Source of the DNA: Fibrobacter succinogenes
Lineage (GTDB): Bacteria; Fibrobacterota; Fibrobacteria; Fibrobacterales; Fibrobacteraceae
Direction of reading: 5' to 3'
NCBI RefSeq assembly: GCF_902779965.1
Contig: NZ_CACZDK010000034.1
Coordinates: 1-60,943, forward strand
DNA: 60,943 nucleotides
Shown here: piece after piece, positions 1 through 60,943 of the stretch
Position numbering within the stretch: position 1 is the first letter of the stretch
Layout: each line of letters begins with the position of its first letter
The notes under the pieces: model-generated
What the model saw: the letters and a program-made list of their open reading frames with translations, nothing else
Told to the model about the DNA's origin: nothing
Databases searched by the model: none
Position numbers and translations under genes: made by a program

Positions 1-73
1 TGCTTCATAGCTCAGTTGGTAGAGCCCGCGACTGTTAATCGCGTTGTCCTTGGTTCGAGTCCAAGTGAAGCAG
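1..73 (+). tRNA. tRNA-Asn (GTT)
   Basis: Cloverleaf visible: acceptor arm TGCTTCA (1-7) pairs with TGAAGCA (66-72), discriminator G73. The D loop contains AGCTCAGTTGGTAGAG, the anticodon arm CGCGA-CTGTTAA-TCGCG puts anticodon GTT at its centre, and the T arm carries GGTTCGAGTCC. The 3' CCA is not encoded (the next bases are CTG), so it must be added after transcription. A strong terminator follows immediately. Confidence 0.96.
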
Positions 74-75
74 CT

Positions 76-109
76 GAAAAAGCCTCGGTCTTTTGACCGG
101 GGCTTTTTC
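76..109 (+). terminator. Rho-independent terminator of tRNA-Asn
   Basis: Inverted repeat AAAAAGCC/CGGTC - TTTT - GACCG/GGCTTTTT directly after the tRNA, ending in a T run. Confidence 0.85.
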
Positions 110-142
110 GTTTATGATTTGCCATCTCTCGCATCTGTAGTA

Positions 143-176
143 TAAAAAAATCCCGGGCGGTAGAACCGTCTGGGAT
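143..176 (-). terminator. Terminator of the nfeD-floA operon
   Basis: Read on the minus strand, ATCCCAGACGG - TTCTA - CCGCCCGGGAT forms a GC-rich stem followed by seven T. It lies about 46 nt after the stop of the last gene of the operon. Confidence 0.8.
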
Positions 177-221
177 GAATTGTATGTTTTCGCCGGGGGC
201 GTGTTCAATAGATCGCGCGAA

Positions 222-1097
222 TTACCTGCTGTATGCAGTCCAATGTTTCTTGAATCGGGGCTCGTCGATGATTTTTCCCCAGATGAATCCGCGGCGTGCA
301 GTTTCCCGGCTTATCGAGCGCACGACGGTGCGCTGGGTAAGCGGGCTTGCAGTTTCGACGGCTTCGCCTGTATAACCGTTTTCGAGGTCACTTTGGCGGG
401 CCGCCGCTGCGGCTTCTTCGCGCGCCTTGCGGGCGCGTTCTTCGAGAATCTTTAACTGGCTTTGCTTGTCGTTTGCCTCACTTTGTGCAGATTCGTTCGC
501 AGGGGCTGCGGATAAATCCGCAGCTTTCTCTGCAGCCATTTGCATAGCCATAGGCTCGCGCGATAGCAAGTTGTTGAGTTCATCAATGTCTTGTACGAGA
601 ACGTCGTATTCGCCGTCTCCCATATCGCGCCCGATCACGCGGAGCTGCTGGAGTTCCACAAGCATTGCATATGCCGTTCCTTTGGATATTTCGAATTCGT
701 CCATCAGGTATTCTGCATCAACAACGTCTAGCTGAACAATGTTTTCTGCAACTTCACGTACGGTTACGTCGTTGCCGTAACCATGACTGCTTTCGGGAAT
801 CGGGGGAGGCATAGCGGGTTCAAGCGTCCCTTGCGAAGCCTCGCGCTGCGCTTCTTCAAACTGCTTGATGTATTCTTGCAATTTGCGTGTAGCAGAAGGT
901 GCGGGGCTGGGGGGCTCTTCTGGACGTTCATCGTAATCTTCGTCATAATCCTCTTTTTCGGATTCGAGCGTAGAATCTTCCTCAGGAGCATACGGAGTTT
1001 GCTCCTGTTTCGATTTTTTCTTCGCTTTCGCCCTTTTGATGACTTGATCGACGATGATTGCGATAATGACAATGATTAGTTTGTCAAATGAATCCAT
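222..1097 (-). CDS. Membrane-anchored protein with FtsK-gamma-like winged helix
   Basis: 291 aa. An N-terminal hydrophobic helix (about residues 7-19, rich in Ile and Val) is followed by a Lys-rich stretch and a long acidic, low-complexity linker. Residues about 108-180 look like a winged helix-turn-helix resembling the DNA-binding gamma domain of FtsK (VREVAENIV ... EISKGTAYAMLVELQQL). The C-terminal third is Ala/Glu-rich and probably coiled coil. The start ATG at 1097 has AAGGG upstream. It sits 22 nt after floA, so it is the last gene of the nfeD-floA operon and may link that membrane microdomain system to DNA or another partner. The function is inferred; only the domain resemblance and the anchor are visible. 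Confidence 0.6.
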   Translation of the reverse strand: MDSFDKLIIVIIAIIVDQVIKRAKAKKKSKQEQTPYAPEEDSTLESEKEDYDEDYDERPEEPPSPAPSATRKLQEYIKQFEEAQREASQGTLEPAMPPPIPESSHGYGNDVTVREVAENIVQLDVVDAEYLMDEFEISKGTAYAMLVELQQLRVIGRDMGDGEYDVLVQDIDELNNLLSREPMAMQMAAEKAADLSAAPANESAQSEANDKQSQLKILEERARKAREEAAAAARQSDLENGYTGEAVETASPLTQRTVVRSISRETARRGFIWGKIIDEPRFKKHWTAYSR

Positions 1098-1119
1098 GGG
1101 CTAAACCCTTTTGGTCGAA

Positions 1120-2094
1120 TTACTTGTTTGCTTCCGGGGCGGAACCGATTTCTTTGCGCATTTGCGTGTCGGCTTCGATGTTTTTCAGGTTGTAGTAGTC
1201 CATGACGCCGAGCTTGCCTTCGCGGAGGGCGGTTGCCATAGCCATCGGGATCTGGGCTTCGGCTTCGACGAGCTTTGCCTTCATTTCCATCACCTTGGCC
1301 TTCATTTCCTGTTCGGCGGCGAATGCCATGGCACGGCGTTCTTCTGCCTTGGCCTGTGCAATCTTCTTGTCGGCTTCGGCACGGTCGGTTTCGAGGATAG
1401 CACCGATGTTCTGACCCACGTCTACATCTGCAATGTCAATGGAGAGAATTTCGAATGCGGTACCGGCGTCAAGGCCAGAAGCAAGCACCTTCTTCGAAAT
1501 CATGTTCGGGTTTTCGAGCACTTCCTTGTGGCTCTGAGCTGAACCGATGGAAGACACGATGCCTTCGCCAACACGGGCGACAACCGTTTCTTCGCCTGCA
1601 CCACCGACGAGCTTTTGGATGCTGGCGCGCACGGTGATACGGGTGATGGCGTGAAGCTGAATACCGTCGAGTGCCACTGCGGAAACCTTCGGGGTTTCGA
1701 TGACCTTCGGGTTCACGGACATCTGCACAGCTTCGAGCACGTTACGGCCGGCAAGGTCGATGGCGGCAGCTTCTTTAAAGTCGAGCTTGATGTTTGCCTT
1801 GTTGGCAGCGATGAGAGCCTGGATCACGCGGAGCACGTTACCGCGGGAGAGGTAGTGGGCTTCGAGAAGGTTCGTGTCGACCGGAAGGCCTGCCTTGCAG
1901 CTCAAAATTCTTGCTTCGACAATCACCTGAGGCGGCACCTTACGCAGACGCATACCGATGAGCTGGAAAATGCTCACGTTTGCCTTGGAGAACAAGGCCT
2001 GAAGCCAGAGGCTAAAGAATCTGCCGATAAAGGCGAGCATAACGATGACGATGATGGCGGCAATGATAATGCCGATGATGATAAGATTATCCAT
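1120..2094 (-). CDS. floA: Flotillin-like protein FloA
   Basis: 324 aa, membrane scaffold of bacterial lipid microdomains. N-terminal membrane segment (about residues 3-25, [20 protein letters not shown]), then the FloA core with [11 protein letters not shown] and [21 protein letters not shown], and a C-terminal Ala/Glu/Lys-rich coiled coil ([20 protein letters not shown]). Length is typical of the family. The frame is open upstream to a TTG at 2106, but ATG 2094 has GGAG at a 6-nt spacing and gives the usual N-terminus. It lies downstream of nfeD, the classic genomic pairing in which the two proteins act together at the membrane. Confidence 0.95.
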
Positions 2095-2144
2095 GGTTTT
2101 CTCCAAGTTATGTGTTTTGTTTTAAATTTCTTTTCTTTGCAGGC

Positions 2145-2178
2145 TGCTTAGTTCTAAGATCTAAGTTCTGCCAACTCC
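2145..2178. repeat. TAAGTTCT-type word repeat
   Basis: TTAGTTCTAAGATCTAAGTTCTGCCAACT lies between nfeD and floA. The same words recur at 14608-14700 and 21655-21700. Low-complexity intergenic family; function unknown. Confidence 0.5.
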
Positions 2179-3734
2179 TAATTGTCTATACTCACCCAGA
2201 TGTGTCCTTCTTGTACGGACTCGACTTTTACGCGTTGCCCAGCTTCGATGATTTCGCCGTGGGTTTGCACGTCAAAGAGTTTGGTGGAGCCGTCGGGCGT
2301 TGTAAAGCTGGCTTGGCCCACAGGGCGGAGGAATGTTTTTGCAACACCGATATCGCCGATTGAAACGGTTTGCACATCTTCGGTGGGGGAGACTGCGGTT
2401 TCCATGTCGGTCTTGAGCATGGGAGTCCAGCCTTCGGGGAGTAGCGGGATTAAGTACTTGCTGGCGGCAACCGGGAATATGAGCGCAACGGCGGCACTGC
2501 TTAGAACAAAGAATAATCCAAATAGCCAAGGGGTGGCGTCAAAGGTGGTCTCGACGGCTTCGGGGACGTATTCGGGAATGTTGGTTGTATCGACGCTCAT
2601 GATTAGCGCTATAATCATACATGCGATGCCGCCAATGCCGAACAGGAATGTGCCTGGCATGACGAATATTTCGACGAGGAACAAAATAACGCCCGCAATA
2701 AGGAGGATGGCCGGGAAGTAGCCGTCGAGCTGCGGTGCAAATTGACCGAAGAACACGATGCCGATAAGGATGATTCCTGTGATGCCGAAGAAACCAAAGC
2801 CAGGGGTCTTGAATTCAATATAAAGTGCACCGAATCCGAGAATCAGCAGAATTCCCGAGATGGCGGCGATAGCGCTTGCGATTTTTTCGCCGGTGTTCGT
2901 TTCGACTTCGCTTTTGCGTTCGATGGCTAGCTTGGTTTCAAAGTCTTCGCGGCTCTTGAACGTGCCCTTGGAAAATCCGAGTTCTTCGGCTTCCTTGTCG
3001 GTCATGGTCAAGAGTTCGCCTTCTTTCACGAGAATCTTGGGCGAACCCCAGAATTTCTTTTCGGTGCTGTCGAGTACGGCAAATTTTTTGCCTTCGATGA
3101 TGAGCGTGGTGTCGCGTTCTGTAGCCGTGCCCTTGTCGAGCTTGGTGGTCAGTTCGAGCACTTCGAGTTCCGGAGTTACGAACGAAGATGCTAGCAGTTC
3201 GGGGTAGCCGTTGCGCTGGGCGAGGTTCCTGAATTTGGCGCGGAGCGGGGATTGGATTTTTTCACCCACGATTTGCGGAGTGCCGTCGCCGCCTTGCACG
3301 ATCGGTGCGCAGTCACCAATGGTCGTGGCTTCGAGCATGTAGAGTCTTTTGCAGGCGAGTGCGATGAGCGAACCCGCGCTGATAGCCTTTTTCTTCACGA
3401 GCGCGATTGTCTCGGCGCCCTTTACAGCCATGATGGTATCGACGAGGTCGAATGCGGCATCGAGGCGACCGCCGAACGTGTTGATTTCAAAGACGATGTA
3501 ATCTGGCTTTTTATCTAGAGCTTCACCGATGGCTCGGGCGCAGAATTCGTACATGGCCGGGTCTACATCGCCTTCCAGTTTAATCCAAACGGCCTGCTTT
3601 TTGGGGACTACGATTTCGGCTGTTTTGGGGGTTGCAGTGTCTTTTGTAACGGAATCGATTGTCGCGATTTCAGCTGCAAATGTAAATGAAAATAGAAATG
3701 TTAAAAGGAAAAGCAATTTTGATAAGAATTTCAT
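2178..3734 (-). CDS. nfeD: NfeD-family membrane serine protease (NfeD1b type)
   Basis: 518 aa. Signal peptide (residues 1-20, FLLTFLFSFTFAA), then a ClpP-like serine protease domain: VDPAMYEF, FEINTFGGRLDAA and the nucleophile motif KKKAISAGSLIALA around residue 119. Next is a block of four or so transmembrane helices (about 285-420), and a C-terminal soluble OB-fold domain ending near VQTHGEIIEAGQRVKVESV. The full-length architecture matches long NfeD proteins that partner with flotillins, and floA is the next gene. ATG 3734 follows TACATT-GACGAT directly, so the mRNA may be leaderless. Confidence 0.92.
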   Translation of the reverse strand: MKFLSKLLFLLTFLFSFTFAAEIATIDSVTKDTATPKTAEIVVPKKQAVWIKLEGDVDPAMYEFCARAIGEALDKKPDYIVFEINTFGGRLDAAFDLVDTIMAVKGAETIALVKKKAISAGSLIALACKRLYMLEATTIGDCAPIVQGGDGTPQIVGEKIQSPLRAKFRNLAQRNGYPELLASSFVTPELEVLELTTKLDKGTATERDTTLIIEGKKFAVLDSTEKKFWGSPKILVKEGELLTMTDKEAEELGFSKGTFKSREDFETKLAIERKSEVETNTGEKIASAIAAISGILLILGFGALYIEFKTPGFGFFGITGIILIGIVFFGQFAPQLDGYFPAILLIAGVILFLVEIFVMPGTFLFGIGGIACMIIALIMSVDTTNIPEYVPEAVETTFDATPWLFGLFFVLSSAAVALIFPVAASKYLIPLLPEGWTPMLKTDMETAVSPTEDVQTVSIGDIGVAKTFLRPVGQASFTTPDGSTKLFDVQTHGEIIEAGQRVKVESVQEGHIWVSIDN

Positions 3735-3746
3735 ATCGTCAATGTA
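3735..3746 (-). promoter_or_regulatory. Putative -10 box of nfeD (leaderless arrangement)
   Basis: On the minus strand TACATT lies 6 nt before ATG. The same TACATT/6-nt/ATG arrangement precedes ispG at 14774. No Shine-Dalgarno is visible. Confidence 0.4.
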
Positions 3747-3860
3747 TAAAGATTTGTTTTATATTGAACAGTTTTTGTGAAAAAAAGCACGATTTTTTGG
3801 AAATACCGCTTAAAACCTCTTTTTTTTTGAAAATAATCATCTGTTTTTTTCTGTAAAATG

Positions 3861-3866
3861 TATAAT
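3861..3866 (+). promoter_or_regulatory. Putative -10 box of the hybrid kinase gene
   Basis: TGTATAATATA 25 nt before ATG 3893. No convincing -35 hexamer at 16-18 nt spacing. Confidence 0.4.
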
Positions 3867-3892
3867 ATACCTTGGAATCTTACGAAATACTT

Positions 3893-6800
3893 ATGAACAA
3901 TAATTTTTTCAAAAGAAACTTAATAGTATCGTTACTCTTAGTAGCCTTCTTGTTTATTGCGACAAACGTTTCTTTTTTGTATATCAATAGAAACGCGATT
4001 GATGATAGTTGGGACTCTCTTGACGAAGTTGCCTATGCTTCCGAAGCGAAGATGGGTTTTTTAGGCCGGTCGCTTTTGAGCGCTTTGTCCAATATCTCGA
4101 CTGTGGTTGGGATGGAAGAGGATCTGCTTTCTGAAAGCATGGTGCGTATGATTTGTAGCTCGCGAATCGGTCCTTTGGTGTCTGCGGCCCGCTTGTATTT
4201 GCCGGATGGGCATATCATAGCCGACCAAGGCGTTGTTTTTGATTCTTCTTATATAGCGCACTACAATTCTATTGTTTCGTCGAAACCGTATATTTCGAAA
4301 GTTGGACGTGATGTTGTCCGATCCGAAAATATCGTGTTTGAACAGTTTGTTCCTGTTCGTCGTAGGGGCGAAATTGTTGCTATGCTTTCTGCCGTATCCG
4401 AGCTAAAGCCGTTGTATGGTTATGTTGCGACAAATGCATTCAAGGGAAAAGCCTCGTTAATCGTTGTGGACCGTAGAGATGGATCTTTTGTTGTTGAAAA
4501 AACGGGGAAATGGAGAAACTTTAATGGTTTTATAAGGACGCTTCAGCCGAAAAACGGGTATTCCTTGGATGAGTGGGCCGCCAACGTCATGAAGGGCGAA
4601 CGGTCTCATTTGGCATATGGGGAAAAATCTTCGGATGAATCGAAGCTCTTGGTGTCGCTTCCGCTGTTCGGTGGTAGCTGGTCGTTGATTTTGTATGTCA
4701 ATGAAAATATTGCTTTTGCGCGAGTGGATAAAATCCGTAAATTCTATATAGCGATTTCTGCTATAGAACTTTTTGTAATTCTCCTGTATCTCCTTAGAAT
4801 TATGTGGAATGCCCGCCGCATGGTCGAAGCGGAGAGCGGTGAATATTCCGAAATTGCAGACGCTTTGAGCGAAACGTACGAGTGCATTTTCTATGTGAAT
4901 ATTTTGGATGATTCGTTTGATTCGTTCCATGCCGAAAAACTGATGCACAAGTTGCATGAATCGGTGAATGGGCGAGACTTCTTCTTTGAATCTATCGCGA
5001 GCTTGCGGAGCAATCTTCATGAAGACGATCTTGAAATTGTAATGCACTTTATGGAAAAGGGCGCTTTCCTCCAGCGTTTGGAAGAAAGCCCGAGTGCCGC
5101 GGTTGAATATAGGCTTATCATTGATGGTGTACCGCAATACTACAGGATGAAGGCGATTAAGTCTCGCAAGGATGACAATCATGTTATTGTGGCTGTTGAA
5201 AATATCGATTCCGAAGTCAACAAGGCGGTTGCCCAGCGCCAGGAAATGGATCGCAACAACAGGGTTATTGAATCACTTGCTTCGGACTTTGATTTTGTGA
5301 ACTACGTAACGCTTGGCGATGATGCCTTGTCGGATGTCGTGGTGACTTACCGCGCTAGTTCTGTATTGTTAAAGGCTATTCCAGGATGGTCTTCAGAAAA
5401 GATTTTTGCAAAGCGAATGGATTTGCTGTTAAAGTATTTGGTTTGTGATTCTAATAAGCTCCAGTTCCGTGAACAGACAAATCGTGAATATCTTGTCAGG
5501 ACTTTGAAAACCGAGCCTGTTATCCATGTTAATTTCAAGATAAAACTTGATGACAAGGAAATTTTCTACCAGATGAAGGTTATTGCCGATAAGGATGATG
5601 TCGGCAACCTCAAGGGCATTGTTTTTGGTTTGCATTGTGTCGATGACGAAATCAAGAAGCAGATGGAAATCCAGTCGAATCTAAAGCAGAATCTTGAAAT
5701 TATCGATATCCTTTCGGAAGATTATTCATCGCTTTTCTATTTTAATCTTGTTGACGGAACGAGCGGAGTGCTCGCGGTTCGTGAAGACATCAGGAACGCT
5801 TTAAGCAAGCAGTTTGCCTCGTGTGAAAAGCTTGAGGATGTGTTCACGGCTTTTGTTCTGAATTTAGCTCATCCGGATGATCGCGAAAGGCTTTTCGGGC
5901 TTGCCTCAAGAGATTTGGTTGCCGCAAAGCTTATGCATCAGAAGCGCTTGACGATCGTGTTCAGACGACTCTATGGATCTGAATACAAGTACACGCGCCT
6001 TGTGTTTGCAAAGGCCGAAGCTGTTGATGATCCTCCGAAGCTTATCGCCGTTGGTTTTGTCGAGGTGGATGCACAGTATCGCGCTGAAACGGAACATCAG
6101 GAAAATATTGACCGCATCATGAGCCTTTCGGATCAGTTCGAAACGGTATTCGATGTCAATATCGATACGGGATTGTTCAGCGTCTCGTTGAATGGTGGAA
6201 AGTTTAACGATGTTGTCGATAAAAATACCGGCGAAGGGATAGACTTCTTTAAGAATCGTATCGATGATATTCGAAAAGTGGTCTATCAGGACGATCAAGA
6301 AGCGATTTTGGAGATGCTGAATCGTGATGTCGTTATCGCTCGCTTGCAGCACGAAAATTCGTTCTTCCATGATTATCGACGGGTAACGACAGAAGGGCTC
6401 AAGTGGTATCGCATGAAGGTGACCAAGATGGGTGACTGGTCCAAGTCCCATCGTGTGCTTGTCGGGCTGTTTAACAATGATGCTGTTTATCGCAAGGAAA
6501 TGGCTCAACAGGAGGCGCTTGAACAGGCGCTTGAAATGGCGAAGTCGGCATCCCGTGCAAAGACGATGTTCCTCAACAATATGAGTCATGATATCCGTAC
6601 TCCGATGAACGCTATTATTGGCTATACGGAACTTGCGACAATGCATATTGGCAACAAGGACTTGGTCAAGAATTTCCTTGGAAAAATAGAGCTTTCGTCG
6701 AACCACTTGCTCTCGCTGATTAATGATGTGCTTGACATGAGCCGTATTGAATCGGGCAAGCTGAATTTAAACGAAAAGTCGGAGCATATTCCCGAAATTA

Positions 6801-8089
6801 TCCATACGCTCAAGGATATTGTGCAAGCGGATATCAACGCCAAGAATTTGCAGTTCTATGCCAACAGCGTTGGTATTCATAATGAATACGTTGTCTGTGA
6901 TAGACTCCGCTTGAACCAGGTTCTTTTGAATGTGATTTCGAATGCCATCAAGTACACTCCGACCGGCGGCTCTATTTGGTTTACCGTTGAACAGAAGGTG
7001 TGCGAGGAATCAGGTGTTGGTGCCTATGAGTTTAGAATACGGGACTCGGGTATTGGCATGAGCGAAGATTTCTTGCCCAAGATTTTTGATGCGTTTACGA
7101 GAGTGAATTCGTCTACCGTTTCTGGAATCCAGGGAACGGGGCTTGGCATGGCAATTACGAAGAATATTGTCGATATGATGGGGGGCTCCATTGATATTAA
7201 AAGTAAGGTGGACGAAGGTACAGATGTTGTCTTGAACTTTAAGTTCAAGTTGGCCGATACAACGCTGGAACTGACTCACGTGAAGGAACTGGAAGGCAAG
7301 AAACTTTTAGTTGTTGATGATGACGCCGACAGTATAAAGAGCGTTCCGCAAATCTTTAGCGCTTTGGGCGTTGATGTGGATTGCTGCTATTCCGGTGCCG
7401 AGGCTTTGGAAAAAGTCAAAGAGGCTAAGTCCAAGGGCTTTAAGTATGATGCGTTCCTTGTGGATTGGCGCATGCCGGATATGGATGGCTTGAAGACGAC
7501 GACCCGCCTTCGCGAAGAGTTGGGAGAGGACATCCTTGTTATTGTGATGTCTGCTTATGAATGGTCGGATATCGAGGACATGGCTCTTAGAGTGGGTATC
7601 CGTAATTTTATGAGCAAGCCCGTGTTCCCGTCGGATGCAAAGGAAACTTTGTTGCAAAGTTTTGGACTCTCGCATGCCGATAAGCCTGTGTTAGACCGGA
7701 AGGTTGATTTTAACGGCAAGAAGGTTTTGCTCGTGGATGATAATGAGCTGAACCGCGAAATTGCTGAAGAAATCTTGGAGGATTGCGGTATTCAGGTGGC
7801 TACGGCTTGCGATGGCGCGAAAGCTGTGGAATACATGAAGAATGTAAAGCCCGGCGAATGTGACTTGATCTTGATGGATGTCCAGATGCCGATTATGGAT
7901 GGTTACGAGGCAACTCGCGAAATCCGCAAACTCGAAAACAAGGTGGCTGCTGAAATTCCAATTATCGCTATGACGGCAAACGCCTTTGCGGATGACCAGC
8001 AGGCCGCTTTGGAAGCCGGCATGAACGAGCATGTGGCAAAACCCGTGAACGTCAATAAGTTGAAGGAAGTGCTGTCGAGGTTTTTGTAG
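3893..8089 (+). CDS. Hybrid sensor histidine kinase, four PAS-like modules, two receivers
   Basis: 1398 aa from ATG 3893 (the frame also opens at TTG 3872). TM helix about 9-31, a periplasmic sensor region to about 282, TM helix about 283-304, then four similar PAS-like modules, each opening with a motif such as EIADALSETYECIFYVN or IIDILSEDYSSLFYFN (starting near 317, 455, 601 and 740). A coiled coil leads into HisKA with phospho-His899 (NNMSHDIRTPMNAIIGY), the ATPase with N box NVISNAIKYTP, G1 DSGIGM and G2 GTGLGM, and two REC domains with acceptor Asp near 1191 (LVDWRMPDMDG) and 1329 (LMDVQMPIMDG). There is no output domain, so signals must pass to other proteins. Stand-alone transcription unit; ligand unknown. 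Confidence 0.95.
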   Translation: MNNNFFKRNLIVSLLLVAFLFIATNVSFLYINRNAIDDSWDSLDEVAYASEAKMGFLGRSLLSALSNISTVVGMEEDLLSESMVRMICSSRIGPLVSAARLYLPDGHIIADQGVVFDSSYIAHYNSIVSSKPYISKVGRDVVRSENIVFEQFVPVRRRGEIVAMLSAVSELKPLYGYVATNAFKGKASLIVVDRRDGSFVVEKTGKWRNFNGFIRTLQPKNGYSLDEWAANVMKGERSHLAYGEKSSDESKLLVSLPLFGGSWSLILYVNENIAFARVDKIRKFYIAISAIELFVILLYLLRIMWNARRMVEAESGEYSEIADALSETYECIFYVNILDDSFDSFHAEKLMHKLHESVNGRDFFFESIASLRSNLHEDDLEIVMHFMEKGAFLQRLEESPSAAVEYRLIIDGVPQYYRMKAIKSRKDDNHVIVAVENIDSEVNKAVAQRQEMDRNNRVIESLASDFDFVNYVTLGDDALSDVVVTYRASSVLLKAIPGWSSEKIFAKRMDLLLKYLVCDSNKLQFREQTNREYLVRTLKTEPVIHVNFKIKLDDKEIFYQMKVIADKDDVGNLKGIVFGLHCVDDEIKKQMEIQSNLKQNLEIIDILSEDYSSLFYFNLVDGTSGVLAVREDIRNALSKQFASCEKLEDVFTAFVLNLAHPDDRERLFGLASRDLVAAKLMHQKRLTIVFRRLYGSEYKYTRLVFAKAEAVDDPPKLIAVGFVEVDAQYRAETEHQENIDRIMSLSDQFETVFDVNIDTGLFSVSLNGGKFNDVVDKNTGEGIDFFKNRIDDIRKVVYQDDQEAILEMLNRDVVIARLQHENSFFHDYRRVTTEGLKWYRMKVTKMGDWSKSHRVLVGLFNNDAVYRKEMAQQEALEQALEMAKSASRAKTMFLNNMSHDIRTPMNAIIGYTELATMHIGNKDLVKNFLGKIELSSNHLLSLINDVLDMSRIESGKLNLNEKSEHIPEIIHTLKDIVQADINAKNLQFYANSVGIHNEYVVCDRLRLNQVLLNVISNAIKYTPTGGSIWFTVEQKVCEESGVGAYEFRIRDSGIGMSEDFLPKIFDAFTRVNSSTVSGIQGTGLGMAITKNIVDMMGGSIDIKSKVDEGTDVVLNFKFKLADTTLELTHVKELEGKKLLVVDDDADSIKSVPQIFSALGVDVDCCYSGAEALEKVKEAKSKGFKYDAFLVDWRMPDMDGLKTTTRLREELGEDILVIVMSAYEWSDIEDMALRVGIRNFMSKPVFPSDAKETLLQSFGLSHADKPVLDRKVDFNGKKVLLVDDNELNREIAEEILEDCGIQVATACDGAKAVEYMKNVKPGECDLILMDVQMPIMDGYEATREIRKLENKVAAEIPIIAMTANAFADDQQAALEAGMNEHVAKPVNVNKLKEVLSRFL

Positions 8090-8093
8090 GTGT

Positions 8094-8142
8094 GAGGTCG
8101 GGCCTTTGGCCCTTTGGGGTCGGGCCTTCGGCCCTTTGAGGC
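8094..8142 (+). terminator. Twin hairpin after the hybrid kinase
   Basis: Two near-identical hairpins in tandem, GGGCC-TTT-GGCCCTTT and GGGCC-TTC-GGCCCTTT, separated by GGGGTC. Probably terminates the kinase transcript, but it also looks like one of the local repeat words. Confidence 0.5.
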
Positions 8143-8174
8143 GTGAGGTTGGTACTTCGTGCTTTTTTGGAAAC

Positions 8175-8302
8175 GTCATTCTGAGTGGCGAATAGCCACG
8201 AAGAATCCAGTTAAAATATGCACTGGATCCTTCGACTTCTCCACAAAGTGGATAACAGCAACTAGGCAACAAGTTGTCAAGTTTTGTATAGCTTAGGATG
8301 AC
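8175..8302. repeat. REP-like palindromic element, copy 1
   Basis: Starts GTCATTCTGAGTGGCGAA, runs to GAAGAATCCAGT, then the inverted form CACTGGATCCTTCG ... AGGATGAC. Shorter relatives occur at 27199, 34117, 35962 and 59008. Confidence 0.65.
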
Positions 8303-8310
8303 ACCTCATA

Positions 8311-8410
8311 ACCACTTCCTACTTCCTACTGTCTACTTCCTACTAAGTTCACCGCTCAAAACCCCTTATTTGGGTGTATTCCTAACCACCAACCACTAGC
8401 CACTAATCAC
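8311..8410. repeat. Word-repeat arrays upstream of rpsO
   Basis: CACTTCCTACTTCCTACT with GTCTACTTCCTACT (8311-8345), and a second array of CCACCAACCACTAGCCACT type (8382-8410) that ends against TATTTTACTATATATG, a likely promoter for rpsO. Confidence 0.6.
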
Positions 8411-8549
8411 TATTTTACTATATATGTACGCAAATTGCATTTTTGCCTGGGTCCTGTGACCAGATTCGCCAATTCCACTGGTGCTAGAGCAGTAAACTCG
8501 GACAAAAACATGTAATGAAACAAACAATCAAAAAAAGGAATGGCTTAAA
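8411..8549 (+). promoter_or_regulatory. rpsO promoter and possible S15 leader
   Basis: The AT-rich block TTTTACTATATATG (8413-8426) looks like a -10 region. If so, it leaves about 120 nt of untranslated leader with short self-complementary parts (GGGTCCTGTGACC, CCACTGGTGCTAGAGCAG). Leaders of this size before rpsO are often bound by S15 for autoregulation; here the structure is not proven. AAAGG at 8534-8538 is the ribosome site. Confidence 0.35.
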
Positions 8550-8822
8550 ATGGCTACTATCACTAAAGAAAAGGCTGCAGAACTCACCGCTAAGTTTGGT
8601 GCTAACGAAAAGGACACCGGTAACGTCCGCGTTCAGATCGCTATCCTCACGGAAAAGATCAAGAACCTCACCGAACACATCAAGACCAACAAGAAGGACT
8701 TCCACTCCCTCCGCGGTTTGTCCATGATGGTTGCAAAGCGTAAGAACCTCCTCAAGTACTACGGCGAAAAGGACATTATCGCTCAGCGTGCTTTGATTAA
8801 GGATCTCGGTCTCCGCGGCTAA
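8550..8822 (+). CDS. rpsO: 30S ribosomal protein S15
   Basis: 90 aa, full length. Typical S15 features: TGNVRVQIAILTEKIKNLTEH (split helices binding 16S rRNA helices 20-22), the conserved loop KKDFHSLRGLSMMVAKRKNLL, and the end YYGEKDIIAQRALIKDLGLRG. It is followed 21 nt later by pnp, the usual rpsO-pnp order, in which the ribosomal protein and the exoribonuclease are co-transcribed. Confidence 0.98.
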   Translation: MATITKEKAAELTAKFGANEKDTGNVRVQIAILTEKIKNLTEHIKTNKKDFHSLRGLSMMVAKRKNLLKYYGEKDIIAQRALIKDLGLRG

Positions 8823-8843
8823 TTCTCGTATTGGAGATTTTTT

Positions 8844-10991
8844 ATGTCAACAGAAGCTTATCAAGCTAAGTACGGCAAGATGCTCGACCCGAAGGAAGTG
8901 TCGGTAAACCTTCCGGATGGTCGTGTCATTACGTTTGAAACTGGCCGTATCGCAAAGCAGGCACGTGGTTCTGCTGTCGCTAAGATGGGGGACGCGTTTG
9001 TCCTTTCTACCGTTTGCTACGGTGAAGAAAAGGATGGTGACTTCTTCCCTCTGACAGTTGAATATCGCGAAAAGTCTTATGCTGCCGGACGCCTGCCTGG
9101 TGGCTATAGCAAGCGCGAACCGGGTCGTCCGAGCGATGAAGAAATTCTTTCGGCTCGTATTATTGACCGCCCGATTCGTCCGATGTTCCCGGAAAACTTC
9201 ACACGTGAAGTCCAGGTCGTCGTTCAGGTTCTTTCTTCCGACAAGAAGTTCGCTCCGGACGTTCTTGGCGTGAGCGCTGCATCCCTTTCCATCGGTCTTT
9301 CTGAACTCCCGTTCGAACAGCAGGTTGCTGCTGTCCGCGTGGCTGTTGTCGATGGTCAGAACGTTGTGATGCCGACTTACGACCAGGTTGCCGTGGCCGA
9401 TCTAGACCTCGTGGTCGCCGGTACGGAAGACTCTGTTTGCATGGTCGAAGGTGGTGCTTACGAAGTGTCCGAAGACACGATGATTGGCGCAATCCTCGCT
9501 GGCCATGAAGTTATCAAGGAAATGTGCAAGGCCCAACAGCAACTGGTGGACCGCTGCTCCAAGCCGAAGATGGAACTCAAGCCGAAGTTTGTTGGTGAAG
9601 ATCATGACAAACTCGTTGCTACCGTTAAGGAAGTTGTCTGGGATGAACTGAACAAGGACGTCCACTCCAACATGGTGAAGACCGACTTCTATCCGGCTAT
9701 GGCAGACCTTTGCGCTCGCATGCTCGAAGACGCTCGCATCCTCGCTCTCATCGGCGAAGGTGAAGCTCAGGATCCGAAGCTCGCTGCTGATGCTAAGGCA
9801 ATCTTCAGCGACCTCGAACGCACTGCAATGCGCGAAATGATTTTGAACGAAGGCGTTCGTCTTGACGGCCGTACCACGACCGAAGTCCGCCCGATCGAAA
9901 TCGAAATGGGCGTGCTCCCGCGCGCTCACGGTTCTGCAATCTTCCAGCGCGGTGAAACCCAGGGTCTTGTCATTTGCACTCTTGGTACAAAGGCTGACGA
10001 ACAACGTTTCGAAAGCATGCAGGGCGAAGGCTCCAAGAGCTACATGCTCCATTACAACTTCCCGCCGTTCTCCGTCGGTGAATGCAAGAAGCTCGGCCTC
10101 TCTCGCCGTGAAATCGGTCACGGTCACTTGGCTGAACGTTCCCTCGCTGCAGTTCTTCCGCTCCCGGAAGACTTCCCTTACACCATCCGCGTGGTTTCCG
10201 AAATCATGGAATCCAACGGTTCTTCTTCCATGGCCTCTGTTTGCGGTGGCTGCCTCAGCTTGATGGACGCTGGCGTTCCTATCAAGGCTCCGGTTGCTGG
10301 TATCGCCATGGGCCTCATCTCCGAAAAGGGTTCCGTCAAGGAAGGCGGCAAGATCAAGATCTTGACCGACATTACCGGTACGGAAGACCACCTCGGCGAT
10401 ATGGACTTCAAGGTCACGGGTACTGCTGAAGGTATCACTGCATTCCAGATGGACATCAAGATCCGCGGTATCACCCCGGAACTTATGCGTGAAGCTTTGG
10501 AACAGGCTCGTCAGGGTCGTATCCACATTCTTGGCAAGATGGCTGAACTTGGCCTCGCTGCACCGCGTCCGAAGGTTTCCGACAAGGCTCCGACGATGCT
10601 CAAGATGCACATCCCGACCACGAAGATCCGTGACGTTATCGGTTCTGGTGGTTCCGTCATCAAGGGCATGCAGGCTCAAACGGGTTGCACCATCAACATC
10701 GATGATAACGGCAATATCGACATCGCCGCCCCGACGGGTAAGGCTGGTGAAGTTTGCCGCCGCATGATCGAAGAACTCACTGCAGAACCGGAACCGGGCC
10801 GCAAGTACAAGGGCAAGGTCAAGACGATCCAGCCGTTTGGCGCATTCGTCGAAATCCTCCCGGGTCGCGACGGCCTCGTGCACATCTCCGTGAAGCTTTC
10901 TATCAAGGCTTTGCTCCCGCCGAAACCGGCTGCTCCGGCTGCCGATGCTGCTCCGGAAGCTTCGGCTCCTGAAGCTCCGACCGAAGCATAG
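8844..10991 (+). CDS. pnp: Polynucleotide phosphorylase with truncated S1 domain
   Basis: 715 aa. A phosphorolytic 3'-5' exoribonuclease of the RNA degradosome type. Two RNase PH domains are intact (GRLPGGYSKREPGRPSDEE; the second with GRTTTEVRPIEIEMGVLPRAHGSAIF and the DITGTEDHLGDMDFK metal-site region), followed by the KH domain (IPTTKIRDVIGSGGSVIKGM). The C-terminal S1 domain starts normally (GKVKTIQPFGAFVEI ... GLVHIS, to residue 682) but jumps straight to VKLSIKALLPP, so roughly 35 residues of the S1 barrel are missing in frame. An Ala/Pro/Glu-rich tail follows. GGAG precedes ATG 8844. Either a real RNA-binding variant or a local deletion in this assembly. Confidence 0.96.
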   Translation: MSTEAYQAKYGKMLDPKEVSVNLPDGRVITFETGRIAKQARGSAVAKMGDAFVLSTVCYGEEKDGDFFPLTVEYREKSYAAGRLPGGYSKREPGRPSDEEILSARIIDRPIRPMFPENFTREVQVVVQVLSSDKKFAPDVLGVSAASLSIGLSELPFEQQVAAVRVAVVDGQNVVMPTYDQVAVADLDLVVAGTEDSVCMVEGGAYEVSEDTMIGAILAGHEVIKEMCKAQQQLVDRCSKPKMELKPKFVGEDHDKLVATVKEVVWDELNKDVHSNMVKTDFYPAMADLCARMLEDARILALIGEGEAQDPKLAADAKAIFSDLERTAMREMILNEGVRLDGRTTTEVRPIEIEMGVLPRAHGSAIFQRGETQGLVICTLGTKADEQRFESMQGEGSKSYMLHYNFPPFSVGECKKLGLSRREIGHGHLAERSLAAVLPLPEDFPYTIRVVSEIMESNGSSSMASVCGGCLSLMDAGVPIKAPVAGIAMGLISEKGSVKEGGKIKILTDITGTEDHLGDMDFKVTGTAEGITAFQMDIKIRGITPELMREALEQARQGRIHILGKMAELGLAAPRPKVSDKAPTMLKMHIPTTKIRDVIGSGGSVIKGMQAQTGCTINIDDNGNIDIAAPTGKAGEVCRRMIEELTAEPEPGRKYKGKVKTIQPFGAFVEILPGRDGLVHISVKLSIKALLPPKPAAPAADAAPEASAPEAPTEA

Positions 10992-11022
10992 TTGGAATAG
11001 TCCGAATAAGACTCTTTAAAGG

Positions 11023-11056
11023 AAACGTGTGGTTATTGCCACACGTTTTCTTTTTT
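11023..11056 (+). terminator. rpsO-pnp terminator
   Basis: AAACGTGTGG - TTATTG - CCACACGTTT followed by TTCTTTTTT, 32 nt after the pnp stop. Confidence 0.9.
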
Positions 11057-11156
11057 ATCTTTTAGCCGGTTTTGTGTTAGGAAAATTTTAGGGGGGCTAA
11101 TGTACTTTTTTGAAAAAAAAAGTTAACTTTATAATAGTTGCTTTCTAGTTGCGGAT

Positions 11157-12863
11157 ATGGGCTATATCTATTTAACATTGATGTTTGTGCTATCTGCCGT
11201 CAATTTGGCAGTGCTTTCTCTGCGTTTTCAGAACCAGAGAAATAATTATGTTTATTACTCCTTTTATGCGATTCTCGTTGCAAACTTTGGTCACTGGCTT
11301 TTAGGATTTTCGGAAACGGTCGAGGGGGCTATTATCGCCAACAAGGTGAACTACCTTGGTGGGTCGTTCCTTCCGATGTTCATGTTCTTTGCTCTTTTGA
11401 AAGTTTGCAAGATGTCTATCCCGAAGTGGTTGCACATCACGCTTATCCTCATGAGCTTTACGATTTGCGCACTGGCTATGACAGTCGGGTATTTTCCGGC
11501 GTACTACAAGACCGTGGAGTACGTGGTTCAGGCGGGTGTCGGAAACTACGTGGCAACGTATGGCTGGGCTCATGGTTTGTTCAACGCTTTCTTGGTGAGC
11601 TATGTTGTTCTGGATATTTGGGTTATTGTCCGCGCCATTATGCACCAGAAGATGGTGTCGCTCAAGAACATCATTGCGATGATTATTGGCGAAATTGCGA
11701 CTATCATGTCGTTCTTCTTGGCTCGCTATTTGGGAAGCGACATGCTCATCATGCCGTTTATTTATGTGCTGGATCAGCTTCTCTTGCTCTATATTTGTAA
11801 CAACGTCAAGTGGTACGATATTACGGAATGCGTGATAGAATCCATTGAAACCGAGAGTTCTTGTGCGTATATGTCGTTCTCGGTCGATGGGGCCTACTTG
11901 GGGGCAAACCGGATTGCCATGAACTTTTTCCCGGAACTGGTCCGGATGAGGGTGGACGCCCATTTAAAAGGCGAAACGGAACTGCAACAGCAAATCATGT
12001 CTTGGATTGAAAAATACCGTAAGTCCAAGATCTTGACCGATTACAGCCAAATGACCGAGTTCAATTATTTGGGCCGTCATTACAAGTGCGAAGTGAAAGT
12101 TTTGAGACAAGTTCATGGAAAGAACGTGTTCTTGTTCAGGATTGAAGATAATACGCAGGAACAGCAATACATTGATGCGCTCGGTCGTAGCAATTCCATG
12201 TTGCAGAAGAACATGTTGAAAACCGAAAACGAAAAACTCTCGGTGCAGGAAAAGTGGATCGTTGGCATGGCGCAGATGGCTGAAAGCCGTGCAGGCAACA
12301 TGGATGGGCATATCAAGCGCACGAGCGAAGTTGTGAAAATCTTAGTATCGACGATGCGTAAAAAAGGCATGGATGATTTGTCGGATAAGTTCCTTGATGT
12401 GTTGATTGCCGCGGCTCCCATGTACGATTTGGGCAAGGTGGCGATTGACGATGCTGTGTTGCGTAAACCGGGTCGCTTTACTTTTGATGATTACGAAATC
12501 ATGAAGACACATGCGGAGAAGGGAGCGAACATTATCGAAAAACTTCTCTCCGATGTCAAGGACAGTTATTTTGTCAGTGTTGCAAAGAACATGGCGCTTT
12601 ATCATCATGAACGTTGGGATGGAACGGGTTATCCGGAGCAACGCTCGGGTGAAAATATTCCGATGGAAGCGCGTATCATGGCTCTTGCGGACGTTTACGA
12701 TGCCTTGGTGAGCAAGCGTTGCTACAAGGAACGTATGTCATTCCGTGAAGCGCGTGATGTGATTATTGCGTCGATGGGGAAGCAGTTTGACCCGCATTTG
12801 AAAGACTGCTTCTTGGATTGTCAAGACCAGTTGATGGATTATTATTGTTCTGTGGATCATTGA
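11157..12863 (+). CDS. Membrane HD-GYP protein with Tyr replacing the HD histidine
   Basis: 568 aa. About seven N-terminal membrane helices (to about residue 220), a PAS-like segment (about 232-340), then an HD-GYP domain, the class of cyclic-di-GMP phosphodiesterases. Seen: HIKRTSEVV, KTHAEKGANII, YHHERWDGTGYPE and ALADVYDALVSKRCYKE are all canonical. The HD pair, however, reads APMYDLGKVAIDD: codon TAC at 12423 puts Tyr423 where the metal-binding His belongs. The paralogue encoded 23 nt downstream keeps His. Loss of this ligand should impair catalysis, so this copy may be a c-di-GMP sensor or a regulator of its neighbour. A TATAAT box lies at 11131. Confidence 0.9.
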   Translation: MGYIYLTLMFVLSAVNLAVLSLRFQNQRNNYVYYSFYAILVANFGHWLLGFSETVEGAIIANKVNYLGGSFLPMFMFFALLKVCKMSIPKWLHITLILMSFTICALAMTVGYFPAYYKTVEYVVQAGVGNYVATYGWAHGLFNAFLVSYVVLDIWVIVRAIMHQKMVSLKNIIAMIIGEIATIMSFFLARYLGSDMLIMPFIYVLDQLLLLYICNNVKWYDITECVIESIETESSCAYMSFSVDGAYLGANRIAMNFFPELVRMRVDAHLKGETELQQQIMSWIEKYRKSKILTDYSQMTEFNYLGRHYKCEVKVLRQVHGKNVFLFRIEDNTQEQQYIDALGRSNSMLQKNMLKTENEKLSVQEKWIVGMAQMAESRAGNMDGHIKRTSEVVKILVSTMRKKGMDDLSDKFLDVLIAAAPMYDLGKVAIDDAVLRKPGRFTFDDYEIMKTHAEKGANIIEKLLSDVKDSYFVSVAKNMALYHHERWDGTGYPEQRSGENIPMEARIMALADVYDALVSKRCYKERMSFREARDVIIASMGKQFDPHLKDCFLDCQDQLMDYYCSVDH

Positions 12864-12886
12864 TGAACTTGTTTTGAGAGATTGGT

Positions 12887-14605
12887 ATGTTTGTTATTTA
12901 TTACTTGATTGCCATGTGCGTCTTTTCAGGGATTAACGCCGGCCTGCTTTCTTATTTTTACCGCAGGCCGTTGAATTCCTTTTTTACGGCATTCTTCTTT
13001 TCGATTGTCCTTGCTGATTTTGGTTATCTCTTTTTAGCGCTCTCGACAACGATTGAGGGAGCGATTGTAGCAAACAAGGTGTGCTATTTGGGTGCATGCT
13101 TTTTGCCGCTTTTCTTGTTCCTCTTGATTTGCCGTTTATGCTCGTTTAATGTTCCGCGTTGGTTGAAGCTGTTTTTATTCTTGTACAGCACCCTTGTGTT
13201 TGCGCTTTCGTGCACGGTAGGCTTTAGCGATGTGTTCTATGAATCGGTTCGCTATGTTGTCTTGAATGGCTTTGGCAGTTACATGCCGACATATGGGCCC
13301 GGCCATGTTTTGTGGGACATTCTGCTTTATTTTTATGGCATAGCCAATGTCGTTATCGTTGTCGTTGCTGCAAAGAAAAAACGTAATGTCAGTTACAAGA
13401 CTTTGGTTGCCATTGCATCGCTTTCGTTCGTTTCGATTGGTTCGTTTATTTTGACGCGCTATTTGGAAAACGACACTTTGCTCATGCCGCTTGTTTATTT
13501 GATTGATGAACTGGTGCTGCTCTATGTTTGTGCCTTGGTGAAAATGCACGATGTGATGAACAGTGTGCTTGAATCGCTGGAAGCTGAGAATACCGCGGCC
13601 TACTTGGCTTTTTCGCCGAAGGGTTATTATCTTGGGTGCAACGATATCGCAGGTCGGTATTTCCCAGAACTTCTGGAGTGCCGTGTTGATCATGCCTTGC
13701 CATCGGATATTGAAATAGCAGGCATTTTTGAAGAGGGCATGGAGCAACTGAAAGGCGCTAGTGGCGACAAGGTTTACCGCTTCACGTACAAGGATCGTTA
13801 TTTCAAGGCGGTGATGAGGAATGTGCATCAGAATAAGAAGTTGCAGATATTCCTGTTCCGTATTGAAGATGAAACAAATATTCAACGCTATATTGAACGC
13901 TTGGATGCTAATAATACTGAGCTTGCGGCTCTCATCAAGAACAACAAAGAACAGATTCGTCTTTTCCAGAACCAGATGCTTGTGAGCATGGCTGAAATGG
14001 TCAATAACAAGGATGGTTTTACTGGGGAGCACCTCAAGCGTACAAAGGAAGTGGTGAGTATCCTTGTTGAAAAAATGCAGCTTGATCCGAATTTGAATTA
14101 CTCCAAGGAATTCTATGACGATATGATTGCTGCGGCTCCGATGCATGATATTGGTAAGATTGCCATTGATGACAAAGTGCTTTGCAAGCCGGGCAAGTTT
14201 ACGGAAGAAGAATTTGCTGAAATGAAAACTCACGCTGAAAAGGGGGCTATCATTATCAAGAACTTGCTTTCGAATTTCCAGAGTGAGCTCTTTGTGGAAA
14301 TTGCAAAGAACATGGCGGGCGGTCATCATGAACGTTGGGATGGCAGTGGATACCCGTATGGTTTGAAGGGCGAAAGCATTCCGCTCGAAGCCCGTGTGAT
14401 GGCTATTGCGGATGTGTACGATGCCTTGGTGAGTAAGAGATGCTATAAGGATGCGTTTTCTTTTGAAGAGGCTTATAACATTATCGATAGCTCTATGGGC
14501 AAGCATTTTGATCCGAGCCTCAAGAAGTATTTTGACATGAGCCGCGAAGAGCTGGAAGCCTACTACAAGAAGGAATGTGAAGCCGAAAGGACTGAAGGGG
14601 CTTAG
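12887..14605 (+). CDS. Membrane HD-GYP phosphodiesterase (intact motifs)
   Basis: 572 aa, paralogue of the preceding gene with the same layout: about seven membrane helices, a PAS-like region and an HD-GYP domain. The catalytic set is complete: HLKRTKEVV, APMHDIGKIAIDDKVLCKPGKF (His420-Asp421), KTHAEKGAIII, GHHERWDGSGYP and AIADVYDALVSKRCYK. Predicted to hydrolyse cyclic-di-GMP at the inner membrane. The 23-nt gap suggests co-transcription with the Tyr-variant copy. The membrane sensor part is related to 7TM receptor modules; its ligand is unknown. Confidence 0.93.
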   Translation: MFVIYYLIAMCVFSGINAGLLSYFYRRPLNSFFTAFFFSIVLADFGYLFLALSTTIEGAIVANKVCYLGACFLPLFLFLLICRLCSFNVPRWLKLFLFLYSTLVFALSCTVGFSDVFYESVRYVVLNGFGSYMPTYGPGHVLWDILLYFYGIANVVIVVVAAKKKRNVSYKTLVAIASLSFVSIGSFILTRYLENDTLLMPLVYLIDELVLLYVCALVKMHDVMNSVLESLEAENTAAYLAFSPKGYYLGCNDIAGRYFPELLECRVDHALPSDIEIAGIFEEGMEQLKGASGDKVYRFTYKDRYFKAVMRNVHQNKKLQIFLFRIEDETNIQRYIERLDANNTELAALIKNNKEQIRLFQNQMLVSMAEMVNNKDGFTGEHLKRTKEVVSILVEKMQLDPNLNYSKEFYDDMIAAAPMHDIGKIAIDDKVLCKPGKFTEEEFAEMKTHAEKGAIIIKNLLSNFQSELFVEIAKNMAGGHHERWDGSGYPYGLKGESIPLEARVMAIADVYDALVSKRCYKDAFSFEEAYNIIDSSMGKHFDPSLKKYFDMSREELEAYYKKECEAERTEGA

Positions 14606-14720
14606 TGTTTAGAACTTAGAACTTTTTTTCTCACTAAAAGAAAAAACTAAGTTCTAAGAGCGGAGCGGGCTAAGTTCTACCAACTAACTTCTGACAACTG
14701 CGGCAAAGCCGTTCTAGTTA
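14606..14720. repeat. TAAGTTCT word repeats before ispG
   Basis: AGTGTTTAGAACTTAGAAC then CTAAGTTCTAAG, CTAAGTTCTACC and GCGGCAAAGCCG, partly in inverted order, so the block can fold. Same word family as 2145-2178. Confidence 0.55.
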
Positions 14721-14773
14721 CTCAATAAACATGTTTGTGCGTGGGAAACTCAATGTTTTGACGTAAAAGTTTC

Positions 14774-14785
14774 TACATTTTAGGC
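14774..14785 (+). promoter_or_regulatory. Putative -10 box of ispG, leaderless arrangement
   Basis: TTCTACATTTTAGGC-ATG: TACATT ends 6 nt before the start codon, so the expected transcript start falls on or beside the A of ATG. No Shine-Dalgarno. Confidence 0.45.
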
Positions 14786-16525
14786 ATGCTAGATTTTACT
14801 ACACTTCCGTATGTTGATGACCGCTTTAAAGCGGTACGCAGGGAAACTGTTCAAGTCCGCGTAGGCGAGGCTGTGATAGGGGGCAACGCCCCCATTTTAG
14901 TTCAATCCATGACGACCACGAAGCCGAAGGACGTGGAAAAAACGGTGGCTGAAACTTTGGCGCTTGCTAAAGTGGGTTGCGGCTTGGTTCGCATTACGGC
15001 GCCTACGTTTGCCGATGCTCAGGGACTCGAAGAAGTCATGAAGCGCGTGCGTGCCGCCGGTTGTACGGTTCCTGTTTCTGCCGATATTCACTTCCAGCCG
15101 AAGGCCGCTTTCGAAGCGCTCAAGTGGGTGGAAAAGGTTCGCATCAACCCGGGGAACTTTGTAGATACGGGTATTTTGACGCTCGAAAATCAGACGGATA
15201 AGATGTTTGACGAAGGCAAGGAAAAGGTTGCCGAAGCCTTCACTCCGTTTGTGCAAGAAGCAAAGCGTTTGGGTCGTGCTATCCGCATTGGCGTGAACCA
15301 CGGTTCCTTGAGCGCCCGTATGATTTATCGTTATGGCGACACCGTGGAAGGCATGGTGGAAAGCGCCATTGAATATTTGGCTGTTTGCGAAGCCGAACAT
15401 TTTGACCAAGTTGTTTTGAGCCTCAAGTCGAGCAATCCGCGTGTGGCAATTGCCGCTTATCGCATGCTCGCAGCCCGCTTGAAGCAGGAACACTTTAAGC
15501 CGTATCCGTTCCATGTGGGCGTGACGGAAGCAGGTGCTGGCGCGGACGGACGTTTGAAGTCTGCGGCGGGCATTGGTGCGCTTTTGCTCGATGGCCTTGC
15601 CGATACGATTCGCGTGTCGCTCACTGAAGATCCGGTGGCGGAAGTCCCGGTGGCGCAGGAACTCATCAAGGCTTGCGAACTCAAGGCGGATGCGCCGAAG
15701 TTTGCGGTGCCGGTTCTGGAAAAGGACCCGTACCATTACGAACGTCGTGAAACGGTTCCGGTCACGCTTGCTGGCGTAAAGATCGGCGGTTCTGAACCGG
15801 TGCGCGTCGGCATGAAGGCCGATGCGGTGAGCCTCACGGGCGAACGCCGCAATGCAGAATTTGCTTTGGCTGGGCTTGATGCTAAGCCGGTTGTAGAATT
15901 TAAGGATGCGATGGATATCGCTGGCTTTGCCGCAAATCCGAACGCCGTTCCTGAAGGTTCGCTCTTCTGCTACACAGGCCCTGAAATGGTGATGGGCGTG
16001 CGCGCTCTTGCTTCGGCTTTGTACGCTGCAAACCGCAAGGACCCGATTCTCCTTTATGCAAAGATTGCAGATAACGAAGCTGACATGTTGCGTGTGTCTG
16101 CCGATATCGGAAGCCTCGTAACGGATGGCCTTGGCGATGCCGTTGTAATCGACGGTTACAAGAGCCCGAAGGATTCCGTGATTCTCGCATTCGATATTTT
16201 GCAAGCCGCTTATTGCCGCCGCAGCAAGACAAACTTTATCAGCTGCCCGAGCTGCGGCCGTACGCTTTACGACATCCAGCAGGTGATGGGCAAAATCAAG
16301 GCTCGCTTTGGACACCTCTCGGACATCTCGATTGGCATCATGGGATGCATCGTGAATGGTCCGGGCGAAATGGCTGATGCTGACTTTGGCTACGTGGGCG
16401 GAGGCCCTGGCCGTATTACGCTTTTTGAAGGCAAGACCGCAGTGAAGAAAAACATCCCCGAAGAGGATGCCATTGAAGAATTGGTGAACCTCATCAAAGA
16501 ACGAGGCCGCTGGGTGGAACCTTGA
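14786..16525 (+). CDS. ispG: 4-hydroxy-3-methylbut-2-enyl diphosphate synthase (long IspG)
   Basis: 579 aa, the penultimate enzyme of the MEP isoprenoid pathway, converting MEcPP to HMBPP with a 4Fe-4S cluster. N-terminal TIM barrel (ILVQSMTTTKPKDVEKT, PVSADIHFQPKAAFEA, VRINPGNF, RIGVNHGSLSARM). C-terminal cluster domain with ISCPSCGRTLYD and IMGCIVNGPGEMADAD supplying the three Cys and the Glu. It is much longer than E. coli IspG because of an inserted domain (about residues 290-410), the form found in Bacteroidetes, Chlamydiae and plants. Transcribed alone; a leaderless start is likely. Confidence 0.96.
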   Translation: MLDFTTLPYVDDRFKAVRRETVQVRVGEAVIGGNAPILVQSMTTTKPKDVEKTVAETLALAKVGCGLVRITAPTFADAQGLEEVMKRVRAAGCTVPVSADIHFQPKAAFEALKWVEKVRINPGNFVDTGILTLENQTDKMFDEGKEKVAEAFTPFVQEAKRLGRAIRIGVNHGSLSARMIYRYGDTVEGMVESAIEYLAVCEAEHFDQVVLSLKSSNPRVAIAAYRMLAARLKQEHFKPYPFHVGVTEAGAGADGRLKSAAGIGALLLDGLADTIRVSLTEDPVAEVPVAQELIKACELKADAPKFAVPVLEKDPYHYERRETVPVTLAGVKIGGSEPVRVGMKADAVSLTGERRNAEFALAGLDAKPVVEFKDAMDIAGFAANPNAVPEGSLFCYTGPEMVMGVRALASALYAANRKDPILLYAKIADNEADMLRVSADIGSLVTDGLGDAVVIDGYKSPKDSVILAFDILQAAYCRRSKTNFISCPSCGRTLYDIQQVMGKIKARFGHLSDISIGIMGCIVNGPGEMADADFGYVGGGPGRITLFEGKTAVKKNIPEEDAIEELVNLIKERGRWVEP

Positions 16526-16527
16526 TT

Positions 16528-16620
16528 TAGTAGACGGTAGACAGTAGGAAGTAGACAGAATAAATTTGGCGGCGAAGCCGCGATTATTCAACTTCCTACT
16601 TCTAACTTCCTACTTGTTAC
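16528..16620. repeat. Palindromic word array between ispG and serA
   Basis: Left arm of GTAGACGGTAGACAGTAGG type, centre GCGGC-GAA-GCCGC, right arm ACTTCCTACTTCTAACTTCC. GAATAA and TTATTC flank the centre, so the block is a long imperfect inverted repeat. A similar block follows serA. Confidence 0.65.
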
Positions 16621-16647
16621 TTTTTAACTTAAACAAAGGAATAAAAA

Positions 16648-17814
16648 ATGGCAACTATTAAGACGATGAACAACATTTCCAAGAAAGGCTTGAGCCTGTT
16701 TGGCTCGTTCTATCAGGTTTCCGATTCTATCGAAAATCCGGATGCTATCTTGGTGCGTTCTGCTCAGGTTGATACCGATAACTTTGATGGCCTTTTGGCT
16801 GTCGCTCGCGCTGGTGCAGGCGTGAACAACATTACGATTGACAAGGCTTCTGCAAAGGGCATCTGCGTGTTCAACACTCCGGGTGCAAACGCAAACGCTG
16901 TTGCTGAACTCGTGATGACCGTGCTTGGCATGGCTGTTCGTAACGCTGACAAGGCTGCTGCTTGGGTCAAGGGTCTCGATGTGAATGATCCGGATCTCGC
17001 AAAGACGGTCGAAAGCGGCAAGAAAAAGTTCGCTGGTATGGAACTTGCCGGCAAGACTCTCGGTGTTGTTGGCCTTGGCAAGATCGGTGTGCTCGTTGCT
17101 AACTATGCTCGTTGGAAGAACATGCGCGTAATCGCTTACGAACCGTATCCGAACGCAAACAACATGCATGAACTTTCTAACAAGGTTGAAATTGCAGACC
17201 TCGACACCGTGATTGCAAATTCTGACTTCCTCACGGTTCACGTTCCGTTCATCAAGGGCGTTACCGAAAACCTCCTCAACAAGAAGAACCTCGCTCAGTT
17301 CAAGGGTTCCTACATCATGAATTTTGCTCGTGGTGGCATTGTTGAAATGGATCCGGTTAACGAAATGCTCGCTTCTGGTTCTCTCCAGGGCTACCTCTGC
17401 GATTTCCCGACTGCAGAACTCATCAAGAACGACAAGGTCACTTGCTTCCCGCACCTCGGCGCATCTACTGAAGAAGCCGAAGAAAACTGCGCTGTGATGG
17501 CAGTTGAAGAATTGAAGGACTACATCGAATACGGTTGCGTCCGCAATTCCGTGAACTTCCCAGCTCTCGTCGATCATCCGCATGCTGGCATCAAGAGCCG
17601 CGTTGTCGTGATCAACCAGGACGTTCCGAATATGATTTCTGAAATCACGAAGGTGTTCGGTGCCGAAGGCGTGAACATTGCTTCTTTCAGCAATAAGAGC
17701 AATGGCAAGATCGGTTACAACCTCGTTGACGTTGAAAGCAAGGTCGATGATTCTATCATTGAAAAACTCGGCAAGCTCGACAAAGTCATCAAGGTCCGCG
17801 TGATTCACTTCTAG
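16648..17814 (+). CDS. serA: D-3-phosphoglycerate dehydrogenase
   Basis: 388 aa. First step of serine synthesis, oxidising 3-phosphoglycerate with NAD. Substrate domain with RSAQVDTDNFDGL and GAGVNNITID, Rossmann NAD site GVVGLGKIGVLVANYAR, catalytic region FARGGIVEMD, and the His motif HLGASTEEAEENCA. The C-terminus (from about 318, VVVINQDVPNMISEITKVFG) is an ACT domain, suggesting allosteric control as in short SerA forms. AAAGGA precedes ATG 16648. It is flanked on both sides by word-repeat palindromes. Confidence 0.95.
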   Translation: MATIKTMNNISKKGLSLFGSFYQVSDSIENPDAILVRSAQVDTDNFDGLLAVARAGAGVNNITIDKASAKGICVFNTPGANANAVAELVMTVLGMAVRNADKAAAWVKGLDVNDPDLAKTVESGKKKFAGMELAGKTLGVVGLGKIGVLVANYARWKNMRVIAYEPYPNANNMHELSNKVEIADLDTVIANSDFLTVHVPFIKGVTENLLNKKNLAQFKGSYIMNFARGGIVEMDPVNEMLASGSLQGYLCDFPTAELIKNDKVTCFPHLGASTEEAEENCAVMAVEELKDYIEYGCVRNSVNFPALVDHPHAGIKSRVVVINQDVPNMISEITKVFGAEGVNIASFSNKSNGKIGYNLVDVESKVDDSIIEKLGKLDKVIKVRVIHF

Positions 17815-17908
17815 TAGGCAGTAGACAGTAGACGGTAGGAAGTTATTAAGTTCGGCAGCTTCGCTGCGATTATTTAACTTCCGACATCCTACTGCTAACT
17901 TCTTACTG
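17813..17908. repeat. Palindromic word array between serA and the acyl-CoA synthetase gene
   Basis: GGCAGTAGACAGTAGACGG, centre GCAGC-TTC-GCTGC, right arm TTAACTTCCGACATCCTACTG. The same build as 16528-16620, placed between convergent genes, so it may also act as a bidirectional terminator. Confidence 0.6.
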
Positions 17909-19675
17909 CTGATACATCTTTTCAATTTGTTCGGCGTATCGTTTTTCTGCAACGGTGCGCCGAATTTTTAATGTGGGCGTCAAAAGGCCCGATTCGATGG
18001 TGAGTTCGTCACCGATTAAAGTCCATTTGCGAATTTGTTCCCAATGGTTCAATTTTTCATTGAGATGTTCGATGTGGCGATTGATGGCATCGCGGACAAG
18101 CGGTGACTTTAGCGCATTTTCAACATCGTAGTCTTCGTTTTGCGGCTTGAGCATGCGGCGGACGCCTACTGGGTTCAGCCAAATAATTGCAGAAACAAAT
18201 TTACGATCGTTCGCAATGACAAGCGCTTGCTCGACAAGCGGGTGGCGGATGATTTCAAGTTCGATGGGGTTTGGGCTGACGTATTTGCCGGTGCTTGTTT
18301 TTAGAAGTTCCTTGATGCGCCCGGTAAAGTAAAGGTATCCATCATCGTCAAAATAGCCTTGGTCGCCAGAGTGGTAAAATCCGTCTTCGGTAAAGGCGCT
18401 GGCGTTTAAATCAGGGCGGTTGTGGTAGCCTTTAAAAACACTTTCACCGCGCACTTGGATTTCGCTGCATTTCCCGATTCGAACGTCGAGGTGGGGGAGC
18501 GGCTTGCCAATGGAACCGGGCCTGATAGCTTGTTTGCAATTTGCAGAAACGACGGGCGAACATTCTGTCATGCCGTAGCCCTCGAAAACGGGGAGCCCGA
18601 TGTTCAACAGAAAGCGCAATATGGATTTGTTCAATGCACTGCTGCCCGAAATAATCATGCGAAAATTGCCACCGACGGCTTCGCGCATTTTTTTATAAAC
18701 GAACAGATTGAAAATGCGGTGCAAAAGGCTAGGACATTTATTGGGGTCTTTAATTTTTGCAATCTTGATGGCGTGCTTGATCAGGTGCTGCTTGAGTCCC
18801 TTGGCGCGGTCGGCGGCGGTAGTCATGCTTTCGTAAAGGCGTTCAAGAATGCGCGGAACAACGATCATGATGGTCGGGCGGACCTCGCGCAAAATGTGCG
18901 AAAGGTTGTTGGGATTGTCTCCAAAGTAAATAGCGACACCGCTTAATGTGTAAAAGTAAACGGCCATGCGTTCGAGAACATGCGCCACTGGGAGTATTGT
19001 AAGGCACGAATCTTTTTGCGAATCGAACTGGAACATCGGGGCTATGTTTTGAATTTGTACTAACATGTTCCGATGCGTGAGTTCGACGCCCTTGGGACGT
19101 CCCGTGGATCCACTTGTGTAGATGATGCTAAAAATGTCATCTGAATTGATTGTTGCAAGCTGGTTGTCAATCCATTGGGCGCGCATTTCGTCGGCGAGCG
19201 CGTCGTATCCTCTTTTGAGAAATTCGTCCCAGTAAATCCCGTTGGCGGGAAGTGTAGAATTTTTTTCGATACAGATAATATTTTTAAAGGACGGCAAGTT
19301 GTCGAGGAGCGGCGCGTCCAGTTCTTCTATGGAATTGACGATGAGAATTTTGATGTTCGCGTCGTTGCTTTGGAACGCAAAATTCTCGGAAGAAATGTTG
19401 GGAAAGAGCGGAACGACTTTGGAGTGGTTCAGTTGGATGGCAATGTCTGCAATGAGCCAGTTCGGCGAGCTCGGAGCGATGATTCCTACGCTTTCGCTTT
19501 TGTTTAATCCAAGAGCGTTTAATGCGAGTGCGAATGCCTTGGTATTCTTTTTCAATGATTCCTTGGAATAGTGAATCCACTCGCCGTCTTTACGGTGATA
19601 CCATCCCCTAAAATCGGATCGGTCGCAGTTCGCGAAGAACATTGCCGGCAGAGATTTAAATTGAAGCCCTTCCAT
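17903..19675 (-). CDS. Long-chain acyl-CoA synthetase (AMP-forming)
   Basis: 590 aa, ANL superfamily (FadD15/AMP-binding). Activates fatty acids via an acyl-AMP to acyl-CoA. Seen: P-loop-like IIYTSGSTGRPKGVELTHRNM (about 189-209), the GYGMTECSPVVSANC motif, and the YHSGDQGYFDDDGYLYFTGRIKELLKTS hinge region with the Asp and Arg that bind ribose; the C-terminal Lys-containing tail is present. Length is typical. In a Gram-negative gut bacterium it probably feeds lipid remodelling or uptake of exogenous fatty acids. Monocistronic; the end lies in the repeat block it shares with serA. Confidence 0.92.
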   Translation of the reverse strand: MEGLQFKSLPAMFFANCDRSDFRGWYHRKDGEWIHYSKESLKKNTKAFALALNALGLNKSESVGIIAPSSPNWLIADIAIQLNHSKVVPLFPNISSENFAFQSNDANIKILIVNSIEELDAPLLDNLPSFKNIICIEKNSTLPANGIYWDEFLKRGYDALADEMRAQWIDNQLATINSDDIFSIIYTSGSTGRPKGVELTHRNMLVQIQNIAPMFQFDSQKDSCLTILPVAHVLERMAVYFYTLSGVAIYFGDNPNNLSHILREVRPTIMIVVPRILERLYESMTTAADRAKGLKQHLIKHAIKIAKIKDPNKCPSLLHRIFNLFVYKKMREAVGGNFRMIISGSSALNKSILRFLLNIGLPVFEGYGMTECSPVVSANCKQAIRPGSIGKPLPHLDVRIGKCSEIQVRGESVFKGYHNRPDLNASAFTEDGFYHSGDQGYFDDDGYLYFTGRIKELLKTSTGKYVSPNPIELEIIRHPLVEQALVIANDRKFVSAIIWLNPVGVRRMLKPQNEDYDVENALKSPLVRDAINRHIEHLNEKLNHWEQIRKWTLIGDELTIESGLLTPTLKIRRTVAEKRYAEQIEKMYQQ

Positions 19676-19793
19676 AATTTTAAAATAACATTCTATTTAT
19701 GAATATTGCAATTTTTTTTGAAAAAAATAGACTTTGTGTTATTTGCATCATTTGCAAAAACGGGGGCGAGTTTCTCTTCGAAAAATATTTCTT

Positions 19794-19805
19794 TATATTT
19801 AGGGT
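19794..19805 (+). promoter_or_regulatory. Putative -10 box, leaderless arrangement
   Basis: CTTTATATTTAGGGT-ATG: TATATT with 6 nt to the start codon and no Shine-Dalgarno. Confidence 0.4.
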
Positions 19806-20132
19806 ATGCTAAAAAAGTTGAATGATTACGAGAAAGAGCTCTTGGAAACGGCCGCGCGGGGAGTTCCGCTGACGGCGGAGGATTTGCTGTCGGTGCGGAC
19901 GCACATTGGCTTTTTTCAGCATGAGCGCTTGGTTCACGAATTGGTGATGATTCTTTTTGCGCTTTTGACTGTGGGCGGGATTCTATTCCTGATAGTGGTT
20001 CCCGATGTTGCCGTTATTGTATTGGACGTGTTGTTTTTTGTACTCTTGGTGCCGTACGTGAAGCATTACTACGGGCTTGAGAACGGGGTACAAAGGTTGT
20101 ACGACTTGTACGATAAATTGGAAAAATTGTAG
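19806..20132 (+). CDS. Small two-helix membrane protein, unknown
   Basis: 108 aa, not recognised. A charged N-terminal 40 residues (KLNDYEKELLETAARGVPLTAEDL) precede two closely spaced hydrophobic helices (about 43-65 and 68-85), then a cytoplasmic-looking tail NGVQRLYDLYDKLEKL. Coding is supported by the clean start after a TATATT box and by the terminator just after it. It lies alone between divergent or convergent genes. Confidence 0.65.
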   Translation: MLKKLNDYEKELLETAARGVPLTAEDLLSVRTHIGFFQHERLVHELVMILFALLTVGGILFLIVVPDVAVIVLDVLFFVLLVPYVKHYYGLENGVQRLYDLYDKLEKL

Positions 20133-20136
20133 GAAT

Positions 20137-20166
20137 GGCGACCCCGCAACGGAGTGCGGGGTGACA
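20137..20166. repeat. Short REP-like hairpin
   Basis: GCGACCCCGCA-ACGGAG-TGCGGGGTGAC, a compact palindrome with a GTGAC end like the REP elements. Confidence 0.4.
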
Positions 20167-20180
20167 GTTCGGAGGCTATG

Positions 20181-20214
20181 AAAAAAAGCAAGTCCATGGG
20201 GACTTGCTTTTTGA
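20181..20214. terminator. Bidirectional terminator
   Basis: AAAAAGCAAGTCC-ATGG-GGACTTGCTTTTT sits between the 108-aa gene (plus) and serS (minus) and has T runs on both strands. Confidence 0.9.
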
Positions 20215-20230
20215 AATTTAAAGGGATTCC

Positions 20231-21430
20231 TTACTTCTTCGGGGTGATGAATTCAAGCCCACCCATGTACGGACGCAGCACTTCAGGAATCTTGAGGGAG
20301 CCGTCTTTCTGCTGGTAGTTGTCGCAGATGCCGACCATCACGCGCGGAGTGGCGAGGCCAGAACCGTTAAGCGTGTGGAGGTAGACGTTCTTGCCGTTGA
20401 CCTTCGTCTTGATGTTGGCGCGGCGTGCCTGGTAGTCTTCGAAGTTCGAGCAGGAGCTGACTTCAAGCCACTTCTTTTCGACCGGAGCATAGACTTCGAG
20501 GTCGTAGCACTTGGCGGCGCCGAAACCGAGGTCGCCCTTGCAGAGTGCCAAGCGGTGGTAGGGGAGGCCGAGCTTTTCGAGAAGCTTTTCACCGAAGCGG
20601 GTGAGTTCTTCGTGGTCTTCGTAGCTGTGTTCCGGATGGGCGAAGTAAACCATTTCCACCTTGTTGAACTGGTGCAAGCGGAGAAGGCCGCGGGTGTCCT
20701 TGCCGTAGCTGCCGGCTTCACGGCGGAAGCAGGCGGAGTAAGCGCAGATGCGTTTCGGAAGTTCAGATTCCGGAATCACTTCGCCAGAGTAGAGGTTGGT
20801 GAGCGGGACTTCTGCAGTCGGGATGAGGAACAGGTCGTCATCCTTGTCGCAGCGGTACATGTCTTCTTCGAACTTCGGGAGCTGACCCGTGCCGCGCATG
20901 GTGTTGCGGGTAACGAGGTACGGCGGAGTGAATTCTTCGAAGCCTGCCTTCTGGTGTTCATCGAGGAAGAACTGGATGAGGGCGCGTTCGAGGCGAGAGC
21001 CGAGACCGCGATAGACCGGGAAGCCGGAACCGGAAATCTTGGCACCGCGTTCGAAGTCAAAAATGCCAAGGCGTTCGCCGAGAGTCTTGTGATCGACGCG
21101 GGCGAAGTCATCGTTCTTGGTGTAGTAGTCAAACGGGATCGGACCGTCTTTTTCGACAACGTTGTCCGAACTGTCCTTGCCTTCCGGAGAACGCGGAGCG
21201 ATGTTCGGAACGTGCATGAGCATTTCGGTCTGCTTGTAATCGAGTTCCTTGAGCTTCTTGTCGAGTTCGTCAATCTTGTTGCCGAGTTCGCGTGTGGCGG
21301 CCTGGGCTTCATCAGCGTTTTCGCCCTTCTTCTTGAGTTCGCCAATGCGCTTGGACTGGGCGTTGCGTTCACTCTTGAGGCGTTCGACTTCGGTGAGGAG
21401 CGGGCGGCGTTCGTTATCGACGGCGAGCAC
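20231..21430 (-). CDS. serS: Seryl-tRNA synthetase, start codon uncertain
   Basis: 399 aa from GTG 21430. Class II synthetase charging tRNA-Ser. N-terminal coiled-coil arm (LKSERNAQSKRIGELKKKG), motif 2 FRREAGSYGKDTRGLLRLHQFNKVE (split here for length: FRREAGSYGKD and RGLLRLHQFNKVE), motif 3 GSGLATPRVMVGICDNYQ. Odd point: the same frame upstream of GTG encodes KIFNIRENPEYYIAET and KKYTTVSLRD, the expected SerRS N-terminus, back to 21511, where an in-frame TAA (21514-21512) stops it. No ATG, GTG or TTG exists in that stretch. Translation may start at ATT 21508 (425 aa, family-typical length), or the start codon has been lost or mis-sequenced. Confidence 0.9.
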   Translation of the reverse strand: MLAVDNERRPLLTEVERLKSERNAQSKRIGELKKKGENADEAQAATRELGNKIDELDKKLKELDYKQTEMLMHVPNIAPRSPEGKDSSDNVVEKDGPIPFDYYTKNDDFARVDHKTLGERLGIFDFERGAKISGSGFPVYRGLGSRLERALIQFFLDEHQKAGFEEFTPPYLVTRNTMRGTGQLPKFEEDMYRCDKDDDLFLIPTAEVPLTNLYSGEVIPESELPKRICAYSACFRREAGSYGKDTRGLLRLHQFNKVEMVYFAHPEHSYEDHEELTRFGEKLLEKLGLPYHRLALCKGDLGFGAAKCYDLEVYAPVEKKWLEVSSCSNFEDYQARRANIKTKVNGKNVYLHTLNGSGLATPRVMVGICDNYQQKDGSLKIPEVLRPYMGGLEFITPKK

Positions 21431-21532
21431 GTCACGAAGGCTTACGGTCGTATATTTCTTTTCGGTTTCAGCAATATAATATTCCGGATTTTCACGGATG
21501 TTGAAAATTTTTTACGCGGTAAAAGATAGAAA

Positions 21533-21565
21533 AGTAGGAAGTAGGAAGTAGGAAGTAGGAAGTAA
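21533..21565. repeat. GTAGGAA array upstream of serS
   Basis: Four tandem GTAGGAA units (TTCCTAC read toward serS). On the serS strand the array ends in TACTTTTCTATCTTTTACC, with the same layout as upstream of ilvC and ffh. Confidence 0.75.
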
Positions 21566-21585
21566 AATTTTAACGAAAACCGATG

Positions 21586-21720
21586 ACTAATAGTTTGCGA
21601 CTATTAACCAAAATCTGCCAACTAGAATCCGCCAACAAAATTTTACTGGATGGGGCTAAGCACTAAGCTCTATTAACTAGTAACTCATAACTAGTAACTC
21701 ACAGCACAACGTCTCTGTTG
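21586..21720. repeat. Mixed word repeats between serS and the esterase gene
   Basis: TAGTTTGCGACTATTAACC, AGCACTAAGCTCTATTAAC, and AACTAGTAACTCATAACTAG with a second AACTAGTAACTC. No gene is visible in this spacer. Confidence 0.4.
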
Positions 21721-21839
21721 TTTGTCTTTACATCGGTAATTTATCGGGATATGTTGTTCCGAAATTTTTCGAATATACATTATAGCTTGGGAAAGGATAA
21801 GAACACTGGGTAAACAAAGAATCAAGAGGAGTACAAAAA

Positions 21840-23321
21840 ATGAAAATCCCTTTATTGCTTTTATTAGCAACATCTTTCTCTTTCGCCCAGTGGGGCGGCG
21901 GTGGCGGCAAATCCCTTAACGACTACAAAAACATGACAGTTTCTGGCAGACAAATCCACGTCTATGCCCCGTCCAATCTTAAGGACAACAGCCCGTTGCT
22001 CATTTCATGCCATGGTATGGATCAGGATCCCAACTACCAGCAGTCCAATACTCACTGGGAAGCGGTTGCCGATACGGCGGGCTTTGTCGTCGTTTATCCG
22101 AGGGGTGGAACGGGTATGAGTACTTGGGATATCCAGGGCGATAAGGATACCAAGTGGATGACCGAAATTATAGCCCAGATGCAAAAGGACTACAAAATCG
22201 ATACCAAGCGCGTGTATCTATCGGGCTTCTCGATGGGCGGTATGTTCACTTACCATTCCATGAGCAAGATTGCAGATAAAATTGCAGCGTTTGCTCCTAC
22301 GTCTGGTACGAATGTGTTCGGTGCCTCGAAGGCTCAGCGCCCGGTTCCTATCATTCATCCGCATGGAACTAACGACGATGTATTGAATTACAGTCAGGTT
22401 GAAGGTTTTATCAAGAATTACCGCGATCAGTTCCATTGCCCGTCTCAGGCTGAAGAGCAAAAGAATTATCCCAATGCAGAAAACTCTGGTGCTACTATGT
22501 ACACCTGGGGCCCTTGCGATGAAGGTGTTTATATCAAGCACTTGAAGCTCCCTGGCCGTGGCCATAGCCCTTCCAAGGCGGATGTTTCGGACATCTGGAA
22601 TTTTGTAAAGGAATGGACTGTGGATGGTAAAATTGGTGCGGCTCCGAAAATTGAAGTGCCGACGGATAGAGACTCTGTGTTTAACGGTTCCTTCTCGGAT
22701 TCGCTTGAACTTGCTGGCTGGACGCTGAACAAGAACAGCGGTGATGCCTCTTTGAAGTTTACTGACGGAAAGGCCGAAATCGCAGTGACTAAGAAGGGTT
22801 CCAAGGCTAGCGATATTCAGGTGGTTCAGAACGGTTTCCATTTCGAAAAGGGGCAGGGTTACAAGCTCACGTTTGATGCATCGGCTTCTGCAACAAGGAC
22901 TCTCGAAGTGAATATTGGAAAGAATTCCGGTTCGAAGAGCTATTTGGATTCTGCGGTGACGTTCGATCTCGGCTCTGACAAGAAAAACTTCGAAGTTAAG
23001 TTTGTCATGAGGGAATCTACCGATAAGAATGGTCGCGTGGCCTTTAATGCAGGGCTTGCAACGGGTAGCGTGTTCATTGACAATGTGGTGCTGACCAAGA
23101 TTGATTCAAGCGAAGTGGGCGGTAAGACCAGCATTGCAAACGGCAGGGTTTTGCTCTCCAGCGAAAGAACGTTCAGCGTTTACGATACGAAGGGTTCTTT
23201 TGTATGTAAATTGAAAACACACATGTGTGATGTTCAGATGAAACTGAACTCGATGAATCTTGAAAAGGGCTTGTACGTTGTAAAGGACGGTAGCTATAAT
23301 CAAGTATTCACTGTGAAGTAA
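21840..23321 (+). CDS. Secreted CE1/PHB-depolymerase-like esterase with CBM-like domain
   Basis: 493 aa. Signal peptide MKIPLLLLLATSFSFA. The alpha/beta hydrolase domain (about 30-265) has HGMDQDP, nucleophile motif GFSMGG (Ser about 130), an acidic PHGTNDDVLNY loop and a candidate His in GRGHSPSKADV; this is the LpqC/feruloyl and acetylxylan esterase group that removes side-chain esters from plant hemicellulose. Residues about 280-420 look like a beta-sandwich carbohydrate-binding module (VFNGSFSDSLELAGWTLN ... GSVFIDNVVL). The last about 65 residues (FSVYDTKGSF ... LEKGLYVVKDGSYNQVFTVK) resemble C-terminal sorting domains of the type IX secretion kind. AGAGGAG precedes the start. Confidence 0.85.
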   Translation: MKIPLLLLLATSFSFAQWGGGGGKSLNDYKNMTVSGRQIHVYAPSNLKDNSPLLISCHGMDQDPNYQQSNTHWEAVADTAGFVVVYPRGGTGMSTWDIQGDKDTKWMTEIIAQMQKDYKIDTKRVYLSGFSMGGMFTYHSMSKIADKIAAFAPTSGTNVFGASKAQRPVPIIHPHGTNDDVLNYSQVEGFIKNYRDQFHCPSQAEEQKNYPNAENSGATMYTWGPCDEGVYIKHLKLPGRGHSPSKADVSDIWNFVKEWTVDGKIGAAPKIEVPTDRDSVFNGSFSDSLELAGWTLNKNSGDASLKFTDGKAEIAVTKKGSKASDIQVVQNGFHFEKGQGYKLTFDASASATRTLEVNIGKNSGSKSYLDSAVTFDLGSDKKNFEVKFVMRESTDKNGRVAFNAGLATGSVFIDNVVLTKIDSSEVGGKTSIANGRVLLSSERTFSVYDTKGSFVCKLKTHMCDVQMKLNSMNLEKGLYVVKDGSYNQVFTVK

Positions 23322-23352
23322 TTTAGAATCCGCGAAAGCGGAAAAGTTTTGC

Positions 23353-23390
23353 AAAGTCCATGGCAATAAGGTTGTCATGGACTTTTTTTT
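23353..23390 (+). terminator. Esterase terminator
   Basis: AAAGTCCATGGCAA-TAAGG-TTGTCATGGACTTT followed by eight T. Confidence 0.9.
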
Positions 23391-23516
23391 CGATGGCCTG
23401 CGGAAAATGTGCGCGGCTTGTGGGGAGGGGGCTTGATATGTGATTAGGAATGCGTTTTGAAATGCAGTTAGGAATGCGTGCGGAACTTCACATGGCGAGT
23501 GGGGACGCGGGAATTT

Positions 23517-24917
23517 TTAGGCGATTGTTTCTGCGAGGAGGGCGAAGGGTTCCGCGTCGGAGATGCGGACGCGAAGCGTTGTTCCCGCTGGGAACGACCC
23601 CTGGAGTGCGACGGGGCGGTATGCTGTGTTGCGGGCGATTGTGGTGCCGCTGCGGTAGCCGGGCTTCTCGGTGACCACGGTGCATTCATCGCCGATCCAT
23701 TTGCGGTTGTTTTCGAGCGCAATCTGCTGGAACGCTTCGGCGAGAATCGCGGAGCGTTCATGCTTGATTGCGTCGGGAACGGCTGCATTACTTGCTTCGA
23801 GGCGTGCAGCGACGGTGTTCGGGCGCGCGACGAATCGCGTGATATTGCATACAGTCGGGTGCGTGTCTTTCAAAATGTTCAGCGTGTCGTTGAAATCTGC
23901 GGCGGATTCTCCGGGATAGCCAACGATTAAATCGGTACTGAGCGTGAACTTGCTAAAGCGTTTGTTGAATTCGTTGGCTAGTGTTACGTAATCTTGCGCG
24001 GTATGGCGGCGGTTCATTGCCTTGAGTACGTTTTCGCTACCGCTTTGCACAGGAATGTGAATGAATTTGTAAATGCGTTCGTCTGTGAAACAATCGAGCA
24101 ATGCTTCTTGATAGCCGAGCACATGGCGCGGGTTTCCCATGCCGAGTCGGATGCGGTAATTGCCGTTCACGTGAGTAAGGATTCTTTGCGTGAGTTCGGC
24201 AAGGTTCGTGCCGATGTCAAAACCGTAGCAGGCGCAGTCTTGGCCTGTAAGCTGGATTTCGAGGCAACCGTCATCGACGAGTGCTTGGACTTGATCGACA
24301 ATCGCGTTTGGCGCAAAGCTGTGGAGACGGCCCTTGACGAGATGCGTGCTGCAAAAAGCGCAGGCGTCGAGGCAGCCTTCTTCGATGTTCACGATGCCAA
24401 CGAATGGCGATTCGCGAAGGACGTTCTTGTGGCGATTGATTGCTTTGTCGCGATTGCTGTCCCTGTTGCTTCTATTGCGAGTGCGGTCTTGATCTGCGTT
24501 ACCCAAATCCACCCTAAATAGCGGGTCTTTTTCGAGATCGGCTAGCGTTGTGAATTGCACTTTCGGGACCGCTCGAATAGCTTCTTCGCGGAAGTCCTTG
24601 GGGGCGCAGCCCGTGATGTAAATGGGAACGTTCGGGTAGGCGCTTGCAGTTTTGCGCAGGAGTTTTAGGGCGCCGGAATTTCCTTTGACGGTGCAGACGT
24701 TGAGGTAGAATGCTTCGGGCACGGAATTTGCGGCGTTCCCATCATCATTTGCAGCGTTCCCACCGTCATTTGCGGCGATCCCATTTGCATTCGCGGCTTC
24801 TCCGACAGGGCGTTCTGGAAATTCAAACGTAACTTCGGATTTTCTGGAGAGGAGGCGCGCTATTTTTTCACCGTCGCCGAAGTTTGCGGCACAGCCTTGG
24901 CTTAAGACGACGATCAT
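23517..24917 (-). CDS. Radical SAM tRNA methylthiotransferase (CDKAL1/archaeal-like MtaB)
   Basis: 466 aa. Adds a methylthio group to t6A37 (or a related base) of tRNA. N-terminal UPF0004 domain with three Cys (SQGCAANFGDGEKI, YLNVCTVKGNSG, YITGCAPKDF), the radical SAM motif GCLDACAFCSTHLVKGRLHSF (CxxxCxxC), and a C-terminal TRAM-like domain. The NVCTVKG form is closer to archaeal and CDKAL1 enzymes than to typical bacterial MtaB or MiaB. Two low-complexity inserts are odd: 7-residue repeats of ANDGGNA type at about 42-64, encoded by 21-bp tandem repeats, and an Arg/Asn/Asp-rich stretch at about 134-160. ATGA overlap with the upstream gene. Confidence 0.85.
   Translation of the reverse strand: MIVVLSQGCAANFGDGEKIARLLSRKSEVTFEFPERPVGEAANANGIAANDGGNAANDDGNAANSVPEAFYLNVCTVKGNSGALKLLRKTASAYPNVPIYITGCAPKDFREEAIRAVPKVQFTTLADLEKDPLFRVDLGNADQDRTRNRSNRDSNRDKAINRHKNVLRESPFVGIVNIEEGCLDACAFCSTHLVKGRLHSFAPNAIVDQVQALVDDGCLEIQLTGQDCACYGFDIGTNLAELTQRILTHVNGNYRIRLGMGNPRHVLGYQEALLDCFTDERIYKFIHIPVQSGSENVLKAMNRRHTAQDYVTLANEFNKRFSKFTLSTDLIVGYPGESAADFNDTLNILKDTHPTVCNITRFVARPNTVAARLEASNAAVPDAIKHERSAILAEAFQQIALENNRKWIGDECTVVTEKPGYRSGTTIARNTAYRPVALQGSFPAGTTLRVRISDAEPFALLAETIA
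24730..24792. repeat. Three 21-bp tandem repeats inside the methylthiotransferase gene
   Basis: Units GCGGCGTTCCCATCATCATT, GCAGCGTTCCCACCGTCATT and GCGGCGATCCCATTTGCATT (each plus one base) are in tandem. They encode a 7-residue Ala/Asn/Asp/Gly repeat and keep frame. Confidence 0.8.
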
Positions 24918-26173
24918 TTGGTGAATTTTTCCAGCGTGATGCCGGGGTAATAGTGAGTTAGAATTTGTATGTAACTCTGGCCTGCCTGAGCGCGAGCGCG
25001 AGCGCCCATTTGGCAGAGTCCAACGCCATGCCCGAATCCCTTGCCTTTAAGAATCCACTGGTTTCCGCTGCGATGGATGCGAAAAAAACAGGAGGGGAGG
25101 ATAGTACCGCCGCGCTTGAACAGCCAGCGGATTTTGTCCGCCTTGGCGGTGAATTTCCCGTTGTTTGTCGAGATTTCGAGTATGTGGATGCGGCCGCTCT
25201 TGAGCGTGTCTAAAATGCTAATGGAATGGATGTTCGAAAAGCTCGGAACGTTTGCTTTGGCTTCTTTAGCGTTTGTCTGGAATAAATCACATAGCTCGTC
25301 TTCGGTAAATTCGCGGGTCCATTCGGTGTAATTCGATTCTCTGCACCAGGGCGTTCCATCGGGGCGAAGGTCGGGCTTGCTTTGTAGATAAGGGTGGTCG
25401 GGGCGGCCCCAGGTGACAACGCCTTCGGTTTGGCCTCCGCAAGTCGAGTGATAGTAAGCCGTGATGAATTCGCCGTTGTAGGTCATCACGACGCCTTCGG
25501 TTTCACGTACGGATTTGTCTGTAATTTCGGTTGAGCTGTGGAGGCCTTTGTAAACCTGGTCGCGGGTGTCTGCGTAAACATCGAAGCCTTGATTTTTGCG
25601 GCTTCCGAAGTGCTTGTATGCGTAGGTGCGTGCGGCGACAGCTTGTGCCTTGAGCGCTTCGAATTTGGATTCGTCGAGCTTGCCGATTTCGTAGGGAACG
25701 ACGCCTCGCAAGTATTCTTCGATGTCGATGATGTTGATGGCGTTTACTTTATTACCATTGGCGGAAACGACAAATTCGCCTTCGTAGCAGGCTTTACCGA
25801 GACCAGCCTTGTCGGTGGCGATGGCGATACATTCGCCAGGTGCAGAACCTGTGGCTTTGAAAACGCGGCGGTCGGCGGTCTGTTGGCGTTTCGCTTTAGT
25901 CTTGATTTTGAGTTTGCCTTTTACGGCTGTGATGTGCAATTCTTCGTTCTTGTGATGAACGAGGATGCTTGGCACGCCTACAAAAACGCCCACTTGGATA
26001 GGGCGATTGAGCTCATTTGAAATTTTTTGGGGAACAATGGTTTGCTCGGAAACGCTGCTAGTTTCAATCGGTTCTAGTTCTCTCGCATGTGACGGAGGTG
26101 CAAAAGTCAATGTCGCCAAGGTGAGTGGCGACATTGCTAGCGCTAAAACTGAAAGTAGCCGGCGAAGCCTCAT
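24914..26173 (-). CDS. SpoIID/LytB-domain exported protein
   Basis: 419 aa with a signal peptide (LRRLLSVLALAMSPLTLATL). SpoIID family proteins cleave or stimulate cleavage of peptidoglycan glycan strands lacking stem peptides. Seen: IINIIDIEEYLRGVVPYEIG, KAQAVAARTYAYKHFG (catalytic-region Glu and Lys/Ala run), YHSTCGGQTEGV, and GKGFGHGVGLCQMGARARAQ. Nothing suggests sporulation, so a role in cell-wall turnover or division is more likely. It lies between def (5-nt gap) and the methylthiotransferase (4-nt overlap) in one operon. Confidence 0.9.
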   Translation of the reverse strand: MRLRRLLSVLALAMSPLTLATLTFAPPSHARELEPIETSSVSEQTIVPQKISNELNRPIQVGVFVGVPSILVHHKNEELHITAVKGKLKIKTKAKRQQTADRRVFKATGSAPGECIAIATDKAGLGKACYEGEFVVSANGNKVNAINIIDIEEYLRGVVPYEIGKLDESKFEALKAQAVAARTYAYKHFGSRKNQGFDVYADTRDQVYKGLHSSTEITDKSVRETEGVVMTYNGEFITAYYHSTCGGQTEGVVTWGRPDHPYLQSKPDLRPDGTPWCRESNYTEWTREFTEDELCDLFQTNAKEAKANVPSFSNIHSISILDTLKSGRIHILEISTNNGKFTAKADKIRWLFKRGGTILPSCFFRIHRSGNQWILKGKGFGHGVGLCQMGARARAQAGQSYIQILTHYYPGITLEKFTK

Positions 26174-26178
26174 GAACC

Positions 26179-26718
26179 TTATTTTTTCTTGAGCTTTGCT
26201 TGCGTTTCTTTGGCCATCTTGCGGAGCTTGGATTGGTTCATCGTGCGGTCCGATGTCGAAATTTTATCGACAAAGAGGTCGCCGTTCAGGTGATCGCATT
26301 CGTGCTGGATGCAGCGCGCGAACAGGCCTTCACAGTTGTGAATTTCCTGAGCTTCGCCGTTGATGTCGAAGAATCGCACCGCAACTTTATCCGGGCGGAC
26401 TACGTTGCAGAAAATATCCGGGAGCGAGAGGCAGCCTTCATCGTAGTCGGTGGGCTTGGCGTCCGGTTCAGCTTCCCATTCGGGGTTGAACATGATGTAG
26501 GGGCGCGGTTCCTCTTCGTCGGGGATGGCGGTGTCGATTACCACGAGGCGGATGTTCTTGCCGATTTGCGGTGCGGCAAGTCCACAGCCAGGAGCTTCGT
26601 ACATGGTTTCGAGCATGTCTTTGGCGAGCTGGCGGAGTTCCGGCGTGATTTCGGTGATGGGTTCGCACTTTTTGCGAAGCACCGGGTCACCGTAAATTCT
26701 GATGGGGAGAATGGCCAT
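26179..26718 (-). CDS. def: Peptide deformylase
   Basis: 179 aa. Removes the formyl group from nascent N-terminal Met. The three metal and active-site motifs are present: GCGLAAPQIG (motif 1), EGCLSLPDIF (motif 2, Cys ligand) and QHECDHLNGDLF (motif 3, HExxH-type His ligands and Glu). The gap to yajC upstream is 2 nt, so the two are co-translated. Full length. Confidence 0.96.
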   Translation of the reverse strand: MAILPIRIYGDPVLRKKCEPITEITPELRQLAKDMLETMYEAPGCGLAAPQIGKNIRLVVIDTAIPDEEEPRPYIMFNPEWEAEPDAKPTDYDEGCLSLPDIFCNVVRPDKVAVRFFDINGEAQEIHNCEGLFARCIQHECDHLNGDLFVDKISTSDRTMNQSKLRKMAKETQAKLKKK

Positions 26719-26720
26719 GA

Positions 26721-27083
26721 TTACTTCTTTTCTTCGACCTTAGCGGAAAGGTCGTTGTTGAGGACGCGGAGAATGGCTGCCTTTTCCAATTCGATGGTGG
26801 AGGTGCCAGTGCGGAGCGTGATGATGTTTTCTTCCATGCTAGCGATGGTGCCGATGATGCCTGCGGCGGTCATGACCTTGTCGCCCTTCTTGAGCTGCTT
26901 GCGCATGTCGTCCATCTGCTTCATTTCCTTCTGCTTCGGGCGGATGAAGAAGAGCCACATCACCACAAAGAGGAGAATGAGGGGGAGGAAGCTAGCGAGA
27001 GCGCCCGGCTGTTCGGGCTGTGCTGCGTCCTGTGCAAATGCGGCGATGGAAGAAAGAGTCACGAGAAGTGCAGAAAGTTTCAT
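26721..27083 (-). CDS. yajC: Preprotein translocase subunit YajC
   Basis: 120 aa. Accessory subunit of the SecDF-YajC complex. A cleavable-looking N-terminal segment (LSALLVTLSSIAAFA) precedes the single membrane helix FLPLILLFVVMWLFFIRPKQKE and the conserved cytoplasmic part MKKGDK-like LKKGDKVMTAAGIIGTIAS. AAAGG lies before the start. First gene of the yajC-def-spoIID-like-methylthiotransferase operon. Confidence 0.93.
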   Translation of the reverse strand: MKLSALLVTLSSIAAFAQDAAQPEQPGALASFLPLILLFVVMWLFFIRPKQKEMKQMDDMRKQLKKGDKVMTAAGIIGTIASMEENIITLRTGTSTIELEKAAILRVLNNDLSAKVEEKK

Positions 27084-27401
27084 AATAAACCTTTTGGGGG
27101 GTGAATGTTTTTTTGCAACGAAAAATAGAAATTTAGACGAGAGAGTAGAGCCGAAAAATAAGGGAATGATGTCTAAAAACCGCTTCCGTCTAAATAGTCA
27201 CTGGATCCTATCGCGTTGGCTTACGCCTTGCTCCAGGATGACGATTCAATCAATGCTGCTCCCCACTCATTATTGACAGCTCACTGCTCACACCTCAAAG
27301 CGAGCTTGCGAGCGACCTCATGCCTCATACCTCTTTCGTCTTTCGTCTGTAGCCGCGTGGTTCGGCAAGCTCACCAACCTAAGCGGCGTTCTTTCGTCTA
27401 A
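27084..27401. other. Gene-free spacer with REP copy and word repeats
   Basis: Contains the REP copy at 27199-27242, then words such as CCTCATGCCTCATACCTC, TTTCGTCTTTCGTCTG and CCCACTAACCACTAAC. No coding frame with a credible start was found. Confidence 0.6.
27199..27242. repeat. REP-like element, copy 2
   Basis: CACTGGATCCTATCGCGTTG ... CTCCAGGATGAC. Same ends as copy 1 with a different interior. Confidence 0.65.
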
Positions 27402-28343
27402 TTACCCACTAACCACTAACTTTTTGTCCAGCAGTGGATAAATGCGGTTGAGTTCGAGTAGGTTCAGCAATCTGTCGAAATCGGCTGAGAATTTTTCGAT
27501 GAATTCTAGCCCTGGCAAATCGTTATTTTTTGTAGCTGTTGGCGGGAGTGTTTGTAGCAATCGCTTTTGCAGGAGCGTTTCAAGGCTATGCTTGGTAAGC
27601 GTCATTCCGTGCATGGAATGTTTTGTTTGGGCGGCTAGATCAGTCGTTTTTACTGCGATAAATCCGTTTTCGAGTAGCTCGCCTTTTTCACTTGCCGTTT
27701 TGGTAAAAGCCGTGAGTATCGCTTGCTCGGTGAGCGAAAGAATATAATGCGACGAGTTCTTGTAGATTGCTCGAAGCCGGAGCATGTCGTAAAGAAGCTT
27801 GATGAGCGTTTCGTTTTCGAGGGTGAGTGATTCAGCCTGTAAACGGATGAGCCTAAAGTCCTGCAAAATTAGTAATAGTTTGTATGTTTCCAACGAAGAT
27901 AAATTCGAAAAATTCTTGAGCTCGTTTTTAACGTCTTTTATATAAATTAATTTTTCGTTGGATTTTGCAAGGATGAATAAAAGCGAAGGAAAAGATGTTA
28001 TAAATTCTTTCTTGCGTTTATTTTCTTGGGCGATGTTGTTGCGCTGCGTCAAAAAAGAAATGATGGACTTCATCCAAATGGGTTGTTCGGCCATCGTTTC
28101 GTTGAATAACGTTTGCGGGATGACTTCTATTTCGCATTCTTCTTCGGCGCGAACCGTGTATTCTAGGGGCTCGCCATCGACAAGGCTGAGTTCCCCAAAT
28201 GTGGATCCCGGTCCCAGATTTTTTGTGTGGGTTTCGTTTTGCTCATCCTTGAATGTAGCAACAAGGGTACCCTTTTTGACAATGTAGAAGGAGTGCGGAG
28301 TATCTCCTTGCATACAAAGAATTTTCCCGGCTTCGATATTCAT
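27402..28343 (-). CDS. Cyclic-nucleotide-binding-domain protein
   Basis: 313 aa. N-terminal cNMP-binding fold of the Crp/Fnr type (residues about 1-90: MQGDTPHSFYIVKKGTL, GPGSTFGELSLVDGEPLEYT). The phosphate-binding-cassette Arg is not obvious, so the ligand may not be cAMP. The remaining about 220 residues are mostly helical with Lys/Leu-rich stretches and no clear Crp-type HTH. It starts inside the stop of the upstream paralogue (TAATG, 1-nt overlap), so the two are translationally coupled and probably work as a pair. Confidence 0.75.
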   Translation of the reverse strand: MNIEAGKILCMQGDTPHSFYIVKKGTLVATFKDEQNETHTKNLGPGSTFGELSLVDGEPLEYTVRAEEECEIEVIPQTLFNETMAEQPIWMKSIISFLTQRNNIAQENKRKKEFITSFPSLLFILAKSNEKLIYIKDVKNELKNFSNLSSLETYKLLLILQDFRLIRLQAESLTLENETLIKLLYDMLRLRAIYKNSSHYILSLTEQAILTAFTKTASEKGELLENGFIAVKTTDLAAQTKHSMHGMTLTKHSLETLLQKRLLQTLPPTATKNNDLPGLEFIEKFSADFDRLLNLLELNRIYPLLDKKLVVSG

Positions 28344-29248
28344 TAGACGGTTCCCTTGATGTTTGGTTCGTACTTCAACGCTGTTTCGAAATAGTTTATT
28401 TTCGCAAGATCAAGAGAAAGAAGGTGATTTCCCTTTTCGACAAACCACTCGAATTGCTGAATCTGGAGCCAATCTGCGACACTCATTTCGAAATGGCGTT
28501 CCTTGAAAAACGCAATCCAGTCCGTTGAATCTTTGGATGTTCCGTTTTCTAAAGTCGAAAGCAGAACGAGAATTCTTTTTTGCTGGAGCGTGAGGCAGAA
28601 CGGGAGCCATGGCTTGTCCAGATCTTTTGCCTTCTGGTAGTCGGCAAAAATTCCGAGAAGGTCCGCATTGGGGATGGAGAGGCAAGATTTGTCTCCATGG
28701 AAAACAACCAATTTGCGGCGGATCAGAGCCTTGAGCGCTTCAGTTGCTGTGGGTATGGGTGTCTTGGTAAGCCACGAAAATTCTTGCAGTAGCGCTTTTG
28801 TCTGTAAAAATTCGTCACCTTTGAAGAATTTGCAGAAAGAGGCTAGGCTTGCAAGCGGATTGTTCGTTTTTGCCGAACGCATGGATTCGTTAATCCTTCG
28901 CGTTCTTGCTGAAATCGCTTTGATGACCGCCAAAAGCCATACGGGAAGGCTCTTGAGCTCGGATTCCATGCATTCATCGTTGATGATTGTGATGGAGGAA
29001 TCGACCGTAGCTTGAAAAATGTAGCGCACGGGTTCGCGTTCAAGAAGCGCGCCAACGCCGACAAGGTTGCCGGGGTGGATCTTGAATGCGACCTTGTTAT
29101 TTTCTTTGGGGTCAAGCGCAACAAGCTCACCTTCGTTTAATAGGATGATTTTCTTGTCTTCATCCTGAGGTGAGGATACAACAAAACCCGCCTTCACGCG
29201 GAGTTGCGTGGGCGGGATAAGTTTTTTTCGGGAATCCCCCGTAACCAT
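28343..29248 (-). CDS. Degenerate cyclic-nucleotide-binding-domain protein
   Basis: 301 aa, a diverged paralogue of the downstream gene. The N-terminal cNMP-like fold is recognisable (LRVKAGFVVSSPQDEDK, NEGELVALD, HPGNLVGVGALLEREPVRYIF) with a poorly conserved cassette. A helical C-terminal part follows (ALIRRKLVVFHGDKSCLSIP may be a winged-helix-like piece). It lies 31 nt downstream of rplS on the same strand, so it may be transcribed with the ribosomal protein operon. Confidence 0.65.
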   Translation of the reverse strand: MVTGDSRKKLIPPTQLRVKAGFVVSSPQDEDKKIILLNEGELVALDPKENNKVAFKIHPGNLVGVGALLEREPVRYIFQATVDSSITIINDECMESELKSLPVWLLAVIKAISARTRRINESMRSAKTNNPLASLASFCKFFKGDEFLQTKALLQEFSWLTKTPIPTATEALKALIRRKLVVFHGDKSCLSIPNADLLGIFADYQKAKDLDKPWLPFCLTLQQKRILVLLSTLENGTSKDSTDWIAFFKERHFEMSVADWLQIQQFEWFVEKGNHLLSLDLAKINYFETALKYEPNIKGTV

Positions 29249-29279
29249 CGGGAAATAACCGCCTTCGAAGCCCGGTTAA

Positions 29280-29627
29280 TTAAGCCTGACGTTCTTCGAT
29301 ACGTGCAGCCTTACCACGGAGGTCGCGCATGTAGTAAATGCGAGCCTGGTGGACCTTGCCGGAGCGTTCGACAACGATGGAGTCGATGCGCGGAGAGTTG
29401 ACCGGGAAGATACGTTCGACAGCAACGGAACCAGACATCTTGCGGACCGTGATGGACTTGCCGATGCCAGAGTTCTTCTGCTGAATAACGACGCCCTTGA
29501 ACGGCTGGATACGTTCCTTCGTACCTTCGATAACCTTGACGTTAACGGTAACGGTATCGCCGGCGCGGAATTCCGGAAGGTCGGTCTTCAAATTTTCATT
29601 CTGGATTGCTTCAATGTTCAGGGACAT
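29280..29627 (-). CDS. rplS: 50S ribosomal protein L19
   Basis: 115 aa from ATG 29627, which has GAGGT at proper spacing; the frame also opens at TTG 29657. Conserved L19 features: [59 protein letters not shown] and the end [16 protein letters not shown] (all shown only in part here). L19 sits at the 30S-50S interface. Last translation gene of the rpsP-rimM-trmD-rplS cluster. Confidence 0.97.
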
Positions 29628-29643
29628 AATGTGTACCTCGTTA

Positions 29644-30348
29644 TTATTTGTCGCCAAATGTAGTATTTATTTCAAGATTTTTAAAGATGTCGGGACGTCT
29701 TTCTTTCGTTCTTTTTAACGATTCTTGGCGTCTCCACTCAGAAATGTTCTTGTGATGACCCGAAAGCAGCACTTCGGGCACCTTTTTTCCTTCGAATTCT
29801 TCGGGACGGGTGTAGACCGGCCAACCCAAAACGCCTTGCGCGAAGGAGTCGGTTTCGCCAGATTCCTTGTGTCCCAAAGCTCCGTCCAACAGTCGCACTA
29901 CGGCGTCCGTGACGAGCATCGCCGGAAGTTCGCCACCGCTTACAACAAAGTCTCCGATGGAAATTTCCATATCGACCTCGGTCTGGCGGATTCGGTCATC
30001 AATCCCCTTGTAGTGTCCGCAGACGAGAACAAGGTGATTTTCTTGAGAGAGTTCTTTGGCAATCTTGTGTGTGAAAGGGACGCCATCTGCAGTGAGATAG
30101 ATGACTTTACCGCCATCTTCCTTGACTCCGGTGCTGCGAATCGCCTTGGCTAGCGGTTCGGGACGGAGTACCATGCCAGGTTCGCCACCGTACGGGACGT
30201 CGTCTACCTGCCCGTAGGCGTTGATGGCGAAATCTCGTAGATATACCGTGTTGAACTCAAACAAACCTTTTGCCTGTGCACGGCCCATGATGGAACTCTT
30301 CATGGGTGCAAACATTTCGGGGAAGATGGTGATGCAGTCGATCTTCAT
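29644..30348 (-). CDS. trmD: tRNA (guanine-37-N1)-methyltransferase
   Basis: 234 aa from ATG 30348 with GGAGGAA upstream. SPOUT-class enzyme making m1G37 from SAM. Motifs: [58 protein letters not shown], the trefoil knot SAM site, and [24 protein letters not shown] overlap with rimM upstream, 16 nt before rplS. Confidence 0.97.
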
Positions 30349-30899
30349 CGTTCCTCCGGGCAAAGGGATTTTAAATAGTCGCTATCGCAAACGATGAACT
30401 TTCCGTCTTCGTTGATTTCCTTGACGCAATCATCAATCCAGGGGGCGAGGATGGACTTGCTGCTGAATTCTGACTGCATGGAGAGGTCGAACTTGATATG
30501 GAATGCATCGACCGTCATCAGTTCTTGCACTTCGAGGACTTCGCCAACATCGCGACCGTCTTCGGTGTGGACGCGGAAACCTTCAAGGTCGTCAATGTAG
30601 TATTCGCCTTCGGGGAGCGGGAGACGTTCGGATTCTGGAATCATGACGTCGCCATTGACGAGGACCGCTACGGATTCTGGGGTATCGAATCCCTTGAACT
30701 TCAAGTGCCAAAGCGTATTGGCTACTTTGGCGTCTTCTAGGGTAAGTTCTACAATTTCGCCATTCCTCTTTTTGACGCGCACGTCTTTAAGGCTTTTGCA
30801 GCGAGTCAGGTCGTGGGTCAGGGGCATTGCCTTGATGTAGCCCTTGACGCCATGCGCACGCATGAGCTGGCAGACGGTGATGTATTCTTGAGAGTCCAT
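30345..30899 (-). CDS. rimM: 16S rRNA processing protein RimM
   Basis: 184 aa. Assists maturation of the 30S head, binding S19. N-terminal RimM domain (QLMRAHGVKGYIKAMPLTH, HLKFKGFDTPESVAVLVNGDVMIP) and PRC-barrel C-terminal domain (EYYIDDLEGFRVHTEDGRDVGEV). The stop overlaps the trmD start by 4 nt. It is separated from rpsP by a hairpin with T tail, so part of the expression may come from read-through. Confidence 0.95.
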   Translation of the reverse strand: MDSQEYITVCQLMRAHGVKGYIKAMPLTHDLTRCKSLKDVRVKKRNGEIVELTLEDAKVANTLWHLKFKGFDTPESVAVLVNGDVMIPESERLPLPEGEYYIDDLEGFRVHTEDGRDVGEVLEVQELMTVDAFHIKFDLSMQSEFSSKSILAPWIDDCVKEINEDGKFIVCDSDYLKSLCPEER

Positions 30900-30908
30900 T
30901 TTAGTGGA

Positions 30909-30934
30909 AAGACGAGAGACTAGAGACGAGAGAT
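30909..30934. repeat. GACGAGAGACTAGA word repeat
   Basis: AAGACGAGAGACTAGAGACG repeats GACGAGAGA with one variant, just upstream of rimM. Confidence 0.4.
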
Positions 30935-30953
30935 GGGTGTTTGTGGTTTGCTA

Positions 30954-30986
30954 AAGAAAAAAGTCCCGTGCATGTGCACGAGACTC
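30954..30986 (-). terminator. Terminator or attenuator between rpsP and rimM
   Basis: Minus strand AGTCTCGTG-CACATG-CACGGGACT followed by TTTTTTCTTT. It would stop most rpsP transcripts before rimM. Confidence 0.75.
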
Positions 30987-31002
30987 TTCTTTAAAGGCGT
31001 GA

Positions 31003-31416
31003 TTAAGCCTGTGCTTCTTCAGCGGCCGGAGCTTCAGCAGCTGCCTTGGCAGCCTTTTCAGCTTCGAGACGAGCCTGAGCCTTCGGGCTCAACTTGCGCT
31101 GCTTGGACTTGATTTCGCGAGCGACCGGAGCCTTGCCTTCGATGGAGCGGTTGGCCTTGAGGTCGTGGAACAAGTCGGAGATACCGGTCTTCTTGAGGAG
31201 GGACTTGACGGTGTCAGACGGCTGAGCACCAACAGAGAGCCACTTGAGAACCTTTTCCTGTTCGAAGCGGATTTCCGGCTGCTTGAGGTTCGGGTTGAAG
31301 AAACCGACCTGTTCGATAAAGCTATCGTCGCGAGCCTTGCGGTTGTCGATGACGACGATGCGATAGATCGGGTTGTGACGCTTGCCGAAGCGGGCGAGAC
31401 GGATAACAGTTGCCAT
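31003..31416 (-). CDS. rpsP: 30S ribosomal protein S16
   Basis: 137 aa from ATG 31416 (GAGGT upstream); the frame opens further up at 31527 but the extra 37 residues do not belong. S16 core MATVIRLARFGKRHNPIYRI, DNRKARDDSFIEQVGFFNP and LKWLSVGAQPSDTVKSLL. A C-terminal Ala/Glu/Lys tail of about 50 residues, longer than in E. coli, ends EAPAAEEAQA. Confidence 0.96.
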   Translation of the reverse strand: MATVIRLARFGKRHNPIYRIVVIDNRKARDDSFIEQVGFFNPNLKQPEIRFEQEKVLKWLSVGAQPSDTVKSLLKKTGISDLFHDLKANRSIEGKAPVAREIKSKQRKLSPKAQARLEAEKAAKAAAEAPAAEEAQA

Positions 31417-31612
31417 TTTATACCTCTTTATGGGGTTCCCGAAAATTCGGGGTTTTGTTCTTTTGATGCCAAATATAGCAAACTTGCTTTTGTGTGTAAA
31501 GGACGGCAATGAAAAAAAATCCGTCATTTACTTATAAAGTAACTTTTAAGTAGGGCGGAAAGTGCCAAAAAATGGCGAAATTTTTGTGAAAATGGCGATT
31601 TTGAATGTGCGG

Positions 31613-31637
31613 AAAAAGCCCCGGAAATACGGGGCCT
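31613..31637 (-). terminator. Terminator of the lipoprotein pair
   Basis: Minus strand GCCCCG-TATTTC-CGGGGC followed by TTTTT, about 70 nt after the stop at 31708. Confidence 0.75.
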
Positions 31638-31707
31638 GAATGAATTTTTTGATTTAAAAAGCTTTATTTTCCGTCAATATTCCGCTTGAATAGGGTTTAG
31701 AATGTCG

Positions 31708-32451
31708 CTATGGGTTCGATTTGGGGCGAATTCTGCATGCCTCGATTGATTGCGAGGCAAATTCATTCCAATATTTGTCGTGGTAATTGTAAAAATAATG
31801 GGGCTTAAGGTATTGTCTCGAATCTTTCGAGGGATCGTCTTGAGATGGGCTTGGCTCTATTTTTACATTGCAGACGATTTTTGTTTCTGTTTCTTCCGTG
31901 ATATCGCCGAATTCGGCTTTGCAAGATTTCTTGAATTGCGTTTTAGATTGGCGGTACATTTCGGTGTCGAAAAGCGGGTTTGTCCATGTTTTCTTGATGA
32001 TGTTGTTGTGCAAAGAAACGGAATATGAAATGGTATCTGTTTCGGTTTCGCACATGATTACATTGACAAAGCCGTTATAGGCGAGTGCTGCTGTTCCGTG
32101 TTCTAATTGGATTCGCATCGGCAAGCACCAGAAGGGATTGTCAGGATAATCCGGGTGGTTTTCGTCACACCAATAATCTACTGCAATGCCATTACTTATC
32201 GGGTTCCCGTTTAGCCAACTTTCGAGTGTTTCTAGATCGTTATCGGGAACGATTATCATAGGTGAAGTGGATGCGGGTGGAATTGAAGTGGAGTCTTGTT
32301 GTGAATTGAGGCGAATCTGTTTGATGTCGTCTTTTGGGCTTATGGCGACAGATGCTTCCGGTGCTGTCGATGAACTTGACGAGCACGCGGCGAGCATGAG
32401 TGTTGCTGCTCCAACGATTGTTCCTGTGATTGATTTGGTGATGTTTTTCAT
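31708..32451 (-). CDS. Exported lipoprotein, unknown, paralogue of the upstream gene
   Basis: 247 aa from ATG 32451 (GGAG at 7 nt; the frame opens at 32463). Lipobox LMLAACSSSSS, a Ser-rich spacer, then a domain with paired Cys (YWCDENHPD, MCETETDTISYSV, KSCKAEFGDITEE, KIVCNVKIEPSP) and conserved Trp. The pattern C-E-T-E/D-T plus a late C-x-V/L-x is shared with the neighbouring 224-aa lipoprotein, so the two are paralogues. They follow a TIGR02147 regulator. Function unknown. Confidence 0.7.
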   Translation of the reverse strand: MKNITKSITGTIVGAATLMLAACSSSSSTAPEASVAISPKDDIKQIRLNSQQDSTSIPPASTSPMIIVPDNDLETLESWLNGNPISNGIAVDYWCDENHPDYPDNPFWCLPMRIQLEHGTAALAYNGFVNVIMCETETDTISYSVSLHNNIIKKTWTNPLFDTEMYRQSKTQFKKSCKAEFGDITEETETKIVCNVKIEPSPSQDDPSKDSRQYLKPHYFYNYHDKYWNEFASQSIEACRIRPKSNP

Positions 32452-32583
32452 GGTCTCCTCCATTTTTTGATAGGTTATACTTCCTAACGGGTCAGAACAT
32501 TGAAATTCTGACTCATTTGTTTGTCATCCTATCGGTGCAATTTCGTCCTAGAGCATCGCGATAGAATTCGTTAAATGATTCTG
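32452..32583. other. Spacer between the two lipoprotein genes
   Basis: Contains GATAGG ... CCTATC and GTCAGAACATTGAAATTCTGAC (stem GTCAGAA/TTCTGAC, 32492-32513), which may act as an internal processing or termination hairpin. No gene seen. Confidence 0.4.
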
Positions 32584-33258
32584 TTATTCTCTACAGACTT
32601 TTATAATCTGCGTTCCGTACTTTTCCCAGTTTGGGTCGGTGTATTGCGTTGTTTTTGCTGTTATGGAATTTTCTTTGGTTGGTGTTAGCTTGCAATTGTA
32701 GCGTCGTTGTCCTTTTGAGACTTTTTCTGTTTCCTCGATGAACTCCCCGTTTTCGAGAATGCAATCATCTTCAAAATTTTTGGCGATTGATGTTGCCGAG
32801 GAATCAGGAATGGTGATTGTTTTTTGTATAAGCGAACTTGTCACTTGGACCATGTACGCAAACCACGTTTCATCTGTTTCGCAACTGATAGCGGCGACAT
32901 AAGCAATTTCAAGGTGCCGCAATGTTCCGTGTTCGGTCTTTACTCCTGTAAGTAAACTTGTATGTTGTGCAGATGTGTCTAGATTAATGATTATATCGTG
33001 TATGGGCGTGGGGGTTAGGAGATTAAAGTTTGCCTTGGAATCGACGATAAATGTTTTTTCACCTTGGAACCAGATGGCCGATGCGCTGTCGACTGCGGCA
33101 TCGATTTGTGCCGTGATGGCGTTCGGCTGTTCGTCTGTACCTGCGGAGTTTTCGTTTCCGCAGGCGGCGAGGGCGGTGATTGTGACTGACGAGAAAGCGA
33201 CCGTTATAAGACTTGCAAATGTGGCTTTTGCGCGGGACAAAATTTTTGCGGGTTTCAT
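32584..33258 (-). CDS. Exported lipoprotein, unknown
   Basis: 224 aa from ATG 33258, with GGAG overlapping the stop of the upstream regulator (TAGGAGAA), so translation is coupled. Signal and lipobox SSVTITALAACGNENS. The mature part is about 190 residues with ISCETDETWFAYMVQVTSSLIQ, DDCILENGEFIEETEKVS and YNCKLTP, parallel to the Cys motifs of the 247-aa neighbour. Surface or periplasmic protein of unknown role. Confidence 0.7.
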   Translation of the reverse strand: MKPAKILSRAKATFASLITVAFSSVTITALAACGNENSAGTDEQPNAITAQIDAAVDSASAIWFQGEKTFIVDSKANFNLLTPTPIHDIIINLDTSAQHTSLLTGVKTEHGTLRHLEIAYVAAISCETDETWFAYMVQVTSSLIQKTITIPDSSATSIAKNFEDDCILENGEFIEETEKVSKGQRRYNCKLTPTKENSITAKTTQYTDPNWEKYGTQIIKVCRE

Positions 33259-33269
33259 AATCAATTCTC

Positions 33270-34082
33270 CTATACTTTGTCTGTCAGCGGGAAAAGTTGC
33301 AAGTTAAGGCGGTAAACTTGATCGATTTTCTTGCATTCGTTGGCGAGGGTAATGACGCGTTTGCGGCAGTTGTTGACTTCTTCGGAAATGCGCGCGAATG
33401 TTGGGGCGTCGATGCCCATGGTAACTCCCGAAATGTTCCTTTCGTTCACGTCGATTTTGTCGATGGCTTCTTTCGCGAGGTCGGTCATATCGCGGTGCAT
33501 CGTGCGGAGCGCGAGCGGGATGGCTTCGGACGAACCTGTGATGGCTTTGTCCGTTTGCTGGTAAGTGTTTTCGCCTGTTTCTGCAAGGAACTTTGCCTTG
33601 GTGAGCATCGCGAGCGAATCGCGGACTTGTTGTGCCGTGAAGGCGTGCTTGATTTTCTTTGCGATTTCAAGCGGGAGGGCGCCTGGCATCAAGGGCGCGA
33701 GTTCTCGGACAATGGAATTTATGGCAGATTCGTAGTAAGCGAAAGTGTCGGCATCGATCACGCGGGCGTTCTGTTCTTTTGCAATGCGGGTGAGGTCTGC
33801 GAAGGCTGCTTTTTTCTTCTCGTCGTTTGTGGCATTCCCGAATTCGACCATCTTTTCGAAGTACGTGAGTTCAAAGCCCGAAAGTTTCATCGCGGCAGCG
33901 ACACGCGGTAGCCCAACGCGGCTGAGTGAAGTTTTGCCTTCGCAAACGAGCTTGAGATACGATGGCGAGGCGAATCCGGCGTCCTTCGAAAATTCTCGCC
34001 AAGTAAAACCGGACTTCTTGCGTTCTTCATAGAAGTCCTGCATGTAGCGGCGGTAATCTTGATATTCGGTTATCGGTTTCAT
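33270..34082 (-). CDS. TIGR02147-family (DUF4423) regulator
   Basis: 270 aa. Starts ITEYQDYRRYMQDFYEERKKS followed by a helix-turn-helix-like region (TWREFSKDAGFASPSYLKLVCEGKTSLS, cut here for length) and ends MGIDAPTFARISEEVNNCRKR plus LANECKKIDQVYRLNLQLFPL. This matches a paralogous family first defined in F. succinogenes, whose members usually precede lipoprotein genes. Here the next two genes are lipoproteins and the first is coupled by stop/SD overlap, so a local regulator role is inferred. Confidence 0.85.
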   Translation of the reverse strand: MKPITEYQDYRRYMQDFYEERKKSGFTWREFSKDAGFASPSYLKLVCEGKTSLSRVGLPRVAAAMKLSGFELTYFEKMVEFGNATNDEKKKAAFADLTRIAKEQNARVIDADTFAYYESAINSIVRELAPLMPGALPLEIAKKIKHAFTAQQVRDSLAMLTKAKFLAETGENTYQQTDKAITGSSEAIPLALRTMHRDMTDLAKEAIDKIDVNERNISGVTMGIDAPTFARISEEVNNCRKRVITLANECKKIDQVYRLNLQLFPLTDKV

Positions 34083-34359
34083 GAGGTTAGGTAATAGGTA
34101 TTAAGTGTTTGGTTTAGTCATCCTGGAGCTGTCATTCTCGACCGAAGGGAGGGAAACCATTATTTCCCGTATCGCTCTTGTGTAGGGAAACCATAATTTC
34201 TTGATTATAATATAGCTCTAGAAAACTTGAAAGTCAATAGTTTGTGATACAAAAACTTTGAAATTTTGCAGAAAAATGAATAAATTTTAGTTTTAATAAA
34301 ATTTTATTCTGTAAATGAAACAAAAACTTTTGCAAATGATACAAGAGGATTGTATGCAA
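34083..34359. other. Spacer with REP copy 3 and regulator promoter
   Basis: REP-like GTCATCCTGGAGCTGTCATT at 34117-34155, two GGGAAACCAT(T/A)AT words, and on the minus strand CTATATTATAATCAAG (about 34205-34220), a probable promoter for the TIGR02147 gene. The remainder is very AT-rich. No gene seen. Confidence 0.5.
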
Positions 34360-34395
34360 AAAAAGTCCGCTTGCTTTTGCAAACGGACCTTTTAA
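34360..34395. terminator. ffh terminator
   Basis: AAAAGTCCGCTTGC-TTTT-GCAAACGGACCTTTT, a stem with one mismatch and A/T tails on both sides. Confidence 0.8.
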
Positions 34396-34427
34396 AATGC
34401 GTATGGGCTGCGCGATTCTCGCGTTTG

Positions 34428-34490
34428 CGAAATGCGCGGCTCTTGTGAAGAAATGCGCGTTTAAAATGCTCGCGTAAAATGCGCGGCGCC
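34428..34490. repeat. AAATGCGCG word array
   Basis: GAAATGCGCGGCTC, GAAATGCGCGTTTA and GTAAAATGCGCGGCGCC in tandem just after the ffh stop. GTAAAATGCGCGGC also occurs inside the aminotransferase gene at 41564. Confidence 0.6.
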
Positions 34491-35854
34491 TATCTCTTCT
34501 TTTTCTTGTTCTTGTCTTTAGGCGGGGTGTAGTTCGAACCAATCGTACCGCCGTTGTTCTGGCGCTTGGCGAAATCGCCGACCTTCTTGAACATTTCCTT
34601 CATGCTTTCGTACTGCTTGAGGACTGCGTTCACGCGGGCGGCATCCGTGCCGGAACCCTTTGCGATACGGGCCTTGCGGCTACCGTCGATAATCTGCGGT
34701 TTCTTGCGTTCCTTCGGCGTCATTGAGCTGAGCACCGCTTCCACATAGACCAACTGCTTTTCGTCAATCTGGTCGAGCGGGAGCTTGTTGAGTCCCGGGA
34801 TGAGGCTCAAAATGTCCTTGATGCGGCCAAGCTTCTTGATGGTGCGGAGCTGCTTCAAAAAGTCGTTCAAGTCGAAGGTGTTGTTGAGAATCTTTTTCTT
34901 GAGGTCCTTGGCGTCCTTTTCATCGATGACCTGCTGCGCCTTTTCCACGAGGCTGACCACGTCGCCCATGCCGAGGATTCGGCTTGCCATGCGGTCCGGG
35001 TGGAAAAGGTCAATTTCGTTCAGCTTTTCGCCAACACCGATAAAGCATATAGGCACGCCCGTCATCTTCTTGATGCTGAGCGCAGCACCGCCGCGGGTAT
35101 CGCCATCCATCTTCGAGAGGCAGACGCCCGTGAAGTTCAGGCGGTTCCAGAACGTTTCGGCGACATTCACCGCTTCCTGACCGATCATCGCATCGGCGAC
35201 GAACAAAATTTCGTCCGGATGAACCGCGTCGCGGGCCTTTTCAAGTTCCTGCATCAACTCTTCGTCAATCTGCAAACGTCCTGCCGTATCGTAAATCACG
35301 AGGTCAAAACCGTTGTCCTTAGCATACTGGTAGCCGTGCTTGATGATTTCGACCGGATTGCCCTGGCCTTCGTCATAAACCGGAACGCCGATGGACTTGC
35401 CGAGCACCTGCAACTGCTTGATAGCTGCCGGACGGTAGACGTCAGCGGCGACGAGGAGCGGTTTCCTCTTCTTCTTGCTGCGCATCCAGAGAGCAATCTT
35501 GCCTGCGAAAGTCGTCTTACCCGAACCCTGCAGACCAACCATCATGATGCCCACCGGAGACGGTGCGGAAAGATTGATTTCCTTAGTTTCGCCACCCATG
35601 ACGGCCACAAGCTCGTCGTGGATAATCTTCACAATCTGCTGACCCGGGGTCACGGAATTGAGCACCTCGGCGCCCATGGACTTTTCCTTGACAGACTTCA
35701 CAAAGTCGCGGGTCACGTTGAAGTTCACGTCGGCAGCGAGGAACGCACGACGCACCTCACGCAGCGATTCCGCCACATTTTCTTCGGTAAGTTTGCCCTG
35801 CCCACGCAGGTTCTTGAGAGTATTTTCTAGAGAATCAGTCAGCTGTGAAAACAT
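34490..35854 (-). CDS. ffh: Signal recognition particle protein Ffh
   Basis: 454 aa GTPase of the SRP, bringing membrane-protein ribosomes to FtsY. N domain, then the G domain with G1 GLQGSGKTTFAGKIA, DVYRPAAIKQLQVL, G3 YDTAGRLQID, G4 LSKMDGDTRGGAALS, and the M domain with GLNKLPLDQIDEKQ, SMTPKERKKPQIIDGSRK (RNA-binding helix-loop SRKARIAKGSG) and a Lys-rich tail PPKDKNKKKKR. ATG 35854 follows TAAATT at 9 nt, near-leaderless, with a GTAGGAA array just upstream. Confidence 0.98.
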   Translation of the reverse strand: MFSQLTDSLENTLKNLRGQGKLTEENVAESLREVRRAFLAADVNFNVTRDFVKSVKEKSMGAEVLNSVTPGQQIVKIIHDELVAVMGGETKEINLSAPSPVGIMMVGLQGSGKTTFAGKIALWMRSKKKRKPLLVAADVYRPAAIKQLQVLGKSIGVPVYDEGQGNPVEIIKHGYQYAKDNGFDLVIYDTAGRLQIDEELMQELEKARDAVHPDEILFVADAMIGQEAVNVAETFWNRLNFTGVCLSKMDGDTRGGAALSIKKMTGVPICFIGVGEKLNEIDLFHPDRMASRILGMGDVVSLVEKAQQVIDEKDAKDLKKKILNNTFDLNDFLKQLRTIKKLGRIKDILSLIPGLNKLPLDQIDEKQLVYVEAVLSSMTPKERKKPQIIDGSRKARIAKGSGTDAARVNAVLKQYESMKEMFKKVGDFAKRQNNGGTIGSNYTPPKDKNKKKKR

Positions 35855-36275
35855 AGTGGGTCAAATTTAGTAAAGTAGGAAGTAGGAAGTAGGCGGTAGG
35901 AAGAAAATGTACGCGAAAATGCTTGTAACTGAGTCGTTTTGGAGCTAGTATCCTTGAAGACGTCATCCTGAACGCGAAGCGTGAAGGATCTAGTATTTTT
36001 TAAGAGGGAAGGGAGAAGTCTCTCCCTCGCTTCAGCCACGGCTTCCGCTACCCACTCTAGCGGGCTTCAGACGCCAGCCCGCAACGCCTGGCTTGAAAGT
36101 CTCGTTAGAAACGAGAATGTTCTTTACTTTATTTTAAACAAAATCTTATTGTATTTGTTTCAAAGTTTGTTTTTATTTGTGTTGCTAGGAAAAATGATTA
36201 TTCAAATGTGTATCGTGAAAAAATTGATGGATTATTTCCCTACTAAATAATTTCTGAAGTGTATAATATGAATAT
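35855..36275. other. Spacer with GTAGGAA array and REP copy 4
   Basis: GTAGGAA array at 35873-35902 abutting the ffh promoter, a REP-like GTCATCCTGAACGCGAAGCG ... GTGAAGGATCTAGT (35962-35993), and a second hairpin-rich block (GGGAGAAGTCTCTCCC; GCGGGCTTCAGACGCCAGCC). A partial TACTAAATAATTT copy lies at 36240-36253. No gene seen. Confidence 0.6.
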
Positions 36276-36306
36276 AGCAGGCCGTGTGAACGACCTGCTG
36301 TTTTTA
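36276..36306 (+). repeat. GCAGG hairpin, left copy flanking the Rpn gene
   Basis: AGCAGGCCG-TGTGAA-CGACCTGCT with a short T run. The same 24-nt hairpin with two base changes lies just after the gene at 37412. Confidence 0.75.
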
Positions 36307-36395
36307 CGTATGGGTGATTTATTTCGTTAAAACCTGCCAAAACTTCGGTCCCTTGCGCGCTCATAGATCCGAAGAACCTTGCCAAGTATCAGAAA

Positions 36396-37382
36396 ATGTA
36401 CAAGTACGCTTATCTTTTGAGCGATGGCGTTTTCAAGATTGTATTCACGGAGGAAAAGTCGCATTCGCTTCTTATTTCGCTGTTGAATGCGATGCTTGAC
36501 TTGCATGGTGGCGATGCCATCGGGGAAATTTCGCTGGAAATGCAGGAATTCCCGGGTATTTTCAATAAGAAAAACTGTATTGTCGATATCATTGGCACGA
36601 CCAATGCTGGCGAAAAAGTTCTTGTTGAAATTCAACAGCAAAAGGACAAGTTTTTCAAGGATCGCGTAGAATACTATGTCTCTCGTGTTATTGAAAATCA
36701 GGTCCATAAGAGCGAAAAATTCGAATTGCCGCATATCTATTTTCTTGGGCTTCTGGATTTTGAACTTTTTCCGGAAGAAGAACATGAATACATCCATCAT
36801 GTCGATGAAATGTGTCACGGCAAGAAGTTTTTTCCGAAGATTCAGAAGGTATTCGTGGAAATCGAAAAGTTTTTCAAACTCGAAAAATTGGGATTTACTA
36901 AGGATGACGAGTCTGATGCCGCTCAGTGGCTCCGTGCTATCAGTGTTGTTATCAAGGAAGAACCTACTCCTGAAAAAATTATGCAGAATGAAACGTTTAG
37001 GCGGTTGCTTGAATCGGTGAAATTGATTAATTTTGCAGAAGAAAGCCTTTTAAGGCGAGCGTCGCGAGAACTGCTTGCAGATTCTCATGACCGAGCCGCC
37101 ATAGGATTGCACAAAGTGCAACTTTTCAACTGCGAGGTAAAGAAAATGACGGATATGATGGCTGAACGCGAAAACGCTTTTGCCGAAGGCAAGGAAGAAG
37201 GCCGTGCCGCCGGTTTTGCCGAAGGCCGTGCAGTTGGCTTTGCTGAAGGGGCTTCTGCTGAGCGGATGAAGGCGGATCAGGAAAAACGCCAAATGGCGAA
37301 AAGTCTCAAGGAACAGAATGTAGATGTTTCTATAATCGCTAAATCGACAGGTTTTTCTGAAGAGGAAATTCGCAGTTTGTAG
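36396..37382 (+). CDS. Rpn-family PD-(D/E)XK nuclease / putative transposase
   Basis: 328 aa. N-terminal PD-(D/E)XK domain of the Rpn/PDDEXK_2 type: LLSDGVFKIVFTEE, LLISLLNAML, CIVDIIGTTNAGEKVLVEIQQQ (catalytic Asp and E-x-Q), RVEYYVSRVI. Relatives promote RecA-independent recombination or degrade DNA. The C-terminus has tandem EGR-type repeats (FAEGKEEGRAAGFAEGRAVG) and a last motif VSIIAKSTGFSEEEIRSL typical of the family. Flanked by two copies of one hairpin. Fibrobacter-type genomes tend to have several such paralogues; activity of this copy is not shown. Confidence 0.85.
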   Translation: MYKYAYLLSDGVFKIVFTEEKSHSLLISLLNAMLDLHGGDAIGEISLEMQEFPGIFNKKNCIVDIIGTTNAGEKVLVEIQQQKDKFFKDRVEYYVSRVIENQVHKSEKFELPHIYFLGLLDFELFPEEEHEYIHHVDEMCHGKKFFPKIQKVFVEIEKFFKLEKLGFTKDDESDAAQWLRAISVVIKEEPTPEKIMQNETFRRLLESVKLINFAEESLLRRASRELLADSHDRAAIGLHKVQLFNCEVKKMTDMMAERENAFAEGKEEGRAAGFAEGRAVGFAEGASAERMKADQEKRQMAKSLKEQNVDVSIIAKSTGFSEEEIRSL

Positions 37383-37408
37383 CTGAAATTCAGTTTTTAA
37401 GAATGCAA

Positions 37409-37441
37409 AAAAGCAGGCCGCGCGAACGACCTGCTTTTTTT
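37409..37441 (+). terminator. GCAGG hairpin, right copy (terminator of the Rpn gene)
   Basis: AAGCAGGCCG-CGCGAA-CGACCTGCTTTTTTT, a good terminator that also duplicates the hairpin at 36276. Confidence 0.85.
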
Positions 37442-37533
37442 GTCGTTTTTCTCGAAAATGCTAAATCTTTGGGACTTTGCCTCGAAGCCTGATTAGGTTT
37501 ACTTGACTTTGGGTACCCAAAAGAAAATTATCC

Positions 37534-37567
37534 AGTAGAAAAATTATTTTTCTACTAAATAATTTTT
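37534..37567. repeat. 34-bp palindromic direct repeat, left copy
   Basis: AGTAGAAAAATTATTTTTCT followed by ACTAAATAATTTTT; identical to 38941-38974. The stop codon of the ATPase gene falls inside this repeat. Confidence 0.85.
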
Positions 37568-38925
37568 AGAATATCTTCGGGAAGATAAGTTATGCAGTCT
37601 GCCTTCTTTGAGGGTTTCTCTTTTAAAAATAGAGCGTATGTTATTTTTTGATATTTGCTAGCGAATGGGAGCTTTTCTGTTTTTCGTTTTAAGTCTTCGA
37701 GTAATCGTTCGGCATTTTCGCTTGATGTCCACTTGCATTCGCCAATAAGCAGCGTTTTTTTGTCGATGCTTTCTGCGACTACATCTAATTCAATTCGCTC
37801 TGTTTTGCTTACATTGCCCCACCATCTGGAGGCAACATTGAATATTGTGCCGTCAATTTCGTTTCCTGTTACGGATTGTCGACAAAGGCGTTCCCAACAT
37901 GCGCCTTCGAATTCTGCCATGTGCTGGTGAATGATTTTTTCAACGGATTCGATTCGCCCAAGTTCTAAAAGGGATCGGTATGGATTTATGAACCTGTAGA
38001 AAAAGTTCATAAATGGATCGGACAAATGGTAAATTCCATGTTTGCTGCTTTTGGGGTTTTCGCCGAAGGGAATTTCACGCTCAATTAGCTGCATTTTCAC
38101 CAATTTTTGGAGAGGTGCGCTCAATGTAGCTGCATTTTTTTCTGCTCGTGCCGCAATTTCCGAAAGTCTGTTTGCCCCATTCCCAATGATGCCTAGCAAG
38201 GTCGATGCCTGCACCAAATCACGCATATCGTCGCGTAGAATATGCATGGGTTCGTCGTGTAAAACTCCGTAGGGCGATAAAGCCATTTCGCGGAGAGCCT
38301 CGTTAAAATTACGGTATTGTTCGCGTAATTCCCAATAACGGGGGACTCCTCCCCATACAGAATATTCCTTGACTGCGTCTTTGGCAGTAATTTTTAATGC
38401 GTTAGGCAAATAAGAAATAGAGATAGGTGTAAGTCTCAGTATTTCGTTTGCTCGACCGTATAATGGCGATTTTGCATCCAAGGCTATGTCGAACATCATC
38501 TGTTGTGAAGAACCGCAAATGATTAGGTTGAAATTCAGAGATTTTTCGTCAATGAGTTTCTGTAATATTGAAGGCAGGGCTTCACATGATTTTACAAGAT
38601 ATGAAAATTCGTCGAGACAAAGTGTTGTGCCTTTGTCGCAACGTTGGTTGAATGTCCTGAATAAAGATTCCCAATCGGGGTAAACGACAGCGTCGAATCC
38701 TTCGTATTTCGTGGCTATTGCCATTGCTAAAAAGCGTTTTTGGGTGGATTCTTCAGAACGATCTGCCATGAAGTAGATGTCATCTTTTTTGAGTACGCGT
38801 TTTAAAAGCGTAGATTTACCCAATCTGCGGCGTCCGTAAACAACGATAAAGGACAATTCTTTTTGAGAAAGGGCCCTTGTCAATATTTTCGTTTCTTCAA
38901 TGCGGTCAAGAAATTTCATACCCAT
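37555..38925 (-). CDS. ATP-binding protein of the archaeal ATPase / DUF234 type
   Basis: 456 aa. N-terminal P-loop ATPase: Walker A GRRRLGKSTLL (about 32-42), Walker B-like TLCLDEFSYLV, sensor region LIICGSSQQMM, then a winged helix (NRLSEIAARAEKNAATLSAPL) and a C-terminal DUF234 nuclease-like part with PD-(D/E)XK-style ELDVVAES ... LLIGECKWTSS. Such proteins are abundant, often mobile, and of unsettled function. The gene lies exactly between two identical 34-bp palindromic repeats, its stop inside the left one and its start 12 nt from the right palindrome. Confidence 0.85.
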   Translation of the reverse strand: MGMKFLDRIEETKILTRALSQKELSFIVVYGRRRLGKSTLLKRVLKKDDIYFMADRSEESTQKRFLAMAIATKYEGFDAVVYPDWESLFRTFNQRCDKGTTLCLDEFSYLVKSCEALPSILQKLIDEKSLNFNLIICGSSQQMMFDIALDAKSPLYGRANEILRLTPISISYLPNALKITAKDAVKEYSVWGGVPRYWELREQYRNFNEALREMALSPYGVLHDEPMHILRDDMRDLVQASTLLGIIGNGANRLSEIAARAEKNAATLSAPLQKLVKMQLIEREIPFGENPKSSKHGIYHLSDPFMNFFYRFINPYRSLLELGRIESVEKIIHQHMAEFEGACWERLCRQSVTGNEIDGTIFNVASRWWGNVSKTERIELDVVAESIDKKTLLIGECKWTSSENAERLLEDLKRKTEKLPFASKYQKITYALFLKEKPSKKADCITYLPEDILKII

Positions 38926-38932
38926 AATATAT

Positions 38933-38974
38933 AATTATTTAGTAGAAAAATTATTTTTCTACTAAATAATTTTT
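38933..38974. repeat. 34-bp palindromic direct repeat, right copy
   Basis: Perfect palindrome: an 18-bp arm from 38933 (AATTATTTAGTAGAAAAA), loop TTA, and the exact complement to 38971. Contains the 34-bp sequence identical to 37534-37567. Confidence 0.88.
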
Positions 38975-38986
38975 GACGTTTCGTGA

Positions 38987-39022
38987 ATAAAAAAAGGGAC
39001 AGGTTGAAGTAACCTGTCCTTT
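38987..39022 (-). terminator. Terminator of the AGCS symporter gene
   Basis: Minus strand GGACAGGTT-ACTTC-AACCTGTCC followed by CTTTTTTT. Confidence 0.9.
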
Positions 39023-39043
39023 GTGCGTTTATGTATCGAAATT

Positions 39044-40477
39044 TTACAGCTTTTGTCCGGGATTCCAGTAGTCGGTGGGTTGCTCGACGCCGCATTCTTT
39101 TGCGATGTAGACGGGTTCGAGGCCTTTCTTCTTTTGGTCGGTGTAGTTCTTGAGTGCCTTGATGGCGATTGGCGAGAGTATCAAGATGACGGGGATGTTC
39201 ACGAGGACCATGAGGCCTTGGCAAAGGTCTGCGCTGTCCCAGGCGAACGATGCGCTGGAGGTGGCACCTAAGAAGACGATGGCGGTCGCGATGGTCTTGA
39301 ATACGTTGCGGATTTTCTTTGTGGGGCGTCTGTTCAAGATGAAGCGGAGACAGCCTTCGGTGTAGTAGTAGTTGCCGATGAGTGTGGTGTAGCCAAAGAG
39401 GCACATGGAGAATGTGATGAAGATGGCGCCGTTGCTGCCGAGAACGGAGGCGAGAGACTTTTGTACGTAAATGATTCCCGAGATGTCCTTGCTGGGCTCG
39501 ATGTTAGTTGAGAGGCACATGAGGGCTGTGGCGGAGCAGATGAGGAGCGTGTCGATGAATACGGAGAGTGATTGCACGAGTCCTTGCTTGACGGGGTGCG
39601 AGACGCTTGCGCTTGCGCTCGCGTTCGGGGCGGAACCCATGCCTGCTTCGTTGGAGTAGAGACCGCGCTTGATGCCGTACATGATGCAGCTTCCGGCGAA
39701 GCCGCCGAATCCTGCGTCAAATGAGAATGCGTTCTTGAAGATCGTGCCGAACATGGCAGGGACGTTTGATATGTTGTATATGATGATGCCGAAGGCAACG
39801 AGAACATAGATGGTTCCCATGAAGGGGACGAGGTAACTTGTGATGGTAGAGATTTTCTTGGCGCCTTCCCAGATGCAAAATGCGAAAAAGGCTGCTAAAA
39901 TAAAGCCGACGATGAACGGTGTGGATGCTTTGTCGTAGAATTTGTATCCGGTAAGGGAGTCTTGAATGTTGTACGAAGCGAGCAGGTTGTAGCCCACGAT
40001 GTAGGTGAGGAGCACAAAGCCTGAGAAGAGAACGCCTAGCCAACGTTTGCCGAGCGCTGTTTGAATGTAATACGATGGACCACCGTAGGAATGTCCTGTG
40101 ACATCGTCATGGCGCTTGTAAATCTGGGCGAGGGTGGATTCAACGAATGCGGAGGCTGCGCCGAGGATGGCGATGACCCACATCCAGAAAATGGCGCCCG
40201 GGCCGCCGAGGCAAATGGCCGAAGATACGCCGACGATGTTTCCGGTGCCCACGCGGGAGGCGGTCGAGACCATCAAGGCTCCAAATGACGAAATGCCGTG
40301 CTTGTGCAAAGGCTTTTCGCGGGTAACGCGGAATGTTTCAATCAGGTAGCGGATTTGCGGAAATCCCAAACGGACTGAAAGGAATACCCCAGCTACAATC
40401 AAAAACAGCGGGACAATGTAGAAATCATACAGGGCGGTGTTAAGCGCCGAAACAACGGGATGTAAGGGGTTGACCAT
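39044..40477 (-). CDS. Sodium:alanine/glycine symporter (AGCS family)
   Basis: 477 aa, about 11 membrane helices. Family signatures: the N-terminal LFLIVAGVFLSVRLGFPQIR, GTGNIVGVSSAICLGGPGAIFWMW (part of the AGCS signature), GGPSYYIQTALG, and KRGLYSNEAGMGSAPNASASA. Uses the sodium gradient to import alanine or glycine across the inner membrane. GGAG precedes ATG 40477. Divergent from the aminotransferase gene 50 nt away; the shared context suggests amino-acid metabolism. Confidence 0.93.
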   Translation of the reverse strand: MVNPLHPVVSALNTALYDFYIVPLFLIVAGVFLSVRLGFPQIRYLIETFRVTREKPLHKHGISSFGALMVSTASRVGTGNIVGVSSAICLGGPGAIFWMWVIAILGAASAFVESTLAQIYKRHDDVTGHSYGGPSYYIQTALGKRWLGVLFSGFVLLTYIVGYNLLASYNIQDSLTGYKFYDKASTPFIVGFILAAFFAFCIWEGAKKISTITSYLVPFMGTIYVLVAFGIIIYNISNVPAMFGTIFKNAFSFDAGFGGFAGSCIMYGIKRGLYSNEAGMGSAPNASASASVSHPVKQGLVQSLSVFIDTLLICSATALMCLSTNIEPSKDISGIIYVQKSLASVLGSNGAIFITFSMCLFGYTTLIGNYYYTEGCLRFILNRRPTKKIRNVFKTIATAIVFLGATSSASFAWDSADLCQGLMVLVNIPVILILSPIAIKALKNYTDQKKKGLEPVYIAKECGVEQPTDYWNPGQKL

Positions 40478-40527
40478 AGAATTCTCCTATTGGTTAAATA
40501 GTAGAAAAATTTTTAAATTTCTCCGCC

Positions 40528-41754
40528 ATGCAACCACTTAGTCAACGCACAGAAACATTTACTGATTCCGTTATTCGTAGAATGACCCGTATTGCCAATG
40601 CGTGCGGGGCAATTAATTTGTCGCAGGGGTTCCCTGATTTTGACCCGCCGGAGGCGCTCACGAAGCGTCTTTCGGAAGTGGCTTTGACGGGGCCGCACCA
40701 GTATGCGATTACTTTTGGCGCACAGAATTTCCGCGAAGCGCTGAGCGATAAGCAGTTCCATTTTAGCGGGCTGCGTTACGATCCGCAAAAAGAGATTGTG
40801 ATTACGTGCGGCAGTACCGAAGCGATGATGGCTTCGATGATGTCGGTTTGCAATCCGGGCGATAAGGTGGTGCTGTTCTCGCCGTTTTACGAGAATTATT
40901 CTGCGGATACGATTTTGTGCGGGGCGACTCCGGTTTATGTGCCGCTTTCGCCGGTGGACTTGAGCTTTGATGCGAACGTGCTTGAAAGTGCGATGGCGCA
41001 GCCGGGCGTGAAGGCGCTTGTGCTTTGCAATCCGGCGAATCCGAGTGGTAAGGTCTTTACGCACGAAGAACTTTCGATTATTGCATCGCTTGCAATCAAG
41101 TATGATTTGTATGTAATTACGGATGAAGTTTACGAACATATCGTTTACGCTCCGCATCGTCATACTTACATCGCGACGCTCCCGGGAATGTTCGAGCGCA
41201 CGATTGAATGTAGCAGTTTGAGCAAGACTTACTCGATTACGGGTTGGCGCTTGGGCTATGTGCTTGCGGCGGAACCGGTTATGGAACGCATCAAGAAGGT
41301 TCATGACTTTTTGACGGTGGGGGCTGCGGCTCCGTTGATGGAGGCGGCAGTGACGGCACTCCGTTTTGATTATTCGTATTATACGGGTTTGCAAGCGCAT
41401 TACACGCACATGAAGGATGTGTTTACGAGCGGCTTGCGCAATCTCGGTTTGCATTTTACCGAACCGCAAGGCGCTTACTTTGTGCTGATTGATATCTCGG
41501 AATTCGGTTACGGTCGCCGCAGTGTTAGCGGAGTGTGCGAATCTTGTAGTGATGTAAAATGCGCGGCCGGCACATTGCCTGACGAACAATTCTGCATCGA
41601 TATGGCGCAGAAGGTGGGTGTCGCGGCTGTTCCGGGCTCAAGCTTTTTCCGCGAATCGGTTGACCATCTCGTGCGTTTACATTTTGCGAAGAAAGATGAA
41701 ACGCTTTACGAAGCTCTCAACCGCTTGGAAAATCTGAAAAAGCTAAAAAAGTAG
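40528..41754 (+). CDS. PLP-dependent class I/II aminotransferase with Cys-rich insert
   Basis: 408 aa. Fold type I aminotransferase of the KAT/MetAT (YbdL-like) group: NLSQGFPDFDPPEAL, CGSTEAMMASMM, LVLCNPANPSGKVFT, ITDEVYEHIVY, Schiff-base Lys in SSLSKTYSITGWRLGY, and the C-terminal VRLHFAKKDETL Arg for carboxylate binding. Unusual: near residues 330-352 an insert with four Cys (GVCESCSDVKCAAGTL, then FCIDM) breaks the normal sequence, and its DNA contains the repeat word GTAAAATGCGCGGC found at 34472. The start follows TAAATT at 8 nt. Confidence 0.9.
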   Translation: MQPLSQRTETFTDSVIRRMTRIANACGAINLSQGFPDFDPPEALTKRLSEVALTGPHQYAITFGAQNFREALSDKQFHFSGLRYDPQKEIVITCGSTEAMMASMMSVCNPGDKVVLFSPFYENYSADTILCGATPVYVPLSPVDLSFDANVLESAMAQPGVKALVLCNPANPSGKVFTHEELSIIASLAIKYDLYVITDEVYEHIVYAPHRHTYIATLPGMFERTIECSSLSKTYSITGWRLGYVLAAEPVMERIKKVHDFLTVGAAAPLMEAAVTALRFDYSYYTGLQAHYTHMKDVFTSGLRNLGLHFTEPQGAYFVLIDISEFGYGRRSVSGVCESCSDVKCAAGTLPDEQFCIDMAQKVGVAAVPGSSFFRESVDHLVRLHFAKKDETLYEALNRLENLKKLKK

Positions 41755-41920
41755 TTTGTTTAAATTAATCTGTTTGAAATAGTGTGGCTCGATGCTGCAC
41801 TTTTTTGTTTTGTTATAAAAAAAATGTATCATCCGTAATGAAATAATAGTATTGGACAAAAGCTTCCGCAGAATCTATCATTGTGCTCGTTCAAAAATCA
41901 ATTCAACAACGGAGGATTCA

Positions 41921-43273
41921 ATGAATATCAATAAAAATTGCACAAAATTCTCGACTATCATTTTAGCTTCAATCCTTTCACTTTCTGCATGTTCCGATGA
42001 CGATTCAAATTCTGTCGCTCCTTCAACTTCCGAAGGACATGAACATCATGCAACGGATGAACATTCTGGTCATGCTACGGAATCTGGTGACCACAAATCT
42101 GCATCAAACGGCTTGACGCTTGGCGAAGAAAATATTAAAGACGGCATCATCTTCTTGCAAGATACGACGATTGATGGCGTGTTGACGGTGAATGCATCAA
42201 CGCCGGGCGCAACGGTTCTAAAAAATGTCAAGGTCACGGGCAATTTGCTAATCAAGCGCTCGGGCCGCGTTGATTTTTCAGGGAGCGCGGACGTTGTTCA
42301 TGTGGGTAGCAGCAATACGGATGTCTATGCTTTTGAAGACAACGCAAAGGTGAATGGTCATCATTTTATGGGCAAGAATAATACCTTTACGACCAAGCGA
42401 TTTTCGGATTATCAAAAAGTTGATTGGACCGAAAAGGCGGCTCATCTGTCAACAGGAATCCACTTGGCTTATACGGTTACGGGTGACGAAAATGGAACTC
42501 CTGTCATTTTGATTCATGGGCTTACGGATGGTCGTGTTTCGTGGTCGCAGGTGGCGCCGGCGCTTGCAAAGAAGGGCTACCGCGTTTATGTTCCGGAACT
42601 CCGCGGTAACGGAAAGACGGACAAGCCTATTGAAGAATCCGCTTATGCGGTCAAGGAATTGACTCACGATATTGCGGCCTTTATTGACAAACTAGAACTG
42701 AAGAAACCGCATATTGTGGGGCATTCTTTTGGTTCGTTTATTGCTCAGGAATTGGCTGTTTCGCATGCGGATAAAATCGGTTCCATTACATTGATTGGTT
42801 CTGCAGCCGCTGTCGATAAGAAAAATTCTACTGTAGATTGGCTTGTGAACGGCTCGGGCGATAAGTCGTTCGATGGCGTTTTCGCTTACGATTCCACGCA
42901 GAAACTTCCTGAAACGTTCTTTGAAAAGTGGGGCAACAGCACGAATCTGGATAAGGATTTCCAGACTGCTCATTTGGAACATTTAAAACAGGTTTCGTAT
43001 TACGCATGGAAATTCCTTGTCAAGAGCTTTGTTGCCGTTGACAACGTAAAGCGCCTTTCTTCGATTTCGTCGAATGTTCAGATTATCTGGGGTACAAAGG
43101 ACGCTATATTCGATAAAAAGTCGCAGGAAGCGTTGCAGGATGGCCTTTCTAAGGCAAAGAAAGTCGTGTTCCATGAAGTCGAAGGTGCTGACCACAATAC
43201 GCATTGGGGCTCCGCTGCTGATGTCGAAACTGTAACAGGCTATATCAACGACTTTATCAAGGATCAGAAGTAA
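41921..43273 (+). CDS. His-rich lipoprotein with alpha/beta-hydrolase domain
   Basis: 450 aa from ATG 41921 (GGAGG; the frame opens at TTG 41852). Lipobox SILSLSACSDDD, then a His-rich stretch (GHEHHATDEHSGHATESGDH, about 43-62) suited to binding Zn, Cu or Ni. A short repetitive beta region follows (IIFLQDTTIDGVLTVNA, GNLLIKRSGRVDFSGSADVV), possibly beta-helical. From about 180 an alpha/beta hydrolase: HGLTDGRVSW, nucleophile GHSFGS, acid WGTKDAIFD, His GADHNTHWG. First gene of an exported three-gene set with a Met-rich barrel protein and a Cys-containing secreted protein. Substrate unknown. Confidence 0.8.
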   Translation: MNINKNCTKFSTIILASILSLSACSDDDSNSVAPSTSEGHEHHATDEHSGHATESGDHKSASNGLTLGEENIKDGIIFLQDTTIDGVLTVNASTPGATVLKNVKVTGNLLIKRSGRVDFSGSADVVHVGSSNTDVYAFEDNAKVNGHHFMGKNNTFTTKRFSDYQKVDWTEKAAHLSTGIHLAYTVTGDENGTPVILIHGLTDGRVSWSQVAPALAKKGYRVYVPELRGNGKTDKPIEESAYAVKELTHDIAAFIDKLELKKPHIVGHSFGSFIAQELAVSHADKIGSITLIGSAAAVDKKNSTVDWLVNGSGDKSFDGVFAYDSTQKLPETFFEKWGNSTNLDKDFQTAHLEHLKQVSYYAWKFLVKSFVAVDNVKRLSSISSNVQIIWGTKDAIFDKKSQEALQDGLSKAKKVVFHEVEGADHNTHWGSAADVETVTGYINDFIKDQK

Positions 43274-43287
43274 TTAAACATTTTGGT

Positions 43288-43319
43288 GAGGAGGTATCTG
43301 TAACAGGATACCTTTTTAT
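43288..43319 (+). promoter_or_regulatory. Hairpin with T tail covering the SD before the barrel gene
   Basis: GGAGGTATC-TGTAACAG-GATACCTTTTT. The stem includes the only good Shine-Dalgarno (GAGGAGGT), and the T run ends 5 nt before ATG 43321, so it can serve as terminator, attenuator or translation switch. Confidence 0.55.
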
Positions 43320-43320
43320 T

Positions 43321-44511
43321 ATGAATAAACAAATTTTATTTTGCATGTTGTTGCTAATCGGAACAGCGTTTTCTGAAATTCGCCCTAAACTGGATCTTTC
43401 AGGAATGGTGATGGTTCACGCATACGCTGGCTGGAATACGGACGAATCTAAGGTGACTCACCGCTTTGAGTCTATGCTAGATTTGGATTTCGACCTTCAT
43501 TTTAACGAACGCTGGTCTGCATGGCTAGAAATTGAAGCGATGGGGATGGCGATGAATGGAATGGAGGGTATGGAAGGTATGGAGGAAATGGACATGGGCG
43601 ATGGTTCGACCATGGATCCGGTCAACCCTGCGGTTATTTTTAACGGAGCGTATATTCAATACACTCGCTCGGAACGAACTTTCTTCCGTATCGGTGACTT
43701 GAAATTTTTTGAAGGTATTTTCCAGAACTATTATGATTTTGGAGACCCTCGCGATGATGCGGCAGGTATGTCGCAAAAGACAATTCGCGGTCTAGAGTTT
43801 CAATGGAACGGCTTGCAGCTTGATGTTGGCTTTGGCACCGCTAGCAATGACCAAAGTTGCTTTTACCACTTTATGTTTGGCGAGTACATGGGAATGGATT
43901 GTAAGGATGGCTACACGTATGAGGTTCACACCGCCTACAACTTTGAAATTGTCGAGCAAGTTTTCCATCCTTATTTTGCCTATAAAAGCTACCAGCGCAA
44001 GGACTATAACGAACTCTACGCGGGCTTAGATTTATCACTTTCATTTGGGCCTTTCGCCTTCCACGGATTGTACGGATTCCATTCCGTATTCTTGGCAAGT
44101 AACGATGCTGTTTCGTATCATGCACTTTTGGCGGAACCGTCGTTCGAAATTTCGAGATTCTGCATTATCGGTTCATTATTTTATGCGTTTGTTGATGATC
44201 CGGTACGCACTAGCCTTGAAATAACGAGCCGACCGGAATTCTTTTTTGCGGCCATCGAGCCGAGCGTTGCATTGAATGAATATTGGACGATTGGTGTTTC
44301 GTTTGAATTACATACAAATACATTAGATAAAAAAGACGACTTGGGCTCGGTACGTGTTGGTGGACGGTTCTACTTTAATGTTCCTGATTTCAAAATCAAC
44401 ATAATTTCGATGGTGCTTGCTGATATTCCGTATGGCGATGATTGGCCGATCGAAGAGAATAAAGATGATCCTTCCTTTATTTTCGGCGTCGAAGCGATGT
44501 TTGATTTCTAG
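43321..44511 (+). CDS. Outer-membrane beta-barrel protein with Met-rich loop
   Basis: 396 aa. Signal peptide (MNKQILFCMLLLIGTAFS). Alternating aromatic and hydrophobic strands throughout (FESMLDLDFDLHFNERWSAW, GLDLSLSFGPFAFHGLYGF) and a C-terminal Phe (VEAMFDF) mark an outer-membrane barrel, probably porin-like. A loop at about 76-100 is extremely Met-rich (GMAMNGMEGMEGMEEMDMGD), reminiscent of Cu(I)-binding methionine motifs. With the His-rich lipoprotein just upstream, a metal-linked role is inferred, not shown. Confidence 0.75.
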   Translation: MNKQILFCMLLLIGTAFSEIRPKLDLSGMVMVHAYAGWNTDESKVTHRFESMLDLDFDLHFNERWSAWLEIEAMGMAMNGMEGMEGMEEMDMGDGSTMDPVNPAVIFNGAYIQYTRSERTFFRIGDLKFFEGIFQNYYDFGDPRDDAAGMSQKTIRGLEFQWNGLQLDVGFGTASNDQSCFYHFMFGEYMGMDCKDGYTYEVHTAYNFEIVEQVFHPYFAYKSYQRKDYNELYAGLDLSLSFGPFAFHGLYGFHSVFLASNDAVSYHALLAEPSFEISRFCIIGSLFYAFVDDPVRTSLEITSRPEFFFAAIEPSVALNEYWTIGVSFELHTNTLDKKDDLGSVRVGGRFYFNVPDFKINIISMVLADIPYGDDWPIEENKDDPSFIFGVEAMFDF

Positions 44512-44519
44512 AGGTGCAC

Positions 44520-44864
44520 ATGAAAAAGATTCTATTGCTCTGTATTTTGCTGAGTTCCTTTGCGATGGCCCGTTTTGACTGCTGTGCGCGAAAGCGCGCG
44601 ACTATTAAAAAACAAGAAACTTCGTTGAGTTTTTCAGTGGGCGTGGTTCGTGATGAAGATGAATCGCTGCTGAAAAAGCTTTCCGTTACGCTTGCAAAGG
44701 AGTCTATCCAATTGCAAGTAAAAAAGTGGGATACGCAGGAACATGCGAACGAAGCGCTTGCCAAGGGCTTTGTAGATGGCTTGTACATTGACAGCCTCCG
44801 CTTTAACTCGGATTCCAACAAGAAAGAAGTCCTCTTGAGGCTGAAAAAAGAACTTGGAAAATAA
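44520..44864 (+). CDS. Small secreted protein with CC motif, unknown
   Basis: 114 aa from ATG 44520 (GAGG upstream, 8 nt after the previous stop). Signal peptide MKKILLLCILLSSFAMA, then FDCCARKRATIKKQ and a globular part (SFSVGVVRDEDESLLKKLSV, GFVDGLYIDSLRF) that looks like half of a periplasmic solute-binding fold. Third gene of the His-rich/Met-rich operon. Adjacent Cys could bind metal or form disulfides. Confidence 0.65.
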   Translation: MKKILLLCILLSSFAMARFDCCARKRATIKKQETSLSFSVGVVRDEDESLLKKLSVTLAKESIQLQVKKWDTQEHANEALAKGFVDGLYIDSLRFNSDSNKKEVLLRLKKELGK

Positions 44865-44911
44865 AAAGCATGAGATTGTCGCATTGACTGTTGCATGGTT
44901 TATGAATTTTC

Positions 44912-44926
44912 TATCTTTACCAAGCT
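44912..44926 (+). promoter_or_regulatory. Putative -10 box of the MATE gene
   Basis: TTTTCTATCTTTACCAAGCT-ATG: TATCTT ends 9 nt before ATG; the motif matches the serS upstream CTATCTTTTACC. Confidence 0.4.
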
Positions 44927-46354
44927 ATGGTTGAAACGATATTAAGTAAGTTCTATAAACCATCAAAATTCAAGAAGAATGGTGATGTGAAGGACGTGCT
45001 CGTGGTAGCACTTCCGATGCTTTTGTCGATGAGTTTCGATACGTTCATGACGTTTATCGACCGCTTGTTTCTTTCGAAACTTGGCCCTGCCGAAATGAAT
45101 GCGGCGCTTGGGGCGGGGGCGGTGCAGCTTGCGCTCACCACATTTTTTACGGGCGCGATTAGCTATACGACTGCCATGGTCGCGCAACGTCTGGGGGCGA
45201 AAAAGAAAATGGATTGCGCTCGCGTGTTCATGCAGGCGTTGTATTTGTCGCTGATTTCGGTGCCGCTTTTGTACTTGACTATACCTCTTGGGCATTTGCT
45301 GTTTGGATTGGAACATTTGCCGGCTGATCAGCTGGAATATCAAAAACAGTATTTTAATATTTTGATGTTCGGCGGGATTATAAACCTTGTGCGTAATGCG
45401 GCGCCTTGCTTCTTTAGCGGTATTGGTGAAACGAAAATCGTGATGAAGGCCGCGTTTGTCGGGATGATTGTAAATGTTGTTTGCAACTACTTCTTGATTT
45501 ACGGATGTGGACCGATTCCTGCGATGGGGGTAGCGGGTGCGGCTTACGGAACGTTGATTGGAAACCTTGTTTCAACCGTCATCTTGTTCGCTAAGTTTTT
45601 CGGGAAGTCTTGCAATTCGCGCTTTGCGACTCGCTCTTCGTTTGCGTTTAGCAGGCCATTGACGCGTGAACTCTTGCAAAAGGGAATCCCGTCGGGCGTC
45701 GAAATGTTCCTCAACATGTCGGCGTTCCAGCTTTTGATTTTGATGTTTCATGCGCTTGGCCCCGAGTCCGCGACGGCGTCTTCGGTGATGTTCAACTGGG
45801 ACATGGTCGCTTACGTGCCGCTGATGGGGTTGGAAGTGGCATCGACGAGTCTTGTGGGTCGCTATGTGGGTGCAAAAGATGCTGCTGCGGCGACTCGTTC
45901 GACTTATTCGGGGCTCAAGCTCGGTTGGGGTTATTCCTTGCTCATGGGCATTTTCTTCATCTTCTTGCCTGGTGTACTGACGGATATTTTCAAGCCGGAT
46001 GTGGCCGAGGCCACAGAAGAGGCCATTGCGATTTTTATGGCGGCGCGCCCTATGAGCATTTTCATGTTGCAAATTGCGACGTTCTACATCTTTGTTGAGG
46101 TTTTGCTCGTGATTTATGCGGGCGCGCTTCGCGGTGCGGGCGATACGGTGTGGGTTATGTTTGCGTGTGCCATTATGAACTGGTGCGTTGCAGGTGCGTT
46201 GTATGTTGTCGCTTACATTTTCCATTTGCCGGCGCATTACGCCTGGATTGCCGTGGTTGCGGTTTACAGTACGGCTCCGGTTGTTTTCTGGCGTCGTTGG
46301 AAAAGTGGCAAGTGGCGCCGTCACGTGATGGATGCTAAATCGAGTGTTGTATAG
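44927..46354 (+). CDS. MATE-family multidrug/cation antiporter
   Basis: 475 aa, 12 predicted membrane helices in two homologous halves. MATE marks: LVVALPMLLSMSFDTFMTFIDRLFLSKLGP, TAMVAQRLGAKKK, GVAGAAYGTLIGN and the second-half GIPSGVEMFLNMSAF, GRYVGAKDAAAATRS (each shown in part). Exports organic cations or drugs using Na+ or H+. Monocistronic with a near-leaderless start. Confidence 0.93.
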   Translation: MVETILSKFYKPSKFKKNGDVKDVLVVALPMLLSMSFDTFMTFIDRLFLSKLGPAEMNAALGAGAVQLALTTFFTGAISYTTAMVAQRLGAKKKMDCARVFMQALYLSLISVPLLYLTIPLGHLLFGLEHLPADQLEYQKQYFNILMFGGIINLVRNAAPCFFSGIGETKIVMKAAFVGMIVNVVCNYFLIYGCGPIPAMGVAGAAYGTLIGNLVSTVILFAKFFGKSCNSRFATRSSFAFSRPLTRELLQKGIPSGVEMFLNMSAFQLLILMFHALGPESATASSVMFNWDMVAYVPLMGLEVASTSLVGRYVGAKDAAAATRSTYSGLKLGWGYSLLMGIFFIFLPGVLTDIFKPDVAEATEEAIAIFMAARPMSIFMLQIATFYIFVEVLLVIYAGALRGAGDTVWVMFACAIMNWCVAGALYVVAYIFHLPAHYAWIAVVAVYSTAPVVFWRRWKSGKWRRHVMDAKSSVV

Positions 46355-46365
46355 TTGGTTTTTAT

Positions 46366-46390
46366 GCCTAAAATTCTGTTTTTTAGGCTT
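46366..46390 (+). terminator. Weak terminator after the MATE gene
   Basis: GCCTAAAA-TTCTGTT-TTTTAGGC; AT-rich stem, no long T tail. GCCTAAAATT recurs at 46485. Confidence 0.4.
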
Positions 46391-46525
46391 GTTTACATCT
46401 TTTAACTAGGCTTATTTTGACGCTGTAGGTATATTTATAGAGCCTGCGGCGTTTTTGCTTGCTGGTGTTGGGATGTGTTATTTGGCCTAAAATTTTAAGG
46501 CTGTGGGCTAGGATTGGAAGTGGAT

Positions 46526-47977
46526 ATGAAAAAAAGAAACGTCATTGCGCGCGTTGCAACGAAATCTGTAATTGCAACGTTGTTGGCTTCGGCTTTTGTC
46601 TTTGCGGCTCCGCCGTCTAATTTTAGCGGCTGGAATCTCGTTTTTGAAGATAACTTTGACGGCACTTCGCTTGACACGAAAAAGTGGAATTCGACTTACA
46701 ATTGGGGCCCCACGCATAACCACCGTGCGTATTGCGCCAAGGAGAACGTTATTGTCTCCAATGGAACGCTCAAACTCAAGGGCGAAAAGAAAACGCATCC
46801 TGATGCCAAAGGCCGGAAGGCTAAATTCAACAACAAGGAAATTCCTGTCGATTACACTTCGGGCGCTATTGACACCAAGGGCCATTTCGAGGTGAAGTAC
46901 GGCTACATCGAAGGCCGCTTCAAGGCGCCCTCACAAAAGGGAACCTGGCCTGCATTTTGGACTTTGCAAGACGGCTGGCCTCCAGAAATTGACATTTTGG
47001 AAATCCCCGCATCGCGCAAGCAGCATCATTACTATCTGCATTACACCGACCCGAGTTGGTTCAACAGTCATGGTTCGGCATGGGATCACGAAGCCTCTTT
47101 TGGCGGCCATAAGGACGACAATGTGGACCGCTCGGCGGACTTCCATACGTATGCGGTGGAGTGGGATGAGTCAACGCTCAGCTTCTATTTCGACGATAAA
47201 AAATTTGCAAGTTACAACCGCCCGACCGAAATCAAGCAACTTTCGGCGCAGTACATCATCGTGAATTTGGCGATTGGCGGCTGGGCTGGCGACGACATTG
47301 AAATCACGGCGGATAAGCCCGCTTATTTCGAAGCAGATTGGGTACGCGTGTGGCAAGCGAAGCCCGCAAAGCCCGATACTGTGCGCATCATGTCGATGAA
47401 TTTTGGCACATGCATGACGAGAACTGCTGAAAAGAAACTTGCGTTAGGCGACTGTGGGGGTGATAATGCGATAGCGACGATTACGCCGCTTTCTTCGACG
47501 ACGTATCGCATTAACTTTGGTGATATCTCGCTCGATACGCCGAATGAATCGACGGATGCAGGTATAACGATGGGCCTTTACCAGTGGAACGGCGGTGCAC
47601 ACCAGAAAGTGGCTATGGAAAAACAGTCGGGTTACGAAGGCAATGTGGTTCGCATGAAGATGCAACACAGCAATATGTATTTGCGTGCAACGACGGATGG
47701 CGAACGCGTGGTCCAGAGCTGGGCCGATGACTGGGAATGGAATCAGATGTGGCGTTTGCTCAAACTCGATGAAAAAATCCCGTCGAAGGATTCGTCGGTG
47801 GCGATTCATGCGGGTGTGCGAAGTTCTTCCCAAGCACATATTTACGGCGCAAAAGTCTATCGTGAAAATGGAAGAATTTATGTGCAATTCGGTGATGAAA
47901 ACGGAACCTCGCGCAATAATAATGGCGCGAAGTCGGAACCTCGCGCCTACGATTTCAAAGGCCGTTTGTTAAAGTAA
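46526..47977 (+). CDS. Secreted GH16 beta-glucanase
   Basis: 483 aa from ATG 46526. Signal peptide ending SAFVFAAPPS. GH16 domain (about 28-275) with the catalytic ExDxxE motif EIDILE: nucleophile Glu154 and acid/base Glu159; flanking GTWPAFWTLQDGWP and FHTYAVEWDESTLSFYFDD are typical of laminarinase/lichenase enzymes. Residues about 285-410 look like a beta-trefoil-type module (FGTCMTRTAEKKLALGDCGG, QMWRLLKLD). A C-terminal tail with basic residues ends YDFKGRLLK, as in exported Fibrobacter enzymes. Degrades mixed-linkage or beta-1,3-glucan outside the cell. Confidence 0.92.
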   Translation: MKKRNVIARVATKSVIATLLASAFVFAAPPSNFSGWNLVFEDNFDGTSLDTKKWNSTYNWGPTHNHRAYCAKENVIVSNGTLKLKGEKKTHPDAKGRKAKFNNKEIPVDYTSGAIDTKGHFEVKYGYIEGRFKAPSQKGTWPAFWTLQDGWPPEIDILEIPASRKQHHYYLHYTDPSWFNSHGSAWDHEASFGGHKDDNVDRSADFHTYAVEWDESTLSFYFDDKKFASYNRPTEIKQLSAQYIIVNLAIGGWAGDDIEITADKPAYFEADWVRVWQAKPAKPDTVRIMSMNFGTCMTRTAEKKLALGDCGGDNAIATITPLSSTTYRINFGDISLDTPNESTDAGITMGLYQWNGGAHQKVAMEKQSGYEGNVVRMKMQHSNMYLRATTDGERVVQSWADDWEWNQMWRLLKLDEKIPSKDSSVAIHAGVRSSSQAHIYGAKVYRENGRIYVQFGDENGTSRNNNGAKSEPRAYDFKGRLLK

Positions 47978-48748
47978 TTACTCTTTTCTCTTGTACCCGC
48001 TAAGGCCGAGCAAAATCAATGCTGGGGTATAGAAATACCATACAAAGTTGTTGGCAACGGTTGCCACAATTTCTTGAACGCTGTGGTCTTCTCCGGTGGC
48101 AAGAGAAATGCCTACGCACACGTCGCAGCAGACAAAAAGAATCATGCCTCGCTTGATATTGCGAGCGTTTTTAGCAGGGAAGTATCCCTTCTTCGGGACT
48201 TGGAGGGCAACGGCGAGCGAACAGAACAGGAATGATGCGTAAGTCGCGATAATCGGAACTGTTGGCCCTTCAAAAATACGGAACAGGTGAAGGGCGTTCA
48301 AAATAAACATGACTGCAAATGGAATGCAGAGAATCCATGGCGAGCTGTTGTCGGTATCGCTTGTGCGCGTGTGGCGGTAAATGAACAACGCCTGCACGAC
48401 CATGAAAAAGCAAATCCCGAGCAGAGTGTAATCGCTGCGGTGCTCCAAAACATGAGCGTAATTGTGCATGATTTTCAAGCAGAAATCCGCACAAAAAGCC
48501 ATCGCAAAACCAGCCTGCAAAAAGTTGCGGTCGCGCTTGCAAATGCAATTTTTGCCGATGAAAAACACGATAAGTGTCATGATGGCGGTGACTGCAAATT
48601 TGGCGATGTTCTGGTAATTGCTGCTCTCTACGAGGCATTGCTCGACGGCGCCGCAGTTGTAAAATACAAGCCAATCCCTCACGAAAAATGAAATCATGAG
48701 GATACTAATAATAACTAAAAGTAAATTAATAAGTGTTTTCTTGTTCAT
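47978..48748 (-). CDS. YhhN-like integral membrane protein
   Basis: 256 aa, about eight membrane helices. Resembles the YhhN/TMEM86 lysoplasmalogenase family (AGFAMAFCADFCLKIMHN, LLGICFFMVVQALFIYRH, RGMILFVCCDVCVGISLATG), though the match is moderate. If correct it cleaves the vinyl-ether bond of lysoplasmalogens, lipids abundant in F. succinogenes. The stop abuts the GH16 stop with no gap. ATG 48748 follows TATATT at 8 nt. Confidence 0.6.
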   Translation of the reverse strand: MNKKTLINLLLVIISILMISFFVRDWLVFYNCGAVEQCLVESSNYQNIAKFAVTAIMTLIVFFIGKNCICKRDRNFLQAGFAMAFCADFCLKIMHNYAHVLEHRSDYTLLGICFFMVVQALFIYRHTRTSDTDNSSPWILCIPFAVMFILNALHLFRIFEGPTVPIIATYASFLFCSLAVALQVPKKGYFPAKNARNIKRGMILFVCCDVCVGISLATGEDHSVQEIVATVANNFVWYFYTPALILLGLSGYKRKE

Positions 48749-48796
48749 GTTAATGCAATATAATTAATTTGTTGAATTTTGGTATAATGAAAAAGC

Positions 48797-49036
48797 TTAT
48801 TTAAGTTCTACAAGTTCAAAGCGGTATTTCTGCTTTACGTCTGGATATTTTTCGTGATCGACTTCGCCTAAGAACATGGACTTTTCGCGAAGCCAAACCG
48901 TATTGTCGCCGTAAAGTGCACGGTAGACAACGTAATCCTTTTCGGTTTCGGAATGCTTTGCAATTCCCTCGACGATGTAGTAGCGGTTCTTGAAATGTTT
49001 ATAAATGCCGTGGATTTTGAGTTCTCTGTTTTCCAT
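48797..49036 (-). CDS. DUF1653 protein
   Basis: 79 aa. Small single-domain protein: [46 protein letters not shown] and YRFELVEL are the DUF1653 core (a small beta fold, function unknown). Stand-alone. Full length for the family. Confidence 0.85.
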
Positions 49037-49204
49037 AAAATTGTATCCTAAAAATTCTCTTTACAGTTTATGTAAATTACTTAGGTGGACGTTGAAATAA
49101 AATTTAGTTTTTTTGAAAATTACCTTGTTTTAATAGGATGCGCAAAAGCTTTTTGTTATATTACTTCCTGTAAGCCTCAAAAATATTTGGCTTTAGGAGG
49201 AGAA

Positions 49205-50191
49205 ATGATCTCTTTGAATGATTACCTGTTTTCTGGAAATACGGTGCTGAAAATTTTGCATCAATATTCGAACGATCTCAGAAACAGCGCAAAAGAATCG
49301 CATAATAGCATTGACCTTGCGCATTCGAATTTTCTGATACAGATTATTGAATTGCTGGAGCATAACGACTTCTTAACCTCGCAGTCTCAAAGAATCAAAG
49401 AGTTCTATAAGTTTATGACGAGAGAATATCCCTTCTTGGCATTTACGTTTAAAGGACGAATAAAGTCGTTGATTCGTGCCGAAGAAAAATTTAACGGATA
49501 CATCATTGAATTTGTTTATAACTACTATAAGAAAAATGGAGTGTTTCCGTCTGAAGCCGAAATCAAAAGTACACTGAATTTCCGCGACCTTATTGCTTAC
49601 CGAATCGTGATTTCGATGCCGGTCTGCCACATCAAAAAAGGCGAAGAACGGAGTGAAGTTGAACGGAAGTATCTGTATGAAATTGCAAACGTTATGCCGG
49701 AATTTCTTGAGGAGCGTGGCTTTACTCCAGAAATTTCTAGACATTCCGATGGTGGTTTTTGTGACTTGCTTAAAGATGCGGTTCGGCCGTATTACCATGA
49801 CTCGGTGGCAACTCCGCGAAGCTCTGGTTATCAATCGTTGCATATAACATTTTATGATAACTTGGCCCGTTGCTATACAGAATTGCAACTCCGTACAAAA
49901 GATATGGATGATTTCGCAGAAATCGGGGAAGCAAACCATTTTGGCTATGAAAAAACGCAAGAGACTCGACGTTCTAAACACGATCAAATCCCGAGCGGTG
50001 AATGTGTCTACTTTGACGAAGCGTACGAACGTTTGACTAAATTACAAGAGCTCGAACTTTCGAAACTTGACGTGAATATGTTCAAGGCCATTAATAACCA
50101 GCTGATTAACGATGGCTGTGGACTTTTCAGAGGTAGGCAAATTTTACCGTTCGAACACCTGTCAAGATTCCAAAACGACTTGATTGATTAG
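49205..50191 (+). CDS. Stand-alone RelA/SpoT-domain (p)ppGpp synthetase
   Basis: 328 aa from ATG 49205 (AGGAGGAG); an upstream frame from GTG 49085 is not needed. About 100 N-terminal residues of helix, then a RelA/SpoT nucleotidyltransferase: GRIKSLIRAEEKF (RxKS-type ATP site), FRDLIAYRIVISM (Mg-binding Asp), GYQSLHITFYDNL, and TELQLRTKDMDDFAEIGEANHFGY with the catalytic Glu region. No HD hydrolase, TGS or ACT domain, so a small alarmone synthetase, or a toxic relative that targets tRNA. Followed by a DUF4230 gene 46 nt on. Confidence 0.85.
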   Translation: MISLNDYLFSGNTVLKILHQYSNDLRNSAKESHNSIDLAHSNFLIQIIELLEHNDFLTSQSQRIKEFYKFMTREYPFLAFTFKGRIKSLIRAEEKFNGYIIEFVYNYYKKNGVFPSEAEIKSTLNFRDLIAYRIVISMPVCHIKKGEERSEVERKYLYEIANVMPEFLEERGFTPEISRHSDGGFCDLLKDAVRPYYHDSVATPRSSGYQSLHITFYDNLARCYTELQLRTKDMDDFAEIGEANHFGYEKTQETRRSKHDQIPSGECVYFDEAYERLTKLQELELSKLDVNMFKAINNQLINDGCGLFRGRQILPFEHLSRFQNDLID

Positions 50192-50237
50192 AAAATTTTT
50201 GCGATATTTATAGAAGCGAAAAGGAGAAAGTCGGATT

Positions 50238-50945
50238 ATGGATATTCGGTCGTGGAAACAGGCTGCAAGTAGATTGACGAAGAAGAGAATTGTAATAATT
50301 GTTCTTGCCCTAGCTCTTGTGGGTGCCTTGTTTTTTGCAACCAAGGCTGTTGTGAAAATATTACAGTTTTCCGATTCCCATAAAACTCAAATTACAAGTG
50401 AGTTTGTATCAAATCAAATTAGTGAAATCTCTGAATTAGCGACACTCCATCACCATTACCGAAAAGTGGCTAATTATCAGGAAGCAAAAAAACTCTTAGT
50501 CTATATGCCCGATTGGCGGATTAACAAGTCTATCAAGGAGTTCGCTTTAATATACCAGGGCGATGTCAAGATGGGTTACGATTTGAAAAACGTTAAAATA
50601 GAAGTAGACTCCACAACAAGGACTATTTTTATCCATCTTCCGGAACCGAAAATTTTAAGCCATAGCATTGACTTTGAAAGTATTCAAGTCTTGTGGGAAA
50701 AGAACGGTTGGTTCAATAATATCAAGTTCGAAGATTTTAAACAGTTCTTTATTGCCGAGCAAAAGAAATATGAAAAGGAAAATTACGCCGAATTAAAACG
50801 CTTGGCTAGTGAGCGTGCAAAGAAAATTATTCGGCTAAATCTCGGTTCGAACATCAAGCTGGTTGAATCGCCTGAGAGTGAAAAGAAATCGTTTGTAGAT
50901 AGATGGATCCGCCCCGAAGACGGGTATCGAATAAAAATGCAATAA
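50238..50945 (+). CDS. DUF4230 membrane-anchored protein
   Basis: 235 aa. One N-terminal membrane helix (VIIVLALALVGALFFATKAVV, cut to VIIVLALALVGALFFATKAV), then a DUF4230 domain: ISEISELATLHHHYRKVANY, LIYQGDVKMGYDLKNVKIEV, RTIFIHLPEPKILSHSIDFE. Periplasmic, function unknown. The position right after the alarmone synthetase suggests co-expression. Confidence 0.8.
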   Translation: MDIRSWKQAASRLTKKRIVIIVLALALVGALFFATKAVVKILQFSDSHKTQITSEFVSNQISEISELATLHHHYRKVANYQEAKKLLVYMPDWRINKSIKEFALIYQGDVKMGYDLKNVKIEVDSTTRTIFIHLPEPKILSHSIDFESIQVLWEKNGWFNNIKFEDFKQFFIAEQKKYEKENYAELKRLASERAKKIIRLNLGSNIKLVESPESEKKSFVDRWIRPEDGYRIKMQ

Positions 50946-50970
50946 AATTTTATTGCGCTCGTTACCACTA

Positions 50971-51022
50971 AATTGACAATTCTTTTGACTTGTCAATTTT
51001 TGACATTGATAAAATGTATAAT
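50971..51022 (+). promoter_or_regulatory. Inverted repeat and -10 box before a 56-aa gene
   Basis: AATTGACAA-TTCTTTTGAC-TTGTCAATT is a perfect 9-bp inverted repeat (50971-50998), followed by TTTTTGACATTGATAAAATG and TATAAT at 51017. Could be an operator, or a terminator of the preceding gene. Confidence 0.45.
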
Positions 51023-51043
51023 ATTGTCAAAAAGGTGGTAAAA

Positions 51044-51214
51044 ATGGAACAATTACTTTTTGGCTTGTTGATGTTTGTCTTTTTGTATTTGATTTTTGAA
51101 GTGTCCTGTTATGTAGTGTCTTGCTTATGGAACTTGATACTGAAAACGGTATTCTGGGGCGGACGTTTTTTGAAGCAGAATGCTACGGATATTTTGCGCC
51201 GGGAATGTCCTTGA
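51044..51214 (+). CDS. 56-aa single-helix membrane protein
   Basis: From ATG 51044 with AAAGGTGG upstream. One long hydrophobic helix (LLFGLLMFVFLYLIFEVSCY), a short amphipathic second part and a basic tail. Not recognised. The last 32 nt overlap the 3' end of the convergent GNAT gene. The promoter-like sequence and good SD support a real gene, but length makes this tentative. Confidence 0.45.
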   Translation: MEQLLFGLLMFVFLYLIFEVSCYVVSCLWNLILKTVFWGGRFLKQNATDILRRECP

Positions 51215-51764
51215 GGATTTCTTTCCAAAAGTTGCGGAATTCTTTGTCGGTGACGGTGCCGCCAGCAGAGAGTAAGCGGTAGTGTTCGCCTTGCCAAAAG
51301 TAATCGACGGGGGAGGCGTTAAAGCCGTTGCGGGTGTAAAATTCGCGGCGGCGGTTTCTGCGCTCGAGTTCTTCGGCATCTTTGGAATCTTCTTCGACTT
51401 CGATATCGACGACAATGCGTGAATCTGGATGCTTTTCGCGGATAGCCTGTAAAATTTGTGAGCCGTACCCGCGACTGCGCAGTTCCTGCACAACCGCAAA
51501 ATAGACGATGTTCGTGATGTCGCCATACGAAATGGAATTTGAAAATCCGCAGAAGGTGAGGGGTGCGGCGATTTCTCTGTCGCCTTTTTCGCCGTGATTC
51601 TCGCAGAGCGCGTCATCGAAAAACGCCCAAAATTCTCGCTTGATTTTGTTGTCGAGCAATTGCTTCATCGGAATCCGCTCGTTTGCCGGGAACGCCGATT
51701 CATACAACGCCTGAACTTGCGGAAAAAACGGTGAGCCTTTTTTTATTTCGGTAATTTGTAGCAT
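51183..51764 (-). CDS. GNAT-family N-acetyltransferase
   Basis: 193 aa. GNAT fold: FPQVQALYESAFPANERIP, acceptor-side NIVYFAVVQELRSRGYGSQIL, which holds motif A R-S-R-G-Y-G for acetyl-CoA, then VVDIEVEEDSKDAEELERRN and FYTRNGFNASP. Substrate unknown. Single gene. Confidence 0.88.
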   Translation of the reverse strand: MLQITEIKKGSPFFPQVQALYESAFPANERIPMKQLLDNKIKREFWAFFDDALCENHGEKGDREIAAPLTFCGFSNSISYGDITNIVYFAVVQELRSRGYGSQILQAIREKHPDSRIVVDIEVEEDSKDAEELERRNRRREFYTRNGFNASPVDYFWQGEHYRLLSAGGTVTDKEFRNFWKEILKDIPGAKYP

Positions 51765-51800
51765 GGGTGAATCGCCTAATATTTATTCGTAATATAACCA

Positions 51801-53156
51801 CTAGTTGATGATGTTTTTAAAACGCTTTATAAAATGCTTTATTCCTTTTGCTTGAGTTTCTTGGTTGTCTTGTAATATTAAGTCGAGATTGTTTTGAGCA
51901 GCTTCAACCCCTTGCTCGGCAGCTTTGCGGAACCAAAACTCCGCCTCTGACTTGTCTTGTGGAACGCCTTCTCCGTTGAGAAACAAAACTCCAAGATTGT
52001 TTTGGGCTTCTTTGTCGCCTTGTTTGGCGGCTTTGCGGTACCAATTTGCTGCCTCAGTTTTGTTTTCAGGAACGACGCGTCCGTCATCATACATCTTTCC
52101 GAGCCTGAATTGTGCCGCTGCGAACCCCTGTGCCGCGGCCTTTTGAAACAAGGTAAAGGCCTGCTTTTTGTCTTGGGAAATACCTTCTCCAAAAAGGTAT
52201 CGTACGCCAAGATTATATTGAGCTTCTTTAAGCCCTTGCTCGGCTGCTTTTCGGAACCATGAAACGGCTTGAACTTTGTCTTGGTCGATGCCTTCTCCGT
52301 AAAGATACATGACGCCAAGATCGTTTTGAGCATTCCCGTCGCCCTGTTCCGCCGCTTTGCGATACCAAAAGACGGCTTTTTCGTTGTCTATGGGGACGCA
52401 TGAACCGTCTTCATATGCCGTCCCGAGTTTGTATTGCGCCGTTACATCACCTTGCTCTGCGAGTTCTCGCAAGCACCATGCTTCGATAAAGTCAAGTCCG
52501 TCCCTTGATTTGCCGTCATCGAACGACCTTTTCATCGGTGAACGTATTCGGCCTGGAGTCGCTCTGAACTCCGCAATTTTGCCCAAAACTTTTTGTCGGT
52601 CTCCTGCATGCAAATATGTTATAAGTGCGTAATAGGCTTGGCAATTTTCCTCTCCTGGAAAATAGGAATCAGGGTCGGGATTCTCTTTGAGAAACCGTTG
52701 AACCTCATCATCAAATTGTCGGAAAATATTGTCCCAAATTTTTTCAATATCTTCGTCGGAATATTTCTGTATTTTTTCTAATTCATACTCAGATTCATGC
52801 CCGTTCGTTTTAATGTCGAATAGATCGGGCGTTTTCAGTATTTGTACGCCTTCTAATGAAAACGAAAATCCACCGAGTCCCCTCAAACGCATGGGGTCTT
52901 TTTTGTTGCTTGGCATTTCAAAAACATCCCACCATAAATCGTCTATATAAAGGGGCTTGACGTACAAAGCAGCTTCACAATAGCAATTGATATGTTCCAA
53001 ATAAAAATAATATCCGGCTTCAACTTTCCAATTGATATAACTAATTTGTTTCCACTTGTGTTTTTTGGAAACGCTTTTTCTGAATAAAGTATCTTTTTTA
53101 TCTAATTCTCTTAACGCTTTGTTGATTTCTCTTTTTCCAGGCTTTTTTTGATTCAT
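51801..53156 (-). CDS. Sel1-like repeat protein
   Basis: 451 aa from ATG 53156, which follows TATATT at 9 nt; an upstream extension to 53270 is unlikely. About 190 unrecognised residues (WDVFEMPSNKKDPMRLRGLG; FDDEVQRFLKENPDPDSYFP) precede six Sel1 repeats of 36 residues, e.g. AQYNLGVRYLFGEGISQDKK, AQNNLGVLFLNGEGVPQDKS. Sel1 proteins are helical scaffolds that mediate protein-protein contacts. No signal peptide, so cytoplasmic. Confidence 0.88.
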   Translation of the reverse strand: MNQKKPGKREINKALRELDKKDTLFRKSVSKKHKWKQISYINWKVEAGYYFYLEHINCYCEAALYVKPLYIDDLWWDVFEMPSNKKDPMRLRGLGGFSFSLEGVQILKTPDLFDIKTNGHESEYELEKIQKYSDEDIEKIWDNIFRQFDDEVQRFLKENPDPDSYFPGEENCQAYYALITYLHAGDRQKVLGKIAEFRATPGRIRSPMKRSFDDGKSRDGLDFIEAWCLRELAEQGDVTAQYKLGTAYEDGSCVPIDNEKAVFWYRKAAEQGDGNAQNDLGVMYLYGEGIDQDKVQAVSWFRKAAEQGLKEAQYNLGVRYLFGEGISQDKKQAFTLFQKAAAQGFAAAQFRLGKMYDDGRVVPENKTEAANWYRKAAKQGDKEAQNNLGVLFLNGEGVPQDKSEAEFWFRKAAEQGVEAAQNNLDLILQDNQETQAKGIKHFIKRFKNIIN

Positions 53157-53252
53157 AGTACTAGGAATATACTTTTTTTGCGGAAATTTATTGCGCTTTT
53201 GATCGTTTTGAGTGCGTTTTTGAATGTTTCGAGTATGTTTTGGGGCAAAATG

Positions 53253-53481
53253 TGTTGCCAAAAGATGCAAAAATTGAAAATTGGCAACATGATTTTTACT
53301 TTGTATGTTGTGATTTGGGCTGGGGATGGGGTGAATGTGTTACCAAAACGGATTTTTTCTGCGATTTGGTAACATTGAAAAGTATTTTTCCGTGTGAAAA
53401 TGGTTGAAAATAATTAGTTTGTTCCTGTTTAGTGTTGCCAATTATCGAAAAAATTGAATTTTGGTATCAAATTTTGGCAAT
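53253..53481. repeat. Series of TGTTGCCAA / TGTTACCAAA inverted repeats
   Basis: TGTTGCCAA (53253) with TTGGCAACA (53281-53289); TGTTACCAAA (53338) with TTTGGTAACA (53365-53374); TGTTGCCAA (53433) with a partial TTTTGGCAA (53472-53480). AT-rich, no gene of its own; spacer of about 400 nt between the divergent Sel1 and SDR genes. Confidence 0.7.
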
Positions 53482-53539
53482 TTAGCCCCTTTTGACCTCT
53501 TAAAATATGTCAAATTCATTATTTGAACATTGACGGATG

Positions 53540-53552
53540 TATATTTACTCTT
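53540..53552 (+). promoter_or_regulatory. Putative -10 box of the SDR gene, leaderless arrangement
   Basis: GATGTATATTTACTCTT-ATG: TATATT with 7 nt to ATG, no SD. Confidence 0.4.
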
Positions 53553-54269
53553 ATGAAATTGTTTGAAAATAAAGTGGTTGTGGTGACGGGCGGGGCGCAC
53601 GGGATTGGTGCTTCCATCGTGAGTGAATTCGAGAAAGAGGGGGCGAAGGTTGCGTACATTGACATCCGCGAGAATCCTTGCTTTGTCGGGGATTTGTCGA
53701 AGAAGGATGTTCTTGAAAATTTTGCGCAGTTTGTCATCGAGAAATACGGGCACGTGGATGTACTTGTGAATAATGCGCTTCCGCTGATGAAGGGAATAGA
53801 CGAATGTAGCTATGAGGAATTCAGCTATGCGCTGGCTGTCGGTGTGACGGCCCCGTTCTACCTTGTGAAACTTTTCGCGCCGCATTTTGCGAAGGGTGCA
53901 AGCATTATAAACATTTCTTCGAGTCGTGACCGCATGAGCCAACCGCAAACAGAAAGCTATACGGCGGCGAAGGGTGGAATTGCGGCTCTCACGCATGCAC
54001 TTGCCGTGAGTTTTGCTGGTCGCATGCGTGTGAATTCGATTTCGCCGGGCTGGATTGATACGGATTTTAAGGTTTACGAAGGTCCCGATGCAACGCAACA
54101 GCCTGCGGGCCGCGTCGGTAACCCGCTTGACATCGCGAATATGGTGCTTTACCTTGCAAGCGACAAGGCCGGCTTCATTACCGGTGAAAACATCTGTATT
54201 GACGGCGGCATGACCCGCCAGATGATCTACCACAACGATTGTGGTTGGAATTTCAAGGAGAAAGTATGA
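53553..54269 (+). CDS. Short-chain dehydrogenase/reductase
   Basis: 238 aa from ATG 53553. Classical SDR: cofactor motif TGGAHGIGAS, NNA motif VLVNNALPLM, catalytic Ser in IINISSSRDRM, YTAAKGG (Tyr and Lys of YxxxK) and PGWIDTDF. Asp in YIDIRENP after beta-2 points to NAD preference. Reduces or oxidises an unknown alcohol or ketone. The stop overlaps the next start (ATGA), so the downstream lipoprotein is co-translated. Confidence 0.93.
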   Translation: MKLFENKVVVVTGGAHGIGASIVSEFEKEGAKVAYIDIRENPCFVGDLSKKDVLENFAQFVIEKYGHVDVLVNNALPLMKGIDECSYEEFSYALAVGVTAPFYLVKLFAPHFAKGASIINISSSRDRMSQPQTESYTAAKGGIAALTHALAVSFAGRMRVNSISPGWIDTDFKVYEGPDATQQPAGRVGNPLDIANMVLYLASDKAGFITGENICIDGGMTRQMIYHNDCGWNFKEKV

Positions 54270-55201
54270 ATAAATTTATTCCTTTTATCGCGGCTCTTGC
54301 TGTTGCAATTGCCGGTTGCAGCGATTCAAAAACGCCTGCTGACAATGCTGCTTTGAATGCGTCGCCGAGCGCCAAAATTGCTGGAAATGTTGCTGCAGTG
54401 AACGCAGAAACTGCGGGTAACGCAGCGGTAAATGCTGCGGCTCCTGTTGTTGAGGGAACGAAAACGATTACTCTTGCGAACGGAGCCTTGGTCACTTGGA
54501 TTCAAGACAACGAGGGCAAAAAGCTGATGCCTCGTGAACTGTTCAGCGATGCAAGCGATTCGCTTTATGAAAGCTTGAACATGCTGGCGGGGATTCCTGC
54601 TTCGGTCAGCACGTTCTTGGTGAAAACGGATGGTAAGTACATCTTGTTTGATGCTGGTCTTGGTGCGTGGGGCGGACAACTTTTAAAACGTCTTGCTGCT
54701 CTGAACGTGGAGCCGGATTCCATTGGACTTGTTTATTTGACGCATTTTCATGCGGATCATATCGCAGGCCTTGTGAAAAATGGCGACGCCGGGAAAATGG
54801 AGAAAGTCTTCAAGAATGCCGCCGTTTATGCAGGCAAAGTTGAATATGACGCTTGGATGAACGATATCCCGAAAAGTGATTTGCAAAAGAACATCATGGC
54901 GCTATATAAGGATAGCCTGCACCTGTTCGCGTTCGGCGATAGCCTCCCGCATGGAGTGCTCGCGATGGACGCCGTCGGGCATACGCCCGGTCACACCGCC
55001 TTCCAAATTTCTAATTTACTCGTGATTGGCGATTTGATGCACGGCTATGCATTGCAAAAGAATCACCCCGAAATCAATTCCAATTATGACATGGACAAGG
55101 AAAAATCCGCTGCAAGCCGCAAACGCATTATGCAATACGCTCGCGATAACAAACTCCTGATGGCAGGCATGCACTTGCCGCCTCCCGGATTCGCGGAGTA
55201 G
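54266..55201 (+). CDS. MBL-fold hydrolase lipoprotein
   Basis: 311 aa from ATG 54266 (AAGGAG upstream). Lipobox LAVAIAGCSDSK, an Ala/Asn-rich linker (NVAAVNAETAGNAAVNAAAP), then a metallo-beta-lactamase fold: LFDAGLGAWGG, zinc motif LTHFHADHIAGL, later His in VGHTPGHTAFQI and Asp in LVIGDLMHG. Closest in layout to AHL-lactonase/phytase-like MBL proteins; substrate unknown. Anchored in the periplasm or outer membrane. Operon partner of the SDR. Confidence 0.88.
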   Translation: MNKFIPFIAALAVAIAGCSDSKTPADNAALNASPSAKIAGNVAAVNAETAGNAAVNAAAPVVEGTKTITLANGALVTWIQDNEGKKLMPRELFSDASDSLYESLNMLAGIPASVSTFLVKTDGKYILFDAGLGAWGGQLLKRLAALNVEPDSIGLVYLTHFHADHIAGLVKNGDAGKMEKVFKNAAVYAGKVEYDAWMNDIPKSDLQKNIMALYKDSLHLFAFGDSLPHGVLAMDAVGHTPGHTAFQISNLLVIGDLMHGYALQKNHPEINSNYDMDKEKSAASRKRIMQYARDNKLLMAGMHLPPPGFAE

Positions 55202-55521
55202 CGGCTTTTTACAGAAAGACGGTTACCAAAACAGGTTCTTGTAGCCCGTTTCCTTGAACCAGTCGGTTTTCGTTATTTCGAGATATTCGACTTTGTTTTT
55301 AGCTTGCATAGGCTATGTAATTATGATGTTTGCCTATGCAATATAAATTGAACATTTTGGAGAGTCAATGCCTCGTGTTATTGGCGTTGCAATCAACCGT
55401 TTGCAAAAAGCTTGATTTTGTCGCCTATGGTTGTCGACTGTTTACGTGAAATGATTGTGGGTAGTTGAAATAATTATATTATCCATTGGATAAATTAAAA
55501 CCGTTGAGGGGAAGAATTCTT
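55202..55521. other. Spacer with possible gene remnants
   Basis: No full gene. Two short frames stand out: minus strand 55223-55309, 28 aa with VEYLEITKTDWFKETGYKN, which looks protein-like and may be a fragment; and plus strand 55368-55415, 15 aa (MPRVIGVAINRLQKA) with GGAG 5 nt upstream. The rest is AT-rich, with a TTATATTATCC box near 55475. Confidence 0.35.
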
Positions 55522-56427
55522 ATGAAAAAGTTTTTTGTGGCGGTGAGTGTGGTGGCGTTTTTGGTGGCGTGAGATGATTCGTCGTCTGCATCGGCAGACA
55601 ACAATGAACCTACGACTTTAAGCAGCGCCGAAGAGCAGGGGAGTTCTTTTTCTCCTAAGCCTGCTTCTAGTGAAAGCGTGTCTTCGAGCAGTTCTTTCGA
55701 TAAATCGTTATCGTCGAGTAGCAGTTCAGTAGTGTCATCCCGTAGTGAAGAGAACCACTCGTCGAGTTCTAAAATTGGATGTAAAACGGAAAGTGAAGAT
55801 AAATGCGAGTACGGAGAGTTGATTGACGACCGTGATAGTCAAATCTATAAGACTGTAAAAATCGGTGATCAATGGTGGATGGTCGAGAACCTGAACTATG
55901 AAACGGCAAACAGCTTCTGCTACGACGATGATGCTAGCAACTGCACTAAATACGGTCGCCTATACACCTGGGTTGCGGCGATGGACAGCGCGGGCACATG
56001 GAGTGTGAATGGCAAAGGATGCGGCTATGGAACGACATGTTCGCCGACGTTCCCAGTGCGAGGCGTTTGCCCCGATGGCTGGCACCTGCCAAGCAAAGAC
56101 GAGTGGAACATCCTGTTTAATGCAGTCGACAGTTTTTCGGGCGCAGGCTCAAAATTATCGGACTCAGGCGTAAAACTCAGGTCCACGTCCGGTTGGAACC
56201 GCAGCGGCAACGGCACGGATGATTTCTCGTTTTCGGCTTTGCCAGCCGGCTACTGGCGCCACGGTGAGGGTTACTACAGTGAGGGCTACCGCGCGTACTT
56301 CTGGAGTTCTTCTGAGGAAGATAGCTACGGCGTGTACAGCATGGTCTTGTACGACAACATCGACCGTGCGTGCCAGGAATACGACCACAAGAACAACGAA
56401 TTAAGCGTTCGTTGTGTAAAGAACTAA
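55522..56427 (+). pseudogene. FISUMP-domain lipoprotein interrupted by TGA at the lipobox Cys
   Basis: 301 codons. ATG 55522 begins a signal peptide (MKKFFVAVSVVAFLVA) whose next codon, expected to be the lipobox Cys, is TGA (55570-55572). The same frame then stays open to 56427: a Ser-rich linker (SSSSSVVSSRSEENHSSSS) and a complete Fibrobacter succinogenes major paralogous domain (DSQIYKTVKIGDQWWMVENL, GVCPDGWHLPSKDEWNILF, ELSVRCVKN). Translation from an internal GTG (55678) would lack the export signal. Broken gene, sequencing error, or recoding; single-base change from TGC or TGT. Confidence 0.85.
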
Positions 56428-56487
56428 TTGGAATTGAAAAATTTTATACGGTTCAAACGATAAATGGATTAGGGAATAATTTCGGCG

Positions 56488-56820
56488 CTAATAAGCGTTG
56501 TAATCAGGCGGTGGGCTTATCAAGGAATCTAAATAAATGTTCGACACCCATCCTTGACAAGATGGTAGCCAATTTTTGCAGTCGTTCCACCATGTTGCCG
56601 AGCAACGTTCTTCTTTAGGACGCACAAGGGATATGGAGTCCGATTTTTTCACCAAGTAAATAGAGTCGTTTGTTTGCAGATAGCAGACGATATTCTGTAA
56701 ATCCTTCGTCTTGTATAGGGGAATGTTCCCGTGGCTGAAGCTCCGCTTGCCAAAGACAGCGCAACCGACTAATGTTACAGCTACAATGGCTAACGTGATT
56801 TTTTTTATTGCTGCAAACAT
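56488..56820 (-). CDS. SH3-like lipoprotein next to the barnase fusion gene
   Basis: 110 aa. Signal and lipobox KITLAIVAVTLVGCAVFG. The mature part has SH3b-like pieces: IPLYKTKDLQNIVCYLQTND, IYLVKKSDSISLVRP and GWVSNIYLDSLI, with three further Cys (CSATWWNDCKNWLPSC). It lies 16 nt downstream of the CSD-TM-barnase gene on the same strand, and both products should face the periplasm. Could bind peptidoglycan, or bind and restrain the RNase domain; neither is shown. Confidence 0.65.
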   Translation of the reverse strand: MFAAIKKITLAIVAVTLVGCAVFGKRSFSHGNIPLYKTKDLQNIVCYLQTNDSIYLVKKSDSISLVRPKEERCSATWWNDCKNWLPSCQGWVSNIYLDSLISPPPDYNAY

Positions 56821-56836
56821 CTATTCTATTTCCTAG

Positions 56837-57586
56837 TCACTTCTCGAATACAATTTTGCTGAATGTTTTGTAGTGGTCGGTGGTGTAATAAATGTTGCAA
56901 CCGCTGCTATAGACAAGGCGGTTTGTGCCGCGATTGTTTCCGAAGTAATCGACATCGGCTTCGTAGTAATATGCTGGCGGGAGTCTTCCTTCGCGGTTGT
57001 TGAAGTAATCGCCGCCGATCATCACGCCGAGCGTTGTATGCGGATTGAAATTCCATTTCACAAATGTTTTGCCGGTCTTTTGTTCGTAAAGCTTTTTACC
57101 CTCGCTTTTGGTTACATAATAGGAAGGTAGACGGTCATTGTCGCAGATGTACTTTGCAACATGGAGTCTTGATGTGTATTCCTTTTCGGCGGGATTTTCT
57201 TTTAATAGGCAGACTTTTTTCTTGCGGGGGGCATCATCGGGGGGTGTGTAAACTACGTATATGTCGAATGCGAATGCCAACGCGATGCATATCGCGACTA
57301 TCACGGCAATCTTGGATTTTTTCGCCTTGCGATAATTTTTGCGCACCGGGGAGGTTACTTGCTCGTCTCGTGAGGCGACACCATCGAGAATTCCTTTTTC
57401 AATTTTTGCACCTTTCTCGTTTTTGCCGAAACTGCAAATGATGATTGTGTCGCCGACTTTCGGCGGTCTCACGAGATGCCCTAAAGCTGAAATATGGACA
57501 AAGTACTTTGCTCCGTTTGCGGTTGCAAAACCGAATCCTTTTTCTTCGTTCCATTGCGTGACTGTCGCTTTATTTGTGATAGGCAT
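56837..57586 (-). CDS. Cold-shock domain - TM helix - barnase-family ribonuclease fusion
   Basis: 249 aa. Residues 3-70 form a cold-shock domain with RNP1 KGFGFA (16-21) and RNP2 YFVHISA (28-34). A basic stretch RKNYRKAKKSK (82-92) and one membrane helix (93-113) orient the C-terminus to the periplasm. Residues about 145-249 match barnase/binase closely: LPSYYVTKSEG, MIGGDYFNNREGRLP, YEADVDY, NRGTNRLVYSSG, YYTTDHYKTFSKI. By alignment the catalytic residues are kept: Glu209 (barnase Glu73), Arg219 and Arg223 (Arg83, Arg87) and His238 (His102); Arg152 stands in for Lys27. No barstar-like gene is seen nearby. Confidence 0.88.
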   Translation of the reverse strand: MPITNKATVTQWNEEKGFGFATANGAKYFVHISALGHLVRPPKVGDTIIICSFGKNEKGAKIEKGILDGVASRDEQVTSPVRKNYRKAKKSKIAVIVAICIALAFAFDIYVVYTPPDDAPRKKKVCLLKENPAEKEYTSRLHVAKYICDNDRLPSYYVTKSEGKKLYEQKTGKTFVKWNFNPHTTLGVMIGGDYFNNREGRLPPAYYYEADVDYFGNNRGTNRLVYSSGCNIYYTTDHYKTFSKIVFEK

Positions 57587-57631
57587 GGGGAAACCTTTTT
57601 GTTGGGCTTTTTTTAATGTTGCAAAGAATGT

Positions 57632-57976
57632 TTAGCTTTCTTCCTTGAATTCCATTATACTCCAGTGGCAATCGCATACAATTGAATTTTCAACAATCTT
57701 TGCACCTTCGAAATGTAGCGTTTTTATGATTTCTGAATTTGCATTCACACGAATGTAGTATTCATGAAAATGATAGTCGCTTATCCTGCATTCTGTTATG
57801 GGAATGTTTCTTTCTTTTAATTGATTGATGAGGTTTTTCATCACATCGCAAAGATAATCTGTACTATAGATGGGACTGTCGTGGTTTGTTGTCCGTGCAA
57901 CTTTTAAATCAATTGCTTGCTTTTTGGTGTTGCCGCCGAATATACTTTTTATGAAAGAAAACGGATTGCCCATCAT
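57632..57976 (-). CDS. Small protein upstream of the barnase fusion, unknown
   Basis: 114 aa (or 113 from the second ATG, 57973); AAGGAAAA precedes the start. No signal peptide. An amphipathic N-terminus (NPFSFIKSIFGGNTKKQ), then STDYLCDVMKNLINQLKERN, ITECRISDYHFHEYYIRVNA and IVCDCHWSIMEF. Not recognised; not obviously barstar. It lies 45 nt before the CSD-TM-barnase gene and 61 nt after the NYN frame, so probably in one operon. Confidence 0.6.
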   Translation of the reverse strand: MMGNPFSFIKSIFGGNTKKQAIDLKVARTTNHDSPIYSTDYLCDVMKNLINQLKERNIPITECRISDYHFHEYYIRVNANSEIIKTLHFEGAKIVENSIVCDCHWSIMEFKEES

Positions 57977-58037
57977 TTTTCCTTCTCGCCTATGAGGGAC
58001 GGAGTAGCTGCGAATAGATAGTAGTTTCTTGGAGTTG

Positions 58038-58754
58038 TTATTTGTTCTTGATTCGAAATACTAGTTGACCTTTGGAATTTTTGCTTTCTTCGAAATAGTC
58101 GGTTGCTCGAATTAGGGATTGCCATTTTGAGTAGCCAAAGTTCTTTGGACTTAAAGATATTATTCGGTTTATTTGCTGTGAAACTTTTGATGCTACAGCC
58201 CAACCAGCTTCTTCCGCTTCCTCTTTTATTGCCGTGCGTATTGCATTCATTATTTTGGCATTACCACGTAGCTTGTTGCGATCCTGTTGCTTGATATCAT
58301 TGGTTGTTGCATCTGTGTCTGTTGGTTTTTTAAATTTGTCTATATATATAAATGAGTTGCAGGCATCTATGAATGGTTGCGGTGTTTTTTCTTCCCCAAA
58401 TCCAATGACTTGTTTTGATTTTGACCTTAATTTCATTGCAAGTGGGGTGAAATCGGAATCGCTACTTACAATTGCAAAAATATCAATGCTTTCTGTGAAT
58501 AAAATTTCCATAACATCTATTGTAATAGCAAGATCAGTTGCGTTTTTCCCTTTTGTGTATGGAAATTGTTGAATTGGTTGTATTGCAAAGGGGTGTAAAA
58601 CGTCTTCCCAAGGATTATTGCCTTTTCAGTTGCCGTAAGCTTTTCGAATACTTGTTTCTCCGAATTTGGACAGTTCTTCCATGATACCATAGATTGCGTC
58701 TGGTTTTGCGTTATCACAATCGATAATAAGTGAAATTTTCTTTTCTGAATCCAT
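58038..58754 (-). pseudogene. NYN-domain RNase with OST-HTH/LOTUS domain, broken by TGA
   Basis: 238 codons. ATG 58754 opens MDSEKKISLIIDCDNAKPDA, a LabA/NYN PIN-like RNase start with catalytic Asp. At codon 43 the frame reads AYGN-TGA-KGNNPWEDVLHP (58628-58626), where relatives have Trp (AYGNW). It then continues intact: AIQPIQQFPYTKGKNATDLA, FAIVSSDSDFTPLAMKLRSK, and a C-terminal OST-HTH RNA-binding domain (KIMNAIRTAIKEEAEEAGWA). Internal ATG 58511 would give only the second half. TGG to TGA nonsense change, sequencing error or recoding. Confidence 0.85.
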
Positions 58755-59062
58755 GTTAAGGAATATAGGATAATTTTTAGAAGAATAAAAATGAAATTTT
58801 TTGCTGATGAAGCCGGGGTTTTAGGGGGCGGAGCCCCTAGGAGTAGTGGTAGCGGAAGACTTGCCATGGAAGGAGGTGCCCGCTCGGTGGCGGGCATGAC
58901 AATTGGGCAAGGCTGCAGCGACCTTTGGACACTTGGCCTTTAGGCCTTAGTGTACATGGCCACCTTTAGGTGGTGCGGGAGGCTTCCCCCTCCAATCCTA
59001 TCCTTTTACTGGATCCTTCCCCTTACAGGGTCAGGATGACGAGTCTAGGTTCCATCAACTTT
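58755..59062. other. Hairpin-rich spacer with REP copy 5
   Basis: GGGGGCGGAGCCCC, GCCCGCTCGGTGGCGGGC, GGCCTTTAGGCC and CCACCTTTAGGTGG hairpins in a row, then REP-like ACTGGATCCTTCCCC ... TCAGGATGAC (59008-59040). No gene seen. Confidence 0.55.
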
Positions 59063-59096
59063 TTCCTTCCTACTTCCTACTTCCTACTTCCTACTT
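59063..59096. repeat. TTCCTAC array upstream of ilvC
   Basis: CCTTCCTACTTCCTACTTCC continuing to four TTCCTAC units, ending in TTTACTATATTCTACC, a probable -10 region for ilvC. Confidence 0.75.
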
Positions 59097-59144
59097 TACT
59101 ATATTCTACCTCGAAACAATTTTACTTAACAGAGGTTCAAAAAA

Positions 59145-60623
59145 ATGAATTATTTCAACTCAATCCCTATGCGTCGCCAACTCGAAGAAATTGGCCACTG
59201 CCGTTTCATGGAACATTCTGAATTCAGCCGTGGTGTTGAAGCCCTCAAGGGTAAGAAGATTGTGTTCGTCGGTTGCGGTGCTCAGGGTCTCCATCAGGGT
59301 CTCGACCTTCGCGATAGCGGTTTGGATGTTTCCTACACGCTCCGCAAGGAAGCCATCGAACAGAAGCGCCAGTCCTGGAAGAACGCTACTGAAAACGGCT
59401 TCAAGGTCGGTACTTATGAAGAAATGATTCCGGATGCAGACCTCGTTTGCAACCTCACACCGGATAAGCAGCACCACAACGTGATCCCGGCTATCATGAA
59501 GCTCATGAAGAAGGGCGCAGCTCTCTCTTACAGCCATGGCTTCAACATTGTCGAAGAAGGTCAGGAAATCCGCAAGGACATTACTGTGATCATGGTCGCT
59601 CCGAAGGGACCGGGTTCCGAAGTTCGTTCTGAATACCTCCGTGGTTTCGGCATGCCGTGCCTTATCGCTGTCCACCCGGAAAACGACCCTGAAGGCAAGG
59701 GCTGGGACTATGCCAAGGCTTACGCCGCTGGTCTCCATGCTGACCGTCCGGGCGTTCTCGAAAGCTCTTTCGTCGCCGAAGTGAAGTCTGACCTCATGGG
59801 CGAACAGACCATCCTTTGCGGTATGCTCCAGACCGGTACGATCCTTTGCTACGACAAGATGGTGAAGGAATTCGGTATCGACAAGGCTTACGCTGTGAAG
59901 CTCCTCCAGTACGGCTGGGAAACGATTTCCGAAGCCCTCAAGCATGGTGGCATCACGAACATGATGGACCGTCTCTCCAACCCGGCCAAGATCCGCGCAA
60001 CGGAACTTGCTGAAAAGATGAAGAAGATCATGAAGCCGCTCTATCAGGAACATCAGGACAACATCATCTCTGGCAAGTTCTCCAGCACGATGATGGTGGA
60101 CTGGGAAGCTGGCGACAAGGACCTCCTCAAGTGGCGTGGTGAAACCGGCGAACTCGAATTCGAAAAGGTTGCCGCAACTGAAAAGCAGATCACCGAACAG
60201 GAATACTTCGACCGTGGCGTTCTCATGACCGCTATGATCAAGGCCGGTGTGGAACTCGCATTCGAAACCATGTGCTCTGTGGGCATCAAGCCGATGAGCG
60301 CTTACTACGAATCCCTCCACGAAACACCGCTCATTGCAAACCTCATCGCTCGTAAGAAGCTGTTCGAAATGAACCGCGTCATCAGCGATACCGCAGAATA
60401 CGGCTGCTACCTGTTTGCTAACAAGTGCGTTCCTCTCCTCGCAGACTTCATGAAGAACGAAGTCAAGAAGGGCGACATTGGCGATATCTTCAACGAAGGC
60501 AATACCAACGCTGTCGATAACGAAGAACTCATCAAGGTGAACAAGAACATCCGTCAGCATCCGGTGGAAGAAGTCGGTGCCTGGCTCCGCGACCGCATGT
60601 CTGGCATGACGAAAGTTGTCTAA
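59145..60623 (+). CDS. ilvC: Ketol-acid reductoisomerase (long, class II)
   Basis: 492 aa, E. coli-type length. Second step of valine/isoleucine synthesis: Mg-dependent isomerisation and NADPH reduction. Rossmann site [13 protein letters not shown], cofactor-selecting loop [50 protein letters not shown], then the duplicated knotted domain with metal-binding Asp/Glu ([14 protein letters not shown]; the second half [13 protein letters not shown]). AGAGG at 7-8 nt before ATG 59145. Monocistronic here. Confidence 0.97.
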
Positions 60624-60943
60624 TCGGCGCAATACGGCGTTGCTCGCCTCCTCACGTACGACATAGTACGCTACGGGGGCTCGCGCCTTGTCTTGCTTGA
60701 TTATCCAACTTTCGCAAATCGTTCTGCTTGATTAAACTTGCGGGAAGAAAGTTGTCTAATCTTGCTTAGATTGCTTTCGCAAATCTCGCTATAACATAGC
60801 AACTCAAAAACAGCAAAGGCCCGCCGCAAGGCGGGTCTTGTTGCATTAAGTCCTTTAGGTAAGAAGCCGATGCGTAGCATCGGCTTTAACAACCACCCGC
60901 TATGCGGGTGAGATTAGAGCTTAAGCCATTACGAATAGAAGAG
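60624..60943. other. Downstream region of ilvC: hairpins and an ilvC-tail echo
   Basis: GAAAGTTGTCTAATC, the last codons of ilvC, recurs at 60745-60760. Then hairpins CCCGCC-GCAA-GGCGGG (60820-60835), AAGCCGATGC-GTA-GCATCGGCTT (60864-60886) and CACCCGC-TAT-GCGGGTG (60894-60910). No gene seen. Confidence 0.55.
60864..60888 (+). terminator. Candidate ilvC-region terminator
   Basis: AAGCCGATGC-GTA-GCATCGGCTT followed by TAA; strong stem but short T tail. Confidence 0.5.

Follow-up and report, generated by a model that had tools for sequence, protein, structure and literature searches.

A palindrome-framed ATPase-nuclease gene in Fibrobacter succinogenes: a candidate single-gene mobile unit

An ATPase gene between two palindromes

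The window considered here is a stretch of 60,943 nucleotides from Fibrobacter succinogenes, contig C34 of a 4.09-Mb draft genome. It contains two copies of a 41-nt palindrome, AAATTATTTAGTAGAAAAATTATTTTTCTACTAAATAATTT, with an ATPase gene between them (Table 1). The copies share an identical 34-mer at 37534-37567 and 38941-38974, the exact repeat on which the original prediction was founded. That prediction gave the right copy as a perfect palindrome with 18-bp arms; the symmetry is indeed perfect, over 39 nt, but the arms (38933-38951/38953-38971) are 19 nt long. The outer arm of the other copy carries two changes, CCAG for TTAG. The last codons of the ATPase gene and its TAG stop (37557-37555) fall inside this 3'-side copy, as had been claimed. 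The start was placed 12 nt from the other copy, which is close: the listed ATG lies 7 nt from the promoter-side palindrome, and the likely true start, a homologue-supported ATG at 38919 (454 aa), lies 13 nt from it. With palindromes at 37525-37565 and 38932-38972 framing a gene at 37555-38925, the description of an almost exact repeat-gene-repeat unit holds.

Table 1. Coordinates of the palindromes, genes and putative mobile unit in the window
Feature	Coordinates	Strand	Remarks
Half palindrome (right arm and centre)	36231..36253	.	Probably a remnant; followed by a TATAAT box
Rpn-family PD-(D/E)XK gene (PF12784)	36396..37382	+	Between half palindrome and unit; in relatives also without the unit
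Whole putative mobile unit, palindrome-gene-palindrome	37525..38972	-	1448 bp; homology ends at outer palindrome edges; site polymorphism
3'-side palindrome	37525..37565	.	Other end of the unit; two changes in outer arm
ATPase_2 (PF01637) and DUF234 (PF03008) gene	37555..38925	-	456 aa; predicted AAA+ ATPase, winged helix and PD-(D/E)XK nuclease; PDC-S27-like
Promoter-side palindrome	38932..38972	.	19-nt perfect arms, 1-nt centre; one end of the unit

The palindrome pair is far beyond chance. Exact repeats of at least 25 nt in the window are limited to the 34-mer pair and one local tandem repeat, and exact repeats in shuffled windows reach at most the 18-nt class. Searching the whole 4.09-Mb genome for the 23-nt core with up to three mismatches returns three sites, and the reversed control returns none. 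Two further motif fragments had been proposed, at 36240 and 40494. The former is real: it matches 21 of 23 nt and comprises the palindrome's right half plus its centre. The latter matches in part, over about 13 nt, has 18 mismatches when the whole motif is compared, and was judged to be chance. The tandem repeat, at 21532-21564, is short, with a period of 7 and a 26-nt exact overlap.

On the minus strand the promoter-side palindrome is followed by TATATTATGGGTATG. It overlaps the likely -35 region of the ATPase promoter and sits directly upstream of a TATATT-like box, after which comes the ATPase start codon. Folded as single strands, the palindromes form hairpins of -14 to -17 kcal/mol (z about -6 to -8) with U-rich tails. 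Such stable, U-tailed hairpins could be read as transcription terminators, or as intergenic hairpins that flank the gene by chance, but we regard this as very improbable: the promoter-side copy lies upstream of the gene's own promoter, the palindromes have no match in Rfam, and neither perfect symmetry on both sides of the DNA, nor near-identity between species, nor exact boundaries of the unit (see below) would be expected of terminators.

The encoded protein exceeds the Pfam gathering scores for both ATPase_2 (62.2 vs 33.2 bits) and DUF234 (56 vs 22.5 bits). Across 39 homologues the Walker A residues G31, R32, R33, R34, G36 and K37 and the DE box (D105, E106) are invariant, as are the PD-(D/E)XK residues E379, D381, E396 and K398, and winged-helix Pfam profiles match residues 237-282 of a close relative. 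In an AlphaFold2 model (mean pLDDT 93), residues 1-312 match the archaeal ATPases 2qen and 2fna (Z 21.9 and 20.6), with ORC/Cdc6-type DNA-binding ATPases and STAND proteins next in rank; the likeness to TnsC/MuB is at fold level only (Z about 13-14). Modelled alone (pLDDT 91), the C-terminal domain resembles PD-(D/E)XK enzymes including AF1548 (Z 10.4), Can2/Card1, EndoMS and McrC. The protein is predicted to join an AAA+/STAND-like ATPase and a winged helix to a C-terminal PD-(D/E)XK nuclease. Profile searches of the gene give ATPase_2/DUF234 and no transposase family, so that no conventional transposase is found inside the unit; NCBIfam and PHROGs assign no family to this ATPase. The PADLOC profile PDLC04984 (PDC-S27) matches it at 1.3e-38 and matches the B-type protein described below at 2.4e-200, both judged without PADLOC's own cut-off.

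The neighbouring Rpn gene is itself bracketed by a nearly identical hairpin, GCAGGCCG...CGACCTGC, in direct orientation at 36276-36304 and 37412-37440. Its copy in genome G070 is broken because about 820 bp are missing there.

The unit in other Fibrobacteraceae

The unit was compared across 111 genomes of the family, most of them draft MAGs, with several units lying on contigs of 4-15 kb. The palindrome is present in 17 of these genomes and a close homologue of the gene (hereafter A-type; 62-100% amino acid identity) in 12. All 12 carry the 5'-side palindrome, and the 3' palindrome covers the stop codon in nine of the 11 whose 3' end is assembled, the A-type genes of G102 and G058 being without it. 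Framed A-type units are 1450 bp long, except those of G000 and G070 (1448 bp). Does the palindrome, then, always pair with the ATPase? Its rarity (three in 4.09 Mb) and its linkage to the gene in 12 of 12 genomes support the pairing, but solo palindromes without a gene exist and the repeat is therefore not always accompanied by an ATPase. In G058 the palindrome is near-identical although the gene is only 61.7% identical in nucleotides, which points to constraint on the palindrome.

Some pairs of units share 95-98% gene identity in unrelated flanks, and their palindromes are then 90-100% identical (98-100% in pairs such as G061/G082). Outside the unit, similarity is down to near chance level within roughly 10 nt; in pairs such as G061/G082 identity falls to 0.1-0.4, immediately on the right and past the first 10 nt on the left. 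Near-identical units thus stand at unrelated sites with homology ending at the outer palindrome edges, in agreement with the mobile cassette originally proposed. Because the block recurs nearly unchanged at unrelated places in different bacteria, it is suggested to be a tiny mobile element, and its mobility is well supported by these comparisons. Left and right flanks of A-type units recur in differing combinations. Flanks of 35-115 bp are common to some copies, so that homologous recombination accounts for the movement of some of them. No constant target duplication was seen at A-type sites; variable long duplications occur near some relatives.

Gene and host histories disagree. Between G061 and G109 the gene is 97.1% identical in nucleotides vs 71.7% for ffh, and between G061 and G102, which belongs to another genus and is assembled as a single contig, 95.1% vs 76.1%; G000 and G086 give the reverse case (gene 69.7%, ffh 94.3%). 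Judged by these identities, the unit has been shown to cross genus lines. G057 has at least two copies, since two of its contigs begin at the same gene position and differ in their flanks. Homologues at a greater distance (40-56%) come mostly from Bacteroidota; Ruminococcus and Succinatimonas contribute one case each.

The sites themselves are polymorphic. The window locus lies between ffh/Rpn and a Na:alanine symporter gene. G000 and G070 carry the full unit there. In G092 the same flanking words (CAAAAG ... GAnnTTTC) enclose one degenerate solo palindrome, in G025 the flanks persist together with 16 nt of one palindrome arm, and in G075 and G018 the palindrome is absent. Empty sites in related strains, a proposed check on the original prediction, are thus found at this locus, in solo, half and palindrome-free states beside the full one. 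At a second locus the full unit or its 5' part is present in G019 and G033, and a solo palindrome stands in its place in G055, whose left flank is about 90% identical to theirs over 2.3 kb. Solo palindromes occur also in genomes where the gene was not found, and may be pre-insertion sites or scars of excision. The motif is thus rare, linked to one ATPase subfamily and polymorphic in its sites, rather than a widespread repeat with no tie to the gene.

After one perfect solo palindrome (L018 7902-7942, on contig C22 of G000) come TATATAATAAAGG and two very small ORFs, of which the second is antitoxin-like; this is possibly a regulated promoter or a recent solo insertion.

Palindromes beside related ATPase genes

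A second framed gene, which provides an independent parallel, adjoins one A-type unit. It encodes a distant paralogue of the ATPase (about 23% identical), termed B-type here. The block that its copies in G061 and G033 have in common is exactly 1562 bp long, 98.2% identical and set in unrelated flanks; it runs from two upstream palindromes 51 bp apart (TGCCAAAT...ATTTGG type) to a third over the stop codon. In ten genomes scanned, the near-perfect B motif is almost confined to the B-type gene. At a locus of a third type (L217) an 83-nt repeat lies on both sides of the ATPase gene.

In the upstream 130 nt of 86 ATPase genes of the superfamily, an inverted repeat scoring 11 or more was present in 27, vs 6 of 184 controls (rank test p 1.4e-14), and direct repeats surrounded the gene within 1 kb in 22 of 85 cases vs 4 of 129 controls (Fisher p 1.4e-6); both enrichments refer to related genes, which are not independent events, in sets gathered by homology and palindrome searches. 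The sequence of the upstream palindrome differs by ATPase subfamily. Some of the flanking direct repeats are palindromes and others are copies, 33-846 bp long, of neighbouring sequence. Framing is confined to certain lineages, as most DUF234 ATPases of the genus are without a 3' copy. The idea that the whole family is always framed was dropped, the other DUF234 ATPases of Fibrobacter (about 30% identity) having mostly no flanking palindromes, and so was that of abundant, dispersed REP-like palindromes, the A and B palindromes being rare.

Several related loci show longer duplications. At L200 (G033:C70:15801-17228) 153 bp of neighbouring sequence are duplicated in direct orientation around a B-type unit; the two copies are 96.7% identical, and the left one abuts the unit while the right one lies about 20 bp away. 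Direct duplications of neighbouring sequence (43-111 bp) flank the ATPase gene of the Bacteroidota homologues at L264, L285, L293, L309 and L311; where checked, the copy on the 3' side of the gene belongs to an intact neighbour and the 5' copy is a fragment. The flanking repeat at L264 is the start of a response regulator gene. The related ATPase gene at L061 (G097:C67) is enclosed by direct repeats that are at least 846 bp long and 96% identical. At L075 a B-type palindrome (10513-10560) lies directly right of an A-type unit, and A units may therefore insert beside other palindromes. An AAA_14/DUF4143 gene beside one solo palindrome has a hairpin upstream only. At L092 8709-8770, an AAA_14/DUF4143 ATPase gene has an upstream interrupted palindrome (AAAAAGTGT...ACACTTTTT) and left neighbours that differ between genomes; it may be another mobile ATPase.

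What are the palindromes for? Our preferred interpretation, which we hold to be probable, takes the 1.45-kb palindrome-gene-palindrome block for a compact mobile unit with a single gene; the palindromes would form its ends and probably also the cognate DNA site of its protein. The alternative in the original prediction, a paired operator bound by the encoded protein, also fits: the promoter-side copy abuts the TATATT-like box, the protein has a predicted winged helix, and upstream palindromes that differ by subfamily recur across the family. The two readings are compatible. The palindromes could even be autoregulatory operators only, at the promoter and the 3' end and perhaps joined by DNA looping, of a horizontally spread and possibly phage-defence gene that moves by ordinary transfer and homologous recombination. 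The position of the promoter-side copy and the Pfam winged helix of the relative would suit this, as would upstream palindromes that are family-wide and differ by subfamily while the 3' copy is rare, the two upstream sites of B units and the match to PDC-S27. Plain homologous recombination would not be expected, however, to stop homology at both outer palindrome edges in independent A and B pairs, nor would operators of this sort account for solo palindromes that persist at occupied or unoccupied loci and in gene-less genomes, and on this evidence we consider a purely regulatory role unlikely.

Less probable still is a non-autonomous element in which the ATPase is cargo and the hairpin ends are recognised by a transposase, of Y1/HUH or another type, whose gene lies elsewhere, in the way that REPs are linked to RAYTs. 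Hairpin ends, solo copies, no clear target duplication and no conventional transposase inside the unit do resemble IS200/IS605- and REP-like behaviour. Yet the palindrome changes with the subtype of the ATPase (A, B and others), it is near-identical even where gene identity has dropped to about 62%, and its copy number is very low, at three in the unit's own genome. A crude regex screen of the studied loci for HUH-type transposases yielded no convincing candidate among the 14 matches listed.

Proposed movement and comparison with known systems

Under the preferred reading of a mobile unit bounded by its palindromes, the winged helix would bind the palindrome. The promoter-side copy has the position of a repressor site and would therefore probably autoregulate the ATPase gene, and the 3' copy would close the unit over the stop codon. 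The ATPase itself would then move the unit. A perfect palindrome with 19-nt arms can extrude as a cruciform, which makes cruciform cutting plausible: ATPase and nuclease would act on the palindromes, perhaps in this extruded form, and cut the unit out. Alternatively, the ATPase/nuclease would break a solo palindrome, and an occupied copy would serve as template for its repair. A solo palindrome would be left behind whenever the two palindromes recombine. A more far-reaching proposal, which we advance tentatively and think somewhat doubtful, is a new kind of mobile element in which one AAA+-winged helix-PD-(D/E)XK protein recognises its own palindromic ends, perhaps resolves them as cruciforms, and needs no DDE, tyrosine, serine or HUH transposase to move its own gene.

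In outline the unit resembles REP/RAYT systems (REPtrons), in which a gene is framed by its own palindromes and gene-less copies lie elsewhere in the genome. The REP-associated enzymes, RAYTs, are tyrosine transposases, and a genome usually holds more than 100 copies of its REPs (PMC2817692). The window unit differs in encoding an ATPase-nuclease and no Y1/HUH transposase, and in its copy number of about three palindromes in 4.09 Mb. With the archaeal proteins PABY2304 (2qen) and Sso1545 (2fna) the window protein shares its ATPase and winged-helix fold, but these matches stop at residue 312 and leave the nuclease domain outside.

In Tn7, TnsA (a PD-(D/E)XK nuclease) and TnsC (an AAA+ ATPase) act at the transposon ends. 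The window protein combines the same nuclease superfamily with an AAA+ ATPase, but its unit is without a DDE transposase and its likeness to TnsC/MuB does not extend beyond the fold. Mobile insertion cassettes and MITE-type elements carry a cargo gene between repeat ends and have no recognised transposase. The same can be said of the window unit, except that its end sequence varies with ATPase subtype. Since each end is itself a full palindrome, the ends are direct and inverted repeats at once.

The same domain architecture is found in the PDC-S27 proteins, a single-gene phage-defence candidate in which an ATPase is fused to PD-(D/E)XK, with validation pending for most PDCs (PMC12988326). The available portions of that description mention no palindromic ends or mobile unit, and a literature search that excluded most subscription journals found no palindromic ends described for the ATPase_2/DUF234/PDC-S27 family. 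Among defence candidates still to be validated, PDC-S27 genes belong to the most frequent: one survey counts 3503 detections in archaea and 4562 in bacteria (PMC12988326), and they are common in rumen bacteria (PMC13356809). Palindrome-bounded members would add a further reason for the patchiness of PDC-S27 and its adjacency to mobile DNA, and the palindrome would supply this protein family with a specific DNA target. Were the protein to move its own gene, transposition would here have a chemistry based on palindromic DNA and an ATPase-coupled PD-(D/E)XK nuclease, and the abundant PDC-S27 genes of bacteria and archaea would include selfish elements and not only defence genes.
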